DNA from: Pseudomonas sp. B6002
Lineage (GTDB): Bacteria; Pseudomonadota; Gammaproteobacteria; Pseudomonadales; Pseudomonadaceae
Assembly: GCF_013385985.1 (NCBI RefSeq)
Contig: NZ_JACAOY010000008.1
Coordinates: 53,019 to 117,018, forward strand
Length of the DNA stretch: 64,000 nt
Direction: 5' to 3'
The position numbers and the translations under genes were made by a program. The notes beneath the pieces were generated by a model that searched no databases, was not told the DNA's origin, and worked only from the letters and a program-made list of their open reading frames with translations. Shown here in pieces: positions 1 through 64,000 of the stretch. Position 1 is the first letter of the stretch, and each line of letters opens with the position of its first letter.

Positions 1-323
1 GTCATGGGCCATCCCTGGCCCAGGACGGCTAACCCGGCGTCCTGCCGGGTTACCCACGGATTCAAGCCTGCGTTCGGCCAGCGTGGTTGACGGGGCGCCT
101 GAGATCAAGATCAAAAACAGAGCAGATCACAAGCAGAGCTTGTTACAGCTACACAACATTATTCGTGTAGATAACTATGGTCATCGCTGGCCATCCGCGC
201 TCATCGCGTAAAGAATGCGTATAGATCGCCCCACTCGCATAACGATTACGTCGTCGCTATTGAGCCACTAAGCCTGCGCACTCTACCGTCACTTCCTACC
301 CCCAACACCCGTAGGAAGTCATC
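1..323. other. Structured intergenic region ahead of the kdp cluster
   Basis: No convincing gene is seen here. Positions 5-22 form a perfect 7-bp hairpin (TGGGCCA/TGGCCCA, loop TCCC), and 31-51 form another (AACCCGG/CCGGGTT). An ATG at 4 opens a 28-codon frame ending at 90 that I take to be spurious. From memory, this GGCTAACCCGGCG-type block recurs between genes in P. fluorescens-group genomes, so 1 to about 120 may be a dispersed element; that is recall and not shown by this window. The rest (about 120-323) has no recognisable feature apart from an AGGAAG ribosome site at 312-317 that serves the next ORF. Confidence 0.45.
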
Positions 324-440
324 GTGGAAAGTTCAACTTTAGGCATGGTCGTCCTGACAATGATTGCGCTCTTTGGCACCGCCGCGTTCTGCTTCGAGCA
401 CCTCGCCACGCGCGCCGACAAGAAAAAGAAGAGCAAGTAA
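324..440 (+). CDS. Small predicted single-pass membrane protein, 38 aa
   Basis: A GTG start is preceded by AGGAAG at a good spacing. The product has a hydrophobic segment (about residues 7-24, MVVLTMIALFGTAAFCF) and a very basic tail (DKKKKSK), the pattern of a one-helix inner-membrane peptide with its C-terminus in the cytoplasm. A hairpin at 476-505 follows, so it may be a separate short transcript rather than part of the kdp operon. I do not recognise the family. The start, ribosome site, helix and terminator together support it as a real gene, but no function can be assigned. Confidence 0.5.
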   Translation: MESSTLGMVVLTMIALFGTAAFCFEHLATRADKKKKSK

Positions 441-475
441 GCGGGCCAGTCACATCCGCGTAACCCCAGACTTCA

Positions 476-505
476 AAGGGATACCCCGGCAACGGGCTAT
501 CCCTT
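476..505 (+). terminator. Hairpin after the first small ORF
   Basis: AAGGGATA (476-483) pairs with TATCCCTT (498-505), with an inner CCCG/CGGG helix and a GCAA loop. The T-run that follows is weak (TGTTTG). It is followed by a second perfect 8-bp hairpin at 510-532 (GCGTGTGT/ACACACGC). Together they separate the small ORF from kdpF; the second may instead belong to the kdp leader. Confidence 0.5.
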
Positions 506-643
506 GTTTGCGTGTGTCCGCCAAACACACGCCTATATACCGTCTTAATGCCGCACCGGGTAATCAGTGCCCGAGCTTGATACGCCAGCCCTTAACCTCC
601 CCGCGTCCGCAGTTGCGGCTTATTCATTCAGGGGAGTTACACC

Positions 644-742
644 GTGCTCACACTTACCTTCATCTATATCGCCAGTGGCCTGAGTGCCGTCGGGCTGTTC
701 GTTTATTTGGGCTATGCCCTTATTCGCGCCGAAAAGTTCTAG
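644..742 (+). CDS. kdpF: KdpF, small stabilising subunit of the Kdp potassium ATPase
   Basis: A 32-residue, one-helix protein starts at GTG with GGGGAG seven bases upstream. The central VGLFVYLGYALI and the ending ALIRAEKF match the KdpF pattern (…FVYLxYALLRPExF). In the family KdpF sits in the inner membrane beside KdpA and stabilises the complex. It lies 10 bp before another tiny ORF and about 107 bp before kdpA, so it should be the first structural gene of the operon. Its length (E. coli 29 aa) and place fit well. Confidence 0.85.
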   Translation: MLTLTFIYIASGLSAVGLFVYLGYALIRAEKF

Positions 743-752
743 GGAGCCTGCC

Positions 753-836
753 ATGTACGACGTGATGTTTATGGGCCTCTCCCTGGTGTTTTTTGTTGCG
801 ACTGCCCTGGCCATTGTCGCCATGGGCAAGATTTGA
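753..836 (+). CDS. Second tiny membrane peptide between kdpF and kdpA, 27 aa
   Basis: An ATG start with GGGAG six bases upstream. The product is almost entirely one hydrophobic helix ([17 protein letters not shown]) with a short MYDVMF head and a GKI tail. It ends 13 bp before the kdpA start, and the kdpA ribosome site overlaps its end. The tight packing and ribosome site argue that it is translated as part of the kdp operon. It lacks the ALxRxExF ending of KdpF, so it is a different peptide. It could be an accessory subunit or a translational coupler for kdpA. Confidence 0.6.
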
Positions 837-849
837 ACGGAGCCACGAC

Positions 850-2556
850 ATGCTAAGCACTTTGCTGGAATTTACGCTGGTCCTGGGGTTGATGACCGGG
901 CTCGCCGTGTTGATGGGCCAGTGGCTGACCCGGGTGTTCACCGGCACCCGCCACGCCCTGCCGGAACGCTGTACCTATCGCCTGCTGGGCATCGATCCAC
1001 AGGCCGGCATGGGCTGGGCCCGCTATGGCGCGGCGCTGCTGTTGTCGAATGCCGCCATGATGCTGCTGGGCTACCTGGTGCTGCGCTTGCAGGCCGTCAT
1101 GCCGATCAACCCACTGGGCCTGGCCGCCCAAACGCCGGACCTGGCGTTCAACACCGCCGCGTCCTTTATCACCAACACCAACTGGCAGGCGTACTCGGGC
1201 GAAACCAGCCTGTCGAACTTCAGCCAGATGGCGGTGATCACCTTCCTGATGTTCGTCGGCGCCACCTCCGGCGTGGTCGCCGCTGCCGGTTTCATTCGCG
1301 GCCTTAGCCGCTCAAGTTCGGCGGATATCGGCAACTTCTGGGTCGACTTCACCCGCACGCTCTACCGCGTGATGCTGCCACTGTGCGTGGCGATGGCGTT
1401 GGTATACGTGTGGCAAGGCATGCCGCAGACCTTTGCCTCGCAAGCCCTCGCCACCACCCTGGAAGGCGCGCAGCAACAGTTGATCGTGGGGGCGGTGGCC
1501 AGCTTTGAGTCGATCAAGCACATCGGCACTAACGGCGGCGGGTTCTTCAGCATGAACGCCGCCCACCCGTTCGAAAACCCCACGCCTTTGACCAACGTCC
1601 TGCACATCCTCAGCATGCTGCTGATTCCATCGGCACTGACCTACACCTTCGGCAGCATGCTGCTGCAACGCCGCCAGGGCTGGGTGTTCTTCGGCACCTT
1701 CCTGGTGATGTTCATCGGCTTTCTCGCGCTGGTGTACGGCGCTGAACAAGCCGGCAACCCGTTGCTGACCCAGGCCGGCGCAGACCAGACGCTGTCCATC
1801 GAACAGAGCGGCGGCAACATGGAGGGCAAGGAGCTGCGCTTCGGCATTGCCGACAGCAGTCTGTTCATTGCCACCACCACTGCCGCAACCACCGGTTCGG
1901 TCAACGCCATGCATGACTCGCTGACGCCCATGGGCGGCTTCGTGCCCCTGGCGCAGATGATGCTCAACTGTGTGTTCGGCGGTGACGGTGTGGGCTTTAT
2001 CAACCTGATCCAGTACGCGCTGCTCACGGTGTTTTTGGTCGGCATGATGATCGGCCGCAGCCCGGAATTCCTCGGCAAGAAAATCGAGGCCCGTGAGATC
2101 AAGCTGGTGATGCTGTCGGTGCTCGCCCACCCCATCAGCATCCTGGGTTTCACCGCCCTCGCCGCCCTGTGGCCAGACACGATGGCCAGCCTCAACAACC
2201 TCGGCCCGCATGGGTTCAGCGAGGTGCTCTACGCCTACACCTCCGGCACCGCCAACAACGGTTCGGCGTTTGCCGGGCTGAACGCCAACACGCTGTTTTT
2301 CAACACCACCATCGGCCTGGCGATGTTGATCGGGCGCTTCTTCACCATGCTGCCGATGCTGGCCGTGGCCGGCTCCCTGGCGATGAAAAAAACCGTACCT
2401 GCCGGCGCCGGCACCATCCCCACCGCCACCCCGTTGTTCATGTTGCTGGTGGTGTTCGTGGTGCTGGTGGTCGGCGGCCTGACCTTTTTGCCCGCGCTCG
2501 CGCTCGGCCCGCTGGTGGAGCAATTGCAGCTGCTCTCCGGCCAGACGTACAACTGA
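850..2556 (+). CDS. kdpA: Potassium-transporting ATPase, K+-channel subunit A
   Basis: KdpA forms the selectivity filter and pore of the KdpFABC pump that imports K+ at very low external concentrations. The 568-aa product is full length (E. coli 557). All four filter loops are seen: [10 protein letters not shown] near residue 108, GTNGGGFF near 224, the TTGSVN region near 345 and [10 protein letters not shown] near 464, in a protein of about ten membrane helices. I chose the ATG at 850 (GGAG seven bases upstream, MLSTLLEF) over an in-frame start at 793 that would overlap the preceding small ORF. kdpC follows 10 bp downstream. Confidence 0.96.
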
Positions 2557-2566
2557 GGACACGCAG

Positions 2567-3214
2567 ATGACCACTCAATCGATTTTCAAAGGCCTGCTGC
2601 GCCCGGTGCTGGTGTCGGCAGTGTTTTTCATGCTACTGACCGGCCTGGCGTACCCCGCCTTCACCACGCTGGCTGCACAACTGTTGTTCCCGCTGCAGGC
2701 CAATGGCTCGCTGATCGAGCGCGACGGCCAGGTGATCGGCTCCGCGCTGATCGGCCAACCGTTCACAAAACCTGAGTACTTCCAGGGGCGCCCGAGCATG
2801 ACCCTCGGTGCCGACCCGCAAGACCCGAGCAAGAGCATCTCGCAGCCTTATAACGCAGGCTCGAGCGGCGCCAGCAACCTCGGCCCGACCAGCCAGAAAC
2901 TGGTTGACCAGGTGACCGCACGCGCCCAGGCCTATCGCCAGGCCAACGCCCTCGCCGCCGATGCGCCAGTGCCGGTCGACGCCGTGACCGCTTCCGCCTC
3001 GGGCCTGGACCCGCACATCTCGGTGGCCAACGCACGCCTGCAACTGGCCCGGGTAGCCCGCCTGCGGCACATCCCGGAAGCCGAACTGCTGCAACTGCTC
3101 GACGACCACACCCATGCGCGCACTTTCGGTTTGCTCGGCGAACCGCGGGTGAATGTGCTGCAACTCAACCTGGCGCTGGACGCCCGTCAGCCCGCCATTG
3201 CGGTCAGTGAGTAA
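2567..3214 (+). CDS. kdpC: Potassium-transporting ATPase subunit C
   Basis: KdpC is the single-pass periplasmic subunit of the Kdp pump, thought to raise K+ affinity and assist ATP binding. The product has one N-terminal helix (about residues 15-37) and then the conserved IGQPF, YFQGRPS, SGASNLGP and DPHIS segments of the family, ending with the VNVLQLNLAL strand. It is 215 aa against about 190 in E. coli; the extra length lies in an Ala/Pro-rich stretch around residues 125-145. It sits between kdpA and kdpB, whereas the usual order places it after kdpB. Confidence 0.95.
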   Translation: MTTQSIFKGLLRPVLVSAVFFMLLTGLAYPAFTTLAAQLLFPLQANGSLIERDGQVIGSALIGQPFTKPEYFQGRPSMTLGADPQDPSKSISQPYNAGSSGASNLGPTSQKLVDQVTARAQAYRQANALAADAPVPVDAVTASASGLDPHISVANARLQLARVARLRHIPEAELLQLLDDHTHARTFGLLGEPRVNVLQLNLALDARQPAIAVSE

Positions 3215-3226
3215 GGGATCACCTTC

Positions 3227-5296
3227 ATGAAAAATGCTCGTTTACCTCTGTTTGACCGGCGCATCGTGCTCACGGCCGGCGTCGATGCCCTGAAGAAACT
3301 GCTACCCCAGGCCCAATGGAAAAACCCGGTGATGTTCGTGGTGTATCTGGGCAGCCTGCTCACCACGTTGCTGTGGTTCCAGTCCCTGGGGGGCCAGGGT
3401 GAAGCGCCCAGCGGTTTTATCCTCAGCATCACGTTGTGGCTGTGGTTCACCGTGCTGTTCGCCAACTTCGCCGAAGCCCTGGCCGAAGGTCGCAGCCGCG
3501 CCCAGGCCGCCAGCCTGCGCGGCATGAAGCGCCAGACCCTTGCCAAATTGCTGCAAAAACCCCAGCACGGCGGCGCGTGGTTGCCCCTGGAAGCCAGCCA
3601 ACTGCGCAAGGACAACGTGGTGCTGGTCGAAGCCGGCGACCTGGTGCCGCTGGACGGCGTGGTGATCGAGGGCGTGGCGTCGGTGGATGAAAGCGCGATC
3701 ACCGGTGAATCGGCGCCGGTGATTCGCGAGGCCGGTGGCGACTTTTCCTCGGTTACCGGCGGCACGCGGGTGCTGTCGGATTGGCTGGTGGTGCGCATCA
3801 GCGTCAACCCGGGCGAATCGTTCCTTGATCGCATGATCAGCATGGTGGAATCGGCCAAGCGCCAGAAGACCCCGAATGAAGTCGCCCTGACGATTTTGCT
3901 GGTGGGCTTGACCCTGTTGTTCCTGCTGGTGATCGCCACGTTGAGCCCCTACTCGATCTTTGCGGTGGCCATGAGCGGCAGCGGCAGTGTGATCAGCGCC
4001 ACGGTGCTGGTGGCGCTGCTGGTGTGCCTGATCCCCACCACCATCGGCGGCCTGCTCTCGGCCATCGGTGTGGCCGGGATGAGCCGGATGATGTCGGCCA
4101 ATGTCATCGCCACCTCGGGCCGCGCCGTGGAGGCTGCGGGTGATGTGGACGTGCTACTGCTGGACAAGACCGGCACCATCACCCTGGGCAATCGCCAGGC
4201 CAGCCGTTTTCTGCCGGCGCCCGGCGTGAAGGAAGCCGACCTGGCCGACGCCGCACAGTTGGCGTCTCTGGCCGACGAAACCCCGGAAGGCCGCAGCATC
4301 GTGGTCCTGGCCAAACAGAAATTCGACATCCGCGCCCGTGACATCAACGCCCTCGGCGCCAGCTTTGTGCACTTCACCGCGCAAACCCGCATGAGCGGCG
4401 TGGACCTGCCCGAAGGCCGGGCCATTCGCAAAGGCGCGGCCGATGCCATCCGCAGCCATATCGAGGCGTTGGGTGGAAGCTTTCCCGCCGCACTCCAGGC
4501 AAAAGTCGATGAAGTCTCGCGGCGTGGCAGCACACCGCTGGTGGTCAGCGACGGTGCCCAGGCACTGGGCGTGGTGGAACTCAAGGACGTGGTCAAGGGC
4601 GGTATCAAGGAACGTTTCGCCGAGCTGCGTCGCATGGGTATCAAGACCGTGATGATCACCGGTGACAACCGCCTCACCGCCGCCGCCATTGCGGTGGAGG
4701 CCGGTGTGGATGACTTCCTTGCCGAAGCCCGGCCCGAAGACAAGCTGCAACTGATCCGCGACTACCAGGCCCAGGGCAAGCTGGTGGCGATGACCGGCGA
4801 CGGCACCAACGACGCACCGGCACTGGCCCAGGCTGACGTGGCGGTGGCGATGAACAGCGGCACCCAGGCCGCCAAAGAGGCCGGCAACATGGTCGACCTC
4901 GACAGCAACCCGACCAAGCTGATTGAAGTGGTCGAGGTGGGCAAACAGATGCTGATGACCCGTGGCGCCCTCACCACCTTCAGCGTGGCGAACGACGTGG
5001 CAAAGTATTTCGCGATCATCCCGGCCGCGTTTGTCGCGACCTACCCGCAGCTTGGCGCCTTGAACGTGATGCACCTCGCCAGCCCCAACTCGGCGATTCT
5101 CAGCGCGGTGATTTTCAACGCGCTGATCATCGTCGCGTTGATTCCCCTGGCCTTGCGCGGCGTGACATACCGGGCGATTGGCGCGGCGGCGTTGCTCAAT
5201 CGCAACCTGCTGATCTACGGCCTGGGCGGAGTGCTGGTGCCGTTTGCCGGGATCAAGCTGATTGACTTGCTGCTGACCGGGTTGGGCCTGGTGTAA
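3227..5296 (+). CDS. kdpB: Potassium-transporting P-type ATPase, catalytic subunit B
   Basis: KdpB is the P-type ATPase that powers K+ import. The 689-aa product carries the phosphorylation motif DKTGT with Asp at about 313, the actuator TGES motif near 159, a TGDN motif in the phosphorylation domain and the hinge motif GDGTNDAP near 523. The arrangement of N-terminal helices, actuator, P/N domains and C-terminal helices is complete. The start ATG follows kdpC by 12 bp. A REP hairpin follows the stop and separates it from kdpD, which could lower expression of the sensor relative to the pump. Confidence 0.97.
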
Positions 5297-5301
5297 CCCC
5301 T

Positions 5302-5358
5302 CGGCTTGCCGGCGATGGCGTCTTTGAAAACGCCATCGCCGGCAAGCCGGGCTCCTAC
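5302..5358. repeat. REP element inside the kdp operon
   Basis: A perfect 20-bp inverted repeat (arms 5302-5321 and 5330-5349, 8-bp loop) carries the P. fluorescens REP core CGGCTTGCCGGCGATGGCG. Only the right arm keeps the outer CTCCTACA. It lies between the kdpB stop and the kdpD start and would form a very stable hairpin in the mRNA. Confidence 0.9.
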
Positions 5359-5383
5359 AAGGGATTTTGGATGGATTCAAAAA

Positions 5384-8041
5384 ATGATTAACAGGCTTCA
5401 CGCGCCACCCGACGAACGCCCCGACCCCGACGCCCTGCTCGCTCGGATCCAGAGGGAAGAACACGCCGCCCTGCGCGGCAAATTGCGTATCTATTTCGGC
5501 TCCAATGCTGGTGTGGGCAAGACCTGCGCCATGCTCGCGGCGGCGCAACGTGAGGTCGGCCTGGGTCGTGACCTGCTGGCAGGCGTGGTTGAAACCCATG
5601 GGCGCACAGACACCGCCGCGCTGCTCGAGGGCCTGGAGCAACTGCCCCGCGCCGCCGTGTCTCACCGCGACTATGCGCTGACTGAATTTGATCTGGATGC
5701 GGCACTGCACAGGCACCCTGCCGTGGTGCTGGTGGACGAGTTGGCCCACAGCAATGCGCCGGGCTCACGCCACCCCAAACGCTGGCAAGACGTCGAAGAA
5801 CTGCTCAGTGCCGGCATCGATGTGGGGACCACCCTCAACGTCCAGCACCTGGAAAGTTTGAATGACCTGGTGAGCGGGATCATTGGCATCCGCGTGCGCG
5901 AGACCGTGCCTGACCATGTGTTCGATAACGCCCACGACGTGGTGGTGATCGACCTGCCACCCGACGACCTGTTGCAACGCCTCAAGGATGGCAAGGTGTA
6001 CCTGGGGGCCCAGGCTGAGCGTGCCTCGCAGCATTTTTTCCGTAAGGGCAATTTGCTCGCCCTGCGCGAGTTGGCACTGCGGCGCACGGCCGATCGCGTC
6101 GACACGCAGATGCGCGTGTACCGCCGCGAACGGGCGATCACCCACCTGTGGCCGGCCCGCGAGCGGCTGCTGGTGGGCGTGGCGGGTGATGCCGGTGATG
6201 AGCGCCTGGTGCGTGAGGCGGCACGCCTGGCACAGAAGCTGGAAGCGGACTGGATCGCGGTGCATGTCGCCACGCACCAGGGGCGCGGCGCCAAACGTTA
6301 CCTGGCCGCCATGAAAACCCTGGCGCTGGCAGCTGAGCTGGGAGCCGACACCGCCACACTGCCCGGCATGGACGTGGCCGAAGCCCTGGCCGCCTGTGCC
6401 CGTGAGCACAATGCCAATCGCCTGGTGCTGGGCCATCATCCGCGTCAGGTGTGGCGCTTCTGGCACCAATCAGTGAGTGATCGGATCAGCCGGCACCACC
6501 GGCAAATCGATCAGATCGTGATCGCCCACGGGCTGCTGCCGGCCAAGCCTGCAGTGGTCGAGAAGGTAGGCCCCGCAGCGGGCACTCGGTTGGCGTACCT
6601 GTGGGCCAGCCTGGCGTGTTTTGCCGCCAGCGCCGTCGCCGCCTTGTTGCTGCAGGTGTTCGACCTGGCCAACGTGGTCATGCTGTTTTTACTAACGGTG
6701 GTGCTGGTGGCCCTGCGTTTCGGGCGCGGCCCCGGCGTGTGGGCGGCGATGCTGGCGGTGCTGTGTTTCGACTTCTTTTTCGTGCAGCCGCGCTACTCGT
6801 TCACCGTCAATGACACCCAGTATTTCTTCACGTTTGCGCTGATGCTGGGCATCGCCCTGATCACCGGGCAGCTCACCGCCCGCCTGCGCCATGAAGCACG
6901 CACCGCCGCCGCCCGCGAACGGCGCGCCACCTCTTTGGCCCGCCTGGCCCGCGACCTGTCGGCGGCGCTGACCGTGGAGCAGATCAGCGAAGTGGCCCTG
7001 CGCACCTTCAGCGGCGTGTTCGAGGCGCGGGTCGGCCTGGCGTTGCCGGACGCCGCCGATGGCGTGCACAGTGTCGGCGGCCTGCCGATGGACGAGAGCA
7101 TCGCCCAATGGAGCTACGACCATGGCAAGGCCGCCGGCCAGGGCACCGACACCTTGTCGGCGGCCAAAGGTTGCTACTGGCCGCTCAAGGCACCGATGCG
7201 TGTGCGCGGTGTGTTGGTGCTGGAATTGGCCCAAAGCGAGCGCCTGAGTGATCCCCAGGAACGCCACCTGCTGGAAGCCTGCATGAGCCAACTGGCGATC
7301 GCGCTGGAGCGTGTGCATTTTGTCGAAGTGGCGCAAAGCACCCTGGTGCAGATGGAAGGCGAGAAGATGCGCAACACCTTGCTCGCTGCGATCTCCCATG
7401 ACCTGCGCACGCCGCTGACCACCTTGATCGGCGCCGCCGACACCGCCCTGCCCCACGCGCCGCCCGGGCCGCTGACCGCGTTGCTCCACGGCATTCACGA
7501 ACAGGCCACGTCGATGCAACGGCTGATCGAAAACCTGTTGGACATGGCGCGCCTGCAGGAGCACGGCGTGCGCCTGAATCGCCAGTGGCATTCGTTGGAA
7601 GAAATCGTCGGCAGCGCCCTGCGCCAGTTGCGCGAACCCTTGGCGCGACACTCGGTGAACACCGCCCTTGAGGCGCCATTGCCGCTGGTGGAAGTCGATG
7701 CGCTGATGCTTGAGCGGGTGCTGGTCAACCTGCTCGACAACGCCGCCAAGTACACCCCGGCGGGCACGCGCATTACCGTCGCCGCGCACTGCATCTCGGG
7801 CAGCCTCACGCTGGAGGTCAGCGACACCGGCCCGGGCGCGGCACCGGCCAACCTGTTCGAGCCCTTCGCGCGCGGCCAGCAGGAATCTTCCGTCACAGGC
7901 ATCGGCCTGGGCCTGGCGCTGGCCAAGCGCATCGTCGAAGCCCACGGCGGCCGCATCGACGCCAACCCCGGCGAAGTGTGTGGCATGCACTTCATCATCA
8001 CCCTTCCGGCGGGCACCCCGCCGTCCATGGACGCCCTATGA
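5384..8041 (+). CDS. kdpD: Sensor histidine kinase KdpD
   Basis: KdpD senses K+ limitation or turgor and phosphorylates KdpE. The 885-aa protein has the N-terminal KdpD ATP-binding domain with Walker A GSNAGVGKT at 39-47, the LVDELAHSNAPGSRH segment, a universal-stress-like domain (about 260-385), four membrane helices (about 400-490), a GAF-like region, the HisKA motif ISHDLRTPL with His672, and a HATPase domain (NLLDNAAKYTP near 781, then GLGLALAKRI). The ATG at 5384 gives the normal family N-terminus; the in-frame TTG at 5306 would translate through the REP and is rejected. It overlaps kdpE by 4 bp (ATGA). Confidence 0.95.
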   Translation: MINRLHAPPDERPDPDALLARIQREEHAALRGKLRIYFGSNAGVGKTCAMLAAAQREVGLGRDLLAGVVETHGRTDTAALLEGLEQLPRAAVSHRDYALTEFDLDAALHRHPAVVLVDELAHSNAPGSRHPKRWQDVEELLSAGIDVGTTLNVQHLESLNDLVSGIIGIRVRETVPDHVFDNAHDVVVIDLPPDDLLQRLKDGKVYLGAQAERASQHFFRKGNLLALRELALRRTADRVDTQMRVYRRERAITHLWPARERLLVGVAGDAGDERLVREAARLAQKLEADWIAVHVATHQGRGAKRYLAAMKTLALAAELGADTATLPGMDVAEALAACAREHNANRLVLGHHPRQVWRFWHQSVSDRISRHHRQIDQIVIAHGLLPAKPAVVEKVGPAAGTRLAYLWASLACFAASAVAALLLQVFDLANVVMLFLLTVVLVALRFGRGPGVWAAMLAVLCFDFFFVQPRYSFTVNDTQYFFTFALMLGIALITGQLTARLRHEARTAAARERRATSLARLARDLSAALTVEQISEVALRTFSGVFEARVGLALPDAADGVHSVGGLPMDESIAQWSYDHGKAAGQGTDTLSAAKGCYWPLKAPMRVRGVLVLELAQSERLSDPQERHLLEACMSQLAIALERVHFVEVAQSTLVQMEGEKMRNTLLAAISHDLRTPLTTLIGAADTALPHAPPGPLTALLHGIHEQATSMQRLIENLLDMARLQEHGVRLNRQWHSLEEIVGSALRQLREPLARHSVNTALEAPLPLVEVDALMLERVLVNLLDNAAKYTPAGTRITVAAHCISGSLTLEVSDTGPGAAPANLFEPFARGQQESSVTGIGLGLALAKRIVEAHGGRIDANPGEVCGMHFIITLPAGTPPSMDAL

Positions 8042-8730
8042 GCACAGCACGCATTTTGATTGTTGAGGACGAGGCCAATATCCGCCGCTTCGTCGGGATT
8101 GCCCTGCAAGATGAGGGCTTTCAGGTGTTCGAGGCCGACAGCGTCAAGCGCGCACTGATACACGCCGCCAGCCGCCAGCCGGACCTGGTGATTATCGACC
8201 TGGGCCTGCCGGACGGCGATGGCAAACAACTGATCAGTGAGTTGCGTGGCTGGTTGGCAGTGCCGATCCTGGTGCTCTCGGCCCGCGATCGCGAAGAGGA
8301 AAAAGTCGCCGCCCTGGACGCCGGCGCCGATGACTACTTGACCAAGCCTTTCGGGGTGCCCGAGTTGCTCGCACGCATCCGCGCACAACTGCGCCGGCAT
8401 GGGCAAACCGGGACGGTGACGGCCACCAGTAAGGTGGCGTTTGGCGACATTGAAGTCGACCTGGCCACCCATGAGGTGTGGCGCCAAGCGCAGCCGGTGC
8501 ACCTCACGCCCATCGAGTACCGCCTGCTCTGTGCGATGATTCGCGGCCAGAGCCGGGTACTCACACATCGCCAGTTATTGCTGGAGGTGTGGGGCCTGGA
8601 CTACGTGGACCGCGCCCATTACTTGCGGGTACACATGGCGCATCTGCGGCAAAAGCTGGAAGCAGACCCCACACAGCCGCAGCATTTCATCACGGAACTG
8701 CAGGTGGGTTACCGCTTGATGGGGCTGTAG
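8038..8730 (+). CDS. kdpE: Response regulator KdpE
   Basis: An OmpR-type response regulator of 230 aa that activates kdp transcription when phosphorylated by KdpD. The receiver domain has the acidic pair at 10-11 (VEDE), phosphoacceptor Asp54 (VIIDLGLPDG) and the conserved Lys near 103 (LTKPFG). The C-terminal winged helix contains EYRLLCAMIR and HLRQKLEADP. Its ATG overlaps the kdpD stop (ATGA), indicating translational coupling. The gene is followed by tRNA genes on the other strand. Confidence 0.95.
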   Translation: MSTARILIVEDEANIRRFVGIALQDEGFQVFEADSVKRALIHAASRQPDLVIIDLGLPDGDGKQLISELRGWLAVPILVLSARDREEEKVAALDAGADDYLTKPFGVPELLARIRAQLRRHGQTGTVTATSKVAFGDIEVDLATHEVWRQAQPVHLTPIEYRLLCAMIRGQSRVLTHRQLLLEVWGLDYVDRAHYLRVHMAHLRQKLEADPTQPQHFITELQVGYRLMGL

Positions 8731-8751
8731 ACAAAAAATCCGGGCAAAAAA

Positions 8752-8778
8752 AAGCCCGCTCAATGAGCGGGCTTCTTG
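8752..8778 (-). terminator. Rho-independent terminator after tRNA-Asp (second copy)
   Basis: An 11-bp perfect stem (8752-8762 / 8764-8774) is followed on the minus strand by a run of eight T. It ends the minus-strand tRNA transcript, and on the plus strand it lies just past kdpE, so it may act in both directions. Confidence 0.85.
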
Positions 8779-8815
8779 TGGCAACCTGGCGTTCAGTGTT
8801 CCAGGTTGCCGAATA

Positions 8816-8892
8816 TGGCGCAGCGGACGGGACTCGAACCCGCGACCCCCGGCGTGACAGGCCGGTATTCTAACCGACTGAACTACCGCTGC
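8816..8892 (-). tRNA. tRNA-Asp (GTC)
   Basis: 77 nt with encoded CCA. The acceptor GCAGCGG pairs with CCGCTGC, the discriminator is G, and the anticodon loop CTGTCAC gives GTC. It is identical to the copy at 9164-9240. Confidence 0.97.
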
Positions 8893-8911
8893 GCGTAACA
8901 CTTAAAACGAA

Positions 8912-8987
8912 TGGTGGGTGATGACGGGATCGAACCGCCGACATTCTGCTTGTAAGGCAGACGCTCTCCCAGCTGAGCTAATCACCC
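8912..8987 (-). tRNA. tRNA-Val (TAC)
   Basis: 76 nt with encoded CCA. The acceptor GGGTGAT pairs with the 3' ATCACCC, and the anticodon loop CTTACAA gives TAC. It lies 19 bp upstream (minus strand) of tRNA-Asp and is cotranscribed with it. Confidence 0.97.
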
Positions 8988-9006
8988 TTCGTTTCGGTGT
9001 GGGCGC

Positions 9007-9034
9007 ATCATACACCAAAAAATCGTAATGTCTT
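9007..9034 (-). promoter_or_regulatory. Sigma-70 promoter for the second Val-Asp tRNA unit
   Basis: On the minus strand, -10 TATGAT is at 9012-9007 and a weak -35 AAGACA at 9034-9029, with a 16-bp spacer, followed by a GC-rich discriminator (GCGCCC) typical of stringently controlled stable-RNA promoters. The flanking 9013-9095 is strongly AT-rich, resembling an UP element. Confidence 0.6.
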
Positions 9035-9099
9035 GATTTAAATGCAATTTATTTAAAAAAAGTTTAAATCGCGATTTTTTGCCATATTTCGGACAAAGA

Positions 9100-9123
9100 A
9101 AAGCCCGCGATTAAGCGGGCTTT
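9100..9123 (-). terminator. Terminator after the first tRNA-Asp copy
   Basis: A 9-bp stem AAAGCCCGC/GCGGGCTTT (9100-9108 / 9115-9123) lies just past the tRNA-Asp copy on the minus strand. It has the same core as the hairpin at 8752 and was duplicated with the tRNA pair. The T-run on the minus strand is short. Confidence 0.75.
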
Positions 9124-9163
9124 CTGTGGTGACCTGGCGTTCAGTGTTCCAGGTTACCGAATA

Positions 9164-9240
9164 TGGCGCAGCGGACGGGACTCGAACCCGCGACCCCCGG
9201 CGTGACAGGCCGGTATTCTAACCGACTGAACTACCGCTGC
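9164..9240 (-). tRNA. tRNA-Asp (GTC)
   Basis: Identical to the tRNA-Asp at 8816-8892: 77 nt, encoded CCA, anticodon GTC. It is the promoter-proximal copy of the tandem duplication. Confidence 0.97.
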
Positions 9241-9259
9241 GCGTAACACTTGAAACGAA

Positions 9260-9335
9260 TGGTGGGTGATGACGGGATCGAACCGCCGACATTCTGCTTG
9301 TAAGGCAGACGCTCTCCCAGCTGAGCTAATCACCC
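9260..9335 (-). tRNA. tRNA-Val (TAC)
   Basis: Identical to the tRNA-Val at 8912-8987: 76 nt, encoded CCA, anticodon TAC. It is the first gene of the minus-strand Val-Asp unit driven from 9356-9384. Confidence 0.97.
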
Positions 9336-9355
9336 TTCGCTTCGGTGTGGCGCGC

Positions 9356-9384
9356 ATTCTACGGAGCGACCTTGGGTCTGGCAA
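9356..9384 (-). promoter_or_regulatory. Sigma-70 promoter for the first Val-Asp tRNA unit
   Basis: On the minus strand, -35 TTGCCA is at 9384-9379 and -10 TAGAAT at 9361-9356 with an ideal 17-bp spacer, then a GCGCGCC discriminator. An A/T-rich run lies upstream (about 9390-9410). Confidence 0.8.
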
Positions 9385-9494
9385 GCACTTTCTTAAATCT
9401 TTTTTTTGAGCCCTTCCAATGGCTTAGGCAGGGTTGGCCTGAGGCGCTATCAAGAGAATAATGCCCTCCTTTGTATAAAGGAGAGACTCACCCC

Positions 9495-10415
9495 ATGTGG
9501 TTCAAGAACCTGCTTATCTATCGCCTGACCCAAGATCTGCCTGTTGATGCCGAGGCGTTGGAAGCGGCCATGGCCACCAAGCTGGCGCGCCCCTGTGCCA
9601 GCCAGGAGTTGACCACTTACGGTTTCGTCGCGCCGTTTGGTAAAGGTGAAGACGCTCCCCTGGTTCACGTCAGCGGTGACTTCCTGCTGATCGCCGCCCG
9701 CAAGGAAGAACGTATCCTGCCGGGTAGTGTGGTGCGTGACGCACTCAAAGAGAAAGTTGAAGAGATCGAGGCCGAGCAGATGCGCAAGGTCTATAAGAAG
9801 GAACGCGACCAGATCAAGGATGAGATCATCCAGGCCTTCCTGCCGCGCGCCTTTATCCGTCGTTCGTCGACCTTCGCCGCCATCGCGCCGAAACAGGGCC
9901 TGATCCTGGTGAACTCGGCCAGCCCCAAGCGCGCCGAAGACTTGCTGTCGACCCTGCGTGAAGTGATCGGCACCCTGCCGGTTCGCCCACTCACCGTCAA
10001 AACCGCGCCAACCGCGATCATGACCGACTGGGTCACCACCCAGAAGCCGGCCGATGATTTCTTCGTCCTCGACGAATGCGAACTGCGCGACACTCACGAA
10101 GACGGCGGCATCGTGCGCTGCAAGCGCCAGGACCTGACCGGCGAAGAGATCCAACTGCACCTGACCACCGGCAAGGTCGTGACCCAGCTGTCTTTGGCGT
10201 GGCAGGACAAGCTGTCCTTCATGCTCGACGACAAGATGACCGTCAAGCGCCTGAAGTTCGAAGACCTGCTGCAAGACCAGGCCGAACAGGACGGCGGCGA
10301 CGAAGCCCTGGGCCAACTGGACGCGAGCTTTACCCTGATGATGCTGACGTTCGGCGATTTCATCCCTGCGCTGGTTGAAGCACTCGGCGGTGAAGAAACA
10401 CCACAGGGCATCTGA
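9495..10415 (+). CDS. rdgC: Recombination-associated protein RdgC
   Basis: RdgC is a nucleoid-associated, DNA-encircling ring protein that modulates RecA-dependent recombination. The 306-aa product is the normal family length and begins with the typical [12 protein letters not shown]. The whole chain matches the RdgC pattern: [37 protein letters not shown] and the C-terminal [21 protein letters not shown]. The ATG at 9495 is used, with AGGAG about a dozen bases upstream; an in-frame upstream start at 9471 would add eight unlikely residues. It stands alone, with tRNA genes upstream and a REP downstream. Confidence 0.95.
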
Positions 10416-10426
10416 CGCCCTCTCTT

Positions 10427-10492
10427 TGTAGGAGCCGGCTTGCCGGCGATGGCGGACCTGAGGGCGCCATCGCCGGCAAGCCGGCTCCTACA
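10427..10492. repeat. REP pair downstream of rdgC
   Basis: A full-length inverted pair with arms TGTAGGAGCCGGCTTGCCGG and its complement surrounds a short loop. It sits between the convergent end of rdgC and the next gene start and is a typical P. fluorescens-group REP. Confidence 0.9.
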
Positions 10493-10518
10493 TATATTCG
10501 AATAACAAGGACATCCCC

Positions 10519-11478
10519 ATGCGCGCACTCGCCGCCTTGAGCCGCTTCGTCGGCAACACCTTCGCCTACTGGGTGTTGATCTTTGCCGTGCTGGCGTTCC
10601 TCGAACCGGGCTGGTTCATCGGCCTCAAAGGCGCCATCGTGCCGCTGCTGGGCCTGGTGATGTTCGGCATGGGGCTGACCCTCAAACTCGAAGACTTCGC
10701 CGAGGTCGCCCGCCACCCGTGGCGCGTGGCCCTGGGCGTGGTTGCCCACTTCGTGATCATGCCCGGTGTGGCCTGGTTGCTGTGCCAGGCCTTCCACCTG
10801 CCGCCGGAAATTGCCGTCGGTGTGATCCTGGTCGGTTGCTGCCCAAGCGGCACCTCCTCCAACGTAATGACCTGGCTGGCCCGGGGTGACCTGGCGCTGT
10901 CGGTGGCCATCGCCGCCGTCACCACCCTCCTCGCCCCGCTGCTGACACCCGCACTGATCTGGCTGCTGGCCTCGGCCTGGCTGCCTGTTTCGTTCATGGA
11001 GCTGTTCTGGTCGATCCTGCAAGTCGTGTTGCTGCCCATCGTGCTCGGCGTACTGGCGCAACGCTTGCTCGGCGAACGTGTACGCCATGCGGTGGAGGTC
11101 TTGCCGCTGGTGTCGGTGGTGAGCATCGTGATCATCGTCGCGGCCGTGGTTGCCGCCAGCCAGGCGAAGATTGCCGAGTCGGGCCTGTTGATCATGGCGG
11201 TGGTGATGCTGCACAACAGCTTTGGCTACCTGCTGGGTTATTTCACCGGCCGCCTGTTCGGTTTGCCATTGGCACAGCGCAAGTCGTTGGCGCTGGAAGT
11301 GGGCATGCAAAACTCCGGGCTGGGTGCCGCCTTGGCCAGCGCGCACTTTTCGCCATTGGCGGCGGTGCCGAGTGCACTGTTCAGCGTCTGGCACAACATT
11401 TCCGGAGCGTTGCTCTCGACCTACTTCCGCCGCATGAGCGAAAAGGAAGACCGCCGCGCACTGGAAACCACGCCGTAA
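10519..11478 (+). CDS. Bile acid:sodium symporter family (BASS) transporter
   Basis: A 319-aa membrane protein with about ten helices. It carries the BASS hallmarks GCCPSGTSSNVMTWLARGD (residues about 112-130) and EVGMQNSGLGAALA (about 260-273), which form the crossed broken helices and sodium sites. Members import or export organic anions or pantothenate-like acids with Na+; the substrate here is unknown, and similarity to the PanS/YfeH branch is only a guess. The gene is monocistronic, followed by a palindrome (11481-11496) and the gdx riboswitch leader. Confidence 0.88.
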   Translation: MRALAALSRFVGNTFAYWVLIFAVLAFLEPGWFIGLKGAIVPLLGLVMFGMGLTLKLEDFAEVARHPWRVALGVVAHFVIMPGVAWLLCQAFHLPPEIAVGVILVGCCPSGTSSNVMTWLARGDLALSVAIAAVTTLLAPLLTPALIWLLASAWLPVSFMELFWSILQVVLLPIVLGVLAQRLLGERVRHAVEVLPLVSVVSIVIIVAAVVAASQAKIAESGLLIMAVVMLHNSFGYLLGYFTGRLFGLPLAQRKSLALEVGMQNSGLGAALASAHFSPLAAVPSALFSVWHNISGALLSTYFRRMSEKEDRRALETTP

Positions 11479-11480
11479 AC

Positions 11481-11496
11481 TTGATCGCCCGATCAA
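11481..11496. other. Perfect palindrome between the BASS gene and the gdx leader
   Basis: TTGATCG and CGATCAA are separated by CC. It could be the weak end of the BASS transcript or an operator for gdx. No T-run follows on the plus strand beyond TATT. Confidence 0.35.
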
Positions 11497-11518
11497 TATT
11501 CGGCACTCTACCGAGCTT

Positions 11519-11590
11519 CGCGGGGACGACCTCGCGACGCTCTCAAGCGCCTAATCCGGGGACGACCCCACGTCTGTAGAGAGGGTCATC
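11519..11590 (+). promoter_or_regulatory. Guanidine-II (mini-ykkC) riboswitch ahead of gdx
   Basis: Two hairpins each close an ACGA tetraloop. The first is CGCGGGG-ACGA-CCTCGCG (11519-11536) and the second GGGG-ACGA-CCCC (11558-11569), with a 21-nt linker. Twin stem-loops with ACGR loops just before the ribosome site define the guanidine-II class, which raises translation when guanidinium binds. The ribosome site GAGAGGG (about 11580-11585) and the ATG at 11591 follow directly. The downstream SMR exporter of the Gdx type is the expected target, which makes the call strong. Confidence 0.88.
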
Positions 11591-11905
11591 ATGTCCTGGA
11601 TCATTCTGTTTTTTGCGGGTTTGTTCGAAGTCGGCTGGGCCGTTGGCCTGAAGTACACCGACGGTTTCAGCAAGCCTTTGCCCACAGCCCTGACCATTGC
11701 GGCCATGGCGATCAGCCTGGGTTTGCTGGGGCTGGCGATGAAGGAACTGCCGCTGGGCACCGCCTATGCGATCTGGACTGGCGTGGGTGCGGTGGGCACG
11801 GTGATCGCCGGGATTATCCTGTTTGGGGAATCCATGGCGCTGTTCCGGCTGGCGAGTGTGGCGCTGATCATTTGCGGCCTTATCGGCCTCAAGATCAGCA
11901 CCTGA
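11591..11905 (+). CDS. gdx: Guanidinium exporter Gdx (SugE-type SMR protein)
   Basis: A 104-aa, four-helix small multidrug resistance protein. The essential membrane Glu13 is seen in [16 protein letters not shown], and the [19 protein letters not shown] signature is complete. The SugE/Gdx branch exchanges guanidinium for protons as an antiparallel dimer; older annotation calls it SugE. The guanidine-II riboswitch immediately upstream supports guanidinium as the physiological substrate rather than quaternary ammonium compounds. It is monocistronic and followed by a REP. Confidence 0.93.
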
Positions 11906-11923
11906 CCCACTGGCGCACCGCAC

Positions 11924-11990
11924 TGTAGGAGCCCGCTTGCGGGCGATGGCAGTCATACGGACGCCATCGCCGGCAAGCCGGGCTCCTACA
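11924..11990. repeat. REP pair between gdx and the MFS/PlsC gene
   Basis: An inverted pair of the TGTAGGAGC type. Its left arm is slightly diverged (GCCCGCTTGCGGG). The right arm overlaps the last codons of the convergent gene, and the minus-strand CTGTAG of the REP supplies that gene's stop codon. Confidence 0.88.
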
Positions 11991-13860
11991 GGACCGTGCC
12001 GCGCAGCTCGGTTACCTGTTGCTGCAGATGTGCAGGCGTTGCCGCCTCCGTAGATACCGGCTCACCCGCCACCAGCACCACCCGCGACCAGACCCGATGG
12101 AAAAACCCCTTCTTCGGATCACGACTGAAGAAACTCCCCCACAACCCCTGCAACGCCATCGGAATTACAGGCACCGCCGTCTCCTCCAGAATGCGCGTCA
12201 CGCCGCCACGAAACTCGTTCATCTCGCCATCGGTCGTCAGCTTGCCCTCCGGGAAGATGCACACCAACTCCCCTTCCTTCAGGTACTGCGCAATCCGCGT
12301 GAAAGCCTTTTCGTAGATCTGGATGTCTTCGTTGCGCCCCGCAATCGGAATCGCCCCGGCGGTGCGGAAGATAAAGTTCAGCACCGGCAAACGGTAAATC
12401 TTGTAGTACATGACAAAGCGAATCGGCCGACGCACTGCGCCGCCAATCAACAGCGCATCGACAAACGACACGTGGTTGCACACCAGCAGGGCCGCGCCCT
12501 CATCCGGGATGGCTTCCAGGTTGCGATGCTCCACGCGGTACATGGAATGGCTGAGCAGCCAGATCATGAAACGCATGGTGAACTCGGGGACAATCTTGAA
12601 GATGTAGGTGTTGACCGCGACGTTGAGCAGCGACACCACCAGGAACAGCTCGGGGATCGACAGCTTGGCCACGCTGAGCAGCAGGATCGACACGATGGCC
12701 GACACCACCATGAACAGCGCGTTGAGAATGTTGTTGGCCGCGATCACCCGGGCCCGCTCGTTCTCGGCGGTGCGCGACTGGATCAACGCGTACAGCGGCA
12801 CGATATAGAAGCCGCCGAACACCCCCAGGCCGAGGATATCGAACAACACCCACCAGGCCTGGCCATAGCTGAGCACGGCGAGCCAGTCGTTGGCCTGCAC
12901 GTTCTGCGGGAAGCCACCCGAGTGCCACCACAGCAACAAGCCGAACACCGTCAGGCCGAACGAACCGAACGGCACCAGGCCGATTTCGACTTTGCGCCCC
13001 GAAAGCTTCTCGCACAGCATGGAACCCAGCGCGATGCCCACGGAAAACACCGTGAGGATCAGCGTCACCACGGTTTCGTCGCCGTACAGCCACTCTTTGG
13101 CGTACGCCGGGATCTGCGTCAGGTAGATCGCGCCGACAAACCAGAACCACGAGTTACCAACGATGGAACGCGAAACCGCCGGCGTCTGCCCCAGGCCCAG
13201 GCGCAAGGTGGCCCAGGATTCGCTGAAAATGTTCCAGTTCAGGCGCAGCCCCGGCGTTGACGCCGCCGCCCGTGGAATACCACGACTGGCCAGATAACCG
13301 AGCACCGCCACGCCGACAATCGCCACCGACACCAGCGGCGCGTAATGGGTCGACGACATGATGATCCCGGCGCCGATGGTGCCGGCCAGGATCGCCAGGA
13401 ACGTGCCCATTTCCACCAGGCCGTTGCCGCCGACCAGCTCATCTTCATGCAGGGCCTGGGGCATGATCGAGTACTTCACCGGGCCAAACAGCGCCGAGTG
13501 GGTGCCCATGGCAAACAGCGCCAGCAGCATCAACTCCAGGTGGTTGAACATGAACCCGGTGGCGCCCACGGCCATGATCACGATCTCGCCGATCTTGATC
13601 GCGCGGATCAACGCGTCCTTGTTGAATTTCTCGCCAAACTGCCCGGCCAGCGCCGAAAACAGGAAGAACGGCAGGATAAACAGCAACGCACACAGGTTGA
13701 CCCAGATCGAGCGGTCACCGTCGATGGTCAGCTTGTAGAGGATGGCGAGGATCAGCGATTGCTTGAAGATGTTGTCATTGAAGGCGCCCAGCAACTGGGT
13801 GACGAAAAACGGCAAAAAGCGCCGTGTGCGCAGCAAAGTGAATTGCGAGGGGTGGCTCAT
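11986..13860 (-). CDS. MFS transporter fused to a PlsC-type acyltransferase (LplT-PlsC fusion)
   Basis: The 624-aa protein joins an LplT-like MFS domain (residues 1 to about 410, twelve helices, starting with the typical FVTQLLGAFNDNIFK) to a lysophospholipid acyltransferase domain (about 430-624). The acyltransferase shows the H(x)4D motif NHVSFVDALL near 462 and FPEGKLTTDG near 535. By analogy with E. coli LplT and Aas, it probably flips lysophospholipid inward and reacylates it. Unlike Aas-containing fusions it lacks the acyl-ACP synthetase part, so it must use acyl donors made elsewhere. Its stop codon lies inside a REP. Confidence 0.9.
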   Translation of the reverse strand: MSHPSQFTLLRTRRFLPFFVTQLLGAFNDNIFKQSLILAILYKLTIDGDRSIWVNLCALLFILPFFLFSALAGQFGEKFNKDALIRAIKIGEIVIMAVGATGFMFNHLELMLLALFAMGTHSALFGPVKYSIMPQALHEDELVGGNGLVEMGTFLAILAGTIGAGIIMSSTHYAPLVSVAIVGVAVLGYLASRGIPRAAASTPGLRLNWNIFSESWATLRLGLGQTPAVSRSIVGNSWFWFVGAIYLTQIPAYAKEWLYGDETVVTLILTVFSVGIALGSMLCEKLSGRKVEIGLVPFGSFGLTVFGLLLWWHSGGFPQNVQANDWLAVLSYGQAWWVLFDILGLGVFGGFYIVPLYALIQSRTAENERARVIAANNILNALFMVVSAIVSILLLSVAKLSIPELFLVVSLLNVAVNTYIFKIVPEFTMRFMIWLLSHSMYRVEHRNLEAIPDEGAALLVCNHVSFVDALLIGGAVRRPIRFVMYYKIYRLPVLNFIFRTAGAIPIAGRNEDIQIYEKAFTRIAQYLKEGELVCIFPEGKLTTDGEMNEFRGGVTRILEETAVPVIPMALQGLWGSFFSRDPKKGFFHRVWSRVVLVAGEPVSTEAATPAHLQQQVTELRGTVL

Positions 13861-13874
13861 CGTCCGTGTTCCTG

Positions 13875-13910
13875 CGTGGCCTGTTGGGCTTTTATTAAAA
13901 ACAGGCCACG
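13875..13910. other. 11-bp perfect hairpin between two minus-strand genes
   Basis: CGTGGCCTGTT (13875-13885) pairs with AACAGGCCACG (13900-13910) around an AT-rich 14-nt loop. It lies after the TDT gene and in the leader of the MFS/PlsC gene (minus strand). No T-run follows, so it is either a weak terminator or a leader structure. Confidence 0.4.
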
Positions 13911-13927
13911 ACTTTACCTAATCCCGC

Positions 13928-15076
13928 TTACTTATTCCCTAGTCCTGCAATGCAGGGGGAAACAAAAAGCTCACCTTTATAGGCGCCCTGCACCGTGCGC
14001 TTGGCAACGATCAGCCACATCAGCGCCAAGGCCACCACCAGCACACTGCCCATCACACTGAAAAAACCCAGGTGCAGCACGTTCGCCAGCTTCAGCGTCG
14101 CCAGGGCATACACCCCCAGCGGGAAGGTAAAGCCCCACCAGCCGAGGTTGAACGGGATACCGGCACGCAGGTAACGCAGGGTGATCAGCACCGCGATCAG
14201 CATCCACCACAACCCAAAACCCCACAGCGTGATGCCCGCCACCAGGCCCAGACCGTTGGCCATCTCACCCACACCAGGCAAGCCATTGGCCGCAAAGATC
14301 GCTGGTGCGTCGCCACCGAGCAAGAGCATGCCAAGGGCGCCGGTGCCAATCGGGCCCAGGGCCAGCCAGCTCGACGCCGCCATATTGGCGTGGGGCAACT
14401 TATGCAAGGCCATGCGCAACATCAGGATGGTCAGGATGCTGAACGCCACCGGCAGCGAAAACGCCCAGAGCACGTAGCTGGTCACCACCATCACCAGTTG
14501 CGAATGGGCGTCTGCCAGGTGCGGCGCGAGCAAGCCGCCGCTGGCGGCGGCCACTTCGGCGGCAACCACCGGCAACAGCCAGACGGCGGTCATCTGGTCG
14601 ATGCTGTGCTCCTGGCGAGTGAACATCATGAACGGGATCAGCACGCCGCAGGCCAGGGCCATCGCCACGTCCAGCCACCAGATCACTTCGGCCAAGGGGA
14701 TCACACTGTTGCCCCAACGCGGCAGGCCGAACAGCAGCAAGCCATTAAGGATAGTCGCCAAACCCATCGGGATGGTGCCGAAGAACATCGAGACAGTGGA
14801 GTGCCCGAAAATCCGCCGCGCCTCGTGGAAAAACATCACCCAGCGAGCGGTGTACAGGGCGCTGAACAGCACAAACAAGCCGATGGTGAACATCCACAGC
14901 GCTTCGGCAATGGCATGCAGGCCTGGCACGTTGACGGGCAACTGGGCCAAGGCCAACGCCAGTACACCGGTGCCCATGGTGGCGGCGAACCAGTTGGGGG
15001 TGAACTGGCGGATCACTTCCCGTGGTCGGGTCAGGTGACTGAAGGGTTTGTAGCTGATGGTAGTCGAGCAGGTCAT
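13928..15076 (-). CDS. TDT family (TehA/SSU1-like) transporter
   Basis: A 382-aa membrane protein with ten predicted helices. The start FTPNWFAATMGTGVLALAL and the later NLGWWGFTFPLGVYALAT are characteristic of the tellurite-resistance/dicarboxylate (SLAC1-like) family. Members include TehA anion channels and SSU1-type sulfite exporters, and the NWF/MGTG opening is closest to the sulfite-exporter side, but the substrate is inferred. The ATG follows GAGGAA at good spacing. The upstream region (15077-15183) is AT-rich and holds direct repeats such as TATCT/ATATCT that may bind a regulator. Confidence 0.82.
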   Translation of the reverse strand: MTCSTTISYKPFSHLTRPREVIRQFTPNWFAATMGTGVLALALAQLPVNVPGLHAIAEALWMFTIGLFVLFSALYTARWVMFFHEARRIFGHSTVSMFFGTIPMGLATILNGLLLFGLPRWGNSVIPLAEVIWWLDVAMALACGVLIPFMMFTRQEHSIDQMTAVWLLPVVAAEVAAASGGLLAPHLADAHSQLVMVVTSYVLWAFSLPVAFSILTILMLRMALHKLPHANMAASSWLALGPIGTGALGMLLLGGDAPAIFAANGLPGVGEMANGLGLVAGITLWGFGLWWMLIAVLITLRYLRAGIPFNLGWWGFTFPLGVYALATLKLANVLHLGFFSVMGSVLVVALALMWLIVAKRTVQGAYKGELFVSPCIAGLGNK

Positions 15077-15183
15077 GGTGGTATTCCTCTTCCTCGCATG
15101 AGGTTGAGACCATCATAGAACCCTATCGAATATCTATATAACGGGTAATATCTCTATCTGTTATCTACTTTGCAGATATACGA

Positions 15184-15495
15184 TCAAACGCTGCCTTCGC
15201 ACTCAATCACCAGGATTCGCGCCGGGCCTTGTGGATGGGCCACATGCTCGGTGCCGACACTGGCGTAGAAGATATCCCCCACCGCCAGCTCTGCCACGTG
15301 CTCGAACCCGTTATCGCGGTAGTGCATGTGCACCCGGCCATCGAGCACCACGAAGACTTCTTCACCGTCGTTGATGTGCCAGCGATACGGCTGGTCGGTC
15401 CAGTGCAAACGGGTGGTGATGCCGTTCATGTTGGCGATGTCCAGCGCCTCCCAGGCGCGGCTGCCGGTGAAGTCCTTGCTGCGGATGATCTTCAT
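15184..15495 (-). CDS. Small cupin-domain protein
   Basis: A 103-aa single cupin. The metal-binding pattern is visible as W-H-I-N-D-G-E-E (His and Glu near 40-46) and H-V-A-H-P near 86-89. Such small cupins often act as sensing domains or simple isomerases/dioxygenases; no specific activity can be assigned. It has a GAGG ribosome site and a gap of only 43 bp after the MFS gene on the same strand, so it is probably cotranscribed with that transporter. Confidence 0.75.
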   Translation of the reverse strand: MKIIRSKDFTGSRAWEALDIANMNGITTRLHWTDQPYRWHINDGEEVFVVLDGRVHMHYRDNGFEHVAELAVGDIFYASVGTEHVAHPQGPARILVIECEGSV

Positions 15496-15538
15496 GCGTG
15501 AACCTCGATCAGGCGGTACGGGAGGCGATTATTACCCA

Positions 15539-16732
15539 TCAAGCGCCTGTCGTCGCCCTGGCCCGCGCCGAATCCTGCATCAGCAAGCCGCCCAAGGCAC
15601 CGAGGGCCAGCACGATCAACACGGCGCCGTAGCCGTCGGTGGTCACGATCAGGCCAAACACCCGGCTCAGGTTGCCGGCCAACAGCGCCGGCAGGCAGAA
15701 AGCCAGGTAGCTCAGCACATAGAACGCCGACATCAAGCCCGCCCGTTCATGGGGCAACGCCAAGCCGACGATGCTGCGAATGCTGCCCATGAAGCCGCCG
15801 CCAAAGCCAAAGCCTGCGATCACACTGGCGACAAAGAACAGCCACAGGCTGGCGCTCTGCACGGCGACCAACAGCAACGCCACGCCGACAGCCAGCAACA
15901 GCGCGGACAAGCGCATGACTTTGTCAGCCGGGTATTCGCGCAGGCGGTAGATCATCACCGCGCCGCTCAAGGTCACCACGGCCACCAGGCCGCCGCCGAT
16001 CAGGTGGGAGGTCGAACCGGTTGCCGTCTTCACCAACGAAGGGGCCAGGGAGGAAAAGAACCCACCCAACGCCCACACCGCCACGTTCAGGGGCATCGCC
16101 AGCCACAAGGCACGGCGGGCCTGTGCGGGTACATGCAGGGTCGGCGCCAGGGATTTCAAAGCCCCCGGAATGCGGCTGACCGTTTCGGGCAAACGCCACA
16201 CGTATAACGCCTGCAACACCATCAAGCCGAGCATCACCAGGTAGATCAGTTGAGTCGGCCGTGGCGCGAACTCCACCAGCAAGCCACTGCCCAGTCCGCC
16301 ACTGGCCATGCCTAGCAACGGTGCGAGGCTGTTGAGCATTGGGCCGCGCAGGCGGTCGGTGTCGAGCAAGGTGGCGCTCAACACCGCCGTTGCCGTGCCG
16401 GTGGCGAAACCTTGCAGGGCGCGTGCGGCAATCAGGTAGGCGGTGCTGTCAGCGTTGATAAACAGCAGCATGGCCACGATATTGAGCAGCAAGGCGACGA
16501 AAATCACCGGCTTGCGCCCCAGGTAATCCGACAGCGAGCCCACGGTCAGCAGCGCCGCCAGCAGGCTCACGGCGTACACGCCAAAGATCACCGTCAGCAT
16601 CGCCGCCGAAAAATGCAGATTGTCCTGATACACCTGATACAGCGGTGTCGGTGCACTGGAGGCGGCGAGAAAGGTCAGCACCGTGATGACCAGAAACGCC
16701 AGGTTCGAACGGTTGGAAGTAGGACTGGACAT
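15539..16732 (-). CDS. MFS transporter (drug/metabolite efflux type)
   Basis: A 397-aa protein with twelve predicted helices and the MFS motif A at residues 65-75 (GSLSDYLGRKP). I use the ATG at 16732 (GGAG upstream) rather than the in-frame GTG two codons earlier. It is transcribed divergently from a TetR-family regulator 91 bp away, the common layout of a repressor-controlled efflux pump. The substrate is unknown. The cupin gene follows it. Confidence 0.85.
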   Translation of the reverse strand: MSSPTSNRSNLAFLVITVLTFLAASSAPTPLYQVYQDNLHFSAAMLTVIFGVYAVSLLAALLTVGSLSDYLGRKPVIFVALLLNIVAMLLFINADSTAYLIAARALQGFATGTATAVLSATLLDTDRLRGPMLNSLAPLLGMASGGLGSGLLVEFAPRPTQLIYLVMLGLMVLQALYVWRLPETVSRIPGALKSLAPTLHVPAQARRALWLAMPLNVAVWALGGFFSSLAPSLVKTATGSTSHLIGGGLVAVVTLSGAVMIYRLREYPADKVMRLSALLLAVGVALLLVAVQSASLWLFFVASVIAGFGFGGGFMGSIRSIVGLALPHERAGLMSAFYVLSYLAFCLPALLAGNLSRVFGLIVTTDGYGAVLIVLALGALGGLLMQDSARARATTGA

Positions 16733-16757
16733 CGGCACGCTCCGCTAAAGCTAACAT

Positions 16758-16800
16758 TTTGCTTTTGCAGAGTGTGCTACCGGAAAGCGCTTAAAGCAAA
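16758..16800. promoter_or_regulatory. Candidate TetR operator in the divergent MFS/tetR gap
   Basis: TTTGCTTT (16758-16765) and AAAGCAAA (16793-16800) form a perfect spaced inverted repeat in the 91-bp divergent region. The palindrome AAGCGCTT lies between them near the right arm. The position fits repression of both genes by the adjacent TetR protein. Confidence 0.45.
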
Positions 16801-16823
16801 TTCTTTGTGTTAAGGTTTTAGGC

Positions 16824-17363
16824 ATGGCTATTAAAGAAGGTCTTCGCCCGGGGGGCCGCAGTGCCCGGGTCCAGGAATCAGTGCACAACGCCACGCGCGA
16901 ACTGCTGGAAGCTCACGAGCGCTCCAGCGTGACAGTGCCGATGATTGCTGCGCGCGCGGGCGTCACGCCCTCCACCATCTATCGACGCTGGGGCGACCTT
17001 TCGGTGTTGCTGGCGGATGTCGCCCTGGCACGCATGCGCCCGGACAGCGAGCCGGCCAATACCGGCAGCCTGCGTGGCGACTTGCAGGCCTGGGCCGAGC
17101 AATACCTGGATGAAATGAGTTCGGAGCCGGGGCGCAACATGATGCGTGACCTGCAGTGCACGATCACGCCAGGCTACTGCGTGAGCATCCTGAGCGGGCA
17201 GTTGCAGGCGATTGTCGACCGTTACCCCGATGCGGCACCGCCGAGCGTGGACCACCTGATCAACCTGATCGCCGCGCCGACGGTGTTTCGCATCCTGTTC
17301 TCGACCGCACCGCTCTCGGTGCAAGAGCTGCACGCGCTGATCGAGCTAGCCCTCAAACCCTGA
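16824..17363 (+). CDS. TetR/AcrR-family transcriptional regulator
   Basis: A 179-aa protein with an N-terminal helix-turn-helix (residues about 38-60, MIAARAGVTPSTIYRRWGD) and a C-terminal TetR_C-like ligand domain. It is transcribed divergently from the MFS transporter and most likely represses that gene and itself through the inverted repeat at 16758-16800. The inducing ligand is unknown. The gene is followed by a REP-like hairpin and a bidirectional terminator. Confidence 0.88.
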   Translation: MAIKEGLRPGGRSARVQESVHNATRELLEAHERSSVTVPMIAARAGVTPSTIYRRWGDLSVLLADVALARMRPDSEPANTGSLRGDLQAWAEQYLDEMSSEPGRNMMRDLQCTITPGYCVSILSGQLQAIVDRYPDAAPPSVDHLINLIAAPTVFRILFSTAPLSVQELHALIELALKP

Positions 17364-17380
17364 AGGCCTGCACTCATCAA

Positions 17381-17473
17381 AATGTGGGAGCTGGCTTGCC
17401 TGCGATAACGGTGGGTCAGCTGGCATATCATTCACAGGCAGACCGCTATCGCAGGCAAGCCAGCTCCCACATT
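17381..17473. repeat. REP-like element of a second family
   Basis: A perfect 26-bp inverted repeat (17381-17406 / 17448-17473) has the core GTGGGAGCTGGCTTGCCTGC. It differs from the GTAGGAGCC REPs elsewhere in the window, so it belongs to a separate pseudomonad REP family. Confidence 0.85.
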
Positions 17474-17487
17474 GACCTGATCACACT

Positions 17488-17522
17488 CCAAAAAAAAGGC
17501 CTCATCTGAGGCCGTTTTTTTT
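17488..17522. terminator. Bidirectional terminator between tetR and the ABC exporter
   Basis: GGCCTCA/TGAGGCC (17498-17504 / 17507-17513) is flanked by an A-run (17490-17497) and eight T (17515-17522). It should work on both strands, ending tetR and the yadH-like gene. Confidence 0.9.
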
Positions 17523-17535
17523 AGAGGATCGTCGC

Positions 17536-18315
17536 TTACGTGCGCATCCCACGCCCGCTCACCAGCAACTTGGCGCAGCCGATATACAGCACCACGGTCG
17601 CCACCAGCATGAACGTGATCGCCACGCTGATCTTGATGTCCGACACCCCCAGGATGCCGTAGCGGAAGGCGTTGACCATGTGCAGCACCGGGTTGGCCAG
17701 CGACACGGTCTGCCAGAAAGGCGGCAACAGGGTGATGGAGTAGAACACCCCGCCCAGGTAGGTCAGCGGCGTCAGCACAAAGGTCGGGATGATCGAAATA
17801 TCATCGAAGTTGCGTGCAAATACGGCGTTGATGAACCCCAGCAGCGAGAAGATCGTCGCCGTCAGCACCACCACCAGCAAGGTGACCCCCAGGTGATGCA
17901 CCTGCAGGTGGGTGAAGAACAGCGACAGCAAGGTCACGATCACCCCGACCATCAGGCCGCGCAGCACACCGCCCAGGGTGTAGCCGATCAGGATGGTGTG
18001 CGGCGATACCGGCGACACCATCAGCTCCTCGATGGAGCGCTGGAACTTGCTGCCGAAGAAGCTGGAAACCACGTTGCCGTAGGAGTTGGTGATCACCGAC
18101 ATCATGATCAGGCCCGGCACGATGTACTCCATGTAGGTGAAGCCACCCATGTCGCCGATCTGGCGACCGATCAGGTTACCGAAGATCACGAAGTACAAGA
18201 CCATGGTGATCGCCGGCGGCAGCAGGGTCTGCGGCCAGATCCGGGTAAAGCGCTTCACTTCGCGGTAGACGATGGTTTGCAGCGCGACGAGGTTGGGTTG
18301 CAGTTCGGAACTCAT
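17536..18315 (-). CDS. yadH: ABC-2 type exporter permease (YadH-like)
   Basis: A 259-aa ABC-2 permease with six helices. It has the family's conserved TYMEYIVPGLIMMSVITNSYGN and the motif SPVSPHTILIGYTLGGVLRG. It pairs with the ATPase gene upstream, which it overlaps by 4 bp (ATGA), so the two form one exporter. The substrate of YadGH-type systems is not established. It is full length and ends at a strong bidirectional terminator. Confidence 0.88.
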   Translation of the reverse strand: MSSELQPNLVALQTIVYREVKRFTRIWPQTLLPPAITMVLYFVIFGNLIGRQIGDMGGFTYMEYIVPGLIMMSVITNSYGNVVSSFFGSKFQRSIEELMVSPVSPHTILIGYTLGGVLRGLMVGVIVTLLSLFFTHLQVHHLGVTLLVVVLTATIFSLLGFINAVFARNFDDISIIPTFVLTPLTYLGGVFYSITLLPPFWQTVSLANPVLHMVNAFRYGILGVSDIKISVAITFMLVATVVLYIGCAKLLVSGRGMRT

Positions 18316-19244
18316 ACCGCCACCTTCGCCAGATTTTTCTCCACCAGGGACACGAACAACTCCTCAAGGCGATTGGTTTTGTTACGCAGGCTCAGCACTT
18401 CGATGCTCTGGGCTGCCAGTTGAGTGAACAGCGCCGTGATACCCATGGCCTTGTCCACCTGGACTTCCAGGGTATGGCTGTCCACCAGGCGGCTCGGGTA
18501 GCCGAGCAGTTGCGGCGGCGCCGACAGGTTGTTCTTCAAGTCGAGCAGGAAGGTTTCCACATGCAACTGGCCCAGCAGGTTACGCATGCTGGTGTTTTCG
18601 ACGATGGTGCCGTGGTCGATGATGCCGATGTTGCGGCACAGTTGCTCAGCCTCTTCCAGGTAGTGGGTAGTGAGGATGATGGTGATGCCCTTCTCGTTCA
18701 GCTCAGTGAGGAAGGTCCACATCGAACGGCGCAGCTCGATATCCACACCGGCCGTTGGTTCATCGAGGATCAACAGGCGCGGCTCGTGCACCAGGGCGCG
18801 GGCAATCATCAGGCGGCGCTTCATGCCGCCGGACAGTGAGCGCGAAGGCACATCACGCTTGTCCCACAGGCCTAACTGGGTCAGGTACTGCTCGGCGCGC
18901 TCCTTGGCGACTTTCGCCGGGATGCCGTAGTAACCGGCCTGGGTCACGACGATGTCGAAGGTCTTTTCAAACTGGTTGAAGTTGAACTCCTGGGGCACCA
19001 CGCCGATGGAACGCTTGAGCGCCGCCGGGGATTTGTCCAGGTCATGACCAAAGATATTCACCGTGCCACTGGTCTTGTTGACCAGTGTCGAGAGGATACC
19101 GATGGTGGTGGATTTGCCGGCACCGTTGGGGCCGAGCAAGGCAAAGAAGTCACCTTCGGCAACGTCCAGATCGATACCACTCAGGGCCTGGAAACCGTTG
19201 CCGTAGGTTTTGGTTAGCTGCCGGATGGACAGAGCGGAACTCAT
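18312..19244 (-). CDS. yadG: ABC-2 exporter ATP-binding protein (YadG-like)
   Basis: A 310-aa ATPase with Walker A GPNGAGKST (about 38-46), the Q-loop in VVPQEFNFNQFE, signature LSGGMKRRL, Walker B LLILDEPTAGVD and the switch His in TTHYLEEAE. It pairs with the overlapping permease gene. The length and the C-terminal accessory domain match YadG. The gene starts at ATG in AT-rich DNA; the 133-bp gap to the GST gene on the same strand (19245-19377) holds no other gene. Confidence 0.9.
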   Translation of the reverse strand: MSSALSIRQLTKTYGNGFQALSGIDLDVAEGDFFALLGPNGAGKSTTIGILSTLVNKTSGTVNIFGHDLDKSPAALKRSIGVVPQEFNFNQFEKTFDIVVTQAGYYGIPAKVAKERAEQYLTQLGLWDKRDVPSRSLSGGMKRRLMIARALVHEPRLLILDEPTAGVDIELRRSMWTFLTELNEKGITIILTTHYLEEAEQLCRNIGIIDHGTIVENTSMRNLLGQLHVETFLLDLKNNLSAPPQLLGYPSRLVDSHTLEVQVDKAMGITALFTQLAAQSIEVLSLRNKTNRLEELFVSLVEKNLAKVAV

Positions 19245-19377
19245 ATCGGATTACGCACCAAAGAAGGGAATTGGAAGAATAGATGAGGGCGCAGCGCGCG
19301 TATTCAACGGCGGCGCATGACAACCATGTTGGCTGCCCGCGCCGCACAAGTACAGTCACCTGTATTAATAGTCAGTA

Positions 19378-19995
19378 TTAAGTCAACGCAGTCATGACCG
19401 CTTTGCGGTAGGCCGGGCGCTGCTGCAGGCGCTGGTACCAGGCCTCTAGATGGGGCATTGCAGGCCGCTCGATGGGCATTTCAAACCAGGCGTAGGCAAA
19501 GCAGCCCAGGGGGATGTCGCCCATGCCGATCTCGTTGCCCGACAGATACGGCTGTGTGGCGAGGGCCTGGTCGACGGTCTTGAGCACATCGATGCAGGCT
19601 TGGCGCCCGGCGTTGATGCTGTCCCAGTTCTGCTTTTCGGCGGGGGTGCGCAGGATGCCCCAGAACACAATCTTGAACGGTTCGGCGAGGGTGGACGTGG
19701 TCCAGTCCATCCACTTTTCAGCGTTGGCTCGCGCCTTCAAGTCGGTGGGGTACCAGCTGGAGGCTTCCTTCGCGCAGAGGTAGCGCACGATGGTGTTGGA
19801 CTCCCACAGCACAAAGTCGCCGTCTTCGATCATCGGCACCCGGCCATTGGGATTCAGTGCCCGGTATTGCGGGGTGTCGACCACACCAAAAGCCCCGCCC
19901 GCATCAATTGCCTCATAGTCCAGACCGAGTTCCTCGGCGCACCACAGTGCTTTCCTGACGTTTGATGAATTTTTACGACCCCAGATTTTCAGCAT
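19378..19995 (-). CDS. Glutathione S-transferase family protein
   Basis: A 205-aa protein with a thioredoxin-fold N-terminal domain (KIWGRKNSSNVRKALWCAEELG; Ser/Asn in the active-site turn) and the ALNPNGRVPMIEDG and LWESNTIVRYL glutathione-site segments, followed by an all-helical C-terminal domain. The Ser-rich start suggests a theta/zeta-like GST using Ser rather than Tyr. The substrate is unknown. The next gene on the strand, a transglutaminase-like gene, starts 56 bp upstream. Confidence 0.88.
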   Translation of the reverse strand: MLKIWGRKNSSNVRKALWCAEELGLDYEAIDAGGAFGVVDTPQYRALNPNGRVPMIEDGDFVLWESNTIVRYLCAKEASSWYPTDLKARANAEKWMDWTTSTLAEPFKIVFWGILRTPAEKQNWDSINAGRQACIDVLKTVDQALATQPYLSGNEIGMGDIPLGCFAYAWFEMPIERPAMPHLEAWYQRLQQRPAYRKAVMTALT

Positions 19996-20051
19996 GACCG
20001 CGCCTTATCGTTGATGAACATGGCTTGATGAACGCAGCAGCATACGCCGGT

Positions 20052-20711
20052 TCACGCGCGGCTTAAATCGCTCTGCATGTCGCCCAGCAGGTCTGGCATG
20101 TCCTCGGCAAACAGGTGCGGGTAACACTGGCGGATATGGGCGAAGAAAAACGCCTCGGGCACGTCGGGAAACTGCCCGTGGTCCAGCACATATTCCATCG
20201 AGCGCTGACCCTGGCGATTGAACGCGTGGAACACGCTGTCATGCAGGCCATCGAACGCCAGCGGCGGCACATCGAACAATTCACACAACTGGCTGTTGAA
20301 CGCCGGGGTCGCCTTGACCCAGCGCCCGCGCAAGTACAACTCGGTGTAGCCATGCATGGCGAACACATCGCTCTTGAGCAAGGCGATCAGGCGCGGCGTC
20401 GACAGGTGGTTGCGCACGTCGGCCAGGCCGATGCGCGCCGGTATGCCGCAGTGGCGGGCACAGGCGGCGAGCAAGGTGGCCTTGGGCACGCAGTAGCTCT
20501 CACCGGTGGCGAGGGCGAAGCTGGCGTTGAGGGTGCCGGGGTCACGGCTGAAGGTGTACGGGTTATAGCGAATCGCCTCACGCACGGCGTAGTAGAGACT
20601 GACTGCCTGGTCACGCAAATCTGCGCTGGGGCCACGATGTTTTTCGGCGAACTCCACCACCGCAGGGTGGTCACTATCGATGAAGCGGCTGGGACTCAGG
20701 TACGTATCCAT
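20052..20711 (-). CDS. Transglutaminase-like domain protein
   Basis: A 219-aa protein with a transglutaminase-like core. The catalytic Cys lies in ESYCVPKATLLAACARHCGIPAR and the His in FAMHGYTELYLRGRWV. Where classical members carry the third-residue Asp, this protein reads KATPAFN, so the triad may use another residue. I chose the ATG at 20711 (GGAG nine bases upstream); the longer open frame to 21083 runs through the opposite-strand fadE start and is not credible. The function is unknown; relatives act as proteases or amide hydrolases. Confidence 0.75.
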   Translation of the reverse strand: MDTYLSPSRFIDSDHPAVVEFAEKHRGPSADLRDQAVSLYYAVREAIRYNPYTFSRDPGTLNASFALATGESYCVPKATLLAACARHCGIPARIGLADVRNHLSTPRLIALLKSDVFAMHGYTELYLRGRWVKATPAFNSQLCELFDVPPLAFDGLHDSVFHAFNRQGQRSMEYVLDHGQFPDVPEAFFFAHIRQCYPHLFAEDMPDLLGDMQSDLSRA

Positions 20712-20902
20712 GGGCGTTATCTCCGAAGCAAGCCTTGAGTGTAACGACAGGTTTGCCCTGTAGATAACGACGATTCGGCCAATTGTCGGCGCCTGGTGAC
20801 CGGTGCTTCCCGTACAACTCGTAACACCCTGATCACCGCGCTTTTTCGGATGCCGACTAAGCTCCTTGGTGGTTTCGCCCCTGGTTTCACGGAGGATTGA
20901 AT

Positions 20903-23350
20903 ATGCTGTTGTTGTGGATACTGGTTCTGGTGGTCGGCATTGCCTACCTGGCACACCGCCGCACCGCGCCGCTGCCCGCCCTGGGTGTGGTCGCCGTCTA
21001 CCTGCTGGCGATGGGCGCCTGGAGCCACGCACCGGGTTGGCTGCTGCTGATCTTCTGGGTGTTGCTGGCGGCTGTCGCTGCACCGCTGCTGCTGCCGGAC
21101 CTGCGCCGCCAATACTTCACCAAGCCGCTGTTCAGTTGGTTCCAGAAAGTCCTGCCGCCGATGTCCGAGACCGAGCGCGATGCGATCGACGCCGGCACCG
21201 TGTGGTGGGATGGCGAGCTGTTCAGCGGTCGCCCCGACTGGGACAAGTTGCTGGCCTACCCCAAGGCGCAACTGACCGAAGAAGAACAGGCCTTCATCGA
21301 CGGCCCCACCGAAGAACTCTGCGCGATGGTCAGCGACTGGGAAATCGGCCAGGCCATGGACCTGCCGCCCGCCGCCTGGGAACACATCAAGACCCACGGC
21401 TTCTTCGCCCTGATCATTCCCAAGGAATATGGCGGCAAGGGCTTCTCCGCCTACGCCCACTCCCAGGTCGCCATGAAGCTCGCCACCCGCAGCGGTGACC
21501 TGGCCTCCACCGTGATGGTGCCCAATTCCCTCGGCCCGGCCGAATTGCTGCTGCATTACGGCACCGACGAACAGCGCAACCATTACCTGCCACGCCTGGC
21601 CCGTGGCGACGATATCCCCTGCTTCGCCCTTACCGGCCCATTGGCTGGCTCCGATGCTGGCGCCATGCCAGACACGGGTGTGATCTGCAAAGGTGAGTGG
21701 GAAGGCAAGGAAACCCTGGGCCTGCGCCTGAACTGGGAAAAACGCTACATCACCCTTGGCCCGGTCGCGACCTTGCTGGGCCTGGCCTTCAAGGCCCATG
21801 ACCCGGACCACCTGCTGGGCGAAGAAGAAGACCTGGGCATCAGCCTGGCGCTGATTCCTACCGACACCCCGGGTGTAGAAATCGGCCGCCGCCACCTGCC
21901 CCTGGGCGCCGCGTTCATGAACGGCCCCAACTCCGGCAAGGACGTGTTCATCCCGCTGGAATTCCTCATCGGCGGCCAGGAGATGCTCGGCAAGGGCTGG
22001 ATGATGTTGATGAACTGCCTGTCGGTCGGGCGTTCGATCTCGCTGCCGGCTGTCGGCACTGGCGCCGCCAAGTTCACCAGCCTGGTGACCGGCCAATACG
22101 CTCAGGTGCGCGAGCAGTTCAACGTGCCGCTGTCGGCCTTCGAAGGTATCCAGGAAGCCCTGGCGCGCATCGGCGGCAACGCCTGGCTGATGGACAGCGC
22201 GCGCATGCTCACCGCCAATGCCGTGGACCTGGGGGAAAAACCCTCGGTGCTGTCGGCGATCCTCAAGTACCACCTCACCGAACGCGGCCGCGAGTGCATC
22301 AGCCACGCCATGGACGTGCACGGCGGCAAGGGCATCATCATGGGCCCCAACAACTACCTGGGTCGCAACTGGCAAGGTGCGCCGATCTTCATCACCGTGG
22401 AAGGCGCGAACATCCTCTCGCGCAACCTGATGATTTTCGGTCAGGGCGCCATCCGCTGCCATCCGTTCGTACTCAAGGAGATGGCCCTGGCCGGTCGAGA
22501 AGACCATGACCAGGCATTGAAAGAGTTCGATGGCTTGTTGATGCAGCACATTGGCTTTGCCGTGAGCAACGCCGCCAGCACCCTGGTACTGAACCTCGGC
22601 ATCGGCCACTTCGAGAAAGCGCCGGGCAACCGTTTGAGCCAGGGTTACTTCCGTGCGCTGAACCGCCAGGCTGCCGCCTTCGCCCTGCTCGCCGACTTGA
22701 GCATGATGTTGCTGGGTGGCGAACTGAAGCGTCGCGAACGCCTGTCGGCCCGCCTGGGCGATGTGCTGAGCCATATGTACCTGGCGTCGGCCGCGCTCAA
22801 GCGCTACCACGACCTGGACTCGCCGGACCATCTGGAGCCGCTGTTCGCCTGGGCCATGGAAGAAAGCCTTGGCCAGTCGGAACGTGCGCTGGATGAACTG
22901 CTGAGCAACTTCCCGAACAAGGTGCTCGGTTGCCTGCTGCGGGTGATCGTGTTCCCGTTTGGCCGTCGCCACACCGGGCCGTCCGATGCGCTGGATGCCG
23001 AAGTGGCTGCGGTGATCGGCCGGGCCAAGGGCGACCCGACCCTCGAAGAGCTGTTGGCCGGCTGCTACCGCCCGCAATCGGCGGACGACCCGGTGGGCGC
23101 CCTGCAACACGCCTATGACCTGCTCGGCGCCAGCCAACCCTTGCAGAAAAAACTCCACCAGGGCCTCAAGAGCGGCCAGGTCAAACCGGCGGCCGGCGAG
23201 CATGCCATCGACGCCGCACTGCACGCTGGCGTGTTGCAACCGGCTGAAGCGCAGACCCTGCGTGATGCCGAAGCGGCACGGCGCAAGGTGATCGACGTGG
23301 ATGATTTCAGCAAGGAGGAGCTGACCCAGGTAGAAGGTAAAGTCCGCTGA
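20903..23350 (+). CDS. fadE: Acyl-CoA dehydrogenase FadE
   Basis: FadE catalyses the first, FAD-dependent step of fatty acid beta-oxidation. The 815-aa length is that of the large FadE type (E. coli 814), with N-terminal membrane helices (residues 1 to about 60), the acyl-CoA dehydrogenase N, middle and C domains (FALTGPLAGSDAGAMPD, VGRSISLPAVGTGAAK, MDVHGGKGIIMGP) and the C-terminal DUF1974 region (from about 530). The ATG at 20903 follows GGAGGA by six bases. It is monocistronic or shares low read-through with the next gene across the hairpin at 23366. Confidence 0.93.
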   Translation: MLLLWILVLVVGIAYLAHRRTAPLPALGVVAVYLLAMGAWSHAPGWLLLIFWVLLAAVAAPLLLPDLRRQYFTKPLFSWFQKVLPPMSETERDAIDAGTVWWDGELFSGRPDWDKLLAYPKAQLTEEEQAFIDGPTEELCAMVSDWEIGQAMDLPPAAWEHIKTHGFFALIIPKEYGGKGFSAYAHSQVAMKLATRSGDLASTVMVPNSLGPAELLLHYGTDEQRNHYLPRLARGDDIPCFALTGPLAGSDAGAMPDTGVICKGEWEGKETLGLRLNWEKRYITLGPVATLLGLAFKAHDPDHLLGEEEDLGISLALIPTDTPGVEIGRRHLPLGAAFMNGPNSGKDVFIPLEFLIGGQEMLGKGWMMLMNCLSVGRSISLPAVGTGAAKFTSLVTGQYAQVREQFNVPLSAFEGIQEALARIGGNAWLMDSARMLTANAVDLGEKPSVLSAILKYHLTERGRECISHAMDVHGGKGIIMGPNNYLGRNWQGAPIFITVEGANILSRNLMIFGQGAIRCHPFVLKEMALAGREDHDQALKEFDGLLMQHIGFAVSNAASTLVLNLGIGHFEKAPGNRLSQGYFRALNRQAAAFALLADLSMMLLGGELKRRERLSARLGDVLSHMYLASAALKRYHDLDSPDHLEPLFAWAMEESLGQSERALDELLSNFPNKVLGCLLRVIVFPFGRRHTGPSDALDAEVAAVIGRAKGDPTLEELLAGCYRPQSADDPVGALQHAYDLLGASQPLQKKLHQGLKSGQVKPAAGEHAIDAALHAGVLQPAEAQTLRDAEAARRKVIDVDDFSKEELTQVEGKVR

Positions 23351-23365
23351 GTCGAGCGGTCATAT

Positions 23366-23406
23366 AAAAACGGGCGCGTGAGCTATATACTCTCGCGCCC
23401 GTTTTT
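23366..23406 (+). terminator. Terminator-like hairpin after fadE
   Basis: A 13-bp perfect stem AAAAACGGGCGCG / CGCGCCCGTTTTT (23366-23378 / 23394-23406) ends in five T. It lies only 20 bp before the next start codon, leaving no room for a promoter in between. Confidence 0.85.
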
Positions 23407-23425
23407 GCTTTAGAGGACTTATCTC

Positions 23426-23833
23426 GTGTCCAACGTCGTTGCCGATCATCTCGTCTTGCTCGACCACCTGCGCAGCATCCTGGTTGCCGTCGGCGAAGCC
23501 GAACAGGTTCCCGAGGAAAGCCACTCGCTGTTCCTGGAGCGTTTCGACGAATTGCGCGCCCTGCTGCCCATCGACCCGATCGAAAGCCAGTACCTGGGCC
23601 AGGACCTGATGAGCCAGGTCATCCTGCGCTACCCACAAATCGCCCACCTGGTACCGCGCGACCTGCTGTGGTTCTTCGGCGGCGACTGCCTGCACTTCAT
23701 GCCCGACGAAGAACTGGACATGTACCAGGCCCTGGAAGAGCGTCGCTTCGAAGCCGAGCAGAACGACGAGCCCTTCGACTGGAACCAGGAGAAGCAACTG
23801 CTGGCCATGTCGGACGACCAGAGCAAGCACTGA
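23426..23833 (+). CDS. Conserved hypothetical protein (PA2817-like)
   Basis: A 135-aa acidic, soluble protein with GTG start and AGAGGA ribosome site. It contains no known domain that I can name; the central RDLLWFFGGDCLHFMPDEELDMYQ and the overall length recall the PA2817 family found next to fadE in pseudomonads. It has no signal peptide or helices. Its only visible promoter access is read-through of the terminator-like hairpin after fadE. Confidence 0.7.
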   Translation: MSNVVADHLVLLDHLRSILVAVGEAEQVPEESHSLFLERFDELRALLPIDPIESQYLGQDLMSQVILRYPQIAHLVPRDLLWFFGGDCLHFMPDEELDMYQALEERRFEAEQNDEPFDWNQEKQLLAMSDDQSKH

Positions 23834-23858
23834 TTTTCTAGAACCACACGACACTCAC

Positions 23859-23942
23859 TGTAGGAGCCGGCTTGCCGGCGATGAGGCCCTTGAAACCAAC
23901 ATTGGGCTCAAGGCCGCCATCGCCGGCAAGCCGGCTCCTACA
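23859..23942. repeat. REP pair
   Basis: Arms of the TGTAGGAGCCGGCTTGCCGG type and its complement enclose a 40-bp loop. It lies between convergent genes (the PA2817-like gene and the LysR gene). Confidence 0.9.
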
Positions 23943-23957
23943 GGTTCAATCGCATGC

Positions 23958-24890
23958 CTACCTTCGGCGCAGTGTGGGTTCGCGCGCCATGCACTCCACC
24001 AGATAATCGATAAACACCCGCAGCTTTGGCGGCAGGTACCGCGTGGGCGAATGCAGCAGCCAGGCCTCGCCATGGTACGAGGCGATGAAGTCCCACGCCG
24101 GCAGCACCTGCACCAGGCTCCCCTCCTCCAGCGCATGGCGCGCAGTGAAGTACGGCAAACTGCCAATCCCCACATGCTGCAACACCGCATCCAGCCGCAC
24201 GCCCGTGTGGTTCGCCGCGTATCGCCCGCGGACACCCACCGTTACCGCCTTGCCACCCTGGCGAAACTTCCAGCGTGAATCCCCCGGTGTCTCTCCCAGG
24301 TAGATGCAACTGTGCTCAAGCAGATCATGGGGGTGACTCGGTGTGCCGTGCTTGGCCAAGTAATGCGGCGTGGCGCACAGCAAATGCTCGATGGGCAGCA
24401 ACTGCCGCCCCACCAACCCCGGTGGCGGGCTATCGGTGATGCGGATGCTCAAGTCGACGTTGTCATCAATCAGGTCCACCTGGCGGTCTTCAAGGATCAA
24501 CTGCACATCCACCTTGGGGTAGCGCCGCAGGAACTCCGGCATATGCGGGTGCACCACAAACCGCCCCACCGCCTTGGGCACGCTGACCCGCACCAGTCCT
24601 TCGGCTTCATGGGTAAATTGGCCGCTGATCTCCATCACCGAGCGGGCCGCGTTGACCATTTCCTGGCAACGCTTGAACACCTCTTCACCGCCTTCGCTCA
24701 AGCGCAATTTGCGCGTGGTGCGCTGCAGCAGGCGGGTGGCCAGTGCCTTCTCCAGGCGCGAGATGCTGCGGCTCACCGCCGATGGAGAAACGCTCAACTG
24801 TCGCGCCGCTTCGGAGAAGCTGCCGGTTTCCACCACCTTGACGAAAATCGCCATCTCGCCCAACAGTGGCAAAGGAAGATTGATGCTCAT
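23958..24890 (-). CDS. LysR-family transcriptional regulator
   Basis: A 310-aa LTTR with an N-terminal winged helix (VVETGSFSEAARQLSVSPSAVSRSISRLEKALATRLLQRTTRKL, about residues 15-60) and a substrate-binding domain with LVRVSVPKAVGRF and DLSIRITDSPPPGLVGRQL. The ATG at 24890 gives the usual N-terminus; a start at 24905 is possible. It is divergent from the AlaX gene 89 bp away and may regulate it, but the AaeR/YafC-like type gives no firm target. Confidence 0.88.
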   Translation of the reverse strand: MSINLPLPLLGEMAIFVKVVETGSFSEAARQLSVSPSAVSRSISRLEKALATRLLQRTTRKLRLSEGGEEVFKRCQEMVNAARSVMEISGQFTHEAEGLVRVSVPKAVGRFVVHPHMPEFLRRYPKVDVQLILEDRQVDLIDDNVDLSIRITDSPPPGLVGRQLLPIEHLLCATPHYLAKHGTPSHPHDLLEHSCIYLGETPGDSRWKFRQGGKAVTVGVRGRYAANHTGVRLDAVLQHVGIGSLPYFTARHALEEGSLVQVLPAWDFIASYHGEAWLLHSPTRYLPPKLRVFIDYLVECMAREPTLRRR

Positions 24891-24979
24891 GACGCACAGG
24901 TCCATTGATAATTGAACGGATTATCACCCATCTACGCACTATTTATACTGCCCGCAGAACCCTGATGCGGATGTAAACG

Positions 24980-25621
24980 ATGACCGAGCGCCTGTTTTTT
25001 ACCCACGACCACCTGACCGCCGAACTGGAGGTGCTAAGTTGCGCGCCCCATGAGGATCAGTTTGCGGTCACCCTGCAGTCGACGATCTTTCACCCCCAGG
25101 GTGGCGGGCAACCGTTCGACACCGGCTGGCTCGGCGACAGCCAGGTGCTGCGCGTCACTCAGGAAGCCGATCGCGTGGTGCATTACGTGGATCAACCTGT
25201 ACAGCCCGGCCCGATCACGGCGCGGGTCGATGCACAACGTCGCGCCCTGCACACGCGCCTGCATTCAGCCGGGCATTTGATTGGCAATGCCGGTGAACGC
25301 CTGGGCTGGATGCCGATCAAGGCGCACCACTGGCCTGGCGAAGGCAAGATCACCTTCATCCGTGGGGAGGCGGCACAGGCCATGGACGCCGAGGCCCTTC
25401 AGCGCCAGGTGGATCAATGGATCGCCGCGGATTACCCACGCCACATGGCCCTGGAAGACGGCACCCGCGAAGTCGGTTTCGGCGAATTGCCCGCCTATGC
25501 CTGTGGCGGCACCCATGTGCAGGCGCTGAGCGAACTGGGCCAAGTGACCATCCTGGCCCTGTCCGAGAAAAAGGGCGCGCTGTCGGTGCGTTACAGCATC
25601 AACGACAACACTGCCGTTTGA
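24980..25621 (+). CDS. AlaX-type alanyl-tRNA editing protein
   Basis: A 213-aa stand-alone editing domain homologous to the AlaRS editing module. Zinc ligands are seen as HSAGH (His95, His99) and CGGTH (Cys175, His179). FHPQGGGQPFDTG in the first half is the usual β-barrel glycine motif. It hydrolyses Ser (and perhaps Gly) mischarged on tRNA-Ala in trans. It is monocistronic, divergent from the LysR gene and followed by a REP array. Full length for the AlaX-M/L class. Confidence 0.88.
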   Translation: MTERLFFTHDHLTAELEVLSCAPHEDQFAVTLQSTIFHPQGGGQPFDTGWLGDSQVLRVTQEADRVVHYVDQPVQPGPITARVDAQRRALHTRLHSAGHLIGNAGERLGWMPIKAHHWPGEGKITFIRGEAAQAMDAEALQRQVDQWIAADYPRHMALEDGTREVGFGELPAYACGGTHVQALSELGQVTILALSEKKGALSVRYSINDNTAV

Positions 25622-25633
25622 TCGCCCCAATCC

Positions 25634-25850
25634 TGTAGGAGCCGGCTTGCCGGCGATGGCGGCCTTGAATCCTGCGTTGGACTCACGGGCCTCATCGCCG
25701 GCAAGCCGGCTCCTACAGGGCGATGGTGGCCTTGAATCCTGCGTTGGACTCTCGGGCCTCATCGCCGGCAAGCCGGCTCCTACAGGGCGATGGTGGCCTT
25801 GAATCCAGTGGTGGTCTCAGGGCCTCATCGCCGGCGAGCCGGCTCCTACA
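25634..25850. repeat. Tandem REP array with three 67-bp units
   Basis: After a left REP arm at 25634, a unit starting CGATGGYGGCCTTGAATCC and ending in the right REP arm is repeated at 25654, 25721 and 25788, exactly 67 bp apart. Units 1 and 2 are nearly identical; unit 3 has diverged in the loop and in one arm base. The last unit overlaps the phoD stop codon. Confidence 0.9.
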
Positions 25851-27420
25851 GTATCGTGGCGCCGGGGCGGCCGGGTTCGACCACGAAGGATTGGAGGGTG
25901 GAGAGCGTGGCCAAGGGATCGCGCGGGTCGCTGATCGCGCGCAGGTGGGTGAGCATGCACTGTTCCTGCAACTCCACCGAGACATACCCCCGCTGGCGAC
26001 TGTCGAAAAACTTCACATGGGGGTTGAGCGGCAGAATGGCTTTGTACGGCTCATAGGGCGGGCCGTCGGAGGTCACCGATGAACCGACGAACTCGGTAGC
26101 CACCACCGGCGAGTCCAAATCATTGGCGTCTGCGTGCAGGTCCGTGACCCAGAACGAATGAATATCGCCGCCCCAGAACACCGGATTCTTCAGGTCGTGC
26201 CGCTGGATGGAGGCCAGCATTCGCTCACGATTGGCCATGTAGCCGTCCCACCCGTCCGTCCAGCGCCCCGGCTTGTGGTTGGTCAGGTCGCGCTGGGTCA
26301 ACGGTGCAACGAGCAGGTCCTGTGCGATCACGTTCCACTGCGCAGGGGACTCGGCAAAACCTCGGTCCAGCCAAGCCTCCTGCTCCCAGCCGAGCATCGT
26401 GCGGCGAGGGTCGCGCAGGTCGGTGCAGCTGTTGTCGGCGATGTGCCCCTGGTGGCTGCCATTGGCCAAAATGCACGGTTGTTCGGAGCGGTACTGGCGA
26501 CCATCCAACACGTGGAATCGCGCCAATCGGCCGTAGTCCAGGCGTCGGTAAATACGCATATCCGGGCCCTTCGGCAGGCTGCTGGCGCGCAGTGGCATAT
26601 GTTCGTAGAAGGCCTGGTAGGCGGCGGCCCGCTGCTTGAGGAATTGCGCCACCGGAGTCTTCGGGTCCTGGGACCAGCGGTTGGCGTAGTCGTTCTGTAC
26701 TTCGTGATCGTCCCACGTCGCCACACTCGGCGCAGCGGCGTGCAGGGCCTGCAGGTCCGGATCGGTTTTGTACAGGGCATAGCGGTTGCGATAGTCACTC
26801 AGGCTCACCGCATTGCCGCTGCCATGGGCGCGGAAAACTTTGCCCGAGTCGGCGGCATAGGAGCTGTCGTAGATATAGTCACCGAGGAAAAACACCAAGT
26901 CCGGCTGCTCGGCAGCCAGGTGACGGTAGGCACTGAAGTAACCGCGTTCCCAGTGCGAGCACGACACAAACCCTAACCGCGCCGACACCATCGCCTGCAT
27001 AGGCGGCGTAGTACACGCACGGCCTACCGGGCTCTGCGCGCCCAGGCCTTCGAATTGGTACCAGTACGGCCTCCCCGCCTCCAGCCCCGCCACTTCCACA
27101 TGCACCGAATGGGCAAAGCGTTCCGTCGCCGTGGCTTCGCCCTGCTTCACAATGCGCGTCATGGCCGCATCGCTGGCCACTCGCCAACGCACCGGCACCG
27201 GGCGGCGCAACCCGCCTCGCCCATCATCGGCATTGAACAACGGTGCCAGGCGCGTCCAGATCACGAAGCCATCAGGCAGTGGATCGCCGGAAGCCACGCC
27301 CAGGGTGAACGGATAGTCGACCCCGGCACTGCGTGCAAACGGGCTAAGGATCGAAAAAGCCGAGGCAACCGCCAGCCCCGTGAGAATCCGCCGACGGCCA
27401 TGGTCCACCTCGCCGTTCAT
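25846..27420 (-). CDS. phoD: PhoD-type alkaline phosphatase/phosphodiesterase (Tat-exported)
   Basis: A 524-aa PhoD-family enzyme. The N-terminal twin-arginine signal GRRRILTGLAVASAFS (residues 8-23) sends it out folded through Tat. The N-terminal Ig-like region is followed by the metallophosphatase core: GFVSCSHWERGYF, FFLGDYIYD, WDDHEVQNDY and WGGDIHSFW, which hold the Fe/Ca ligands. PhoD releases phosphate from phosphodiesters outside the cytoplasm and is Pho-regulated in many bacteria. It overlaps the GNAT gene by 4 bp (ATGA). Its stop TAG lies in a REP arm. Confidence 0.92.
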   Translation of the reverse strand: MNGEVDHGRRRILTGLAVASAFSILSPFARSAGVDYPFTLGVASGDPLPDGFVIWTRLAPLFNADDGRGGLRRPVPVRWRVASDAAMTRIVKQGEATATERFAHSVHVEVAGLEAGRPYWYQFEGLGAQSPVGRACTTPPMQAMVSARLGFVSCSHWERGYFSAYRHLAAEQPDLVFFLGDYIYDSSYAADSGKVFRAHGSGNAVSLSDYRNRYALYKTDPDLQALHAAAPSVATWDDHEVQNDYANRWSQDPKTPVAQFLKQRAAAYQAFYEHMPLRASSLPKGPDMRIYRRLDYGRLARFHVLDGRQYRSEQPCILANGSHQGHIADNSCTDLRDPRRTMLGWEQEAWLDRGFAESPAQWNVIAQDLLVAPLTQRDLTNHKPGRWTDGWDGYMANRERMLASIQRHDLKNPVFWGGDIHSFWVTDLHADANDLDSPVVATEFVGSSVTSDGPPYEPYKAILPLNPHVKFFDSRQRGYVSVELQEQCMLTHLRAISDPRDPLATLSTLQSFVVEPGRPGATIL

Positions 27421-27971
27421 GTGCGGGCCTCCCAGTCCTCACGCAACGCGGCGAAACCGAGCAAGTCTTCATACACGCCGTTCTTGAGAAACGCCCCGCG
27501 CATGCAGCCCTCATAGCGCAGGCCGATTTTTTCCATCACCCGTGCCGATTCCTTGTTGCGACCAAAGCACTGGCTGCCCACCCGATGCAGCCCGAGCTGC
27601 GTGAACCCGTAACCGGTGACCGCACTCGCCGCTTCAGCGGCATAGCCCCGGTTTCGACAGCTCGCCGCGACCCAACCCCCAAGGTGGCCATAGTGATGCC
27701 GCGCATTCAGACGCAAGCTGACGATGCCGATCAATTCGCCACTTTCCCGCAGGTGCATGCCGAGGCTGAGCAGGTCGCCTGCACGAAATTTATCGTCCAT
27801 CGCACCAATAAACTCCTGCGCCGTTTCCAGCGTGTAGGGCGACGGAATGTTCGCCGTGTTGTCGGCGATTTTCGGCCCGTTGGCGAGGGTGGAAAGGGTC
27901 TCGGCCTGGGTCATTTCCAGCGCCCGCAATAGTAGTCGCGGTGTCGCCAAATGAGGCAGTGCGGTCGGCAT
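27417..27971 (-). CDS. GNAT N-acetyltransferase (RimJ/RimL-like)
   Basis: A 184-aa acetyltransferase beginning with the family pattern LATPRLLLRALEMTQAETL and carrying the acetyl-CoA region YGHLGGWVAASCRNRGYAAEAASAVTGYGF (about 98-127). The ATG at 27971 is used; a TTG at 28001 would add ten residues and cannot be excluded. It lies upstream of phoD with a 4-bp overlap and shares a short divergent region with exbD. The substrate is unknown; the coupling to phoD may be by chance of gene order. Confidence 0.8.
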   Translation of the reverse strand: MPTALPHLATPRLLLRALEMTQAETLSTLANGPKIADNTANIPSPYTLETAQEFIGAMDDKFRAGDLLSLGMHLRESGELIGIVSLRLNARHHYGHLGGWVAASCRNRGYAAEAASAVTGYGFTQLGLHRVGSQCFGRNKESARVMEKIGLRYEGCMRGAFLKNGVYEDLLGFAALREDWEART

Positions 27972-28030
27972 ACAGGGGGGCTCTCGAGATAAATTCTTCA
28001 AGAATGTAGCCCCTGTGTGTCAATTGCATT

Positions 28031-28048
28031 ACGTCATAAAACTGCAAG
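28031..28048. promoter_or_regulatory. Candidate Pho box in the GNAT-phoD / exbD divergent region
   Basis: ACGTCATAAAACTGCAAG matches the PhoB consensus (two 7-bp CTGTCAT-like halves separated by four A/T bases) at 13 of 18 positions by my count, with the core GTCATAAAACTG intact. It is 113 bp before the exbD start and 60 bp before the GNAT start. A weak -10-like TGTAAG follows at about 28060-28065. It is a suggestion from reading only. Confidence 0.4.
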
Positions 28049-28161
28049 GTAAATTGCCTGTAAGACGCGTCCTAGAGCCCTCAAAACGTCAATTAAAGTT
28101 AACCAATCGGTCATTTTTGGTTGTTAGCGTGTCGCCCCTAATTCAACGACGGGGTAGCGGA

Positions 28162-28569
28162 ATGAGAACCTGGGATGAACCCAAGAAGCGCAAGGCACAC
28201 ATCGAATTGATCCCGATGATCGACGTGATGATGTTCCTCCTGGTGTTTTTCGTACTCGTGAGCTTGAACGTGATTCCGGCCCTCGGCATGAAGACGCAAC
28301 TGCCCAGCGCGAGCAGTTCGCAGCAGCTCAAACCACAGAACAAATTCATCCTGACGTTGGGCCTGGAAGGCCAACTGCAACTCGACGGCAAGGACCTCAC
28401 AGTCGATGCCCTGGTACCGGCGTTGAAGGCCGCCGAGAAGCCCGATACCAAGTCGACGATCATCGTCAATAGTGACAAGGGCGTGGAAGTGTCGCGCCTG
28501 GTGGAAGTGATGGACACCCTGCGCCTGGGTGGCTTCACCTCCGTGTCCATTGCCACGCGTAAGTCCTGA
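28162..28569 (+). CDS. exbD: ExbD-type biopolymer transport protein
   Basis: A 135-aa one-helix protein with the conserved Asp21 in IELIPMIDVMMFLLVFF, the proton-path residue of ExbD/TolR. The periplasmic domain has LTLGLEGQLQLDGKDL and ends VSIATRKS. It works with ExbB and TonB to energise outer-membrane receptors. The ATG at 28162 matches the family start; the upstream extension to 28015 is rejected. The gene is first in the operon and ends two bases before tonB. Confidence 0.93.
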   Translation: MRTWDEPKKRKAHIELIPMIDVMMFLLVFFVLVSLNVIPALGMKTQLPSASSSQQLKPQNKFILTLGLEGQLQLDGKDLTVDALVPALKAAEKPDTKSTIIVNSDKGVEVSRLVEVMDTLRLGGFTSVSIATRKS

Positions 28570-28571
28570 TC

Positions 28572-29300
28572 ATGTACGTCCTGTTTCGTGCGCGTCAGCT
28601 GCTGGGCAGTGTCCCGGCCCTGATCGCCCTGGTGCTGATTGCACTGGGTATCCAGTCCCAGACCTTGAAGGTCGAACCCAAGTACGACGAGTCGGCGGTC
28701 GAGCTGGCGTTGGTCGAGCCCGAGCCGGAAGTGATCCCGGAACCGGTGGTGGAACAAGAGCCGCCCCCGCCAGTGATCGAGGACGAAGAGGCCGAGCCGG
28801 CCCCGCCGCCACCACCGCCCAAGCCGCAGCCAAAACCCAAGCCTGAGCCCAAGCCAAAACCTGTGCCCAAGCCCGTGGTCGCCAAGCCAACCCCAACACC
28901 GACGCCGCCTCCAGTGGCCGCCAAACCGGCCCCCGCCGCCGTGGCCCAGGCCGCGCCGACACCCGCACCGCCGGCGCCGCCGAAGGTCGACGGCCAGGCG
29001 CTGGAAGGCGGTTACCTCAAGGGGCTGCGCAACGAGTTAGACACCTACAAGCAGTACCCCACCGGCCGCCAGGCCTCCCTCGAACGCCCCAGCGGCGAAG
29101 TGGTGATCTGGCTGCTGGTGGACCGCCAGGGTCGCGTTCTGGACTCCGGCTTGCAAACCCAGGCCTCGAGCATGTTGCTCAACCGGGCCGCCACCAACAG
29201 CTTGCGTCGTATCAAGCAAGTCAAGCCGTTCCCCGAGCAAGCCTTCGGGGGGCGCAATGAGCAGCGCTTCACCGCCACCTTCAACTACAGCGTGCAATAA
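28572..29300 (+). CDS. tonB: TonB energy transducer
   Basis: A 242-aa TonB: cytoplasmic stub, one helix (about 12-28), a Pro/Lys/Glu-rich periplasm-spanning segment (about 48-140, with PKP repeats) and a C-terminal domain with the YP motif (TYKQYPTGRQ), GEVVIWLLVDRQGRV and a final FTATFNYSV. It links ExbBD to outer-membrane receptors. It is close-packed after exbD and 24 bp before the receptor gene, so the TonB here is dedicated to this receptor. Confidence 0.93.
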   Translation: MYVLFRARQLLGSVPALIALVLIALGIQSQTLKVEPKYDESAVELALVEPEPEVIPEPVVEQEPPPPVIEDEEAEPAPPPPPPKPQPKPKPEPKPKPVPKPVVAKPTPTPTPPPVAAKPAPAAVAQAAPTPAPPAPPKVDGQALEGGYLKGLRNELDTYKQYPTGRQASLERPSGEVVIWLLVDRQGRVLDSGLQTQASSMLLNRAATNSLRRIKQVKPFPEQAFGGRNEQRFTATFNYSVQ

Positions 29301-29324
29301 GCACCCGACACCAGGACGACAGTG

Positions 29325-31604
29325 ATGAGGTTCACACGGATTCATCTGGCACTCGTTGCCGCAAGCATGGGCCATGGAATGGTCATGGCCGACACCAGCG
29401 ACAGCGACGTCGGGACTATTGGGGTTCAGGGCAAGGCCACGGCAGGTGGCGGCTACATGGTGCAGGAAGAAAGCATCAAGGGCCGCTCCACCGTGACCAA
29501 GGAAGCGCTGGATAAGCAGACCGCCACCGGTAACGCGATCGACAAGCTCAAGTACACCCCGGGCCTGAACATCTCCAGCGAAGACAACACCGGCCTGTCG
29601 GGCTTCCGCTTCACCATGCGCGGGCTCAACTCCGACCAGGTGGGGATGTCGGTGGACGGCATGCCGATCAACGACTCCGGCAACTACGCGCTGTACTCCA
29701 ACCTGCTGGGCGACCCGGAAAACATCGAGCAGATCTTCGTCACCCAAGGCTCGGCAGAAGCTGACGGCCCGCACATCGGCTCCAGCGGCGGCAACATCGG
29801 CATCGTGACCATTCGCCCGACCAAGGAAACCGGCGCGTTCGTCAAACAGGTCATGGGCAGCAACGCCACCCGCAAGACCTTCGCCCGCCTCAACAGCGGC
29901 GAGATCAACGGCCTGAGCAACTGGCTGTCGGTGTCTCATACAGAAGGTGACATGTGGCGCGGCTCGGGCGCCGTGCGGGCGGACAAGGTGGAGTGGAACA
30001 GCTTCTTCGACGCCGGCAACGGCAACACCGCCAACCTGATCCTCAAGTACCACGAGCAGGACAACAACAGCTACAGCCAGCTCACCAAGGGCCAGTTCCA
30101 GCAGAACGGCCGCAAGTACGATCCGTACCCTGCCACGCCGACCGTGGGCAGCAACGGCAAGGTCAACAGCTACTACGCCCTGGCGCAGAACCCGTTCCAG
30201 ACCTTCACGGGGGTGCTCAATACCCAATTCAAACTGGCTGACAACCTGGCGTTGTCGGTGATCCCATATTACTACTGGGGCAACGGCAGCGGCGTGGGCT
30301 CGAACAGCTACGCGCTGAACCGCGGCTCCAACGCGGGCGGCGTGTTCGACTTGAGCAACCTGCCGACCGCGGCGCAGTACAACGCCGACGGTTCCTCAAC
30401 CACCGGCGTGTACTACCGCCCTTCCCGCACCCAGACCTGGCGCCCGGGCATCACCACCAAGCTGAACTGGGACCTGGAAGAACACAGCCTGCAATTCGGC
30501 TACTGGTATGAGCGTGCGCGCCAAAGCCAGACCCAACCGTTCATTGCCCTCAAGAGCAACGGCAAGCCAACCGACACCTGGCCAGACGGCAACGCCGTGG
30601 TCGATGCCAACGGCAACACCGTGCAGGGTCGCGACCGCTTCACCGTCACCCCGGCGCAAAAAGTCTGGGCCCAGGACACCTGGTACATCAACCCGGACTG
30701 GACCCTGGTGGCGGGCCTCGCCTACATGAACGTCGAGCGTGACGGCACCAACCACGGCAGCCTCACCGAGCAGGCCGAGAAGCGTAACCAGACCTACAAC
30801 AAGCTGCTGCCCAACGTCGGCCTCAAGTACCAGCTGGATGAGCGTGACCAGTTGTTCTACAGCCTGTCGCGCAACATGCGTATCCCGCAGAACTACGTGC
30901 TGTACGACAAAGGTGCCGGCTCCATCGACGCCAAGCCGGAAACCAGCTGGAACCACGAGCTGGGCTGGCGCTACACCGATGAAGACATGACCGTGGCCGC
31001 GACCTTGTTCTACATGCAGTTCAAGGATCGCCAGGTGTCGTCCAAAGACATCAACGGCGACTTCGCCGACATCAACGCCGGCTCGGTCAACAACAGCGGC
31101 CTGGAGCTGGAATGGAGCGGCCTGCTGCCCAACCACTTCAACTACTACACCTCCTACACCTACACCAAGGCCGAGCAACAAGATGACCTGACCGTCTACA
31201 ACGCCGGCAAGGCCATCCTTTTGCCCACCAGCGGCAAGCAGTTCGCCAACGTGCCGAAAAACATGCTGGCCGCCAACATCGGCTACGACGACGGGCGCTT
31301 CTACGGCACCTTCGGCGGCAAGTACACCAGCAAGCTCTACGGCGACCTGACCAACGACGAGGCGATCTCCGGGCGCACCGTTTTCAACGCCGGCGCCGGT
31401 ATCTACCTGCCGGTGGACAAGAAGGTGGTCAAGGACGCGACCCTGCGCCTGAACGTCGACAACCTGTTCGACAAGAAGTACCTGGACGGCGTGTACACCA
31501 CCAAGACCAACTCGGCCACCTACGGCGGTTTCCGCGACGGCGACCCGGCGTACATCGTGGGCCTGGAACGCACCGTGACGGTTTCCCTGGAAGCCAATTT
31601 CTAA
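29325..31604 (+). CDS. TonB-dependent outer-membrane receptor of the exbD-tonB-exbB operon
   Basis: A 759-aa outer-membrane receptor with a Sec signal (LALVAASMGHGMVMA-D), plug domain (KLKYTPGLNISSEDNTGLSGFRFTMRGLNSDQVGMSVDGMPIND, then GPHIGSSGGNIGIVTIRP) and a C-terminal β-barrel ending in a typical aromatic residue (SLEANF). Early VGTIGVQGKA resembles a TonB box region, but no clear canonical box was picked out. The substrate cannot be read from the sequence. Its place between tonB and exbB, and near phospholipase D-like and PhoD genes, suggests a phosphorus-linked ligand. Confidence 0.9.
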   Translation: MRFTRIHLALVAASMGHGMVMADTSDSDVGTIGVQGKATAGGGYMVQEESIKGRSTVTKEALDKQTATGNAIDKLKYTPGLNISSEDNTGLSGFRFTMRGLNSDQVGMSVDGMPINDSGNYALYSNLLGDPENIEQIFVTQGSAEADGPHIGSSGGNIGIVTIRPTKETGAFVKQVMGSNATRKTFARLNSGEINGLSNWLSVSHTEGDMWRGSGAVRADKVEWNSFFDAGNGNTANLILKYHEQDNNSYSQLTKGQFQQNGRKYDPYPATPTVGSNGKVNSYYALAQNPFQTFTGVLNTQFKLADNLALSVIPYYYWGNGSGVGSNSYALNRGSNAGGVFDLSNLPTAAQYNADGSSTTGVYYRPSRTQTWRPGITTKLNWDLEEHSLQFGYWYERARQSQTQPFIALKSNGKPTDTWPDGNAVVDANGNTVQGRDRFTVTPAQKVWAQDTWYINPDWTLVAGLAYMNVERDGTNHGSLTEQAEKRNQTYNKLLPNVGLKYQLDERDQLFYSLSRNMRIPQNYVLYDKGAGSIDAKPETSWNHELGWRYTDEDMTVAATLFYMQFKDRQVSSKDINGDFADINAGSVNNSGLELEWSGLLPNHFNYYTSYTYTKAEQQDDLTVYNAGKAILLPTSGKQFANVPKNMLAANIGYDDGRFYGTFGGKYTSKLYGDLTNDEAISGRTVFNAGAGIYLPVDKKVVKDATLRLNVDNLFDKKYLDGVYTTKTNSATYGGFRDGDPAYIVGLERTVTVSLEANF

Positions 31605-31621
31605 CTGCGAGGTAAGTGAAC

Positions 31622-32269
31622 ATGGACATGAATGTGCTCCACGACATCACGTTTTATGTGATGTATGCCGCGATGGCCATCGCGATCTTTATCACCATCG
31701 AGCGCGGGATCTTCTTCGCCTATGTGCGCCGCCAGGCACGCGCCTTGACCGAGGTGCTGGGCGCCAACGTGCACAGCGAACGCGACTTGCCGGAAAGCCT
31801 CACCCGTCGCGACAGCCTGCCGTTGACCATGGTGCTCCCGGTGCTGGCGCAAAAAGCCACCCACGGCTCGCGCAAAGACCTGGATGACGTGATCGAAACC
31901 CAGTACCTGACCACCCGCGCGCCGCTGGCCCGCAGCCTGTGGATCATCGAGACCATCACCACCGCCGCCCCGCTGCTGGGCTTGCTGGGGACCATCCTGG
32001 GCATCATCGACACCTTCAAGGCACTGGCCAGTGCCGGCGTGTCCGACCCGGGCCAGATCTCCGGTGGTATCGGTACGGCCTTGTTCGCCACCGGCCTGGG
32101 GATCGCCATCGCGCTGTTCTGCGTGGTGTTCCACAACTTCTTCCAGGACAGCCTGGAGCGCATCAACGACCAGCTGAAAATCCTGCTGATCCGCGCAGCC
32201 ACCGGCGCCCGTGTGCAGGGTGAAGTCCCGCACCTGGTACCGACCCCGCTGCACAGCCGCACCGCGTAA
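31622..32269 (+). CDS. exbB: ExbB/TolQ-type proton channel protein
   Basis: A 215-aa MotA/TolQ/ExbB protein. An N-terminal helix (about 8-27) is followed by a cytoplasmic region and the conserved helices TTAAPLLGLLGTILGIIDTFKAL and GGIGTALFATGLGIAIALFCVVFHNFF. It pairs with ExbD and TonB of the same operon. The ATG at 31622 follows GAGG at 31609 by nine bases; an in-frame GTG at 31616 is less likely. It is the last gene before the hairpin at 32277, 17 bp after the receptor gene. Confidence 0.92.
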   Translation: MDMNVLHDITFYVMYAAMAIAIFITIERGIFFAYVRRQARALTEVLGANVHSERDLPESLTRRDSLPLTMVLPVLAQKATHGSRKDLDDVIETQYLTTRAPLARSLWIIETITTAAPLLGLLGTILGIIDTFKALASAGVSDPGQISGGIGTALFATGLGIAIALFCVVFHNFFQDSLERINDQLKILLIRAATGARVQGEVPHLVPTPLHSRTA

Positions 32270-32276
32270 TGATTCG

Positions 32277-32306
32277 GGCGGGCGCGCAATGCGCCCGCCA
32301 TTTTTT
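32277..32306 (+). terminator. Intrinsic terminator between exbB and the PLD gene
   Basis: A perfect 9-bp GC-rich stem GGCGGGCGC / GCGCCCGCC (32277-32285 / 32291-32299) is followed by ATTTTTT. The next start codon is only 14 bp past the T-run, so the downstream gene must be reached by read-through or from a promoter inside exbB. Confidence 0.9.
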
Positions 32307-32320
32307 ACGAAGAGATCCCT

Positions 32321-33538
32321 ATGCCCATTCCCTTGAAATTGCGTATCGCAGGCCTTGCCGGTTTGCTCCTCAGTCCGCTTGCCCAGGCGGACTTTTCAAT
32401 TGCGGGTTTTGAACTGGTGCACACCGTGCCCGTGGACACCGCGCTGGGTACCGCTGATTTACGTCAACCGGGACCGGTGTGGATCGAGCTGTTCGACGGC
32501 GCAAAAACCTCCATCGACATTGGCCAGTTCTACGCGGCCGATCACTCGGGTTCGGTGATGGACAAGGTGATCGAACACCTGGAAGCCGCAGGCAAACGCG
32601 GTGTGAAGATTCGCTTTTTGCTGGAAGAAAAAGGCATCAAGCTGTCGGAAGCCTCCACCCTGGAACGCTTGCGCGCGATCCCCAACCTGACCTTTCGCGT
32701 ACTGCCTTATGGGCAACTGAGCGGCGGCATCATCCACGCCAAGTACATGGTGGTGGATGGCAAGCAGGCGTTTATCGGCAGCCAGAATTTCGACTGGCGC
32801 TCACTGGAACACATCCACGAAACCGGCCTGCGCATCAGCGACGTCAGCGTGGTCGGCCAGGTACAGGCGATCTTCAATCAGGACTGGAACGCCCAGGCTG
32901 CCCTGACAGAGCACAAGCCCGTGCCACTGCCAGCGAAAGGCGCAGAACCAGCACGCACCGGCAACTACCTGGTCGCCAGCCCGCAACGCTACAACCCTCC
33001 GGGAGTGGGTGACTCACAGCTGGAACTGCCACGCTTGCTGGGCGAGGCGAAAAAAGAGGTGCGCGTGCAATTGCTCGACTATGCACCGCTATCCTACGGA
33101 CCCGACCGGACACGTCCCTACTACGCGGTGATCGATAATGCCGTGCGTGCAGCGGCGGCGCGGGGGGTGTCGATCAAGCTGATGGTGTCCAACTGGAACA
33201 CCGACAAGCTGGAACTGCCCTACCTCAAAAGCCTGGCCGTGCTGCCCAACGTGCAGGTCAAAATCGTCACCTTGCCCGAAGCCAAGCAAGGCTTTATTCC
33301 GTATGCACGGGTGATCCACAGCAAGACGATGGAGATCGACGGGCAAGTGGCGTGGGTGGGTACCAGCAACTGGTTGGGCGGATATCTGGATAATTCACGC
33401 AACCTCGAAGTGGTGATGCGTAGCGAGGCGATGGCCAAGCGTATCGGCGAATTGCATGAGCAATTGTGGGATGGGCCCTACGCCAGCGCCTTGAACCTGA
33501 CCGAAGACTACCCCGAGCCCCACCCCGGCCAGCCTTGA
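32321..33538 (+). CDS. Exported phospholipase D-like (HKD) protein
   Basis: A 405-aa protein with a Sec signal (LAGLLLSPLAQA-D, cleaved near residue 23) and two complete HKD motifs: HAKYMVVD (His139, Lys141, Asp146) followed by GSQNF, and HSKTMEID (His333, Lys335, Asp340) followed by GTSNW. Two HKDs per chain and the periplasmic address fit a phospholipase D or other phosphodiesterase, similar in plan to the PLD3/4-K4 type. It lies downstream of the tonB operon across a terminator, and 5 kb from phoD. Substrate unproven. Confidence 0.88.
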   Translation: MPIPLKLRIAGLAGLLLSPLAQADFSIAGFELVHTVPVDTALGTADLRQPGPVWIELFDGAKTSIDIGQFYAADHSGSVMDKVIEHLEAAGKRGVKIRFLLEEKGIKLSEASTLERLRAIPNLTFRVLPYGQLSGGIIHAKYMVVDGKQAFIGSQNFDWRSLEHIHETGLRISDVSVVGQVQAIFNQDWNAQAALTEHKPVPLPAKGAEPARTGNYLVASPQRYNPPGVGDSQLELPRLLGEAKKEVRVQLLDYAPLSYGPDRTRPYYAVIDNAVRAAAARGVSIKLMVSNWNTDKLELPYLKSLAVLPNVQVKIVTLPEAKQGFIPYARVIHSKTMEIDGQVAWVGTSNWLGGYLDNSRNLEVVMRSEAMAKRIGELHEQLWDGPYASALNLTEDYPEPHPGQP

Positions 33539-33552
33539 CCCAGCCCTCCCCC

Positions 33553-33652
33553 TGTAGGAGCTGGCTTGCCAGCGAAAATAGCCCAGGCACCACAATTAGC
33601 CAGGCAGTGCGCATCATCGTTAAAGGCCATCGCCGGTAAGCCGGCTCCTACA
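33553..33652. repeat. Diverged REP pair
   Basis: Left arm TGTAGGAGCTGGCTTGCCAG and right arm CGCCGGTAAGCCGGCTCCTACA differ from each other at several bases, so the pair has decayed. It separates the PLD gene from the peptidase promoter region. Confidence 0.8.
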
Positions 33653-33694
33653 GGTCCGTGGGCAGGCGCTCGCTCGTGGAAAAAAGAGGTGGTA

Positions 33695-33741
33695 GTGTGT
33701 GGAAATGTTTCTGACAGATTGATCAGAAATTTCCCACTCAC
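33695..33741. promoter_or_regulatory. Long imperfect inverted repeat upstream of the M20 peptidase
   Basis: TTTCTGA (33708-33714) pairs with TCAGAAA (33723-33729) around an 8-nt loop, and the pairing extends outward imperfectly through GTGTGTGGAAAT and ATTTCCCACTCAC. It lies 26 bp before the chosen start, in the place of an operator or leader hairpin. Confidence 0.4.
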
Positions 33742-33766
33742 TACCTGCAAAGGAATGCATCTCTCC

Positions 33767-35506
33767 ATGCACTTTCCACTCAAGAAACTGGTGGCGGCTA
33801 CCCTGCTCGCGGCCAGCCTGTCGACCCTGTCCAACGCGGCCTTTGCCAACATTACCCCAGAGCAAAGCGCGCAGATTCTGCAGCAGTTCAACGAAACATC
33901 GGTCAGCGATTTCCGTGGTTTCCTCGGCGCCCTGGCCAAGGGCGACTTGGGAAAAACCAGCGACGTGGGCCCGGCAATCAATGGGTTCCTTGGCAACCAG
34001 ACGCTGAACACCGACCAGCAGAACGAAATCAACCGCCTGCTGGGCATCTACACGCGGGTGAAGTACGGCAAGGCCGCCACCGAAACCCTGCGCGAGCTGG
34101 TGGAAATCCCGACGTTCAACATTGAAGGCGTGCCGCAGTACAAAAACCCGGAATTCCTCAAGATCGCCGCCAAGATCCAGGAACTGGCAAAGGCCTTCAA
34201 CCTGAACTTCCGCAACATCGACAACCGCGTGTATGAAATTTCCCTGGAAGGCAGCGGCGATGAAGTGGTGGGCATCCACGCCCACGCCGACGTGGTACCG
34301 GTGACGCCGGAAAACTGGGTGCTCAAAGACGGCACCAAGCTCGACCCGTTCAAGGTCACGCTGATCGGCGACCGCATGTATGGCCGTGGCACCGAGGATG
34401 ACAAGAACGGCATCGTGGTGGCGATGTACGCCATGAAGGTGATCAAGGAAGAAAAGCTGCCGCTGGCGCGCACGTTCAAACTGCTGGTGGACACCACCGA
34501 AGAAACCAACGGCGACGCGATCCCCTACTACTTCGAACACAACCCGACGCCGCAGTACAACCTGGCGCTGGACGGCGGCTACCCGGTGGTCATCGCCGAA
34601 AAAGGCTACGGCACGGTCATGGCCACCTTCCCGGTGCGCAAAGGAGAAGGCAAAGGCGCAGAAATCATTTCGATGACCGGCGGCATGGCCACCAACCAGA
34701 TTCCCTCGGCGTCGGTGGCGACCCTGCTCAGCGACAAGCCGGCCGAGTTGGCTGCCAGCCTGCAAAAAGCCGGCACCGAGTATGCCAAGCGCAATGGCGC
34801 TAACTTCCAGGTCGACGCCAAAGTGGTCGGCAAAGAGGTCAAGCTGACAGTCACGGGTGTCTCGGCGCACTCCTCGGAACCGGAAGCCGGTATCAACCCC
34901 GTCGCCCGGATGCTGGGCCTGATCCACAGCCTCGAGGGCAAGGTGGCGCTCAAGCACAACCACATCACCGATGCGGCGCGCTATGCCGCCGACAACTGGG
35001 GCCTGGACTACCTGGGTAATAAACTGGGGGTGGGTTTCTCCGATGCCTTCATGGGGCCGCTGACCACTTCGCTGACGTTTGTCGGCCAGGATGACAAAGC
35101 CTTCAAGTTGGCGGTCAACCTGCGTGTGCCTAAAGGCAAATCGCCGGAAAAACTCAAGGCCGAGATTGCCGACAAACTCAGTGCCTGGGACAAGAAAACA
35201 AAGGTGGCAGTGGGCTTCACTTACTCCGTTGCCGAACCGATGTACCGCAACCCGGAAGGCGAGTGGGTGAAGGCTTTGCTGGCAGTGGCCAGCGAGAACC
35301 TGGGCATGAAGCACGAGTTTGGCACCTCGGCCGGCGCGACCTCCGTGCATGAGCTGCCCAACGGCGTGCAATTCGGCCTGGCACGGCCGGAAGTAAAGTA
35401 CACCGGGCACACCGACAGCGAGTTCAAGACCGTCGACCAGTTCCTGCTGGACCTGCAGATTGTCACCGAGATGATGGGGCGTGTCGGGCAGTTGCCGAAG
35501 CTCTGA
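33767..35506 (+). CDS. Exported M20-family dipeptidase
   Basis: A 579-aa metallopeptidase with a Sec signal (LVAATLLAASLSTLSNAAFA-N, about residue 27). M20 zinc ligands are visible: HAHADVVP (His171/His173/Asp), GRGTEDDKNG, and DTTEETNGD with the catalytic Glu pair. The lid-domain DISH-like segment VTGVSAHSSEPEAGINPVA is present. Relatives are PepV/carnosinase-like dipeptidases; here it acts in the periplasm. I chose ATG 33767 because the ATG at 33755 abuts the AGGA ribosome site. Monocistronic, ending at a terminator. Confidence 0.88.
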   Translation: MHFPLKKLVAATLLAASLSTLSNAAFANITPEQSAQILQQFNETSVSDFRGFLGALAKGDLGKTSDVGPAINGFLGNQTLNTDQQNEINRLLGIYTRVKYGKAATETLRELVEIPTFNIEGVPQYKNPEFLKIAAKIQELAKAFNLNFRNIDNRVYEISLEGSGDEVVGIHAHADVVPVTPENWVLKDGTKLDPFKVTLIGDRMYGRGTEDDKNGIVVAMYAMKVIKEEKLPLARTFKLLVDTTEETNGDAIPYYFEHNPTPQYNLALDGGYPVVIAEKGYGTVMATFPVRKGEGKGAEIISMTGGMATNQIPSASVATLLSDKPAELAASLQKAGTEYAKRNGANFQVDAKVVGKEVKLTVTGVSAHSSEPEAGINPVARMLGLIHSLEGKVALKHNHITDAARYAADNWGLDYLGNKLGVGFSDAFMGPLTTSLTFVGQDDKAFKLAVNLRVPKGKSPEKLKAEIADKLSAWDKKTKVAVGFTYSVAEPMYRNPEGEWVKALLAVASENLGMKHEFGTSAGATSVHELPNGVQFGLARPEVKYTGHTDSEFKTVDQFLLDLQIVTEMMGRVGQLPKL

Positions 35507-35519
35507 TTACGCGATGAAA

Positions 35520-35552
35520 ACAAAAAGCCCGCCATGATGGCGGGCTTTTTGT
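35520..35552. terminator. Bidirectional terminator
   Basis: ACAAAAAGCCCGCCAT and ATGGCGGGCTTTTTGT form a long perfect stem flanked by A- and T-runs. It lies between the peptidase gene and the convergent small gene and can serve both. Confidence 0.92.
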
Positions 35553-35560
35553 TGGAAGGA

Positions 35561-35806
35561 TCAGTTCGGTGCAAGACCGCCCCGCTCCACCAGCGCCAGC
35601 TCGGGGAACTCGAACAACAAGGCCTTGTTGCCCCTGCCAATATGCTCCATCACCGCCAGCGTGATGTACTCGCGCACCATCCCGGTTGAGACGAAATACA
35701 TGGCCCAGGCCTGCTCAGGTGTGCAGTGGCCAATCTGTTCTTCTATTTCCTTGTACGCTTTGTAGTCGTCCGGCTCCAAGCCGCGTGGGCAATCGCCTCG
35801 GCGCAT
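35561..35806 (-). CDS. Small conserved hypothetical protein
   Basis: An 81-aa soluble protein (MRRGDCPRGLEPDDYKAYKEI…LVERGGLAPN) with a strong ribosome site (GGGAGGGAAGA) before ATG 35806. No domain is recognised. The helix-rich middle (YITLAVMEHIGRGNKALLFEF) suggests a small regulator or adaptor. It lies 53 bp after the potF-like gene on the same strand and may be cotranscribed with it. The longer open frame to 35974 lacks a start context. Confidence 0.65.
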   Translation of the reverse strand: MRRGDCPRGLEPDDYKAYKEIEEQIGHCTPEQAWAMYFVSTGMVREYITLAVMEHIGRGNKALLFEFPELALVERGGLAPN

Positions 35807-35859
35807 GATTCTTCCCTCCCTGGAATGTCTTGAAGCCGGCACAGCATGTGAAACGCAGA

Positions 35860-36963
35860 TCAGGTGCCGCTTTTTACCTTGGTCCAGACACGGGTGCGGA
35901 TGCGTTCCAACTTCAAGGGTAAAGGCTCCAATGGAACGAGCTCGGCGATGGTCGTTTTGTCTGGGTAGATCCACGGGTTGTCACGCAGCTTCTGCTCGAC
36001 GAACTCGGTGGCGTCCTTGTTGGCGTTGGGGTACAGCGTGTGGTTCGAGCTCTTGGCAATTACCTGCGGCTCAAGCATGTAGTTGATGAAAGCCATGCCT
36101 TGCTTGGCGTGCGGGGCATCCTTGAGCAGTACGAAGTTCTCCGACCAGACCAGCGCGCCCTCGTGAGGCAGGCTGTAGGCAATGGTGCGGCCGGTGTTGT
36201 TCTTCTCGTTGAGGGCTTGCGCCGCCAGTGCACTGTTGGCCCAGCCGACGACGGCGCAAATGTTGCCGTCCGCCAGGTCGGCATCGATTCGCGATGAGTC
36301 GAAGTAGACGATGTAAGGGCGGATTTTCAGCAGCAGCGCCTGGGCCTTTTGGTAGTCCTCGGGGTTCTGGCTATTGCTGGGTAACCCCAAGTAATGCAGG
36401 GCGATCGAAATGATCTCGCTCGGCGAGTCGAGCATGGCCACGCCACACGACTTGAGCTTGCTGATGTTTTCTTCCTTGAAAATCAAGTCCCAGCTGTTCA
36501 CCGGCGCGTTTTCGCCCAGCGCAGCCTTGACCTTGTCGACGTCATAACCGATGCCGGTGGTGCCCCACAGGTACGGCACGGCGTAAAGGTTGCCAGGGTC
36601 GTTGGCCTCGAGCAGCTTGAGCATGTCGGGGTCGATGTGGGAGTAATTGCTCAGCTGCTTGCGGTCCAGCGGCTGGAGGACGCCGGCCTTGATCAGGCCT
36701 GGCAAGGTGTTGGAGGTGGCGACGACGACGTCATACCCGGTGCGCCCGGCCATGACTTTGCTTTGCATGATCTCGGCACTGTCGAACGGGTCCATGTGCA
36801 GCCGCGAACCGGTCTTCTGCTCGAACTGCTTTGGGGTTTCCGGAGCGAGCAGGCCGAACCAGTTGTACAGGTACACACCAGGCGCTGCTGCCTGTGTCGC
36901 TGTACTGGTGCCAACAGCAAGGAGCGAGGCCAAAAAAATGGCTCGCAAATGTGATTTACTCAT
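35860..36963 (-). CDS. Periplasmic polyamine-binding protein (PotF-like), orphan
   Basis: A 367-aa substrate-binding protein with a Sec signal (AIFLASLLAVGTSTATQAAA). LYNWFGLLAPETPKQFEQKTG, YDVVVATSNTLPGLIKAGVLQPLD and VPYLWGTTGIGYD are PotF/SpuD-type features, and the chain ends with the family's PLPLKLERIRTRVWTKVKSG. It would bind putrescine, spermidine or a related amine. No permease or ATPase gene lies nearby, so it either serves an unlinked transporter or acts as a sensor. It is divergent from a LuxR-type regulator. Confidence 0.88.
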   Translation of the reverse strand: MSKSHLRAIFLASLLAVGTSTATQAAAPGVYLYNWFGLLAPETPKQFEQKTGSRLHMDPFDSAEIMQSKVMAGRTGYDVVVATSNTLPGLIKAGVLQPLDRKQLSNYSHIDPDMLKLLEANDPGNLYAVPYLWGTTGIGYDVDKVKAALGENAPVNSWDLIFKEENISKLKSCGVAMLDSPSEIISIALHYLGLPSNSQNPEDYQKAQALLLKIRPYIVYFDSSRIDADLADGNICAVVGWANSALAAQALNEKNNTGRTIAYSLPHEGALVWSENFVLLKDAPHAKQGMAFINYMLEPQVIAKSSNHTLYPNANKDATEFVEQKLRDNPWIYPDKTTIAELVPLEPLPLKLERIRTRVWTKVKSGT

Positions 36964-37083
36964 ATGACTATCCTTGTCAAAACGGTAGGCCCTCATGGCC
37001 TTCATTCGCTCGCTGGTGAATATACCGGGCATCGTTGAATAGTAAATACCTACAAATACTTACCTTTGACCTGAAAATCCCTA

Positions 37084-37096
37084 ACCCTAAAGGGGT
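37084..37096. promoter_or_regulatory. Candidate LuxR-type operator
   Basis: ACCCTAAAGGGGT is a near-perfect palindrome just before the regulator gene; its right half GGGG is also the ribosome site. It may give autoregulation, and the pattern ACCC-N-GGGGT resembles sites of LuxR-type regulators near amine genes. Confidence 0.3.
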
Positions 37097-37101
37097 AGAA
37101 A

Positions 37102-37893
37102 ATGTCGCTCGACCTTCATAACCTGGCCTGGCATCGATCAGCGGGGAAGCTGATCATGCAGTTGAATCGCCCAGCCTTCTGGAGCTCGCTGATTCGTGTA
37201 CTGAATGAATATGTGCAGATCGACAACTGGGTGGTCGTGGTGTTCAGCGACCAGCAAGTGCAAGTCATCTGCCTGCCGGAAGTGGTGGATTCCGAAGAAA
37301 TCGACGCCTTTATTCATCGCTATATAAAAGGGCTGTACCTGCTGGACCCGTTTTATATCGCCAACCGGGAAAACCCGCAGACCGGCTTTTTTCACCTGCT
37401 GGACATCGCGCCGGAACACTTCCTGACCACCGAGTACTACCACCAGTATTTCGCGCAATACATCACTGTCGATGAAGCGCAGTACAACGTGCAGCTCGAC
37501 GCCGACCGGACGCTGTGCATTTCGCTGGGCAGCAACGTGCGCTTCACTCAGGAACAGATCACGATCCTGGACATCATCAAGCCGTGGGTCACGGCCTTGA
37601 TGCATCAGCGCATGAGCTTTGAAAGCGAAGTGGAAAAAAATCTCAGCGAACCACCGGCGTGGTCGGAAACGATTGTGCAGTTGGGCACGCAGGTCACCGC
37701 CCGCGAGAAGGATGTGCTCAAGTTGCTGTTGAGTGGTTTCTCCAACAAAGAGATTGCTGGCAAGTTGTCGCTGTCGGCGGAAACCATCAAGGTTCATCGG
37801 CGCAATATCTACAACAAGCTGAACATCAAGTCGCAGTCCGAGTTGTTTGCCCGATTCTTCATGCCCAAGCAGGAAACCCATGTATTGAATTGA
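37102..37893 (+). CDS. LuxR-family transcriptional regulator
   Basis: A 263-aa regulator with a C-terminal LuxR helix-turn-helix (VTAREKDVLKLLLSGFSNKEIAGKLSLSAETIKVHRRNIYNKL, about 197-240). The N-terminal 190 residues lack a receiver Asp, so it is not a response regulator; the region may bind a ligand. It is divergent from the PotF-like gene, suggesting control of it in response to an amine. No autoinducer-type residues (W57, D70 pattern) were recognised. A strong terminator follows. Confidence 0.85.
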   Translation: MSLDLHNLAWHRSAGKLIMQLNRPAFWSSLIRVLNEYVQIDNWVVVVFSDQQVQVICLPEVVDSEEIDAFIHRYIKGLYLLDPFYIANRENPQTGFFHLLDIAPEHFLTTEYYHQYFAQYITVDEAQYNVQLDADRTLCISLGSNVRFTQEQITILDIIKPWVTALMHQRMSFESEVEKNLSEPPAWSETIVQLGTQVTAREKDVLKLLLSGFSNKEIAGKLSLSAETIKVHRRNIYNKLNIKSQSELFARFFMPKQETHVLN

Positions 37894-37934
37894 GTTCGGC
37901 GGCCCAGGGCCGCCGAAACAATAAAACGCGCGCA

Positions 37935-37972
37935 AACAAAAACGCCGATCATCACTGATCGGCGTTTTTGTT
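37935..37972. terminator. Bidirectional terminator between luxR and tRNA genes
   Basis: A 17-bp stem AACAAAAACGCCGATCA / TGATCGGCGTTTTTGTT (37935-37951 / 37956-37972) has an A-run and a T-run. It ends the LuxR-type gene on the plus strand and the tRNA operon on the minus strand. Confidence 0.93.
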
Positions 37973-37977
37973 GAATA

Positions 37978-38053
<76 letters not shown>

Positions 38054-38056
38054 AAA

Positions 38057-38132
38057 TGGCGTCCCCTAGGGGACTCGAACCCCTGTTACCGCCGTGAAAG
38101 GGCGGTGTCCTAGGCCACTAGACGAAGGGGAC
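38057..38132 (-). tRNA. tRNA-Glu (TTC), copy 3
   Basis: 76 nt with encoded CCA. The acceptor GTCCCCT pairs with AGGGGAC and the anticodon loop CTTTCAC gives TTC. It precedes tRNA-Gly by 3 bp on the minus strand. Confidence 0.97.
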
Positions 38133-38235
38133 ACGCTACTGAAACACAGGGTGTGTGTTCCAGTGCCCAGAGATTAAACCCGAAGGTTATGCCCTGGTTT
38201 CACTCAGTGCCGCCCGAAGGCCACACTGCTTAAAT

Positions 38236-38311
<76 letters not shown>

Positions 38312-38315
38312 AAAA

Positions 38316-38391
38316 TGGCGTCCCCTAGGGGACTCGAACCCCTGTTACCGCCGTGAAAGGGCGGTGTCCTAGGCCACTAGACGAAGGGGAC
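38316..38391 (-). tRNA. tRNA-Glu (TTC), copy 2
   Basis: Identical to the tRNA-Glu at 38057-38132. Confidence 0.97.
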
Positions 38392-38495
38392 ACACAACTG
38401 AAACACATGGTGTGTATTTCAGTGTCCAGAGATTAAACCCGAAGGTTACGCCCTGGTTTCACTCAGTGCCACCCGAGGGCAACACTGCTTAAATT

Positions 38496-38571
<76 letters not shown>

Positions 38572-38575
38572 ATAT

Positions 38576-38651
38576 TGGCGTCCCCTAGGGGACTCGAACC
38601 CCTGTTACCGCCGTGAAAGGGCGGTGTCCTAGGCCACTAGACGAAGGGGAC
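38576..38651 (-). tRNA. tRNA-Glu (TTC), copy 1
   Basis: First gene of the minus-strand operon; identical to the other Glu copies. Confidence 0.97.
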
Positions 38652-38713
38652 ACACGTACAACTTCACTGCTTAACCGCGTTTCGCTGTGTGCTTTCCGCG
38701 TTAAGTGGCGCGC

Positions 38714-38742
38714 ATTCTATGGATGGATTGAAAGGTCGTCAA
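38714..38742 (-). promoter_or_regulatory. Strong sigma-70 promoter of the Glu-Gly tRNA operon
   Basis: On the minus strand, -35 TTGACG is at 38742-38737 and -10 TAGAAT at 38719-38714 with a 17-bp spacer, then a GCGCGCC discriminator, the same -10 and discriminator as the Val-Asp promoter at 9356. An A/T-rich tract lies upstream (about 38750-38775). Confidence 0.9.
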
Positions 38743-39009
38743 CCCCCAAGGATAAATTTATTAAAATCAATGACTTCGCCCCGCTTTCCGGGCCTTTGCG
38801 CACATTCTGCCCGTCCAGGCTTTGACGCCTATATTCTGGCGCCCGACAAGACGCTATAGTCCACCCCAGCAAATGATGGCAATGTGCATCTATGCAGGGA
38901 ACGCTTACCTATATAGAAGAAACTACCTGGGCAACTGGTCGATCAGTCCTATCCGCCAGATGGCTCAGTCACTACACTCCACTGCAAACCCTATTAAGAG
39001 GTCACACCG
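38743..39009. other. Intergenic region before the membrane-anchored hypothetical gene
   Basis: No gene is supported here. The first 40 bp are AT-rich (UP-element-like for the tRNA promoter). A TATAGT at about 38856 could be a -10 box for the plus-strand gene, but no -35 was found at the right spacing. An AGAGG ribosome site at 38997-39001 serves the GTG at 39010. Confidence 0.5.
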
Positions 39010-39780
39010 GTGACACCACTCATGATCACCCTGCTGGTAATAGCCGGGATCGTAATACTGATCGCCATTGGCTACATGAACCACGTGGTGGAAAACAACA
39101 AACTGGAAAAGAAACGCACCGAGATCGAACTCAATGATCGGCTGCGTCGTTGCGGAGAAATCACCGAGACCTTTCCTGGCCAGTTGATGAGCCCGGCGCT
39201 CAAGCTGTTGCTGACCCGCCTGGAGCTGAACGTCAACCAGCGCCTGTTGAACCTCAACAAGACCAGTGCCCCCCTCAAGGCGCGCATCACCGAGCTGAGC
39301 GCGTTGATCGCCCAGGGCGAGTCAATCCCGGTGGCCAACCCGCCTGCGCCGATCCAGACCGAAGCCAAGGCCAAGGACGTGCGTTTCCTGCTTGAAGCCC
39401 TGCACGGCCAGGTCACCCGCGCCGCCCAGGACGGTTTCCTGCCGGCCAACGAGGCCAAGCACTGGATCAAGGAAATCCGCCATATCCTGGTGCTGCTGCA
39501 CATCGAGTTCTTCAACAACCTCGGCCAGCATGCCCTGCAACAAGGCCAGCCGGGCCAGGCGCGCCTGGCGTTCGAGCGTGGCGTACAGTATTTGCGCAAG
39601 CAGCCCGAACCGGTGGTCTACAGCGCCCAGCTGCAATTGCTGGAGAAACAACTGGCCCGCGCCAACTCCACCGTGCTGACCAACAGCAAGCCGGCTGAAG
39701 ATGAGGTCAACGAATTGACCGAAGGCCTGAAAGTGGTCGACGCCGACGCCGACTGGAAAAAGAAAGTCATCTACGACTGA
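39010..39780 (+). CDS. Membrane-anchored hypothetical protein with helical cytoplasmic domain
   Basis: A 256-aa protein with one N-terminal helix (LMITLLVIAGIVILIAIGYM) and a long, helical, soluble part (ELNDRLRRCGEITETFPGQLMSPALKLLLTRLELNVNQRLL…) ending in a charged tail. The GTG start has AGAGG eight bases upstream; ATG 39022 is an alternative. I recognise it as a conserved pseudomonad protein but know no function. It resembles anchored scaffolds. It is monocistronic and followed by a repeat. Confidence 0.7.
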   Translation: MTPLMITLLVIAGIVILIAIGYMNHVVENNKLEKKRTEIELNDRLRRCGEITETFPGQLMSPALKLLLTRLELNVNQRLLNLNKTSAPLKARITELSALIAQGESIPVANPPAPIQTEAKAKDVRFLLEALHGQVTRAAQDGFLPANEAKHWIKEIRHILVLLHIEFFNNLGQHALQQGQPGQARLAFERGVQYLRKQPEPVVYSAQLQLLEKQLARANSTVLTNSKPAEDEVNELTEGLKVVDADADWKKKVIYD

Positions 39781-39781
39781 T

Positions 39782-39871
39782 TGTAGTGAGCGGGCTCGCC
39801 CCGCGCCGCGGAGTGTCAGGCACTGCAGTGTGTCAGGTTTGGCGCCGCGCGGGGCAAGCCCGCTCACTACA
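39782..39871. repeat. REP-like inverted repeat of a third type
   Basis: Arms TGTAGTGAGCGGGCTCGCCC and GGGCAAGCCCGCTCACTACA enclose a GC-rich stem-loop. The core GAGCGGGC differs from the GTAGGAGCC and GTGGGAGCTGG types. Confidence 0.85.
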
Positions 39872-39980
39872 GTTGGCATGGGCAGCACATCGCCACGAAA
39901 TGCCATCACTTTGCATCTATCCCCCCGCCCCCGAGTAGCGTAAAAAAGTGCCCCTCACTCCGTGAAGTTAGAGGCTCGCT

Positions 39981-40793
39981 ATGCCCGTCGCCGTGATTGA
40001 TGGACAACCGCTGCATTATGTCGACCAGGGCACCGGCCCGGTCGTCCTGCTGGGCTCGAGTTACCTGTGGGACCGCGACATGTGGGCCCCGCAAATCGAA
40101 GCCCTGTCGCAACAGTACCGTGTGATTGTCCCCGAGCTGTGGGGCCACGGCGAGTCAGGGCCGCTGCCGGCGGCGACCCAATCCCTGGACGGCCTCGCCC
40201 GCCAGGCCCTGGCCTTGCTGGATCAATTGGACATTGCACAGATCAACCTGGTGGGCCTGTCGGTCGGCGGCATGTGGGGTGCACGCCTGGCATTGCTCGC
40301 CCCCGAGCGCATCAACAGCCTGGTGCTGATGGACACCTATCTCGGTGCCGAGCCCGAGGCCACGCGCCAGTATTATTTCTCGCTGTTCAAGATGATCGAA
40401 GACGCCGGCGCCATTCCCGAGCCGTTGCTGGATGTGGTGGCACCGATCTTCTTCCGCCCAGGCATTGACCGTGAGTCAGCGCTGTACCAGGGCTTTCGCG
40501 CCGAACTGCAAGCCTTCACGCGGGAACGCCTGCTGGACAGCATCGTGCCGCTGGGCCGGCTGATCTTCAGCCGTGCAGACATCCTGGACCAACTGCCACG
40601 CCTGGACGCCGACACCACCCTGGTGATGTGCGGCGAGCAAGACAAGCCTCGCCCCACTGCGGAGTCCACGGAAATGGCCGAGCTGATCGGCTGCAGCCTG
40701 ATCCTGATTCCTGAAGCCGGGCACATCTCGGCCCGGGAGAATCCGGATTTCGTCAACGAAGCGCTGCTGACCTTCCTCGCCAACAACGCCTGA
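39981..40793 (+). CDS. Alpha/beta-hydrolase
   Basis: A 270-aa hydrolase with nucleophile elbow GLSVGG (Ser near 93), oxyanion region SYLWDRDMWAP and a late His in PEAGHISARENPDF. It resembles 3-oxoadipate enol-lactonase/haloperoxidase-like hydrolases, but no pathway genes lie near, so the substrate is not known. It is convergent with the chemoreceptor gene. Confidence 0.82.
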   Translation: MPVAVIDGQPLHYVDQGTGPVVLLGSSYLWDRDMWAPQIEALSQQYRVIVPELWGHGESGPLPAATQSLDGLARQALALLDQLDIAQINLVGLSVGGMWGARLALLAPERINSLVLMDTYLGAEPEATRQYYFSLFKMIEDAGAIPEPLLDVVAPIFFRPGIDRESALYQGFRAELQAFTRERLLDSIVPLGRLIFSRADILDQLPRLDADTTLVMCGEQDKPRPTAESTEMAELIGCSLILIPEAGHISARENPDFVNEALLTFLANNA

Positions 40794-40832
40794 TCGCCCT
40801 GCTGCCCTTTGATCGCCACCTGCACGGTGCGA

Positions 40833-42800
40833 TCAAAGGCGGAAGTGCCCCACCATCCCCTGAAGTTCAGTACCCAGTTGCGCCAACTGGATGCTCGACG
40901 CGGCATTGCCCTGCATGCTCAACGCCGATTGGTCGGCACTGGCGCGGATGCTGGTGACACTGCGATTGATCTCTTCAGCCACCGAACTTTGCTCTTCGGC
41001 CGCCGCAGCAATCTGCTGGTTCATCTGCTGAATCAATGACACGGCAGCGGCGATGCTGCCCAAGGCGCTCTCGGTTTCCAATGCATCACTGACCGCCAAT
41101 TTCACCAGCTCGCCACTTTGCTGGATCTGTTGCACCGACGACTGCGCCGCACTGCGCAAGGTGCTGACCAGCCGCTCGATTTCCTCGGTCGACTGCTGGG
41201 TACGTTTGGCCAGCGCCCGCACTTCATCGGCGACCACCGCAAAACCACGGCCCTGCTCCCCTGCCCGTGCTGCCTCGATGGCGGCGTTGAGCGCCAGCAG
41301 GTTGGTCTGCTCGGCGACGCTTTTGATCACACTCAACACGGTGCCGATATTCTGGATTTCCGCACTCAGGCTTTCGATGCTCGCGCTTGCGCTGGTGCTG
41401 GAGGTGGCAAGCAATTCGATACGCTGCAAGCTCTGGCGCACCACTTGCTGGCCGCTATCAACCTTATCGTCGGCGGTCTGCGCGGCCTGGGCCGCCTCTT
41501 CGGCATTGCGCGCCACGTCGTGCACGGTGGCGGTCATCTGGTTCATTGCCGTGGCCACCTGCTCGGTTTCTTCCTTCTGGCTGCTGACCTCGACATTGGT
41601 CTGTTCAGTGACACTGGACAGTGAGTGGGCCGACGCCGCCAGTTGCTCGATCCCGGCCTGCAAGCCGCTGACCATGTGGCTCAGCCCATTGCCCATCTGC
41701 TGCATCGCCTGCATCAATTGGCCGATTTCATCTCGACGGCTGACCTCCATCCGCCCACTCAAATCGCCGGAGGCAATTTGCTGGGCCACCGCGATCACAC
41801 TGCGCAGTGGTGCAACGATCAAGCGGGTAATCACCCACGCCGCAATCAACCCCACCAACAGCGCCAGCGCCGACGAGCCGATGATCAGCATCGCGCTTTT
41901 CTTCAATTGCGCCTGCATCGACTGATCTTCAGCGTCATAGGCCTGGTTCACCCGGCTGACCACTTGGTCGGCGCGATCATGCAATTGCTTGTAGACGACT
42001 TTTTCCTGGGCCAACAACCCGGTGTACTCACCAAGCTTTTCGCTGAACGAGGCGATATGCCCGGACACTTCATTGAGCACCGTCTGGTAGCCGGCATCCT
42101 TGACCGAGGTTTTCAGTTGTTCGACTTGAGCCAGGGCCTGGTCGGCCTGCTCGATCTTGCCTTGTTCGGCTTCGTCCGCATCGGCCTTGCGGCTTTGGTC
42201 CAGGCGCACCCGTGCTTCGTTCATAGCCTGCAGCATAAGCCGCGATACCTGACTGACCTGCCCGGCCTGCTCGATAAACTCGGCGCCCTCCTTGCCCTGG
42301 CTTTCCTTGAGCCCATAGGCACCGTCGTCGGCCAGACCGGCTTGCAACACATCAAGGTTATTGGCCACGCTGGACACCGACCAACTGGCCATTTCCAGAG
42401 CCAGGTCCTTGGTCTGGGTCAACTCGACGAACTCATCAAACGCCTTGCGATAGGCGGCCAGCGCCTGCTCGACGTCGGCCATCACCGGCACATTGGCGAC
42501 GGACTGGGCCTTGAGACTGGCCGCCAGTGCGGCCAGGGCGTCGACGCTCTCGTGCAGGGCATCAACGGCTTTCGGATCGGCATGCAGCGCGTAGTCCTGC
42601 TCGATCAGGCGCACTTTGAGCAAGCCGCTGTTGAGCGAAGACATCGCCTTGAGCCCTTCGAAACGCTGGCCGACGGTCTGCAGCGACCACACGCCAATCG
42701 CCGCCACCAACGCGGTCAGCAGCAGCACCAGGGTGAAGCCCAAGCCCAGTTTTTTTGCCATCCCGAGGTTGGCGAAACGTCGTTGCACGGCCGAAATCAT
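40833..42800 (-). CDS. Methyl-accepting chemotaxis protein
   Basis: A 655-aa chemoreceptor: N-terminal helix (about 16-36), a long helical periplasmic sensor region (about 37-285, HBM/4HB-like), a second helix (about 290-312, [21 protein letters not shown]), a HAMP domain and the signalling domain with the hairpin tip [19 protein letters not shown]. It should gather with CheA/CheW and steer flagella. The ligand is unknown. The ATG at 42800 is used; GAGGA lies upstream. It is a monocistronic orphan receptor with no che genes nearby. Confidence 0.9.
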
Positions 42801-42914
42801 TGCACTTGAGTCCTCTTGCAATGGCAGATGCCATCAAGCCCGATTTACCAATGGCGAGATTCGCAACCACGGAGCACCGACTCAAGACGCTGGCGCCGGA
42901 ATAATGGCAAAAAG

Positions 42915-44327
42915 CTACACGCCCGTCGTTTTCAGAATGGTCGAGGTCGATCTGGCAGGCCCCATGACGCGGAACAACGCCAGCGCTCGCTGATCATCAG
43001 CATAGGCCACGTTGATGCGCAGCCAGTCACTCGGCTCTCCGTTCGGGCTGAACAACGCCCCGGGAGTCAACAGCACGCCGAGCCGCCGCGCCTGCGCCTG
43101 CACCCGTGCCGGCGCCACGGCGCCTGGCTTTGCCCACAGGAACATGCCGCCTGCAGGCACGGCGAACACCTTCCACTCCTCGTCTTCCAACACTTGCAAC
43201 GTAGCAGCCATGTGCACAGCCAGCCGTTTGCGCAAGCGCTGTACCCATTTGCGATACGTGCCATTGGCCAGCAAGACGGCCACCACCGCCTCGGCAAACC
43301 GCGACGTGCCAATACCGGTCAGCGTCTTGAGGGTGACCAAGCGGGCAACAATCGCTGCGCTGGCACTGAGGTAACCCACGCGCAATGCGCTGCTCAGGGT
43401 TTTGGAAAAGCTCGAGACGTAGATCACCCGGCCATCATGGGGCAGCGCCGACAAGCGCACGCAACTGGCGTGCTGCAAGTCGCCATAGATGTCTTCTTCG
43501 ATGATCAGAAAGTCTTCACTGCGGGCCAGTTGCAGCAAACGTTCGGCGACCTCGCGGCACAGGCTGGTGCCGGTCGGGTTGTGATACAGGCTATGGATGA
43601 ACAGGCACTTGGGCCGATGGTCTCGAAGCAGCGCTTCAAGCGTCGGGATATCCGGCCCCCCACGGGTGCGCGGCACTTCCAGCAGTGTGACGCCTTGAAA
43701 CGCCAACTGACGAAAGAGGTTGCCGTACCCCGGGGTCTCGACCACCACCGTGTCGCCGGCCTTGAGCAAGGTGCGTATCAACAGGTCCTGGGCATGGCTG
43801 GCACCGTGGGTGGTGACAATGCACTCCAGGCGGGTGGCAACCTGCAGGTGGTTCAGCCGTTTGAGCAGTTGTTCACGCAGTGCCGGCAAGCCCAGCGGCG
43901 AGCTGTAGTTGAACAGGCCTGCGGTGTCGGTACGGCTGACCTCGCGTATTGCGTAACTGATGTCGTCGCTTTCACGCCAGGCATCCGGCAGCCAGCCATT
44001 GCCTAGCTTCAGTTCGCCCAGCGGGCTGTCGGTAAAGCCCCCCCAGGCCTGCTCGGCGCCTTCATACCAATGGCCTTCGTGAACAACCGCTGGCGGGGCC
44101 ACCATAAAACCAGACCCGTGCCGGGGCGAGAGCAGCCCTTGGGCCACCATGCGCTCGAACGCCTCGATCACATTGGACTGGCTGACCAGGTTATCGAGCG
44201 CCAATTGCCGCACAGACGGCAGACGTGTACCCGGGGCTGCCCCACTCGTGCGAATCCATTGCGCCACCGCGCTGACAATCTGCTGCACCACCGGTACAGG
44301 AGCCTGCCGATCGATTCCTAAATCCAT
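42915..44327 (-). CDS. MocR-family (GntR + aminotransferase fold) regulator
   Basis: A 470-aa regulator with an N-terminal GntR winged helix (about 10-75, GTRLPSVRQLALDNLVSQSNVIEAFERMVAQGLL) and a fold-type I PLP domain. The PLP lysine lies in SSFSKTLSSALRVGY near residue 308, and the aromatic/Asp features PGYGN, HNPTGTSL and EEDIYGD are seen. Such regulators control amino acid or vitamin B6 genes by binding PLP. Targets are unclear; the next minus-strand gene is the chemoreceptor 114 bp away, and a 203-bp gap precedes it. Confidence 0.88.
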   Translation of the reverse strand: MDLGIDRQAPVPVVQQIVSAVAQWIRTSGAAPGTRLPSVRQLALDNLVSQSNVIEAFERMVAQGLLSPRHGSGFMVAPPAVVHEGHWYEGAEQAWGGFTDSPLGELKLGNGWLPDAWRESDDISYAIREVSRTDTAGLFNYSSPLGLPALREQLLKRLNHLQVATRLECIVTTHGASHAQDLLIRTLLKAGDTVVVETPGYGNLFRQLAFQGVTLLEVPRTRGGPDIPTLEALLRDHRPKCLFIHSLYHNPTGTSLCREVAERLLQLARSEDFLIIEEDIYGDLQHASCVRLSALPHDGRVIYVSSFSKTLSSALRVGYLSASAAIVARLVTLKTLTGIGTSRFAEAVVAVLLANGTYRKWVQRLRKRLAVHMAATLQVLEDEEWKVFAVPAGGMFLWAKPGAVAPARVQAQARRLGVLLTPGALFSPNGEPSDWLRINVAYADDQRALALFRVMGPARSTSTILKTTGV

Positions 44328-44530
44328 GAGCCACCCACTTCAACTGTCTGTTATTCAACCCGCATGAGTTAAGCACAGAAGCCTGGCCTGGCTCGTTACC
44401 AACCTTTACTAAATTATTGATTCTATTGACTTATTTACTTAATGACACATATTCGCTCACGGCTTATAGCCAGCTTGGGAAACGCCCCACACCACCCAAA
44501 ACTATTTCGAATGACGTAGGGCGTGCAGTC

Positions 44531-45292
44531 CTAGATCGCCGTCGCGCCACCGTCTACCGCCAGCGCCTGGCCAGTGGTGAACGCGGCGCCATCACTGCAC
44601 AGGTAAAGCACCGCACTGGCGATCTCCTCGACTTTGCCAATGCGCCCCACCGGGTGCATGGCCGCCGCGAACTCAGCCTTGCGCGGGTCGGCCTCATAGG
44701 CACGGCGGAACATGTCGGTATCAATGACGGCCGGGCACACCGCATTCACGCGGATTTTCTTTTTCGCGTACTCGATGGCGGCCGACTTGGTCAGGCCGAT
44801 CACTGCGTGCTTGGACGCCGCGTAAATGCTCATCTTCGGTGCCGCGCCCAAACCGGCCACCGACGCGGTGTTGACGATCGCACCGCCGCCTTGGGCCAGC
44901 AGCAATGGCAACTGGTGCTTCATGCACAGCCAGACGCCCTTGACGTTCACCCCCATGATGGCGTCGAACTCGTCCATGCTGCCTTCGGCGAGCTTGCCCT
45001 TCTCGATCTCGATTCCCGCGTTGTTGAACGCATAGTCCAGGCGACCATAGGCTGAGATCGTCTGTGCCATCAATTGCTGCACGTCCGCCTCCAGGGTGAC
45101 GTTGCAGCGTACGAACAGCGCCTCGCCCCCGGCCTGCTGGATCAGCGCGACAGTGCCCTCGCCGCCCGCCACGTCCAGGTCGGCCACCACGACCTTCAAG
45201 CCTTCAGCAGCAAAAGCCAGCGCCGTGGCACGTCCAATACCGGCTGCCGCGCCAGTCACCAGGGCCACGTGGCCGGAAAACGTCATGCTCAT
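44531..45292 (-). CDS. Short-chain dehydrogenase/reductase
   Basis: A 253-aa classical SDR with the cofactor motif TGAAAGIG (13-20), NNAG near 90, catalytic Ser in NTASVAG and YAASK (Tyr/Lys near 155-159). The acidic residue after β2 (VADLD) suggests NAD preference. The substrate is not assignable. It is divergent from the MDR reductase gene; the 229-bp gap (45293-45521) holds promoters but no other gene. The first of two close ATGs (45292) is used. Confidence 0.85.
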   Translation of the reverse strand: MSMTFSGHVALVTGAAAGIGRATALAFAAEGLKVVVADLDVAGGEGTVALIQQAGGEALFVRCNVTLEADVQQLMAQTISAYGRLDYAFNNAGIEIEKGKLAEGSMDEFDAIMGVNVKGVWLCMKHQLPLLLAQGGGAIVNTASVAGLGAAPKMSIYAASKHAVIGLTKSAAIEYAKKKIRVNAVCPAVIDTDMFRRAYEADPRKAEFAAAMHPVGRIGKVEEIASAVLYLCSDGAAFTTGQALAVDGGATAI

Positions 45293-45521
45293 GGGGGGAT
45301 GTCCTATGCAAGAAATAACCGTCGCTGGAGTCTAGCCAACCGCAGGCTGGGCGCGTCAGCACTATCAGAAGGCCGGTTGGCGCTGTATGAGCCGCAGTGA
45401 TAAAGCTGCCCGGCGCACTATCATCAATGCCTATCGCCGAGCATTCGCTCCCCTGGGCGAGCTTGCCCTCAGGCGGTTGAGGGTCTATCACTCTGGGTTC
45501 ACTTCCAACAGAGTCCTTGCC

Positions 45522-46529
45522 ATGACTGCCCAGACCAATCGCCAGTTCCTGCTCGCCAAACGCCCGGTCGGCGCGGCCACGCGGGACACCTTCACCTACC
45601 AGGAAGTGCCGGTGGGCACACCCGGCGATGGGCAGGTGCTGGTGCGCAACGAATACCTGTCCCTGGACCCGGCCATGCGCGGCTGGATGAATGAGGGCAA
45701 GTCCTACATCCCTCCGGTGGGTATCGGCGAGGTGATGCGTGCACTGGGCGTGGGAAAAGTAATTGCCTCGAACACCCCGAAGTTTGCAGTGGGGGACTAC
45801 GTCAACGGCGCCTTGGGCGTGCAGGATTATTTCCTCGGCGAGCCACGCGGCTTCTATAAGGTCGACCCGAAACTCGCCCCACTGCCGCGCTACTTGTCCG
45901 CCCTGGGCATGACTGGCATGACCGCCTACTTCGCCCTGCTGGACACTGGCGCTCCGAAGGCGGGCGAAACCGTGGTGATCTCCGGCGCAGCTGGCGCGGT
46001 GGGCAGCATTGCCGGGCAGATCGCCAAGCTCAAGGGTTGCCGCGTGGTGGGCATTGCCGGGGGCGCCGACAAGTGCAAGTTCCTGGTGGATGAATTGGGC
46101 TTCGACGCCGCGATAGATTACAAAAGCGAAGACGTGCCCGCCGCCCTCAAGCGCGAATGCCCCAAGGGCGTGGACGTGTATTTCGATAACGTTGGCGGCG
46201 ATATTCTCGACGCAGTCCTCAGCCGCCTGGCATTGAAGGCTCGCGTGGTGATCTGCGGCGCGATCAGCCAGTACAACAATAAAGAGGCGGTGAAAGGCCC
46301 GGCCAACTATTTGTCATTGCTGGTCAATCGCGCGCGCATGGAAGGGTTTGTGGTGATGGACCACGCGGCGAACTTTGCCGCTGCCGGTAAGGAGATGGCC
46401 GGCTGGATGGCCCAGGGCAAGCTCAAGAGCAAGGAAGATATCGTGGAGGGGCTGGAAACGTTTCCGGAGACGCTGATGAAGCTGTTCAACGGCGAGAACT
46501 TCGGGAAGCTGGTGCTCAAGGTCAACTGA
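45522..46529 (+). CDS. NADP-dependent MDR oxidoreductase (CurA/YncB-like)
   Basis: A 335-aa medium-chain reductase without the zinc-binding Cys set, with the nucleotide motif GAAGAVGSIAGQIAKLKG (about 157-174) and the family's LSLDPAMRGWM and YFDNVGGDILDAVL. It is of the prostaglandin/leukotriene B4 or curcumin reductase type, reducing double bonds of enones. I use ATG 45522. The partner and pathway are unknown, but the divergent SDR may act on related carbonyls. Confidence 0.87.
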   Translation: MTAQTNRQFLLAKRPVGAATRDTFTYQEVPVGTPGDGQVLVRNEYLSLDPAMRGWMNEGKSYIPPVGIGEVMRALGVGKVIASNTPKFAVGDYVNGALGVQDYFLGEPRGFYKVDPKLAPLPRYLSALGMTGMTAYFALLDTGAPKAGETVVISGAAGAVGSIAGQIAKLKGCRVVGIAGGADKCKFLVDELGFDAAIDYKSEDVPAALKRECPKGVDVYFDNVGGDILDAVLSRLALKARVVICGAISQYNNKEAVKGPANYLSLLVNRARMEGFVVMDHAANFAAAGKEMAGWMAQGKLKSKEDIVEGLETFPETLMKLFNGENFGKLVLKVN

Positions 46530-46539
46530 AACACCCCTT

Positions 46540-46622
46540 TGTAGGAGCCGGCTTGCCGGCGATGGCGGCCTTGAACCTGATGCAAGGCTGAGGGCGCTAT
46601 CGCCGGCAAGCCGGCTCCTACA
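46540..46622. repeat. REP pair
   Basis: Inverted REP of the TGTAGGAGCCGGCTTGCC type between the convergent MDR and pyrF genes; its end is 14 bp from the pyrF stop. Confidence 0.9.
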
Positions 46623-46635
46623 GGGGATGTTTCGC

Positions 46636-47334
46636 TCAGGCGATTTCGGCGACGACTGCAGCCAGTGCCTTGGCAGGGTCGGCGGCCTGGCTGATCGGGC
46701 GGCCGATCACCAGGTAATCGGAACCGGCGTCCAGCGCCTGGCGCGGGGTCAGGATGCGGCGTTGGTCATCCTGGGCGCTGCCTGCAGGACGAATCCCCGG
46801 GGTCACCAGTTGCAACGATGGGTGAGCCGTCTTCAGGGCCTGGGCTTCCAGCGCCGAGCACACCAGGCCATCAAGGCCGGCTTTCTGTGCCAGGGCCGCC
46901 AGGCGCAGTACCTGTTCCTGCGGCTCGATGTCCAGGCCGATACCGGCCAGGTCTTCGCGCTCCATACTGGTCAGCACGGTCACACCGATCAGCAGCGGTT
47001 TAGGGCCACTGCGCTGTTCCAGCACTTCGCGGCACGCGCTCATCATGCGCAGGCCACCGGAGCAGTGCACGTTGACCATCCACACGCCCATTTCGGCGGC
47101 GGCCTTGACCGCCATGGCGGTGGTGTTGGGAATATCGTGGAATTTCAGGTCGAGGAATACCTCGAAGCCTTTGTCACGCAGGGTGCCGACGATTTCGGCG
47201 GCGCAACTGGTGAACAGTTCCTTGCCGACCTTGACCCGGCAAAGCGTGGGGTCCAACTGGTCAGCCAGCTTCAGTGCGGCGTCACGAGTGGGGTAATCCA
47301 GGGCGACGATGATAGGAGTCTGGCAGACGGACAT
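46636..47334 (-). CDS. pyrF: Orotidine 5'-phosphate decarboxylase
   Basis: PyrF converts OMP to UMP, the last step of pyrimidine synthesis. The 232-aa product has the catalytic D-x-K-x-x-D motif at 62-67 (DLKFHD), the active-site Lys39 region VKVGKELF and the phosphate-binding TPGIRPAG…RPISQA. Length is normal. It is a single gene; its upstream region is shared with the response-regulator gene promoter (47335-47593). Confidence 0.96.
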
Positions 47335-47593
47335 TGGAATGGGCTCTCAGGCAAGTCGAAATCGGCGCGGATTGTAGCGCAAGCGGCGCCGTTGCGGGAT
47401 CCGATGATCGGTAAATACTGACAGACCGCGTTGAGGCGGCCATTTTCGCCAATTGTATCGAGCCAGATACATTCACGACATGCCCTCAACACGCCCCCCG
47501 GCTAGCCTCGCCCCCACGACCGACCGTCCAGCACTTCCAGCCATGGGGCTGGGCGCCTATGCTGACAGCAACAACCAGGCAGATGATCGCACT

Positions 47594-48358
47594 ATGCATA
47601 CTTCTTCAGTCTCTGTGAACGACGAGCAAAAAGGCGCTGTGATCGCCGACGAAAAGCGCTGGAACACCCGCGCCCTGATCGTCGATGACGATGTGCCGAT
47701 CCGCGAACTGCTGATCGATTACCTGGCACGCTTCAACATTCTTGCCGTCGGCGTGACCGATGGCGCCGCCATGCGCCAAGCCATGCAGGCCGAAACCTTC
47801 GACGTGGTGGTGCTCGACCTGATGCTGCCGGGCGAAGATGGCCTGTCCTTGTGCCGCTGGCTGCGCGCCGAATCGGACATCCCGATCCTGATGCTCACCG
47901 CACGCTGCGAACCCACCGACCGCATCATCGGCCTGGAGCTGGGTGCCGACGACTATATGTCCAAGCCTTTTGAGCCGCGCGAACTGGTGGCACGTATCCA
48001 GACCATCCTGCGCCGGGTACGCGATGACCGCACCGAGCAGCGCGCCAATATCCGCTTCGACAACTGGCGCCTCAACAGCGTGCTACGCCAGCTGGTGGCC
48101 GACGACGGCCTGGTCGTGCCGCTGTCCAACGCCGAGTTTCGCTTGCTGTGGGTGTTCATCGAGCGCCCGCGCCGCGTACTGAGCCGCGAACAATTGCTGG
48201 ACGCCGCCCGTGGCCGCTCCATCGAAGCGTTTGATCGCAGCATCGACTTGCTGGTCTCGCGCCTGCGCCAAAAGCTGGGCGACGATCCCAAGGCACCGCA
48301 GTTGATCAAAACCGTACGTGGCGAAGGCTACCTGTTCGACGCGCGGGATATCGGCTGA
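47594..48358 (+). CDS. OmpR-family response regulator
   Basis: A 254-aa regulator with a receiver (DDD at 31-33, phosphoacceptor Asp75 in VVVLDLMLPGEDG, Lys in MSKPFEP) and a winged-helix DNA-binding domain (NAEFRLLWVFIERPRRVLSREQLLDAARG). ATG 47594 leaves a 22-residue N-terminal extension before the receiver; an upstream in-frame start at 47453 is unlikely. Its stop overlaps the kinase ATG by one base (TGATG), so they are coupled. The sensed signal is unknown. Confidence 0.9.
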   Translation: MHTSSVSVNDEQKGAVIADEKRWNTRALIVDDDVPIRELLIDYLARFNILAVGVTDGAAMRQAMQAETFDVVVLDLMLPGEDGLSLCRWLRAESDIPILMLTARCEPTDRIIGLELGADDYMSKPFEPRELVARIQTILRRVRDDRTEQRANIRFDNWRLNSVLRQLVADDGLVVPLSNAEFRLLWVFIERPRRVLSREQLLDAARGRSIEAFDRSIDLLVSRLRQKLGDDPKAPQLIKTVRGEGYLFDARDIG

Positions 48359-49395
48359 TGCGCAACGCCTTCAATACGCTGTTCGGCAGGCTGTTCGGCG
48401 TATTGCTGGTGGCCATCGTGTTGGCACACGTGCTGGCGATCTTCTGGTTTCACCACTACGGCCCGCCACCACCACCGCTGGGTGAGACCTTCGTACAGCA
48501 GGCGGACGGCACATTCACGCCCATCCATAAGAAACATCCTCGCCCATGGTTTGGCGGCCCTGTGGTGCCGCTGACCTTCCAGTTCATCTCGTTAATCATT
48601 GCGGCCTGGTATGGCGCCAAGTTGTTGAGCCGGCCGATCCAGCGCCTCAGCGCGGCAGCCGAGCGCTTGAGCGTCGACCTCGACAGCCCGCCCCTCAACG
48701 AGTCCGGACCTCGGGAAGCACGGCAAGCCGCATCCACCTTCAACCTGATGCAAAAGCGCATTCGTGAACAAGTCAGCCAGCGGGCGCGCATGCTCGGGGC
48801 GGTCTCCCATGATCTGCGCACCCCGCTGTCACGCCTCAAGCTGCGCCTTGAACAGATCGAGGACACCAAGCTGCAAGGCCAGATGCGCCAGGACCTGGAC
48901 GACATGATCGGCATGCTCGACGCCACCCTGAGCTACCTGCACGAACAACGCACCAGCGAAACCCGGCACTGGCTCGACGTGCAGGCGCTGGTGGAGTCCC
49001 TCAGTGAAAACGCCCAGGACCAGGGCTGTGACGTGCAATTTTCGGGCACCTGCGCGCCCTTGCAGGTGCAGCCCATGGCGCTGCGTTCATGCCTCAACAA
49101 CCTGATCGACAACGCCCTGCGCTACGCCGGCACCGCCCGCGTGGAACTGGCGGACAGCAAGGGCGCGCTGGTGATCCGCGTGATCGACCACGGCCCGGGG
49201 ATTGCCGCCGACAAACGCGAGGCGGTGTTCGAGCCGTTTTTCCGGCTGGAAGGCTCGCGCAACCGCAATTCCGGTGGCGTCGGCCTGGGCATGACGATTT
49301 CCAAGGAAGCCGTGGAACGCCTCGGCGGCCACCTGAGCCTGGAAGACACCCCAGGCGGCGGCTTGACCGCCGTCATGTGGCTACCAAGAACCTAA
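48358..49395 (+). CDS. Sensor histidine kinase (EnvZ-like)
   Basis: A 345-aa kinase with a helix at 9-31, a short periplasmic loop rich in Pro/His (HHYGPPPPPLG…KKHPRP), a second helix (about 66-88), HAMP, a HisKA motif VSHDLRTPLSRL (His near 150) and HATPase boxes NLIDNALRYAG and GLGMTISKEAVERLGG. The loop is small, so it may sense membrane state or metals rather than a ligand. It is the partner of the preceding regulator; a REP follows. Confidence 0.9.
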   Translation: MRNAFNTLFGRLFGVLLVAIVLAHVLAIFWFHHYGPPPPPLGETFVQQADGTFTPIHKKHPRPWFGGPVVPLTFQFISLIIAAWYGAKLLSRPIQRLSAAAERLSVDLDSPPLNESGPREARQAASTFNLMQKRIREQVSQRARMLGAVSHDLRTPLSRLKLRLEQIEDTKLQGQMRQDLDDMIGMLDATLSYLHEQRTSETRHWLDVQALVESLSENAQDQGCDVQFSGTCAPLQVQPMALRSCLNNLIDNALRYAGTARVELADSKGALVIRVIDHGPGIAADKREAVFEPFFRLEGSRNRNSGGVGLGMTISKEAVERLGGHLSLEDTPGGGLTAVMWLPRT

Positions 49396-49412
49396 TCGCT
49401 GGCACGGCCCCC

Positions 49413-49482
49413 TGTAGGAGCTGGCTTGCCGGCGATGGCGGTCTGTCAATTTGCCAATATGCACCTGACAGGCCGCCATCGA
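49413..49482. repeat. Truncated REP pair
   Basis: The left arm TGTAGGAGCTGGCTTGCCGG is complete, but the right side stops at CCGCCATCG and lacks the outer complement. It lies between convergent genes. Confidence 0.75.
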
Positions 49483-49486
49483 TCAG

Positions 49487-50548
49487 TCAGATCGATTTAT
49501 CCTCACGGCGGCCCTGGGCCTGGGTCGCACTCCAGTCCATCAACAAGCTATAGGCTACCGCGAGCAAGGTCGGGCCGATAAACAGGCCGATAAAACCAAA
49601 GGCGATCAACCCGCCAAACACCCCGAGCAGCACGATCACCAGCGGCAGGTTGCCGCCCCGGCTGATCAGGTAGGGCTTGAGCACGTTGTCAACGCCGCTG
49701 ATGATAAACGTGCCCCACACACCCAGGAACACTGCGTAGGTGTAGTCGCCCTTCCACGCCAGCCAGGCCGTTGCCGGGATCCACACCAGCGGCGGGCCCA
49801 TGGGGATCAGGCTGAGCAGGAAGGTCACGATGCCCAGCACCAACGCGCCCGGTACGCCTGCGATCCAGAAACCGATCAACGCCAGCAAGGCCTGTGCGGC
49901 GGCGGTGCCGATGACGCCGTTGACCACCCGTTGCACAGTGCCGGCCACCAGTTCGATGTAGTAACCGGCACGCTCGCCGATCAGGCGTTCCAGCAGGCGA
50001 TGCACAAAGGTCGCCAGGCGCGGCCCGTCACGGTAGAAGAAAAACACGAACACCAGGCTCAGGGTCAGCTCAAGGATGCCGCCGCCGATCTGCGCACTGC
50101 GCGCCAGCAGCCAGTTGCCCACCTGCCCCAAATAAGGCTTGATGCTGACCATCAGCGCCGCGCCCTGCTGGTCGATGCTGTCCCAGGTCGCCACCAGCCG
50201 CTCGCCGATAAACGGGATCGAACCGAGCCAGGTGGGCGCTTCGGGCAGGCCATCGACCTGGATGTCCTTGATCAGGCCCACGGCGTCACGCACATGGTCC
50301 GCCAAGTTGAAGCCCAGCCACACCAGTGGCACCGCCACCAGCAACATCCAGCCCAAGGTCAGGATGCCCGCCGCCAGGGACTCACGGCCCCCCAGCCAAC
50401 GGGTGAGCAAGCGCATCAGCGGCCAACTGGCGAAGGCCAGCACCGCGCCCCAGAACAGCGCCGACCAGAACGGCGCCATCACCCAGAAGCTGGCACCAAA
50501 CAGCACCAACAGCAGGATTTGCACCAGCAGGCGATCGTTATTGAGCAT
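49487..50548 (-). CDS. AI-2E family transporter (YdiK-like)
   Basis: A 353-aa membrane protein with about eight helices. SLVFVFFFYRDGPRL and the C-terminal GVFGGLIAFGFIGLFIGPTLLAVAYSLL are typical of the AI-2E/UPF0118 family (YdiK, PerM, TqsA). Some members export autoinducer-2, others act as Na+/H+ antiporters; this one cannot be assigned. The ATG at 50548 starts MLNNDRLLVQILLLV. A 72-bp gap separates it from the DUF4892 gene on the same strand. Confidence 0.87.
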   Translation of the reverse strand: MLNNDRLLVQILLLVLFGASFWVMAPFWSALFWGAVLAFASWPLMRLLTRWLGGRESLAAGILTLGWMLLVAVPLVWLGFNLADHVRDAVGLIKDIQVDGLPEAPTWLGSIPFIGERLVATWDSIDQQGAALMVSIKPYLGQVGNWLLARSAQIGGGILELTLSLVFVFFFYRDGPRLATFVHRLLERLIGERAGYYIELVAGTVQRVVNGVIGTAAAQALLALIGFWIAGVPGALVLGIVTFLLSLIPMGPPLVWIPATAWLAWKGDYTYAVFLGVWGTFIISGVDNVLKPYLISRGGNLPLVIVLLGVFGGLIAFGFIGLFIGPTLLAVAYSLLMDWSATQAQGRREDKSI

Positions 50549-50620
50549 TGGGTATCTCTGGAAGAGGTCTGTAAGAAGAGAGCTTAGGCGAACGGCGCGG
50601 GTCCGTTCGCCTGGTGACGC

Positions 50621-51439
50621 CTAGCGTATCAGATGCAGGTGCAGGCCTTTGGCAACATCGGTGCCGGTTTCCAGCCGGGCTGCGCGCACGCCGCTGTCGA
50701 TCAAGCCCTGGCGCCACGCCTCGGCCGTAGGGCCGGTCAGGCTTACGCGCAAGGTAGCGTCGAGGTTCAAGCCACGGGAAATGAGGTTAAGCCAGGTGGC
50801 ATCAGGCTCGACGCCCAATGTCGGGAAGTCCAGCTCGCCGGTGCTTTTCAACTCACGCAGCAAAGTGGCCGAGGTGGGCAGCAGGTCGCCCAGTGGCGCG
50901 CTGGCGTCCAGTTGTTCCACATGCAGGTAGGCGCGGCGGTTGCCCCGGGTGATGCCATACAGCGCCACCAGGGAATTGTCCTGGGGAGCGGCCAGGCGCA
51001 GCAGCAGGTATTCCTGTTGGCCGTCGGCGCCCACCAGTTTGGCATTGCCGAACACCTCGTTGGCCCACAGGCTGCTTTCGCCACAATCACGGGCCTGGCA
51101 CCAGAACAACAGTTGCGCGCCCTTGGCCTGCAACGCTTCACGGGTTGCGGTAAACGCCGCGCTGGAGGTGTGCTCCGGCGGCAGTTCGTAGGTAATGGCG
51201 GTGGTTTGCCCGCGCGCCGTGGCCTGGCCTTCATAGCGCAGCTGGCCGCTGATCTTGCGGATCGCGCCCATGGGGTAGATGCGTTCTTTTTCTTCGGCGG
51301 GGCGGTAGTCGACGATTTGCGCGTCGACCTGACGGGCCACGGTGGGCAGGTCTTGGCTACCCGGTACGTCGGCGGCGAACACCAAGGGGCTCAGCAGGCT
51401 CAGCCCCAGGATACGGAAACATCCTTTACGCACGCTCAT
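50621..51439 (-). CDS. DUF4892 domain protein, exported
   Basis: A 272-aa protein with a Sec signal (FRILGLSLLSPLVFA-A). The body DLPTVARQVDAQIVDYRPAEEKERIYPMGAIRKISGQLRY is the DUF4892 pattern of pseudomonads. Two Cys (WCQARDCGESS) may form a disulfide. The periplasmic function is unknown. It lies in a run of minus-strand genes from gpsA down to here, 102 bp after the hydrolase gene. Confidence 0.8.
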   Translation of the reverse strand: MSVRKGCFRILGLSLLSPLVFAADVPGSQDLPTVARQVDAQIVDYRPAEEKERIYPMGAIRKISGQLRYEGQATARGQTTAITYELPPEHTSSAAFTATREALQAKGAQLLFWCQARDCGESSLWANEVFGNAKLVGADGQQEYLLLRLAAPQDNSLVALYGITRGNRRAYLHVEQLDASAPLGDLLPTSATLLRELKSTGELDFPTLGVEPDATWLNLISRGLNLDATLRVSLTGPTAEAWRQGLIDSGVRAARLETGTDVAKGLHLHLIR

Positions 51440-51541
51440 CGGATCAACGCGCCTGGGCCACTGGAGGTCGAAGCAGTGTTGAGATTGTTCATGGTTGACT
51501 CCCTTTCAATCCGCCCAGCCTCGGCAGTTGACCCCGCCAAG

Positions 51542-52396
51542 TCAAGGCGTGGAGAAGAACCGATTGAAACAGTCTGCAACAAGGATCGCGCCGGGCTCGT
51601 CATTCAGGTGCAAATGATGGCCGCCCGGCAGCGTGGTCACGGTGAAGGGTAGCTGAGAAAGCAATTCGGGATGTTTCGCCAACATGCCGTCGGCGGCGAC
51701 CACCAACTGCGTGGGGCAACCGACGCGCCGCACGAAAGCCATCGCCTGTTCATCCGTCAGACGCATCGGCGAGGCCAAGGTCAATCGGCTATCGGAACGC
51801 CAGGTGTATCCCCCCGGCACCGGCATCAAACCGCGCTGGGCCAGCAGTTCGGCGGCTTCGCGACTGACCGCCACCACCCCTTTCATGCGCGCTTCCACGG
51901 CGCGATCGAGGCTGCCGTACACCGGCTTTCGTTTGTCCTGCAGGCTCAACTGCGCCTGCAAGGCCATGCCCAAGCGCTCGGCGGCGTTCTCGCCACTGGC
52001 GGTCGGCGGGATCACGCCGTCGATCAATCCCAGGTGCGTCACCCGTTCCGGCAAGGCACCGGCCAGCACCAGGGAAACGATGGCACCGAGGGAGTGGCCA
52101 AGTAATGCAAAACGTTTCCAGCCCAGTTGTTCGGCCACTTGCAGCACATCGTGGACGTAATCCCACAACGCATAACCTGCCCCGATGGGACGATGCGCCG
52201 AATGCCCGTGGCCGGCCATGTCCAGGGCGACAATGCGCAAGCCGGCCAACTTGGGCGCCAGGCGCGCAAAGCTGTTGGCGTTGTCCAGCCAGCCATGCAG
52301 GGCGATAACCGGCAAACCGTCTTCGGGACCAAACAAGTGTGCCGCCAGCTCGATATGCGGCAGGCTCAAGCGGACTTCCTCGACCGGCGTGCTCAT
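51542..52396 (-). CDS. Alpha/beta-hydrolase
   Basis: A 284-aa hydrolase with GHSLG nucleophile elbow (LLGHSLGAIVSLV, Ser near 105), HGWLDNANSF oxyanion region and late His in PGGHHLHLNDEP. It is of the esterase/lipase class (PA1622/PA1621-like in pseudomonads). It overlaps the next hydrolase by 4 bp (ATGA) and probably forms one unit with it. I use ATG 52396, skipping the TTG two codons earlier. Confidence 0.85.
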   Translation of the reverse strand: MSTPVEEVRLSLPHIELAAHLFGPEDGLPVIALHGWLDNANSFARLAPKLAGLRIVALDMAGHGHSAHRPIGAGYALWDYVHDVLQVAEQLGWKRFALLGHSLGAIVSLVLAGALPERVTHLGLIDGVIPPTASGENAAERLGMALQAQLSLQDKRKPVYGSLDRAVEARMKGVVAVSREAAELLAQRGLMPVPGGYTWRSDSRLTLASPMRLTDEQAMAFVRRVGCPTQLVVAADGMLAKHPELLSQLPFTVTTLPGGHHLHLNDEPGAILVADCFNRFFSTP

Positions 52397-53196
52397 GCGC
52401 AACTACGCTCACGGGCGTCCCAGCGGGAGAACAGGTTTTTGATCAAGGTGGCGGTGTCCTGTGGACGCTCAAGCGGGAACATGTGGCCACCGGGCATGGT
52501 GAGCATCTCGCCCATGGGCAGGCGGTCGACGCCGCTGGCATGGTGGCGCATCACCACTCGGCTCTGGCGACCGCGCACCACCGCCAGCGGCACCTTCAAT
52601 TGGCGCACCTGGCCGGGGCTGGTGTGAGGCACGCCGCGGTAGATGCTGATTTCAGTGGCCGGGTCGAAACGCAGGCGCAGGCGATCACCGACCTGTTGCA
52701 AGCCATGTTGCAGGTACGCGTCGAAGCATTCGGGGTCGAACCCGCGAAACAGGGTTTTACCGGCGAAATAGCTGCGCGCGGAGGCCAGGTCAGTGAACTC
52801 TTCACGACGGCCCAAGGTACGTCCAGCCGGCGTAAGTCGGTCGATGAACCCAAAGCGCTTGGCGGCGCGGATCACCCAGCGATCGGCCCGGGTCAGCACC
52901 GGCGAATCCAGCATCACCACGCCGCGATACAACTGCGGGCAACGCATGGCCGCGTGCAAATGCAACACGCCGCCCAGGGAATGGCCCACGCCCCACACGG
53001 GTTCAGGTTGCAACTCCAGGTGGTGGATCAGTTCGTCCACCAGGTTCTGCCAGTTATCGTCCACCGGGAACCTGGGATCGTGACCGTGCTGCGGCAAGTG
53101 AGCCACCGCGTATTCCGGGGCCAGGGCGGCAAACAACTTGCCGTAGGTGGCCGAAGGGAAACCATTGGCGTGGGCAAAAAACACGTGCTGCGACAT
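52393..53196 (-). CDS. Alpha/beta-hydrolase
   Basis: A 267-aa hydrolase with GHSLGG (VGHSLGGVLHLHAAM), FAHANGFPSATYGKLF near the start, and MPGGHMFPLERP with the late His. The HANG opening is typical of this pseudomonad family beside the thioesterase and AMP-ligase genes. Adjacent lipid genes suggest an acyl-ester substrate. Translationally coupled to the second hydrolase. Confidence 0.85.
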   Translation of the reverse strand: MSQHVFFAHANGFPSATYGKLFAALAPEYAVAHLPQHGHDPRFPVDDNWQNLVDELIHHLELQPEPVWGVGHSLGGVLHLHAAMRCPQLYRGVVMLDSPVLTRADRWVIRAAKRFGFIDRLTPAGRTLGRREEFTDLASARSYFAGKTLFRGFDPECFDAYLQHGLQQVGDRLRLRFDPATEISIYRGVPHTSPGQVRQLKVPLAVVRGRQSRVVMRHHASGVDRLPMGEMLTMPGGHMFPLERPQDTATLIKNLFSRWDARERSCA

Positions 53197-53293
53197 ACGG
53201 GATCCATCTACAAAAACAGAACTGAATTGTCACCAGCCCCGGGCAGCACAGCAATGACTGTAACTGCCAGGAATGATGACACTCACGCCATGC

Positions 53294-53737
53294 CTATCGT
53301 GCCGGCGGTTGCTCGCCCAGCGGCACTACGGCCATGGTCAGGCGCGAAACGCAGCTGGCCTTGCCCTCATCGCTGGTCAGGCGGATGTCCCAGACCTGGG
53401 TCGTCCGACCGATATGGATCGCCCGCGCCACCGCCGTCACCCGCCCGCTGCGCACACCACGCAGGTGGTTGGCATTGACCTCCAGGCCCACGCAATAGAA
53501 TTTTTTCGGGTCGATGCACAGGTAGGCCGCCATGGAGCCGACGCTTTCAGCCAGCACCACCGAGGCGCCGCCGTGCAGCAGACCATAGGGCTGGTGGGTA
53601 CGGTGATCGACCACCATGCTGGCGGTCAGGGACTCTTCATCAAAACTTTCAAAACGGATATCCAACAATTCACCGATGGTGTTTTTCTGGATGGCATTGA
53701 GTTGTTCGATGTTGGGTTGGGTGCGCCACAAACTCAT
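53294..53737 (-). CDS. Hotdog-fold thioesterase (PA1618/YdiI-like)
   Basis: A 147-aa hotdog thioesterase with the family motif GLLHGGASVVLAES and the catalytic Glu in it, plus NANHLRGVRSGRVTAVARAIHIGRTTQVWDI. Members release CoA from hydroxybenzoyl- or dihydroxynaphthoyl-CoA and other acyl-CoAs. It is 30 bp after the acyl-CoA ligase gene, so a ligase/thioesterase pair acting on one acyl group is likely. Confidence 0.88.
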   Translation of the reverse strand: MSLWRTQPNIEQLNAIQKNTIGELLDIRFESFDEESLTASMVVDHRTHQPYGLLHGGASVVLAESVGSMAAYLCIDPKKFYCVGLEVNANHLRGVRSGRVTAVARAIHIGRTTQVWDIRLTSDEGKASCVSRLTMAVVPLGEQPPAR

Positions 53738-53767
53738 GGGTCAATCCTTTTTGGTTTTATGATGGCC

Positions 53768-55423
53768 CTAATCCTGCCACAGAACGGTTTCGGAACGCTC
53801 GCTCCAAGTCGGTAATTGTTCACCGTAAGTCGCCTCGATCACGCTGCGCTTGATCTTCAGCGTCGGGGTCATAAAGCCGTTTTCCACTGCCCAGTTGTCG
53901 TTGACCACCACCAGGTGCTGCAGGCGTTCATGCTTGTCCAACGTCTGATTGACCTGTTCCAGCCAGCGCTCAAGGCTTCCCTGCAGCGCCTCGCGATTCT
54001 CCGCCTGGCCAACGGCCGACAGCACGCACAACCCCATCGGGGCAATCAGGCCATCCCCCACCACGCACACTTGTTCGATACGTGCGTGCTCGGCCAGGCG
54101 GTTTTCAATCGGCGCCGGGGCCACGTACTTGCCCTTGCTGGTCTTGAAGATTTCCTTGAGGCGCCCGGTGAGGCGCAGGCGGCCTTCAGCGTCCTGCTCG
54201 CCTTTGTCGCCGGTGCGCAGGTAGCCGTCATCGGTGAGGGTCTCGGCGGTTTTCTGTGGGTCCTTGAAGTACCCCAGCATCGTCGCGCCGCTGCGCACCT
54301 GCACTTCGCCCGACGGGTCGATACGCACTTCAACGCCGGGGCATGGCTGGCCGATCCAGCCGAGCTTCTGCTGGCCCGGTCGGGACACATGGGAATAACC
54401 GCAGGCTTCGGTCATGCCGTACACCTCCAGCACGTCCAACCCTAGACGCTGATACCAGCGCAGCAACGCCTCGGGCACGGGCGCGGCACCGGACAAGGCA
54501 ATGCGCAACGCATCCAGCCCCAGGCCCGCCAGCACCTTATGGCCGATGCGCTTGCCGATAAAAGGCAGGCGCAGCAGGGTTTCCAGGCGTTTTTCCGGGA
54601 CCTTGGCATAAACACCCATCTGGAACTTGGTCCAGATGCGCGGCACGCCGAACAACGCGGTCGGGCGCGCCCGGCGCAGGTCGGCCAGGAAGGTGTCGAG
54701 GCTTTCGGCGAAAAACACGGTTTGCCCGGTATAAATCGCCGCCATTTCCACAAACATCCGCTCTGCCACATGGCACAACGGCAGGTAGGACAACAGCCGG
54801 TCGTCCTCCCCCAGGCCGAACAATTCGGTGCCGCGCGTGGCGGCAAAACCCAGTGCACCGAAGGTCTGCATCACGCCTTTGGGCAAGCCCGTGGTGCCGG
54901 AGGTATAGATGAGGGTGGCGAGGCTGGAGGCGTCAGGTGCAGGGCTGTCCTGGATGGGCGAACAGTTTTGCAAGTCGGCCCAGGTGAAATCGAAAGTGCC
55001 AGCCGGGCACAGCGGCAAGCTGATGGTCGGCACACTGTGTGGAATGCCGGGCGCCATGGCGGGCCAATCGTCGAGTTTGCCGATCAGCGCCAGCGCCGCC
55101 TCGGAATGGGTGAGTACATGGGCCACCGAGTCAGCGGTGAGGTTGGGGTACAGCGGCACCGAGACGTGCCCGGCCATCCAGATCGCCAGGTCGGCGATGA
55201 TCCAGTGCGCACAGTTTTTGGAAATCAGGGCGATGTGCGAGCCCTGGGGCAGCTCTCGGGCGCGCAGCCAGTGGGCGGCGCGACGGGCTTGCTGGCCGAC
55301 CTCTTCCCAGGTGAGGGTTTGCACCTCACCGCCGCCAACGGGCTGCACAAGAAAGGTTTTGCGCGGGTGCCGCGCTTCACGTTCGAAGAAGACCTGCAAC
55401 GGCAAACGAAAAGCGACAGGCAT
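53768..55423 (-). CDS. AMP-binding acyl-CoA ligase (FadD-like)
   Basis: A 551-aa acyl-AMP/CoA synthetase with the AMP-binding signature LIYTSGTTGLPKG (about 170-182), YGMTEACGYSH, GDKGEQDAEGRLRLTGRLKE (motif near 400) and the C-terminal Lys region FMTPTLKIKRSVI. It is of the long-chain ligase type. ATG 55423 is used (AAGGAG eight bases upstream); the 14-residue longer form is unlikely. It precedes the thioesterase gene on the same transcript. Confidence 0.9.
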   Translation of the reverse strand: MPVAFRLPLQVFFEREARHPRKTFLVQPVGGGEVQTLTWEEVGQQARRAAHWLRARELPQGSHIALISKNCAHWIIADLAIWMAGHVSVPLYPNLTADSVAHVLTHSEAALALIGKLDDWPAMAPGIPHSVPTISLPLCPAGTFDFTWADLQNCSPIQDSPAPDASSLATLIYTSGTTGLPKGVMQTFGALGFAATRGTELFGLGEDDRLLSYLPLCHVAERMFVEMAAIYTGQTVFFAESLDTFLADLRRARPTALFGVPRIWTKFQMGVYAKVPEKRLETLLRLPFIGKRIGHKVLAGLGLDALRIALSGAAPVPEALLRWYQRLGLDVLEVYGMTEACGYSHVSRPGQQKLGWIGQPCPGVEVRIDPSGEVQVRSGATMLGYFKDPQKTAETLTDDGYLRTGDKGEQDAEGRLRLTGRLKEIFKTSKGKYVAPAPIENRLAEHARIEQVCVVGDGLIAPMGLCVLSAVGQAENREALQGSLERWLEQVNQTLDKHERLQHLVVVNDNWAVENGFMTPTLKIKRSVIEATYGEQLPTWSERSETVLWQD

Positions 55424-55508
55424 GGGACGCGCTCCTTTGTGTTCCGATGATAGCCAACCAAGCACTTGCTTGGTTGACTATATAGCACACAAAAAGCCGC
55501 GATCGTTC

Positions 55509-55958
55509 CTACGGATTCTTCACACTGACCAGGCTCATCAGCCCCGCCAGCGGGAAGTCACCCTCCAATTCCGCCAGGCTGGCGGTGTGCATCGGTTGCG
55601 GTTGGCGCTGGTGGCCATGCTGCAAAAAGCTGATCAGGCTACCCACCAAAGGCTGGTGGCTGACCAGCAGCACATTGTCATCGGTGTCGAGTTTTTCCAG
55701 CACCTGCAACGGGTTGCCTTCGGGGGTCAGCCACGGCACCGTGCGGATCTGCGGCTCGAACCCCAACGCATCGCGCACCAGGTGCGCGGTCTGCTGCGCC
55801 CGCACATACGGGCTGGCGATGATGGCGGCGATGGGCTGGCCGATCAGGTGCGCAGCACTGCGCAAGACTTCGCCACGGCCATGCTCGGTGAGGTTGCGTT
55901 CGGCGTCGGTGCGGGCGTGCCCTTCGGCCTCACCGTGACGCAAAATCCACAGTTTCAC
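55509..55958 (-). CDS. sixA: Phosphohistidine phosphatase SixA
   Basis: A 149-aa histidine phosphatase with the RHG motif LRHGEAEG (His8) and the second His in LVSHQPLVGSL. SixA removes phosphate from His-phosphorylated proteins such as HPt domains or PTS-Ntr. It overlaps the DUF4389 gene by 4 bp, and the pair with gpsA is a typical pseudomonad cluster. Confidence 0.92.
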   Translation of the reverse strand: MKLWILRHGEAEGHARTDAERNLTEHGRGEVLRSAAHLIGQPIAAIIASPYVRAQQTAHLVRDALGFEPQIRTVPWLTPEGNPLQVLEKLDTDDNVLLVSHQPLVGSLISFLQHGHQRQPQPMHTASLAELEGDFPLAGLMSLVSVKNP

Positions 55959-56302
55959 AGTTTTGGCTCTTCATCGCGGGCCGGGTGCGGCGCAGGCGGC
56001 ACGCTGTGCGCGGCTTCGCCTTCGGGTGCGCGTGGGGTCGGCCAATCGGCGAACGGCCATGGTTTTTGCTCGGTATGGAAGCTGCCGAAACGGCCGATCT
56101 GCGCGAGAAACTGGCTGAGGCTGTCGCCAAAATTCATCAAGCCAAGGTTCGGCGCGCTGTAGACCAGGCGATAAATCAGTTGCACCACCACCAGCGCACC
56201 CAGCAGAAACTGCGCGACTTGCCACACCAGGGCAAACACCAGCATCCACAGAATGCGCAGCAGGATGGACTCGTATTTAGGGGCGTCTTTCGGGTCGTTC
56301 AT
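55955..56302 (-). CDS. DUF4389 membrane protein
   Basis: A 115-aa protein with two helices (ILLRILWMLVFALVWQVAQFLLGALVVVQLIYRLVY) and a Pro-rich soluble tail (PTPRAPEGEAAHSVPPAPHP). It matches the DUF4389 family. ATG 56302 has GAGGAA seven bases upstream. It sits 10 bp after gpsA and overlaps sixA. No function is known. Confidence 0.82.
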   Translation of the reverse strand: MNDPKDAPKYESILLRILWMLVFALVWQVAQFLLGALVVVQLIYRLVYSAPNLGLMNFGDSLSQFLAQIGRFGSFHTEQKPWPFADWPTPRAPEGEAAHSVPPAPHPARDEEPKL

Positions 56303-56312
56303 GGCGCGTTCC

Positions 56313-57338
56313 TCAGTTGAAACCACTGGTGGAAATAAAGTCGACATCGGTTTTCGGCTCAGCGCGCATCAGCAGCTCGATGACCTGGTTCAAGGTGCGC
56401 CCTTCAAACAGGATCGCGTGCAACCCGGCGACCAGCGGCATGTACACCCCAACTTCCTGGGCTTTGGCCTTCAAGACCTTGAGCGTGTTGACCCCTTCAG
56501 CCACTTCGCCCAGGCGCGTCACCGCGTCTTCCAGGCTCAATCCCTGGCCGAGCGCAAAACCGACTTGGTAGTTACGGCTCTTGGGCGACGAGCAGGTCAC
56601 GATCAAGTCGCCCACGCCGGCCAAACCCAGGAAGGTCATCGGGTTGGCGCCCTGGTTCACCGCAAAGCGCGTCATCTCGGCCAGGGCGCGGGTGATCAGC
56701 ATGCTCTTGGTGTTTTCGCCCATGCCGAGGGCGACGGCCATGCCAGCAATGATTGCGTAGACGTTTTTCAGCGCACCACCCAGCTCGACGCCAAAGCGGT
56801 CGCCGCTGGCGTAGACGCGAAAGGTGCGGCCATGCAACACGGCCTGGACGCGCTCGCACAGGGCCTCGTCTTCACTGGCGATGACCGTGGCGGTGAGCGC
56901 GTGTTCGGCCACTTCCCGCGCCAGGTTCGGCCCGGACAGCACGCCGATACGCGCCTTGGGGGCGATCTCTTCGAGGATCTCGCTCATCAACTTGAAGGTC
57001 TGCGCCTCGATGCCCTTGGTCAGGCTGACCAGCAGCTTGCCCGCCAGGCGTTCGGCATGGGGCGCGAGCACCGAGCGCAGGGCGCTGGACGGCAGCGCGA
57101 CAAAGCACAGGTCGCAGGCGGTGAGGGTTTCGAGCAAGTCGGTAACCGGCTCGACGGCCGGGTGCACCTTGATGCCTTTAAGGTAACGGGGGTTTTCCCG
57201 GTGCACGCGAATGGCCTCGGCCTGCTCGGGATCGCGCATCCACTGGCGCACCGCGTGGCCGTTCTCAGCCAGCAGGTTAGCCACGGCGGTACCAAAACTT
57301 CCGCCTCCCAGGACCGCAATAGGGCGCTGTTCAGTCAT
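56313..57338 (-). CDS. gpsA: Glycerol-3-phosphate dehydrogenase [NAD(P)+]
   Basis: GpsA makes sn-glycerol-3-phosphate from dihydroxyacetone phosphate for phospholipid synthesis. The 341-aa product has GGGSFGTA at 11-18 for nucleotide binding, [27 protein letters not shown] (catalytic Lys) and [14 protein letters not shown]. The chosen ATG at 57338 gives the normal N-terminus [16 protein letters not shown]; the longer open frame is rejected. It is first in a gpsA-DUF4389-sixA transcript. Confidence 0.96.
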
Positions 57339-57533
57339 ATGCAATCCGTTAATCCATACCAGTGGCGATGGCGGCATTATACGGGGCGACCCGCTTGCGG
57401 CCAGCCCCCGTGTCAATTCACGCGCTTGTCGGAAAATGCCATGCCTGTGTGAAGTAAATGCAAGGGCGGCGACTGGCAAAAGGCCCCGCCTCAGTTAACA
57501 TGGGCGGCTATCCGTAATTATCAAGGCCGTGCC

Positions 57534-59654
57534 GTGTATTTGGGCCCTCCTCCCCGCTCATCTGTGTTGTTGATGCTGTTGTGCAGTGCACCTGCGCTGG
57601 CTGATGACCTGTTCCTGGACAGCCAGCCACTGCCGCAAGTGCTGACCGCCACCCGCCTGAAACAATCGGCCGCCGCCGTGCCGGGCAGCATGACCGTGAT
57701 CGACAGCGAGCTGATCAAGGCCAGCGGCGCACGGGATATCAGCGAACTGCTGCGCCTGGTGCCGGGGATGATGGTCGGCTACACCACCGGCAACCAAGCG
57801 GCGGTGAACTACCACGGCACCAGCGCCAGCGATGCCCGACGCATGCAGGTGCTGATCGACGGGCGCTCGGTGTACCGCGCCGGTTTGGCAACCGTGGACT
57901 GGAGCGATATCCCGGTGGCCATGGAGGATATCGAGCGCATCGAAGTGTTCCGTGGCCCCAACACCGTCAGCTATGGCGCCAATGCGTTGATGGCGGTGGT
58001 CAACATCCTCACGCGTTCGCCGGCCAACAGCCAGGGCACGCGGGTCAAGGTCATCCGTGGCGAACGCGGGATCAACGACTTCTACGCCAGCCAGGGGGTG
58101 GGCTGGGAAACCGGTGATTTGCGCCTGTCCCTGTCGGGCCAGCAGGACGATGGTTTTGACAGCGATGCCACCGGCGCCGACCGCCGTGACAGCCGTCGCC
58201 TCAGCCGCTTCAGCCTGGCAGTGAGCCAGACGCTGAACGCGCAGCAGAGCATCGACTGGCAACTGGACGCTAAGGAAGGCACCAACCAGCGCCCCTACAC
58301 CTACACACCGGTCTTCGCCGGGATTACCGAAGGCGGTACCAATTCTGACGTTACCGCCAAGGACTACGCCGGTTCCCTGCGCTGGAATTTCGACTTCAAC
58401 CCGGAGCACAGCCTGTATATCCAGGGCTCGGCGCAGCAGTGGGATCGCCAACAGGTGTGGAAAGCCTGCGACGCCAAGGTGTCCTTCAGCCCGGAGCTGA
58501 CCCGCCTGTGGCAGCTCAATCCCAACTACGCCGAACAATTGGCCCGGCACATGGACACCTACAGCCAGGGCTCCGCACCACCGGGCAGTGCCGCCGAGCA
58601 GGCCCTGGCCAATCAGGTGCTGGACCAGTGGCGCAATGGCGCCAGCCAGAGCGTGTGCGGTGACATCGACCAGAGCACCCGCGAAAGCCGCTACGACATC
58701 GAGGTGCAGGACACCCTCAGCCTGTCCGACAGCCTGCGCCTGGTCAGCGGCATGAATTACCGCTACGACCGCGCCGACTCCGACACCTACTTCAATGGCA
58801 CCCTCGACGACACCACATGGCGCCTGTTCGGCCACCTGGAATGGCGGGCCAGCGAACACTGGCTGCTGCAAGGCGGCGCGATGTACGAAGACACCCACTT
58901 GAGCGGCAACTCGCTGACGCCGCGGGTGGCGGTCAACTATTTGATCAACCCGCGCCACGGCCTGCGCGCGGTGTATTCCGAAGCGATCCGCTCGCCGGAC
59001 ATGTTCGAGAACAACGTCAACTGGAGCTACCGCGTCACCAACCTCAGTTCGCCGGCCTACGGGCAGAACTCCGGCCAGTACTTCGTGGTGACCCGCGGCC
59101 CGGGCAACCTCGACAAAGAACTGATGCGCTCGCGGGAACTGGGCTACAACGGATTCTTTGCCGACCTCGGGCTGAATGTGGACGTGAAGCTGTTCTATGA
59201 CGAAATCACCGACATGATCAGCTCGCCCCTGCGCAACAACCAGTACATTGCCAGCAACGCCAACAGCTCACGCTTTACCGGCGCCGAAACCCAGTTCGAC
59301 TGGCGCATGAGCAACGCCGACCGCCTGCGCCTGACCTATGCTTACGTCGACACCACCGCCAGCAACCCACTGGACAAGCTGCAGACAGCGCGTAACAGTG
59401 GCTCGGCCGGTTGGCTGCGTGAATGGGGCCACGGCTGGTCCAGCGCGCTGTTCTACTATGGCGACGACGCACTCAATCAATATCGCTTCGAACGGGTCGA
59501 CCTGCGGGTGGCCAAGCGCATAGCCCTGGGCAAAGCCAACGTGGAGCTGGCCGGCATGTTGCAAGAACGCCTCGATAACCAGCCCACCACCTGGGCCGAC
59601 AACAATTACGACCATCGCCATGTGCTCTATTTCAGCGCGGAGTTAGAGTTCTGA
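57534..59654 (+). CDS. TonB-dependent receptor of the envelope-sensing operon
   Basis: A 706-aa receptor starting at GTG with a short signal (VLLMLLCSAPALA-D). The plug carries VLTATRLKQSAAAVPGSMTVID, LLRLVPGMMVGYTTGNQAAVNYHG and RGPNTVSYGANALMAVVNILT; the barrel ends in YFSAELEF. It resembles a PA1613-like receptor. It is followed within 2 bp by a periplasmic binding protein and then a hybrid kinase, so it may deliver or sense a ligand for signalling rather than uptake of a siderophore. Confidence 0.88.
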   Translation: MYLGPPPRSSVLLMLLCSAPALADDLFLDSQPLPQVLTATRLKQSAAAVPGSMTVIDSELIKASGARDISELLRLVPGMMVGYTTGNQAAVNYHGTSASDARRMQVLIDGRSVYRAGLATVDWSDIPVAMEDIERIEVFRGPNTVSYGANALMAVVNILTRSPANSQGTRVKVIRGERGINDFYASQGVGWETGDLRLSLSGQQDDGFDSDATGADRRDSRRLSRFSLAVSQTLNAQQSIDWQLDAKEGTNQRPYTYTPVFAGITEGGTNSDVTAKDYAGSLRWNFDFNPEHSLYIQGSAQQWDRQQVWKACDAKVSFSPELTRLWQLNPNYAEQLARHMDTYSQGSAPPGSAAEQALANQVLDQWRNGASQSVCGDIDQSTRESRYDIEVQDTLSLSDSLRLVSGMNYRYDRADSDTYFNGTLDDTTWRLFGHLEWRASEHWLLQGGAMYEDTHLSGNSLTPRVAVNYLINPRHGLRAVYSEAIRSPDMFENNVNWSYRVTNLSSPAYGQNSGQYFVVTRGPGNLDKELMRSRELGYNGFFADLGLNVDVKLFYDEITDMISSPLRNNQYIASNANSSRFTGAETQFDWRMSNADRLRLTYAYVDTTASNPLDKLQTARNSGSAGWLREWGHGWSSALFYYGDDALNQYRFERVDLRVAKRIALGKANVELAGMLQERLDNQPTTWADNNYDHRHVLYFSAELEF

Positions 59655-59655
59655 C

Positions 59656-60585
59656 ATGGGCGATCAGTCACGGATGACCCTCCTCTTTGTTTCACGCCTG
59701 TGGCGACGCGGCCTGCTGCTGGCGTGCCTGCTGTTGACCGCGCCGGCCTGGAGCGCCGACATCCTGCTGACCGCCGCCGAAGACAGTGCTGGGGTCCAGG
59801 CATTTGCCCAGGCGCTCGCCCAGCAGCGCCCCGAAGACCACGTCACGTTCACGGCGCTCAAGGACCTGCCTGCGCCGAACCAGCTGCCCTCCAACACACG
59901 CCTGATCCTGCTGGACTTGCCCGGCCTCGACTGGCGCCTGCAAGACACCCAGGGCCCGCCGACCCTGGTGCTGCGCATCAGCCGCCTGCAAGCCCGACAA
60001 CGCTTGGGCACCGCCCACCCGGCCAAAATCAGCCTGCTGTGGAGCGACCCTCCGCTGGAGCGCCAGTTGAACCTGATCGCCAGCATCCTGCCTCAGGCAC
60101 GGCGCATCGGCGTGCTCTACGGCGCCGACAGTGAGTTCCTGCTGCCGGAACTGCGCCAGTACGCGACGCCCAAAGGGTTGGAAATCGTGCCGCAGCGCTG
60201 GGACAACATCAGCGACAGTCGGCCGTTGCAAACCCTGTTCAAAAACAGCGACGTGCTGCTAGGCCTCGATGACCCACAGCTGTACAACCCGAAAACCGCG
60301 AAGAATTTGTTGCTCAGCAGCTACGCCCAGCAATTGCCGCTGATAGGGCCCAACGCAGGGTTTGTGCGGGCCGGCAGCCTGGCCAGCACCTACAGCGACC
60401 AGACCGATTGGCTGGCTGTGCTCGACCGCCTGCTGGACCACCCGCCCGCCAACTGGCCGCGCACCTTGTACCCGGAACACTTCAAAGTCGTGGGCAACCC
60501 GCAAGTCGCGCGCTCACTGGGTATCGAACAGGTGGATGAAGTCGCCGTCGCCGCCCGCTTGGCCGAAGGAGAAAAACGCCCATGA
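59656..60585 (+). CDS. Periplasmic binding protein-like (ABC substrate-binding, TrpX-type)
   Basis: A 309-aa exported protein. After a signal ([16 protein letters not shown]) it shows a two-lobe binding fold: [44 protein letters not shown] and [48 protein letters not shown], typical of PF04392 proteins. It lies 2 bp after the receptor gene and overlaps the kinase gene by 4 bp (ATGA). No transporter is present, suggesting that it presents a ligand to the kinase. Confidence 0.8.
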
Positions 60586-62483
60586 CCTTGCGTCGTCGTT
60601 GGGACATCAACACCCGCACCCAGCTCATTACCCTGGGCCCGGCGCTGTTGCTGACGTTGCTGTTGATCAGCTTCTTTACCTTCGTGCGTATCCAGGACCT
60701 GCGTCAGGAACTGGATCACACCGGCCAACTGATCGCCAACCAACTGGCACCGGCCACCGAGTACGGGGTGATTTCCGGCAACAATGATGTGCTCGACAGC
60801 CTGTTGCGCGCCACGTTGGCCACGCCCCATGTGCGCTTCCTGGAAATCCAGGACAGCACCGAGAACATCCTGGTGTACGTCGAACAACCGTCGGAAAAAC
60901 ACGACCGCTCGTTGTCGGTCAAAGTCTTCCAGGCGCCGATTCGCCTGCAACACATCCAACTGGGCAATGACTTCTTCCAAGACAACCTGAACGAACCCAA
61001 GGCGCCCCGCGCGGACTACCTGGGCCGCGTGATCGTCGGCATGTCCAACGATGCCTTCAGCCAGCGCCAGCAGGAGATCCTGTTCAAGGCCGGCATCCTC
61101 GCGCTGTTCGCCCTGCTGTTTACCTTCCTGCTCGCGCGGCGCCTGGCGGCCAGCCTGTCGCAGCCGATCAGCGCCATGGGCCACGCGGTGAAGGCGATCC
61201 AGCAAGGGGATTATCAGACGCCCCTGCCGATTGTGGATGACTCCGAACTGGGCGACCTGTCGCGGCATATCAACAACCTGGCCGAGGGCCTCAACCAGGC
61301 CAGCCGCGAACAGCAGCAGGCCATGGCGCAACTGATCCAGACCCGCGAAGAAGCAGAACGGGCGAACAATGCCAAGTCGGACTTCCTGGCGATGATGAGC
61401 CACGAACTGCGCACGCCGATGAACGGCGTGCTGGGCATGTTGCAGCTGCTGGAAACCACCGAGATGACCGAGGAGCAGACCGAATACGCGGCGCTGGCCT
61501 CCGAGTCCACCGAACACCTGCTCAAAGTCATCAACGACATCCTCGACTTCTCCCGTATCGAGCGCGCCGCGCTGGAGCTGGAACATATCCCGTTCAACCT
61601 CGCCGAGCTGATCAGCAGCTGCGCTCAGGCGTTCCAGCACAGTGCCCAACAGCGCGGGCTAGCCCTGGAACTGCCGATTCCGGCAGGTATGGCCTCGTTG
61701 CGCGTGCAGGGCGACCCGACGCGCATCCGCCAGATCCTGGTGAACCTGATCGGCAACGCGCTGAAGTTCACCGAGCACGGCACCGTCACGGTCGAACCCC
61801 AGTGGCAGACCCTGGACCACGAGTTGGTGTGGTTCACCTGCACCGTGCGCGACAGCGGCATCGGGATTTCCGCGGAACGCCTGGAGCTGATGTTCGACGC
61901 ATTCCAGCAGGCTGACAGTTCCATTTCAAGACGTTACGGCGGCACCGGCCTGGGATTACCAATCGCCCGCACACTGGCCGAACGCATGGGCGGCACGCTG
62001 CGCGCCCAGAGCGAAGAAGGCCGGGGCTCGGTGTTTACACTGGAAATCCCACTGGCCATCGACCAGCACAGCTTGCCCGCCATCACCCTGGACGCCAGCG
62101 GTAAAGGCAGTGCCGGGGAGGGTCGGCATGTGTTGCTGGTGGAGGACAACCCGGTCAATCGCACCGTGGTCGAGGCCATGCTGCGCAGCCTGGGCTTTGA
62201 AGTGAGCCTGGCCACCGACGGTGCCGAGGCGATCCGCAGCGCCGAGAGCCTGATTTTCACGGCCATCCTGATGGACTGCCGCTTGCCGCTGATCGACGGT
62301 TACGAAGCCACCCGGCAGATCCGTCAACTGCCGGGCTGCGCCGACCTGCCGATTATTGCCCTGACGGCCAACGCCTTGCAGGGCGACCGCGAAGCCTGCC
62401 TGGCAGCCGGAATGAACGATTACCTGGCCAAGCCGTTCAAACGCACGGATTTGCAGCAAATCCTGCAGCGCTGGGTGCAATAG
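60582..62483 (+). CDS. Hybrid sensor histidine kinase (PA1611-like)
   Basis: A 633-aa hybrid kinase: helices at 15-37 and about 170-190 flank a periplasmic domain, then HAMP, HisKA with His274 ([14 protein letters not shown]), HATPase ([23 protein letters not shown]) and a receiver with Asp565 ([12 protein letters not shown]). The P. aeruginosa counterpart PA1611 is tied to the HptB/RetS phosphorelay. There is no partner regulator here, consistent with an HPt relay. It overlaps the binding-protein gene by 4 bp. Confidence 0.9.
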
Positions 62484-62547
62484 CGCCGCGCCATCAGCCA
62501 ACTCCGACTGGCATCAAAGACGAAAGTGCGGCAGTCTTAGGCACCCG

Positions 62548-62574
62548 AACGGGCCGATAAACAGGCCCGGTTTA
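62548..62574 (+). terminator. Weak terminator after the hybrid kinase
   Basis: CGGGCC (62550-62555) pairs with GGCCCG (62564-62569) around an 8-nt loop, followed by GTTTAAAATTT. It separates the kinase operon from the fabA promoter region. Confidence 0.5.
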
Positions 62575-62579
62575 AAATT

Positions 62580-62731
62580 TCAGTGAACAAGTGTACATTC
62601 AGTGCCTTGACGCTGTGACTTTCACTACAACGCAATAGTCTATGTGTAGGCTGCCGGTATGAGGCGTAACGCTTCAGTCGGTTCGGGAAGATTTGCCCTA
62701 CCCTGCCGCATGGGATTATTGAGGAGCTCGC
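62580..62731 (+). promoter_or_regulatory. fabA leader with possible operator
   Basis: The AT-richer region has an AGTGAACAAGTGTACATTC stretch near 62581-62599 that loosely recalls DesT-type sites, which regulate fabAB in P. aeruginosa. The inverted symmetry is poor, so this is a weak suggestion. A TTGACG at 62608-62613 could be a -35. GAGGAG ten bases before the ATG is the ribosome site. Confidence 0.3.
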
Positions 62732-63247
62732 ATGACCAAACAAAACGCCTTTACTCGGGAAGACCTGCTGCGCTGCAGTCGCGGTGAGCTGTTCGGCCCA
62801 GGTAACGCGCAACTGCCCGCCCCGAACATGCTGATGGTGGATCGCATCACCCATATCAGCGAAGAGGGTGGCAAGTACGGCAAAGGTGAATTGGTCGCCG
62901 AGCTGGATATCACCCCGGACCTCTGGTTCTTCGCCTGCCACTTCGAAGGTGACCCTGTGATGCCAGGCTGCCTGGGCCTCGACGCCATGTGGCAACTGGT
63001 CGGTTTCTACCTGGGCTGGCAAGGCCTGCCGGGCCGCGGTCGCGCCCTGGGTTCGGGCGAAGTGAAGTTCTTTGGCCAGGTACTGCCAAGCGCCAAGAAA
63101 GTCACTTACAACATTCAAATCAAGCGCGTCCTCAAGGGCAAGCTGAACCTGGCCATCGCCGACGGTTCGGTGACTGTCGACGGTCGCGAGATCTATACTG
63201 CCGAAGGCCTTCGGGTCGGCGTATTCACTTCCACTGACAACTTTTAA
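62732..63247 (+). CDS. fabA: 3-hydroxydecanoyl-ACP dehydratase/isomerase
   Basis: FabA dehydrates 3-hydroxydecanoyl-ACP and isomerises the product to cis-3-decenoyl-ACP, the branch point to unsaturated fatty acids. The 171-aa product matches E. coli in length, with catalytic His70 ([19 protein letters not shown]) and Asp84. It is followed 11 bp later by fabB, the usual fabAB operon. Confidence 0.97.
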
Positions 63248-63258
63248 GGGTTATCCGC

Positions 63259-64000
63259 ATGCGCCGCGTCGTTATCACTGGTCTGGGCATCGTTTCTTGC
63301 CTGGGCAATGACAAAGAGACCGTCACCGCTAACCTGCGTGCAAGTCGCCCTGGCATCCGCTTCAACCCGGAATATGCCGAAATGGGTCTGCGTAGCCAGG
63401 TTTCCGGCTCCATCGACCTGCCCCTCGAAGAACTGATTGATCGCAAGATCTACCGCTTCGTCGGCCACGCTGCCGCCTATGCCTACCTGGCCATGAAAGA
63501 CGCGATCGCCGACTCCGGCCTGAGCGAAGACCAGGTATCGAACGTACGCACCGGCCTGATCGCCGGCTCCGGCGGCGCATCGACCCTGAACCAGATGGAA
63601 GCGCTGGACATCCTGCGCGAAAAAGGCGTGAAGCGCGTTGGCCCGTATCGTGTTACGCGGACCATGGGCAGCACCGTTTCGGCCTGCCTGGCCACGCCGT
63701 TTGCAATCAAGGGCGTGAACTACTCGATCTCCTCCGCGTGCGCCACCAGTGCTCACTGCATCGGTACTGCGGTTGAGCAGATCCAACTGGGCAAGCAGGA
63801 CATCGTGTTCGCCGGCGGCGGTGAAGAAGAACATTGGAGCCAGTCGTTCCTGTTCGACGCCATGGGCGCCCTGTCCACCCAGTACAACGAAACCCCGGAA
63901 AAGGCCTCCCGCGCCTACGACGCCAAGCGTGACGGTTTTGTCATCGCCGGCGGTGGCGGCATGGTAGTGGTCGAGGAGCTGGAACACGCTCTGGCCCGTG
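63259..64000 (+). CDS. fabB: 3-oxoacyl-ACP synthase I (partial, cut by the window)
   Basis: The first 247 codons of FabB, which elongates cis-3-decenoyl-ACP. [18 protein letters not shown] is the standard N-terminus, and the active-site Cys161 is in [19 protein letters not shown]. His residues of the triad lie beyond the window edge. It is coupled to fabA. Confidence 0.95.

Follow-up and report, generated by a model that had tools for sequence, protein, structure and literature searches.

A conserved Pseudomonas cassette of a TonB-dependent receptor, its own motor and exported phosphodiesterases as a candidate nucleic-acid scavenging system

The genes around the exbD-tonB-receptor-exbB operon of Pseudomonas sp. 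B6002 probably form a nucleic-acid scavenging system, a reading to which we assign a probability of about 0.65. Support comes from gene identity, from conservation of the unit and from gene associations in relatives; export of the enzymes (by eye), their specificity, the receptor substrate and the order of steps are what we infer.

In the proposed scheme, an exported phospholipase D-like enzyme (PLD) would act as a PLD3/PLD4-like exonuclease that trims DNA or RNA fragments, and PhoD would dephosphorylate the trimmed products. The receptor, driven by its own ExbB-ExbD-TonB motor, would then move a nucleotide, nucleoside or short oligonucleotide across the outer membrane. Phosphate, base and sugar would all be usable as nutrients. 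Exported hydrolases would also be interchangeable around one receptor-motor block, i.e. PLD and PhoD here, a 5'-nucleotidase and AphA in sister operons, and PLD with a 5'-nucleotidase in one bridging locus (L045).

Gene content and organization of the cassette

The window, i.e. the whole stretch of 64,000 nucleotides that was analysed, comes from a 6.68 Mb assembly of 51 contigs, in which the genes listed in the preliminary description are present and intact. Its nearest named locus is that of Pseudomonas sp. P7548 (L103), with 97-100% identity from PhoD through PLD. The features are as follows.

25846..27420, minus strand: PhoD-family phosphatase/phosphodiesterase (PF09423 370.8 bits, PF16655 104 bits; RR, Tat-like signal by eye)
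27417..27971, minus strand: GNAT N-acetyltransferase (PF13302 84.7 bits), leading the divergent GNAT-phoD unit
28107..28127, plus strand: conserved block TCGGTCATTTTYNNTTGYTAG, probable promoter/operator (alignment of 21 orthologous gaps)
28162..28569, plus strand: ExbD (PF02472 111 bits, cut-off 25.4)
28572..29300, plus strand: TonB (a single hydrophobic segment at the N-terminus, a Pro-rich linker and a TonB_C-like end)
29322..31604, plus strand: TonB-dependent receptor (GTG start, ATG at 29325; PF00593 146.8 bits, PF07715 56.2 bits)
31622..32269, plus strand: ExbB (PF01618 92.7 bits, cut-off 22.9)
32277..32306, plus strand: terminator/attenuator-like GC hairpin plus T6 between exbB and PLD (-22.1 kcal/mol in a 59-nt stretch)
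32321..33538, plus strand: PLD, an exported phosphodiesterase (signal-peptide-like N-terminus by eye) with two HKD motifs, placed in the PLD3/PLD4-like branch and likely an exonuclease

The gaps between exbD, tonB, the receptor gene and exbB are 2, 21 and 17 nt, and 51 nt separate exbB from PLD. The complete Ton motor with a receptor between tonB and exbB, as first described, is borne out by Pfam matches for ExbD, ExbB and the receptor, whose plug (PF07715) and barrel (PF00593) both score above the cut-offs; the domain scan gave no STN match. TonB is identified by its architecture and position, because its PF03544 (TonB_C) score of 23.9 bits lies slightly below the Pfam cut-off of 24.6; its place in the gene order is shared with PLD-type relatives. 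The downstream enzyme also proved to be as described: it has both HKD motifs (H139/K141/D146 and H333/K335/D340), with all six residues invariant in 19/19 aligned PLDs. PhoD carries both the PhoD and the PhoD_N domain, and its nearest solved structure is alkaline phosphatase D (2yeq, E 7e-124). It does lie on the opposite strand, with an RR signal-like N-terminus by eye, but it is not the direct neighbour of exbD, as the GNAT gene, overlapping phoD by 4 nt, sits between them.

Downstream of PLD lies an M20 dipeptidase gene (window positions 33767-35506; NF004809, 820.6 bits). It is probably outside the unit, because it is kept after PLD in many near relatives and absent in distant ones. A second PhoD of the same genome adjoins PTS-type genes (by eye from translations).

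Conservation of the PLD-type cassette

We examined a genus sample of 150 genomes, a family sample of 398 and a class-wide sample of 321, naming operon members by tblastn to window proteins or Pfam-checked proteins (the Pfam scan covering the subset cited). In the genus sample, a receptor of at least 79% identity and a PhoD of at least 70% co-occur in the same 21/150 genomes; PLD is present in those 21 and in one further genome (G044). At the 20 loci other than the window, PLD and PhoD stand beside the motor in 20/20 and GNAT in 19/20, and LysR, AlaX and M20 are lost in the more distant ones. The family sample yielded 44 receptor rows in 37 genomes (E<=1e-150), i.e. 25 PLD-type, 10 5'-nucleotidase-type and 9 motorless. 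Four distant receptor rows of the genus sample (28-36% identity; L058-L061) were left out of the counts, and 13 motorless copies were counted apart as a control.

Since six PLD-type genomes are common to both samples, the distinct cassettes of this type number 40. PLD follows exbB in all 40, PhoD is present in 38 and GNAT in 33; PLD and PhoD thus stay with the receptor, and the outer flanks vary. A further set of 46 named Pseudomonas PLD loci, many from the same genomes, gave a similar picture: among the 43 that extend far enough upstream, PhoD, ExbD, TonB and ExbB are all present in 43/43, a receptor match in 42 and GNAT in 41. The preliminary description had proposed a self-contained Ton system linked to exported phosphodiesterases, with conservation of the whole gene set as its check and absence of PLD and PhoD from most relatives as its refutation; the 40/40 and 38/40 counts uphold the linkage. 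The class-wide search gave no further receptor at E<=1e-60 and, at E<=1e-40, one distant PLD (40%) on a 3-kb locus without context.

Several loci deviate. In P. spelaei (L105:7464-8270) a receptor match is absent between tonB and exbB, through either a deletion or an assembly fault, and PhoD, ExbD, TonB, ExbB and PLD are kept. The PLD of G044 (L046:7028-8365) lies among unrelated large ORFs without Ton genes in the fetched stretch, and the receptor gene of L039 (G119) has one internal TAA. A second PhoD type (about 51%) adjoins another large receptor-like ORF, by eye, at L064:6665-10522 and L066:6847-10716; the former lies beside type II secretion-like genes.

Sister operons with a 5'-nucleotidase

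The two samples contain 16 PLD-less motor operons (L048, L053-L057, L151, L152 and L155-L162; the L055 contig ends before exbD). Like the window, these Pseudomonadaceae operons have the order exbD-tonB-receptor-exbB, with receptors 51-66% identical to that of the window. Unlike the window, they carry a 5'-nucleotidase in place of PLD: a match lies beside 16/16, right after exbB in 14 and divergent from exbD in two, and the Pfam domain was confirmed in 7/7 scanned (L048, L053, L054, L056, L151, L155 and L157). On four scanned proteins, UshA-, NadN- and cyclic-nucleotidase-type NCBIfam models all scored under their cut-offs. An AphA-type acid phosphatase occupies the place of PhoD, divergent from exbD, in 9/16 (Pfam-confirmed in 6/6 scanned).

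Nucleoside genes are also frequent. NupC and DeoA matches occur in 9/16 sister operons, and L056 has cytidine deaminase, NupC, DeoC and DeoA above the NCBIfam cut-offs. An S1/P1 nuclease is present in L156 and a xanthine-permease-type gene in L054. The two types are bridged by L045, which is more diverged than any other PLD-type locus in the genus sample and has PhoD followed by exbD-tonB-receptor-exbB-PLD-5'-nucleotidase.

The association was checked from both sides. None of the 13 motorless receptor copies has such a 5'-nucleotidase. In reverse, 150 genus genomes (E<=1e-60) contain 10 such 5'-nucleotidases in nine genomes, of which six follow exbB, one follows PLD (L045), one follows an exbB remnant and two lie elsewhere, one of these adjoining TctA (Pfam). 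The remnant (L196:6925-8949) is short, comprising residues 129-215, and the locus is apparently a decayed operon.

PLD relatives and enzyme type

Among enzymes of known substrate, the window PLD is nearest to PLD3 and PLD4 (23-26% identity), and in both fold and sequence it is nearer to these than to phospholipases D. PLD3 and PLD4 are 5' exonucleases on single-stranded DNA that also digest single-stranded RNA, according to the parts of the reports covered (PMC7857491, PMC8497607), which fits a trimming step before PhoD. These 5'-3' exonucleases differ from the window PLD in being eukaryotic and lysosomal. The window PLD is likely an exonuclease of this kind. A closer relative is SpPLD of Serratia plymuthica AS9 (PDB 7E0M), 61% identical over 370 aligned residues and sharing the two HKD motifs and the GS/GT motifs. 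In the parts of its report covered, SpPLD was studied as a structure without substrate assay or gene context; its loops are described as resembling those of nucleases and as ill-suited to acyl chains, and nucleic acid is raised, as a question, as a possible substrate (PMC8004604).

The gene neighbourhoods of PLDs from another family bear on the same question. Seven Oxalobacteraceae orthologues (63-67% identity), found by name, have a 5'-nucleotidase immediately upstream and an S1/P1 nuclease downstream in 6/7 cases (tblastn), L118 having neither. In Duganella margarita (L114), the Pfam-checked order is amidohydrolase (guanine deaminase-like by eye), adenosine deaminase, TonB-dependent receptor, 5'-nucleotidase, PLD and S1/P1 nuclease, with a Bmp/PnrA ABC transporter nearby. 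Like the window, these Duganella and Massilia loci (L114-L117, L119 and L120) place a PLD orthologue beside nucleotide enzymes of exported type and have a TonB-type receptor nearby; unlike the window, they gave no ExbB, ExbD or TonB match in the fetched stretches. Receptor identity is 33% in L114 and L115, and by Pfam the L117 receptor is of the OMP_b-brl_4 type. Since the L114 receptor lies outside the 15-row receptor group described below, this evidence bears on PLD more than on the receptor. Taken together, the 5'-nucleotidase, S1/P1 nuclease and nucleoside transport and catabolism genes beside the sister operons and PLD orthologues point to nucleic acids as the substrate.

An alternative is that the cassette scavenges phospholipids: PLD would release phosphatidic acid and head groups, PhoD would free phosphate and a product derived from lipid would enter through the receptor, with PhoB as a possible regulator. 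The family name phospholipase D and the title of 7E0M agree with this, F13 belongs to the same fold group as PLD, and a PAP2 gene lies downstream of PLD in L149 and L150, as a lipid pathway would show. The PAP2 family also includes acid phosphatases. We consider this account improbable. The preliminary description had proposed phosphorus scavenging from phosphodiesters or phospholipids; phosphorus may indeed be among the nutrients gained, but phospholipid is unlikely as the main substrate.

Receptor relationships

A receptor for iron, heme or another metal complex, with its own motor and with PLD and PhoD as mere neighbours from a separate pathway, would also explain part of the data, and we hold it to be about as unlikely as phospholipid scavenging. 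TIGR01783, a siderophore-receptor family, is the best NCBIfam match of the receptor, and FecA, FhuA and FoxA are among its solved relatives. However, TIGR01783 scores 141 against a cut-off of 223.5 bits, every other listed NCBIfam model is also below its cut-off, and the best profile match is the PQQ receptor YncD. A predicted-structure model was unusable (mean pLDDT 39.6). Genes of the sort expected for a heme system lie upstream of two sister operons, among the part of the sister loci that was scanned: a ChaN-type heme-uptake protein, a periplasmic binding protein and a FecCD permease at L157:11565-15183, and a binding protein of the same type at L160:14104-15003. Against this, PLD and PhoD are kept with the receptor as the outer flanks change (the metal-gene scan of these neighbours covered part of the loci).

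A tree of 22 receptors has one 15-row group that unites the PLD-type and 5'-nucleotidase-type members with two motorless copies and also contains two long-branched receptors linked to GMC oxidoreductases. After rebuilding without three long rows, the group has support of 100/99 and the GMC pair falls inside; constraining the other 13 receptors together costs 12.3 log units (p-AU 0.098). For these reasons a strict clade formed by the PLD-type and 5'-nucleotidase-type receptors is neither demonstrated nor rejected, a point in favour of the metal alternative, and receptor substrates can change at the distance of the sister operons. The receptor substrate, as first noted, is not visible in the window sequence, but the nucleotide and nucleoside genes of relatives make nucleic acids the candidate.

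Motorless receptor copies (about 56-60%) adjoin FecR-type genes at L047, L049-L052, L153, L154, L163, L164 and L182-L185. They may borrow the motor of the cassette, since 11/13 of the genomes with such a copy also carry a PLD-type cassette.

Regulatory elements

We aligned the 190-nt gap between GNAT and exbD across 21 loci, the window included. Its strongest conserved element is the TCGGTCATTTTYNNTTGYTAG block, 35-55 nt upstream of exbD. A search of the source genome found a zero-mismatch copy at this locus only, and three other copies with three mismatches compared with four control matches.

The preliminary description had noted a partial Pho box here. Weak matches exist, but the best ones in the window have 5/14 mismatches, a level reached by 59.5% of 200 shuffles, and a consensus scan of the window gap gave no site with three or fewer mismatches. 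A weak minus-strand Pho-like site pointing toward GNAT-phoD does recur at a fixed position in the 21 gaps (four mismatches in eight, five in six including the window, and six or seven in seven), and it is the regulatory evidence that phospholipid scavenging under PhoB could draw on. For comparison, a pstS-like gene (PF12849) of the same genome has Pho sites before and after it with two and one mismatches. PhoB control is thus unsupported by the window site, and the recurring site leaves it as a weak possibility.

The terminator-like hairpin and T6 suggest that PLD is probably expressed by partial read-through. In a lenient hairpin-plus-T test, 32/39 PLD-type relatives pass, some weakly, compared with 2/14 gaps between exbB and a 5'-nucleotidase.

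Some sister operons (L048, L053 and L155) have a FecR gene directly upstream of exbD (Pfam in L053 and L155); in L053 an ECF sigma factor precedes FecR, and a receptor with an STN domain lies downstream of the 5'-nucleotidase. Operons of this type may be under the control of cell-surface signalling.

Discussion

The weakest rival, in which the same enzymes scavenge another phosphodiester (teichoic acid, glycerophosphodiesters, or nucleotide sugars and NAD), agrees with 2yeq as the nearest solved kin of PhoD and with the sub-threshold UshA- and NadN-type matches of the sister 5'-nucleotidases, but we rate it lowest because NupC and DeoA of the sister operons, along with DeoC and cytidine deaminase, are in keeping with nucleosides, among them deoxynucleosides.

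Within nucleic-acid scavenging, the location of PLD matters, since a periplasmic PLD would require the receptor to transport oligonucleotides. More tentatively, and against our own balance of expectation, the receptor might import oligonucleotides or nucleotides whose size or charge bars them from porins, and which PLD and PhoD (or the 5'-nucleotidase and AphA of sister operons) would digest in the periplasm. The cassette would then be a nucleic-acid counterpart of the Sus-type systems for polysaccharides, and PLD3/PLD4-like enzymes a bacterial nutrient-scavenging family.

Dedicated TonB-ExbBD systems are known for heme and siderophores, with the receptor encoded together with its own motor. 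The cassette of the window shares this arrangement and has exported phosphodiesterases instead of metal-uptake genes. Titles and the beginnings of abstracts, with most subscription journals outside the scope, contained no description of the cassette or of a nucleoside-gene-linked TonB receptor in Pseudomonas.

The cassette is a candidate, open to experimental test, for the active uptake of nucleic-acid products across the outer membrane, in which interchangeable enzyme modules (PLD and PhoD, or 5'-nucleotidase and AphA) are combined with a single receptor-motor block. By the same reading, some bacterial 'phospholipase D' annotations, including that of one solved structure, may belong to DNA- or RNA-cutting nucleases, and the cassette offers a genetic context for studying bacterial relatives of PLD3 and PLD4.
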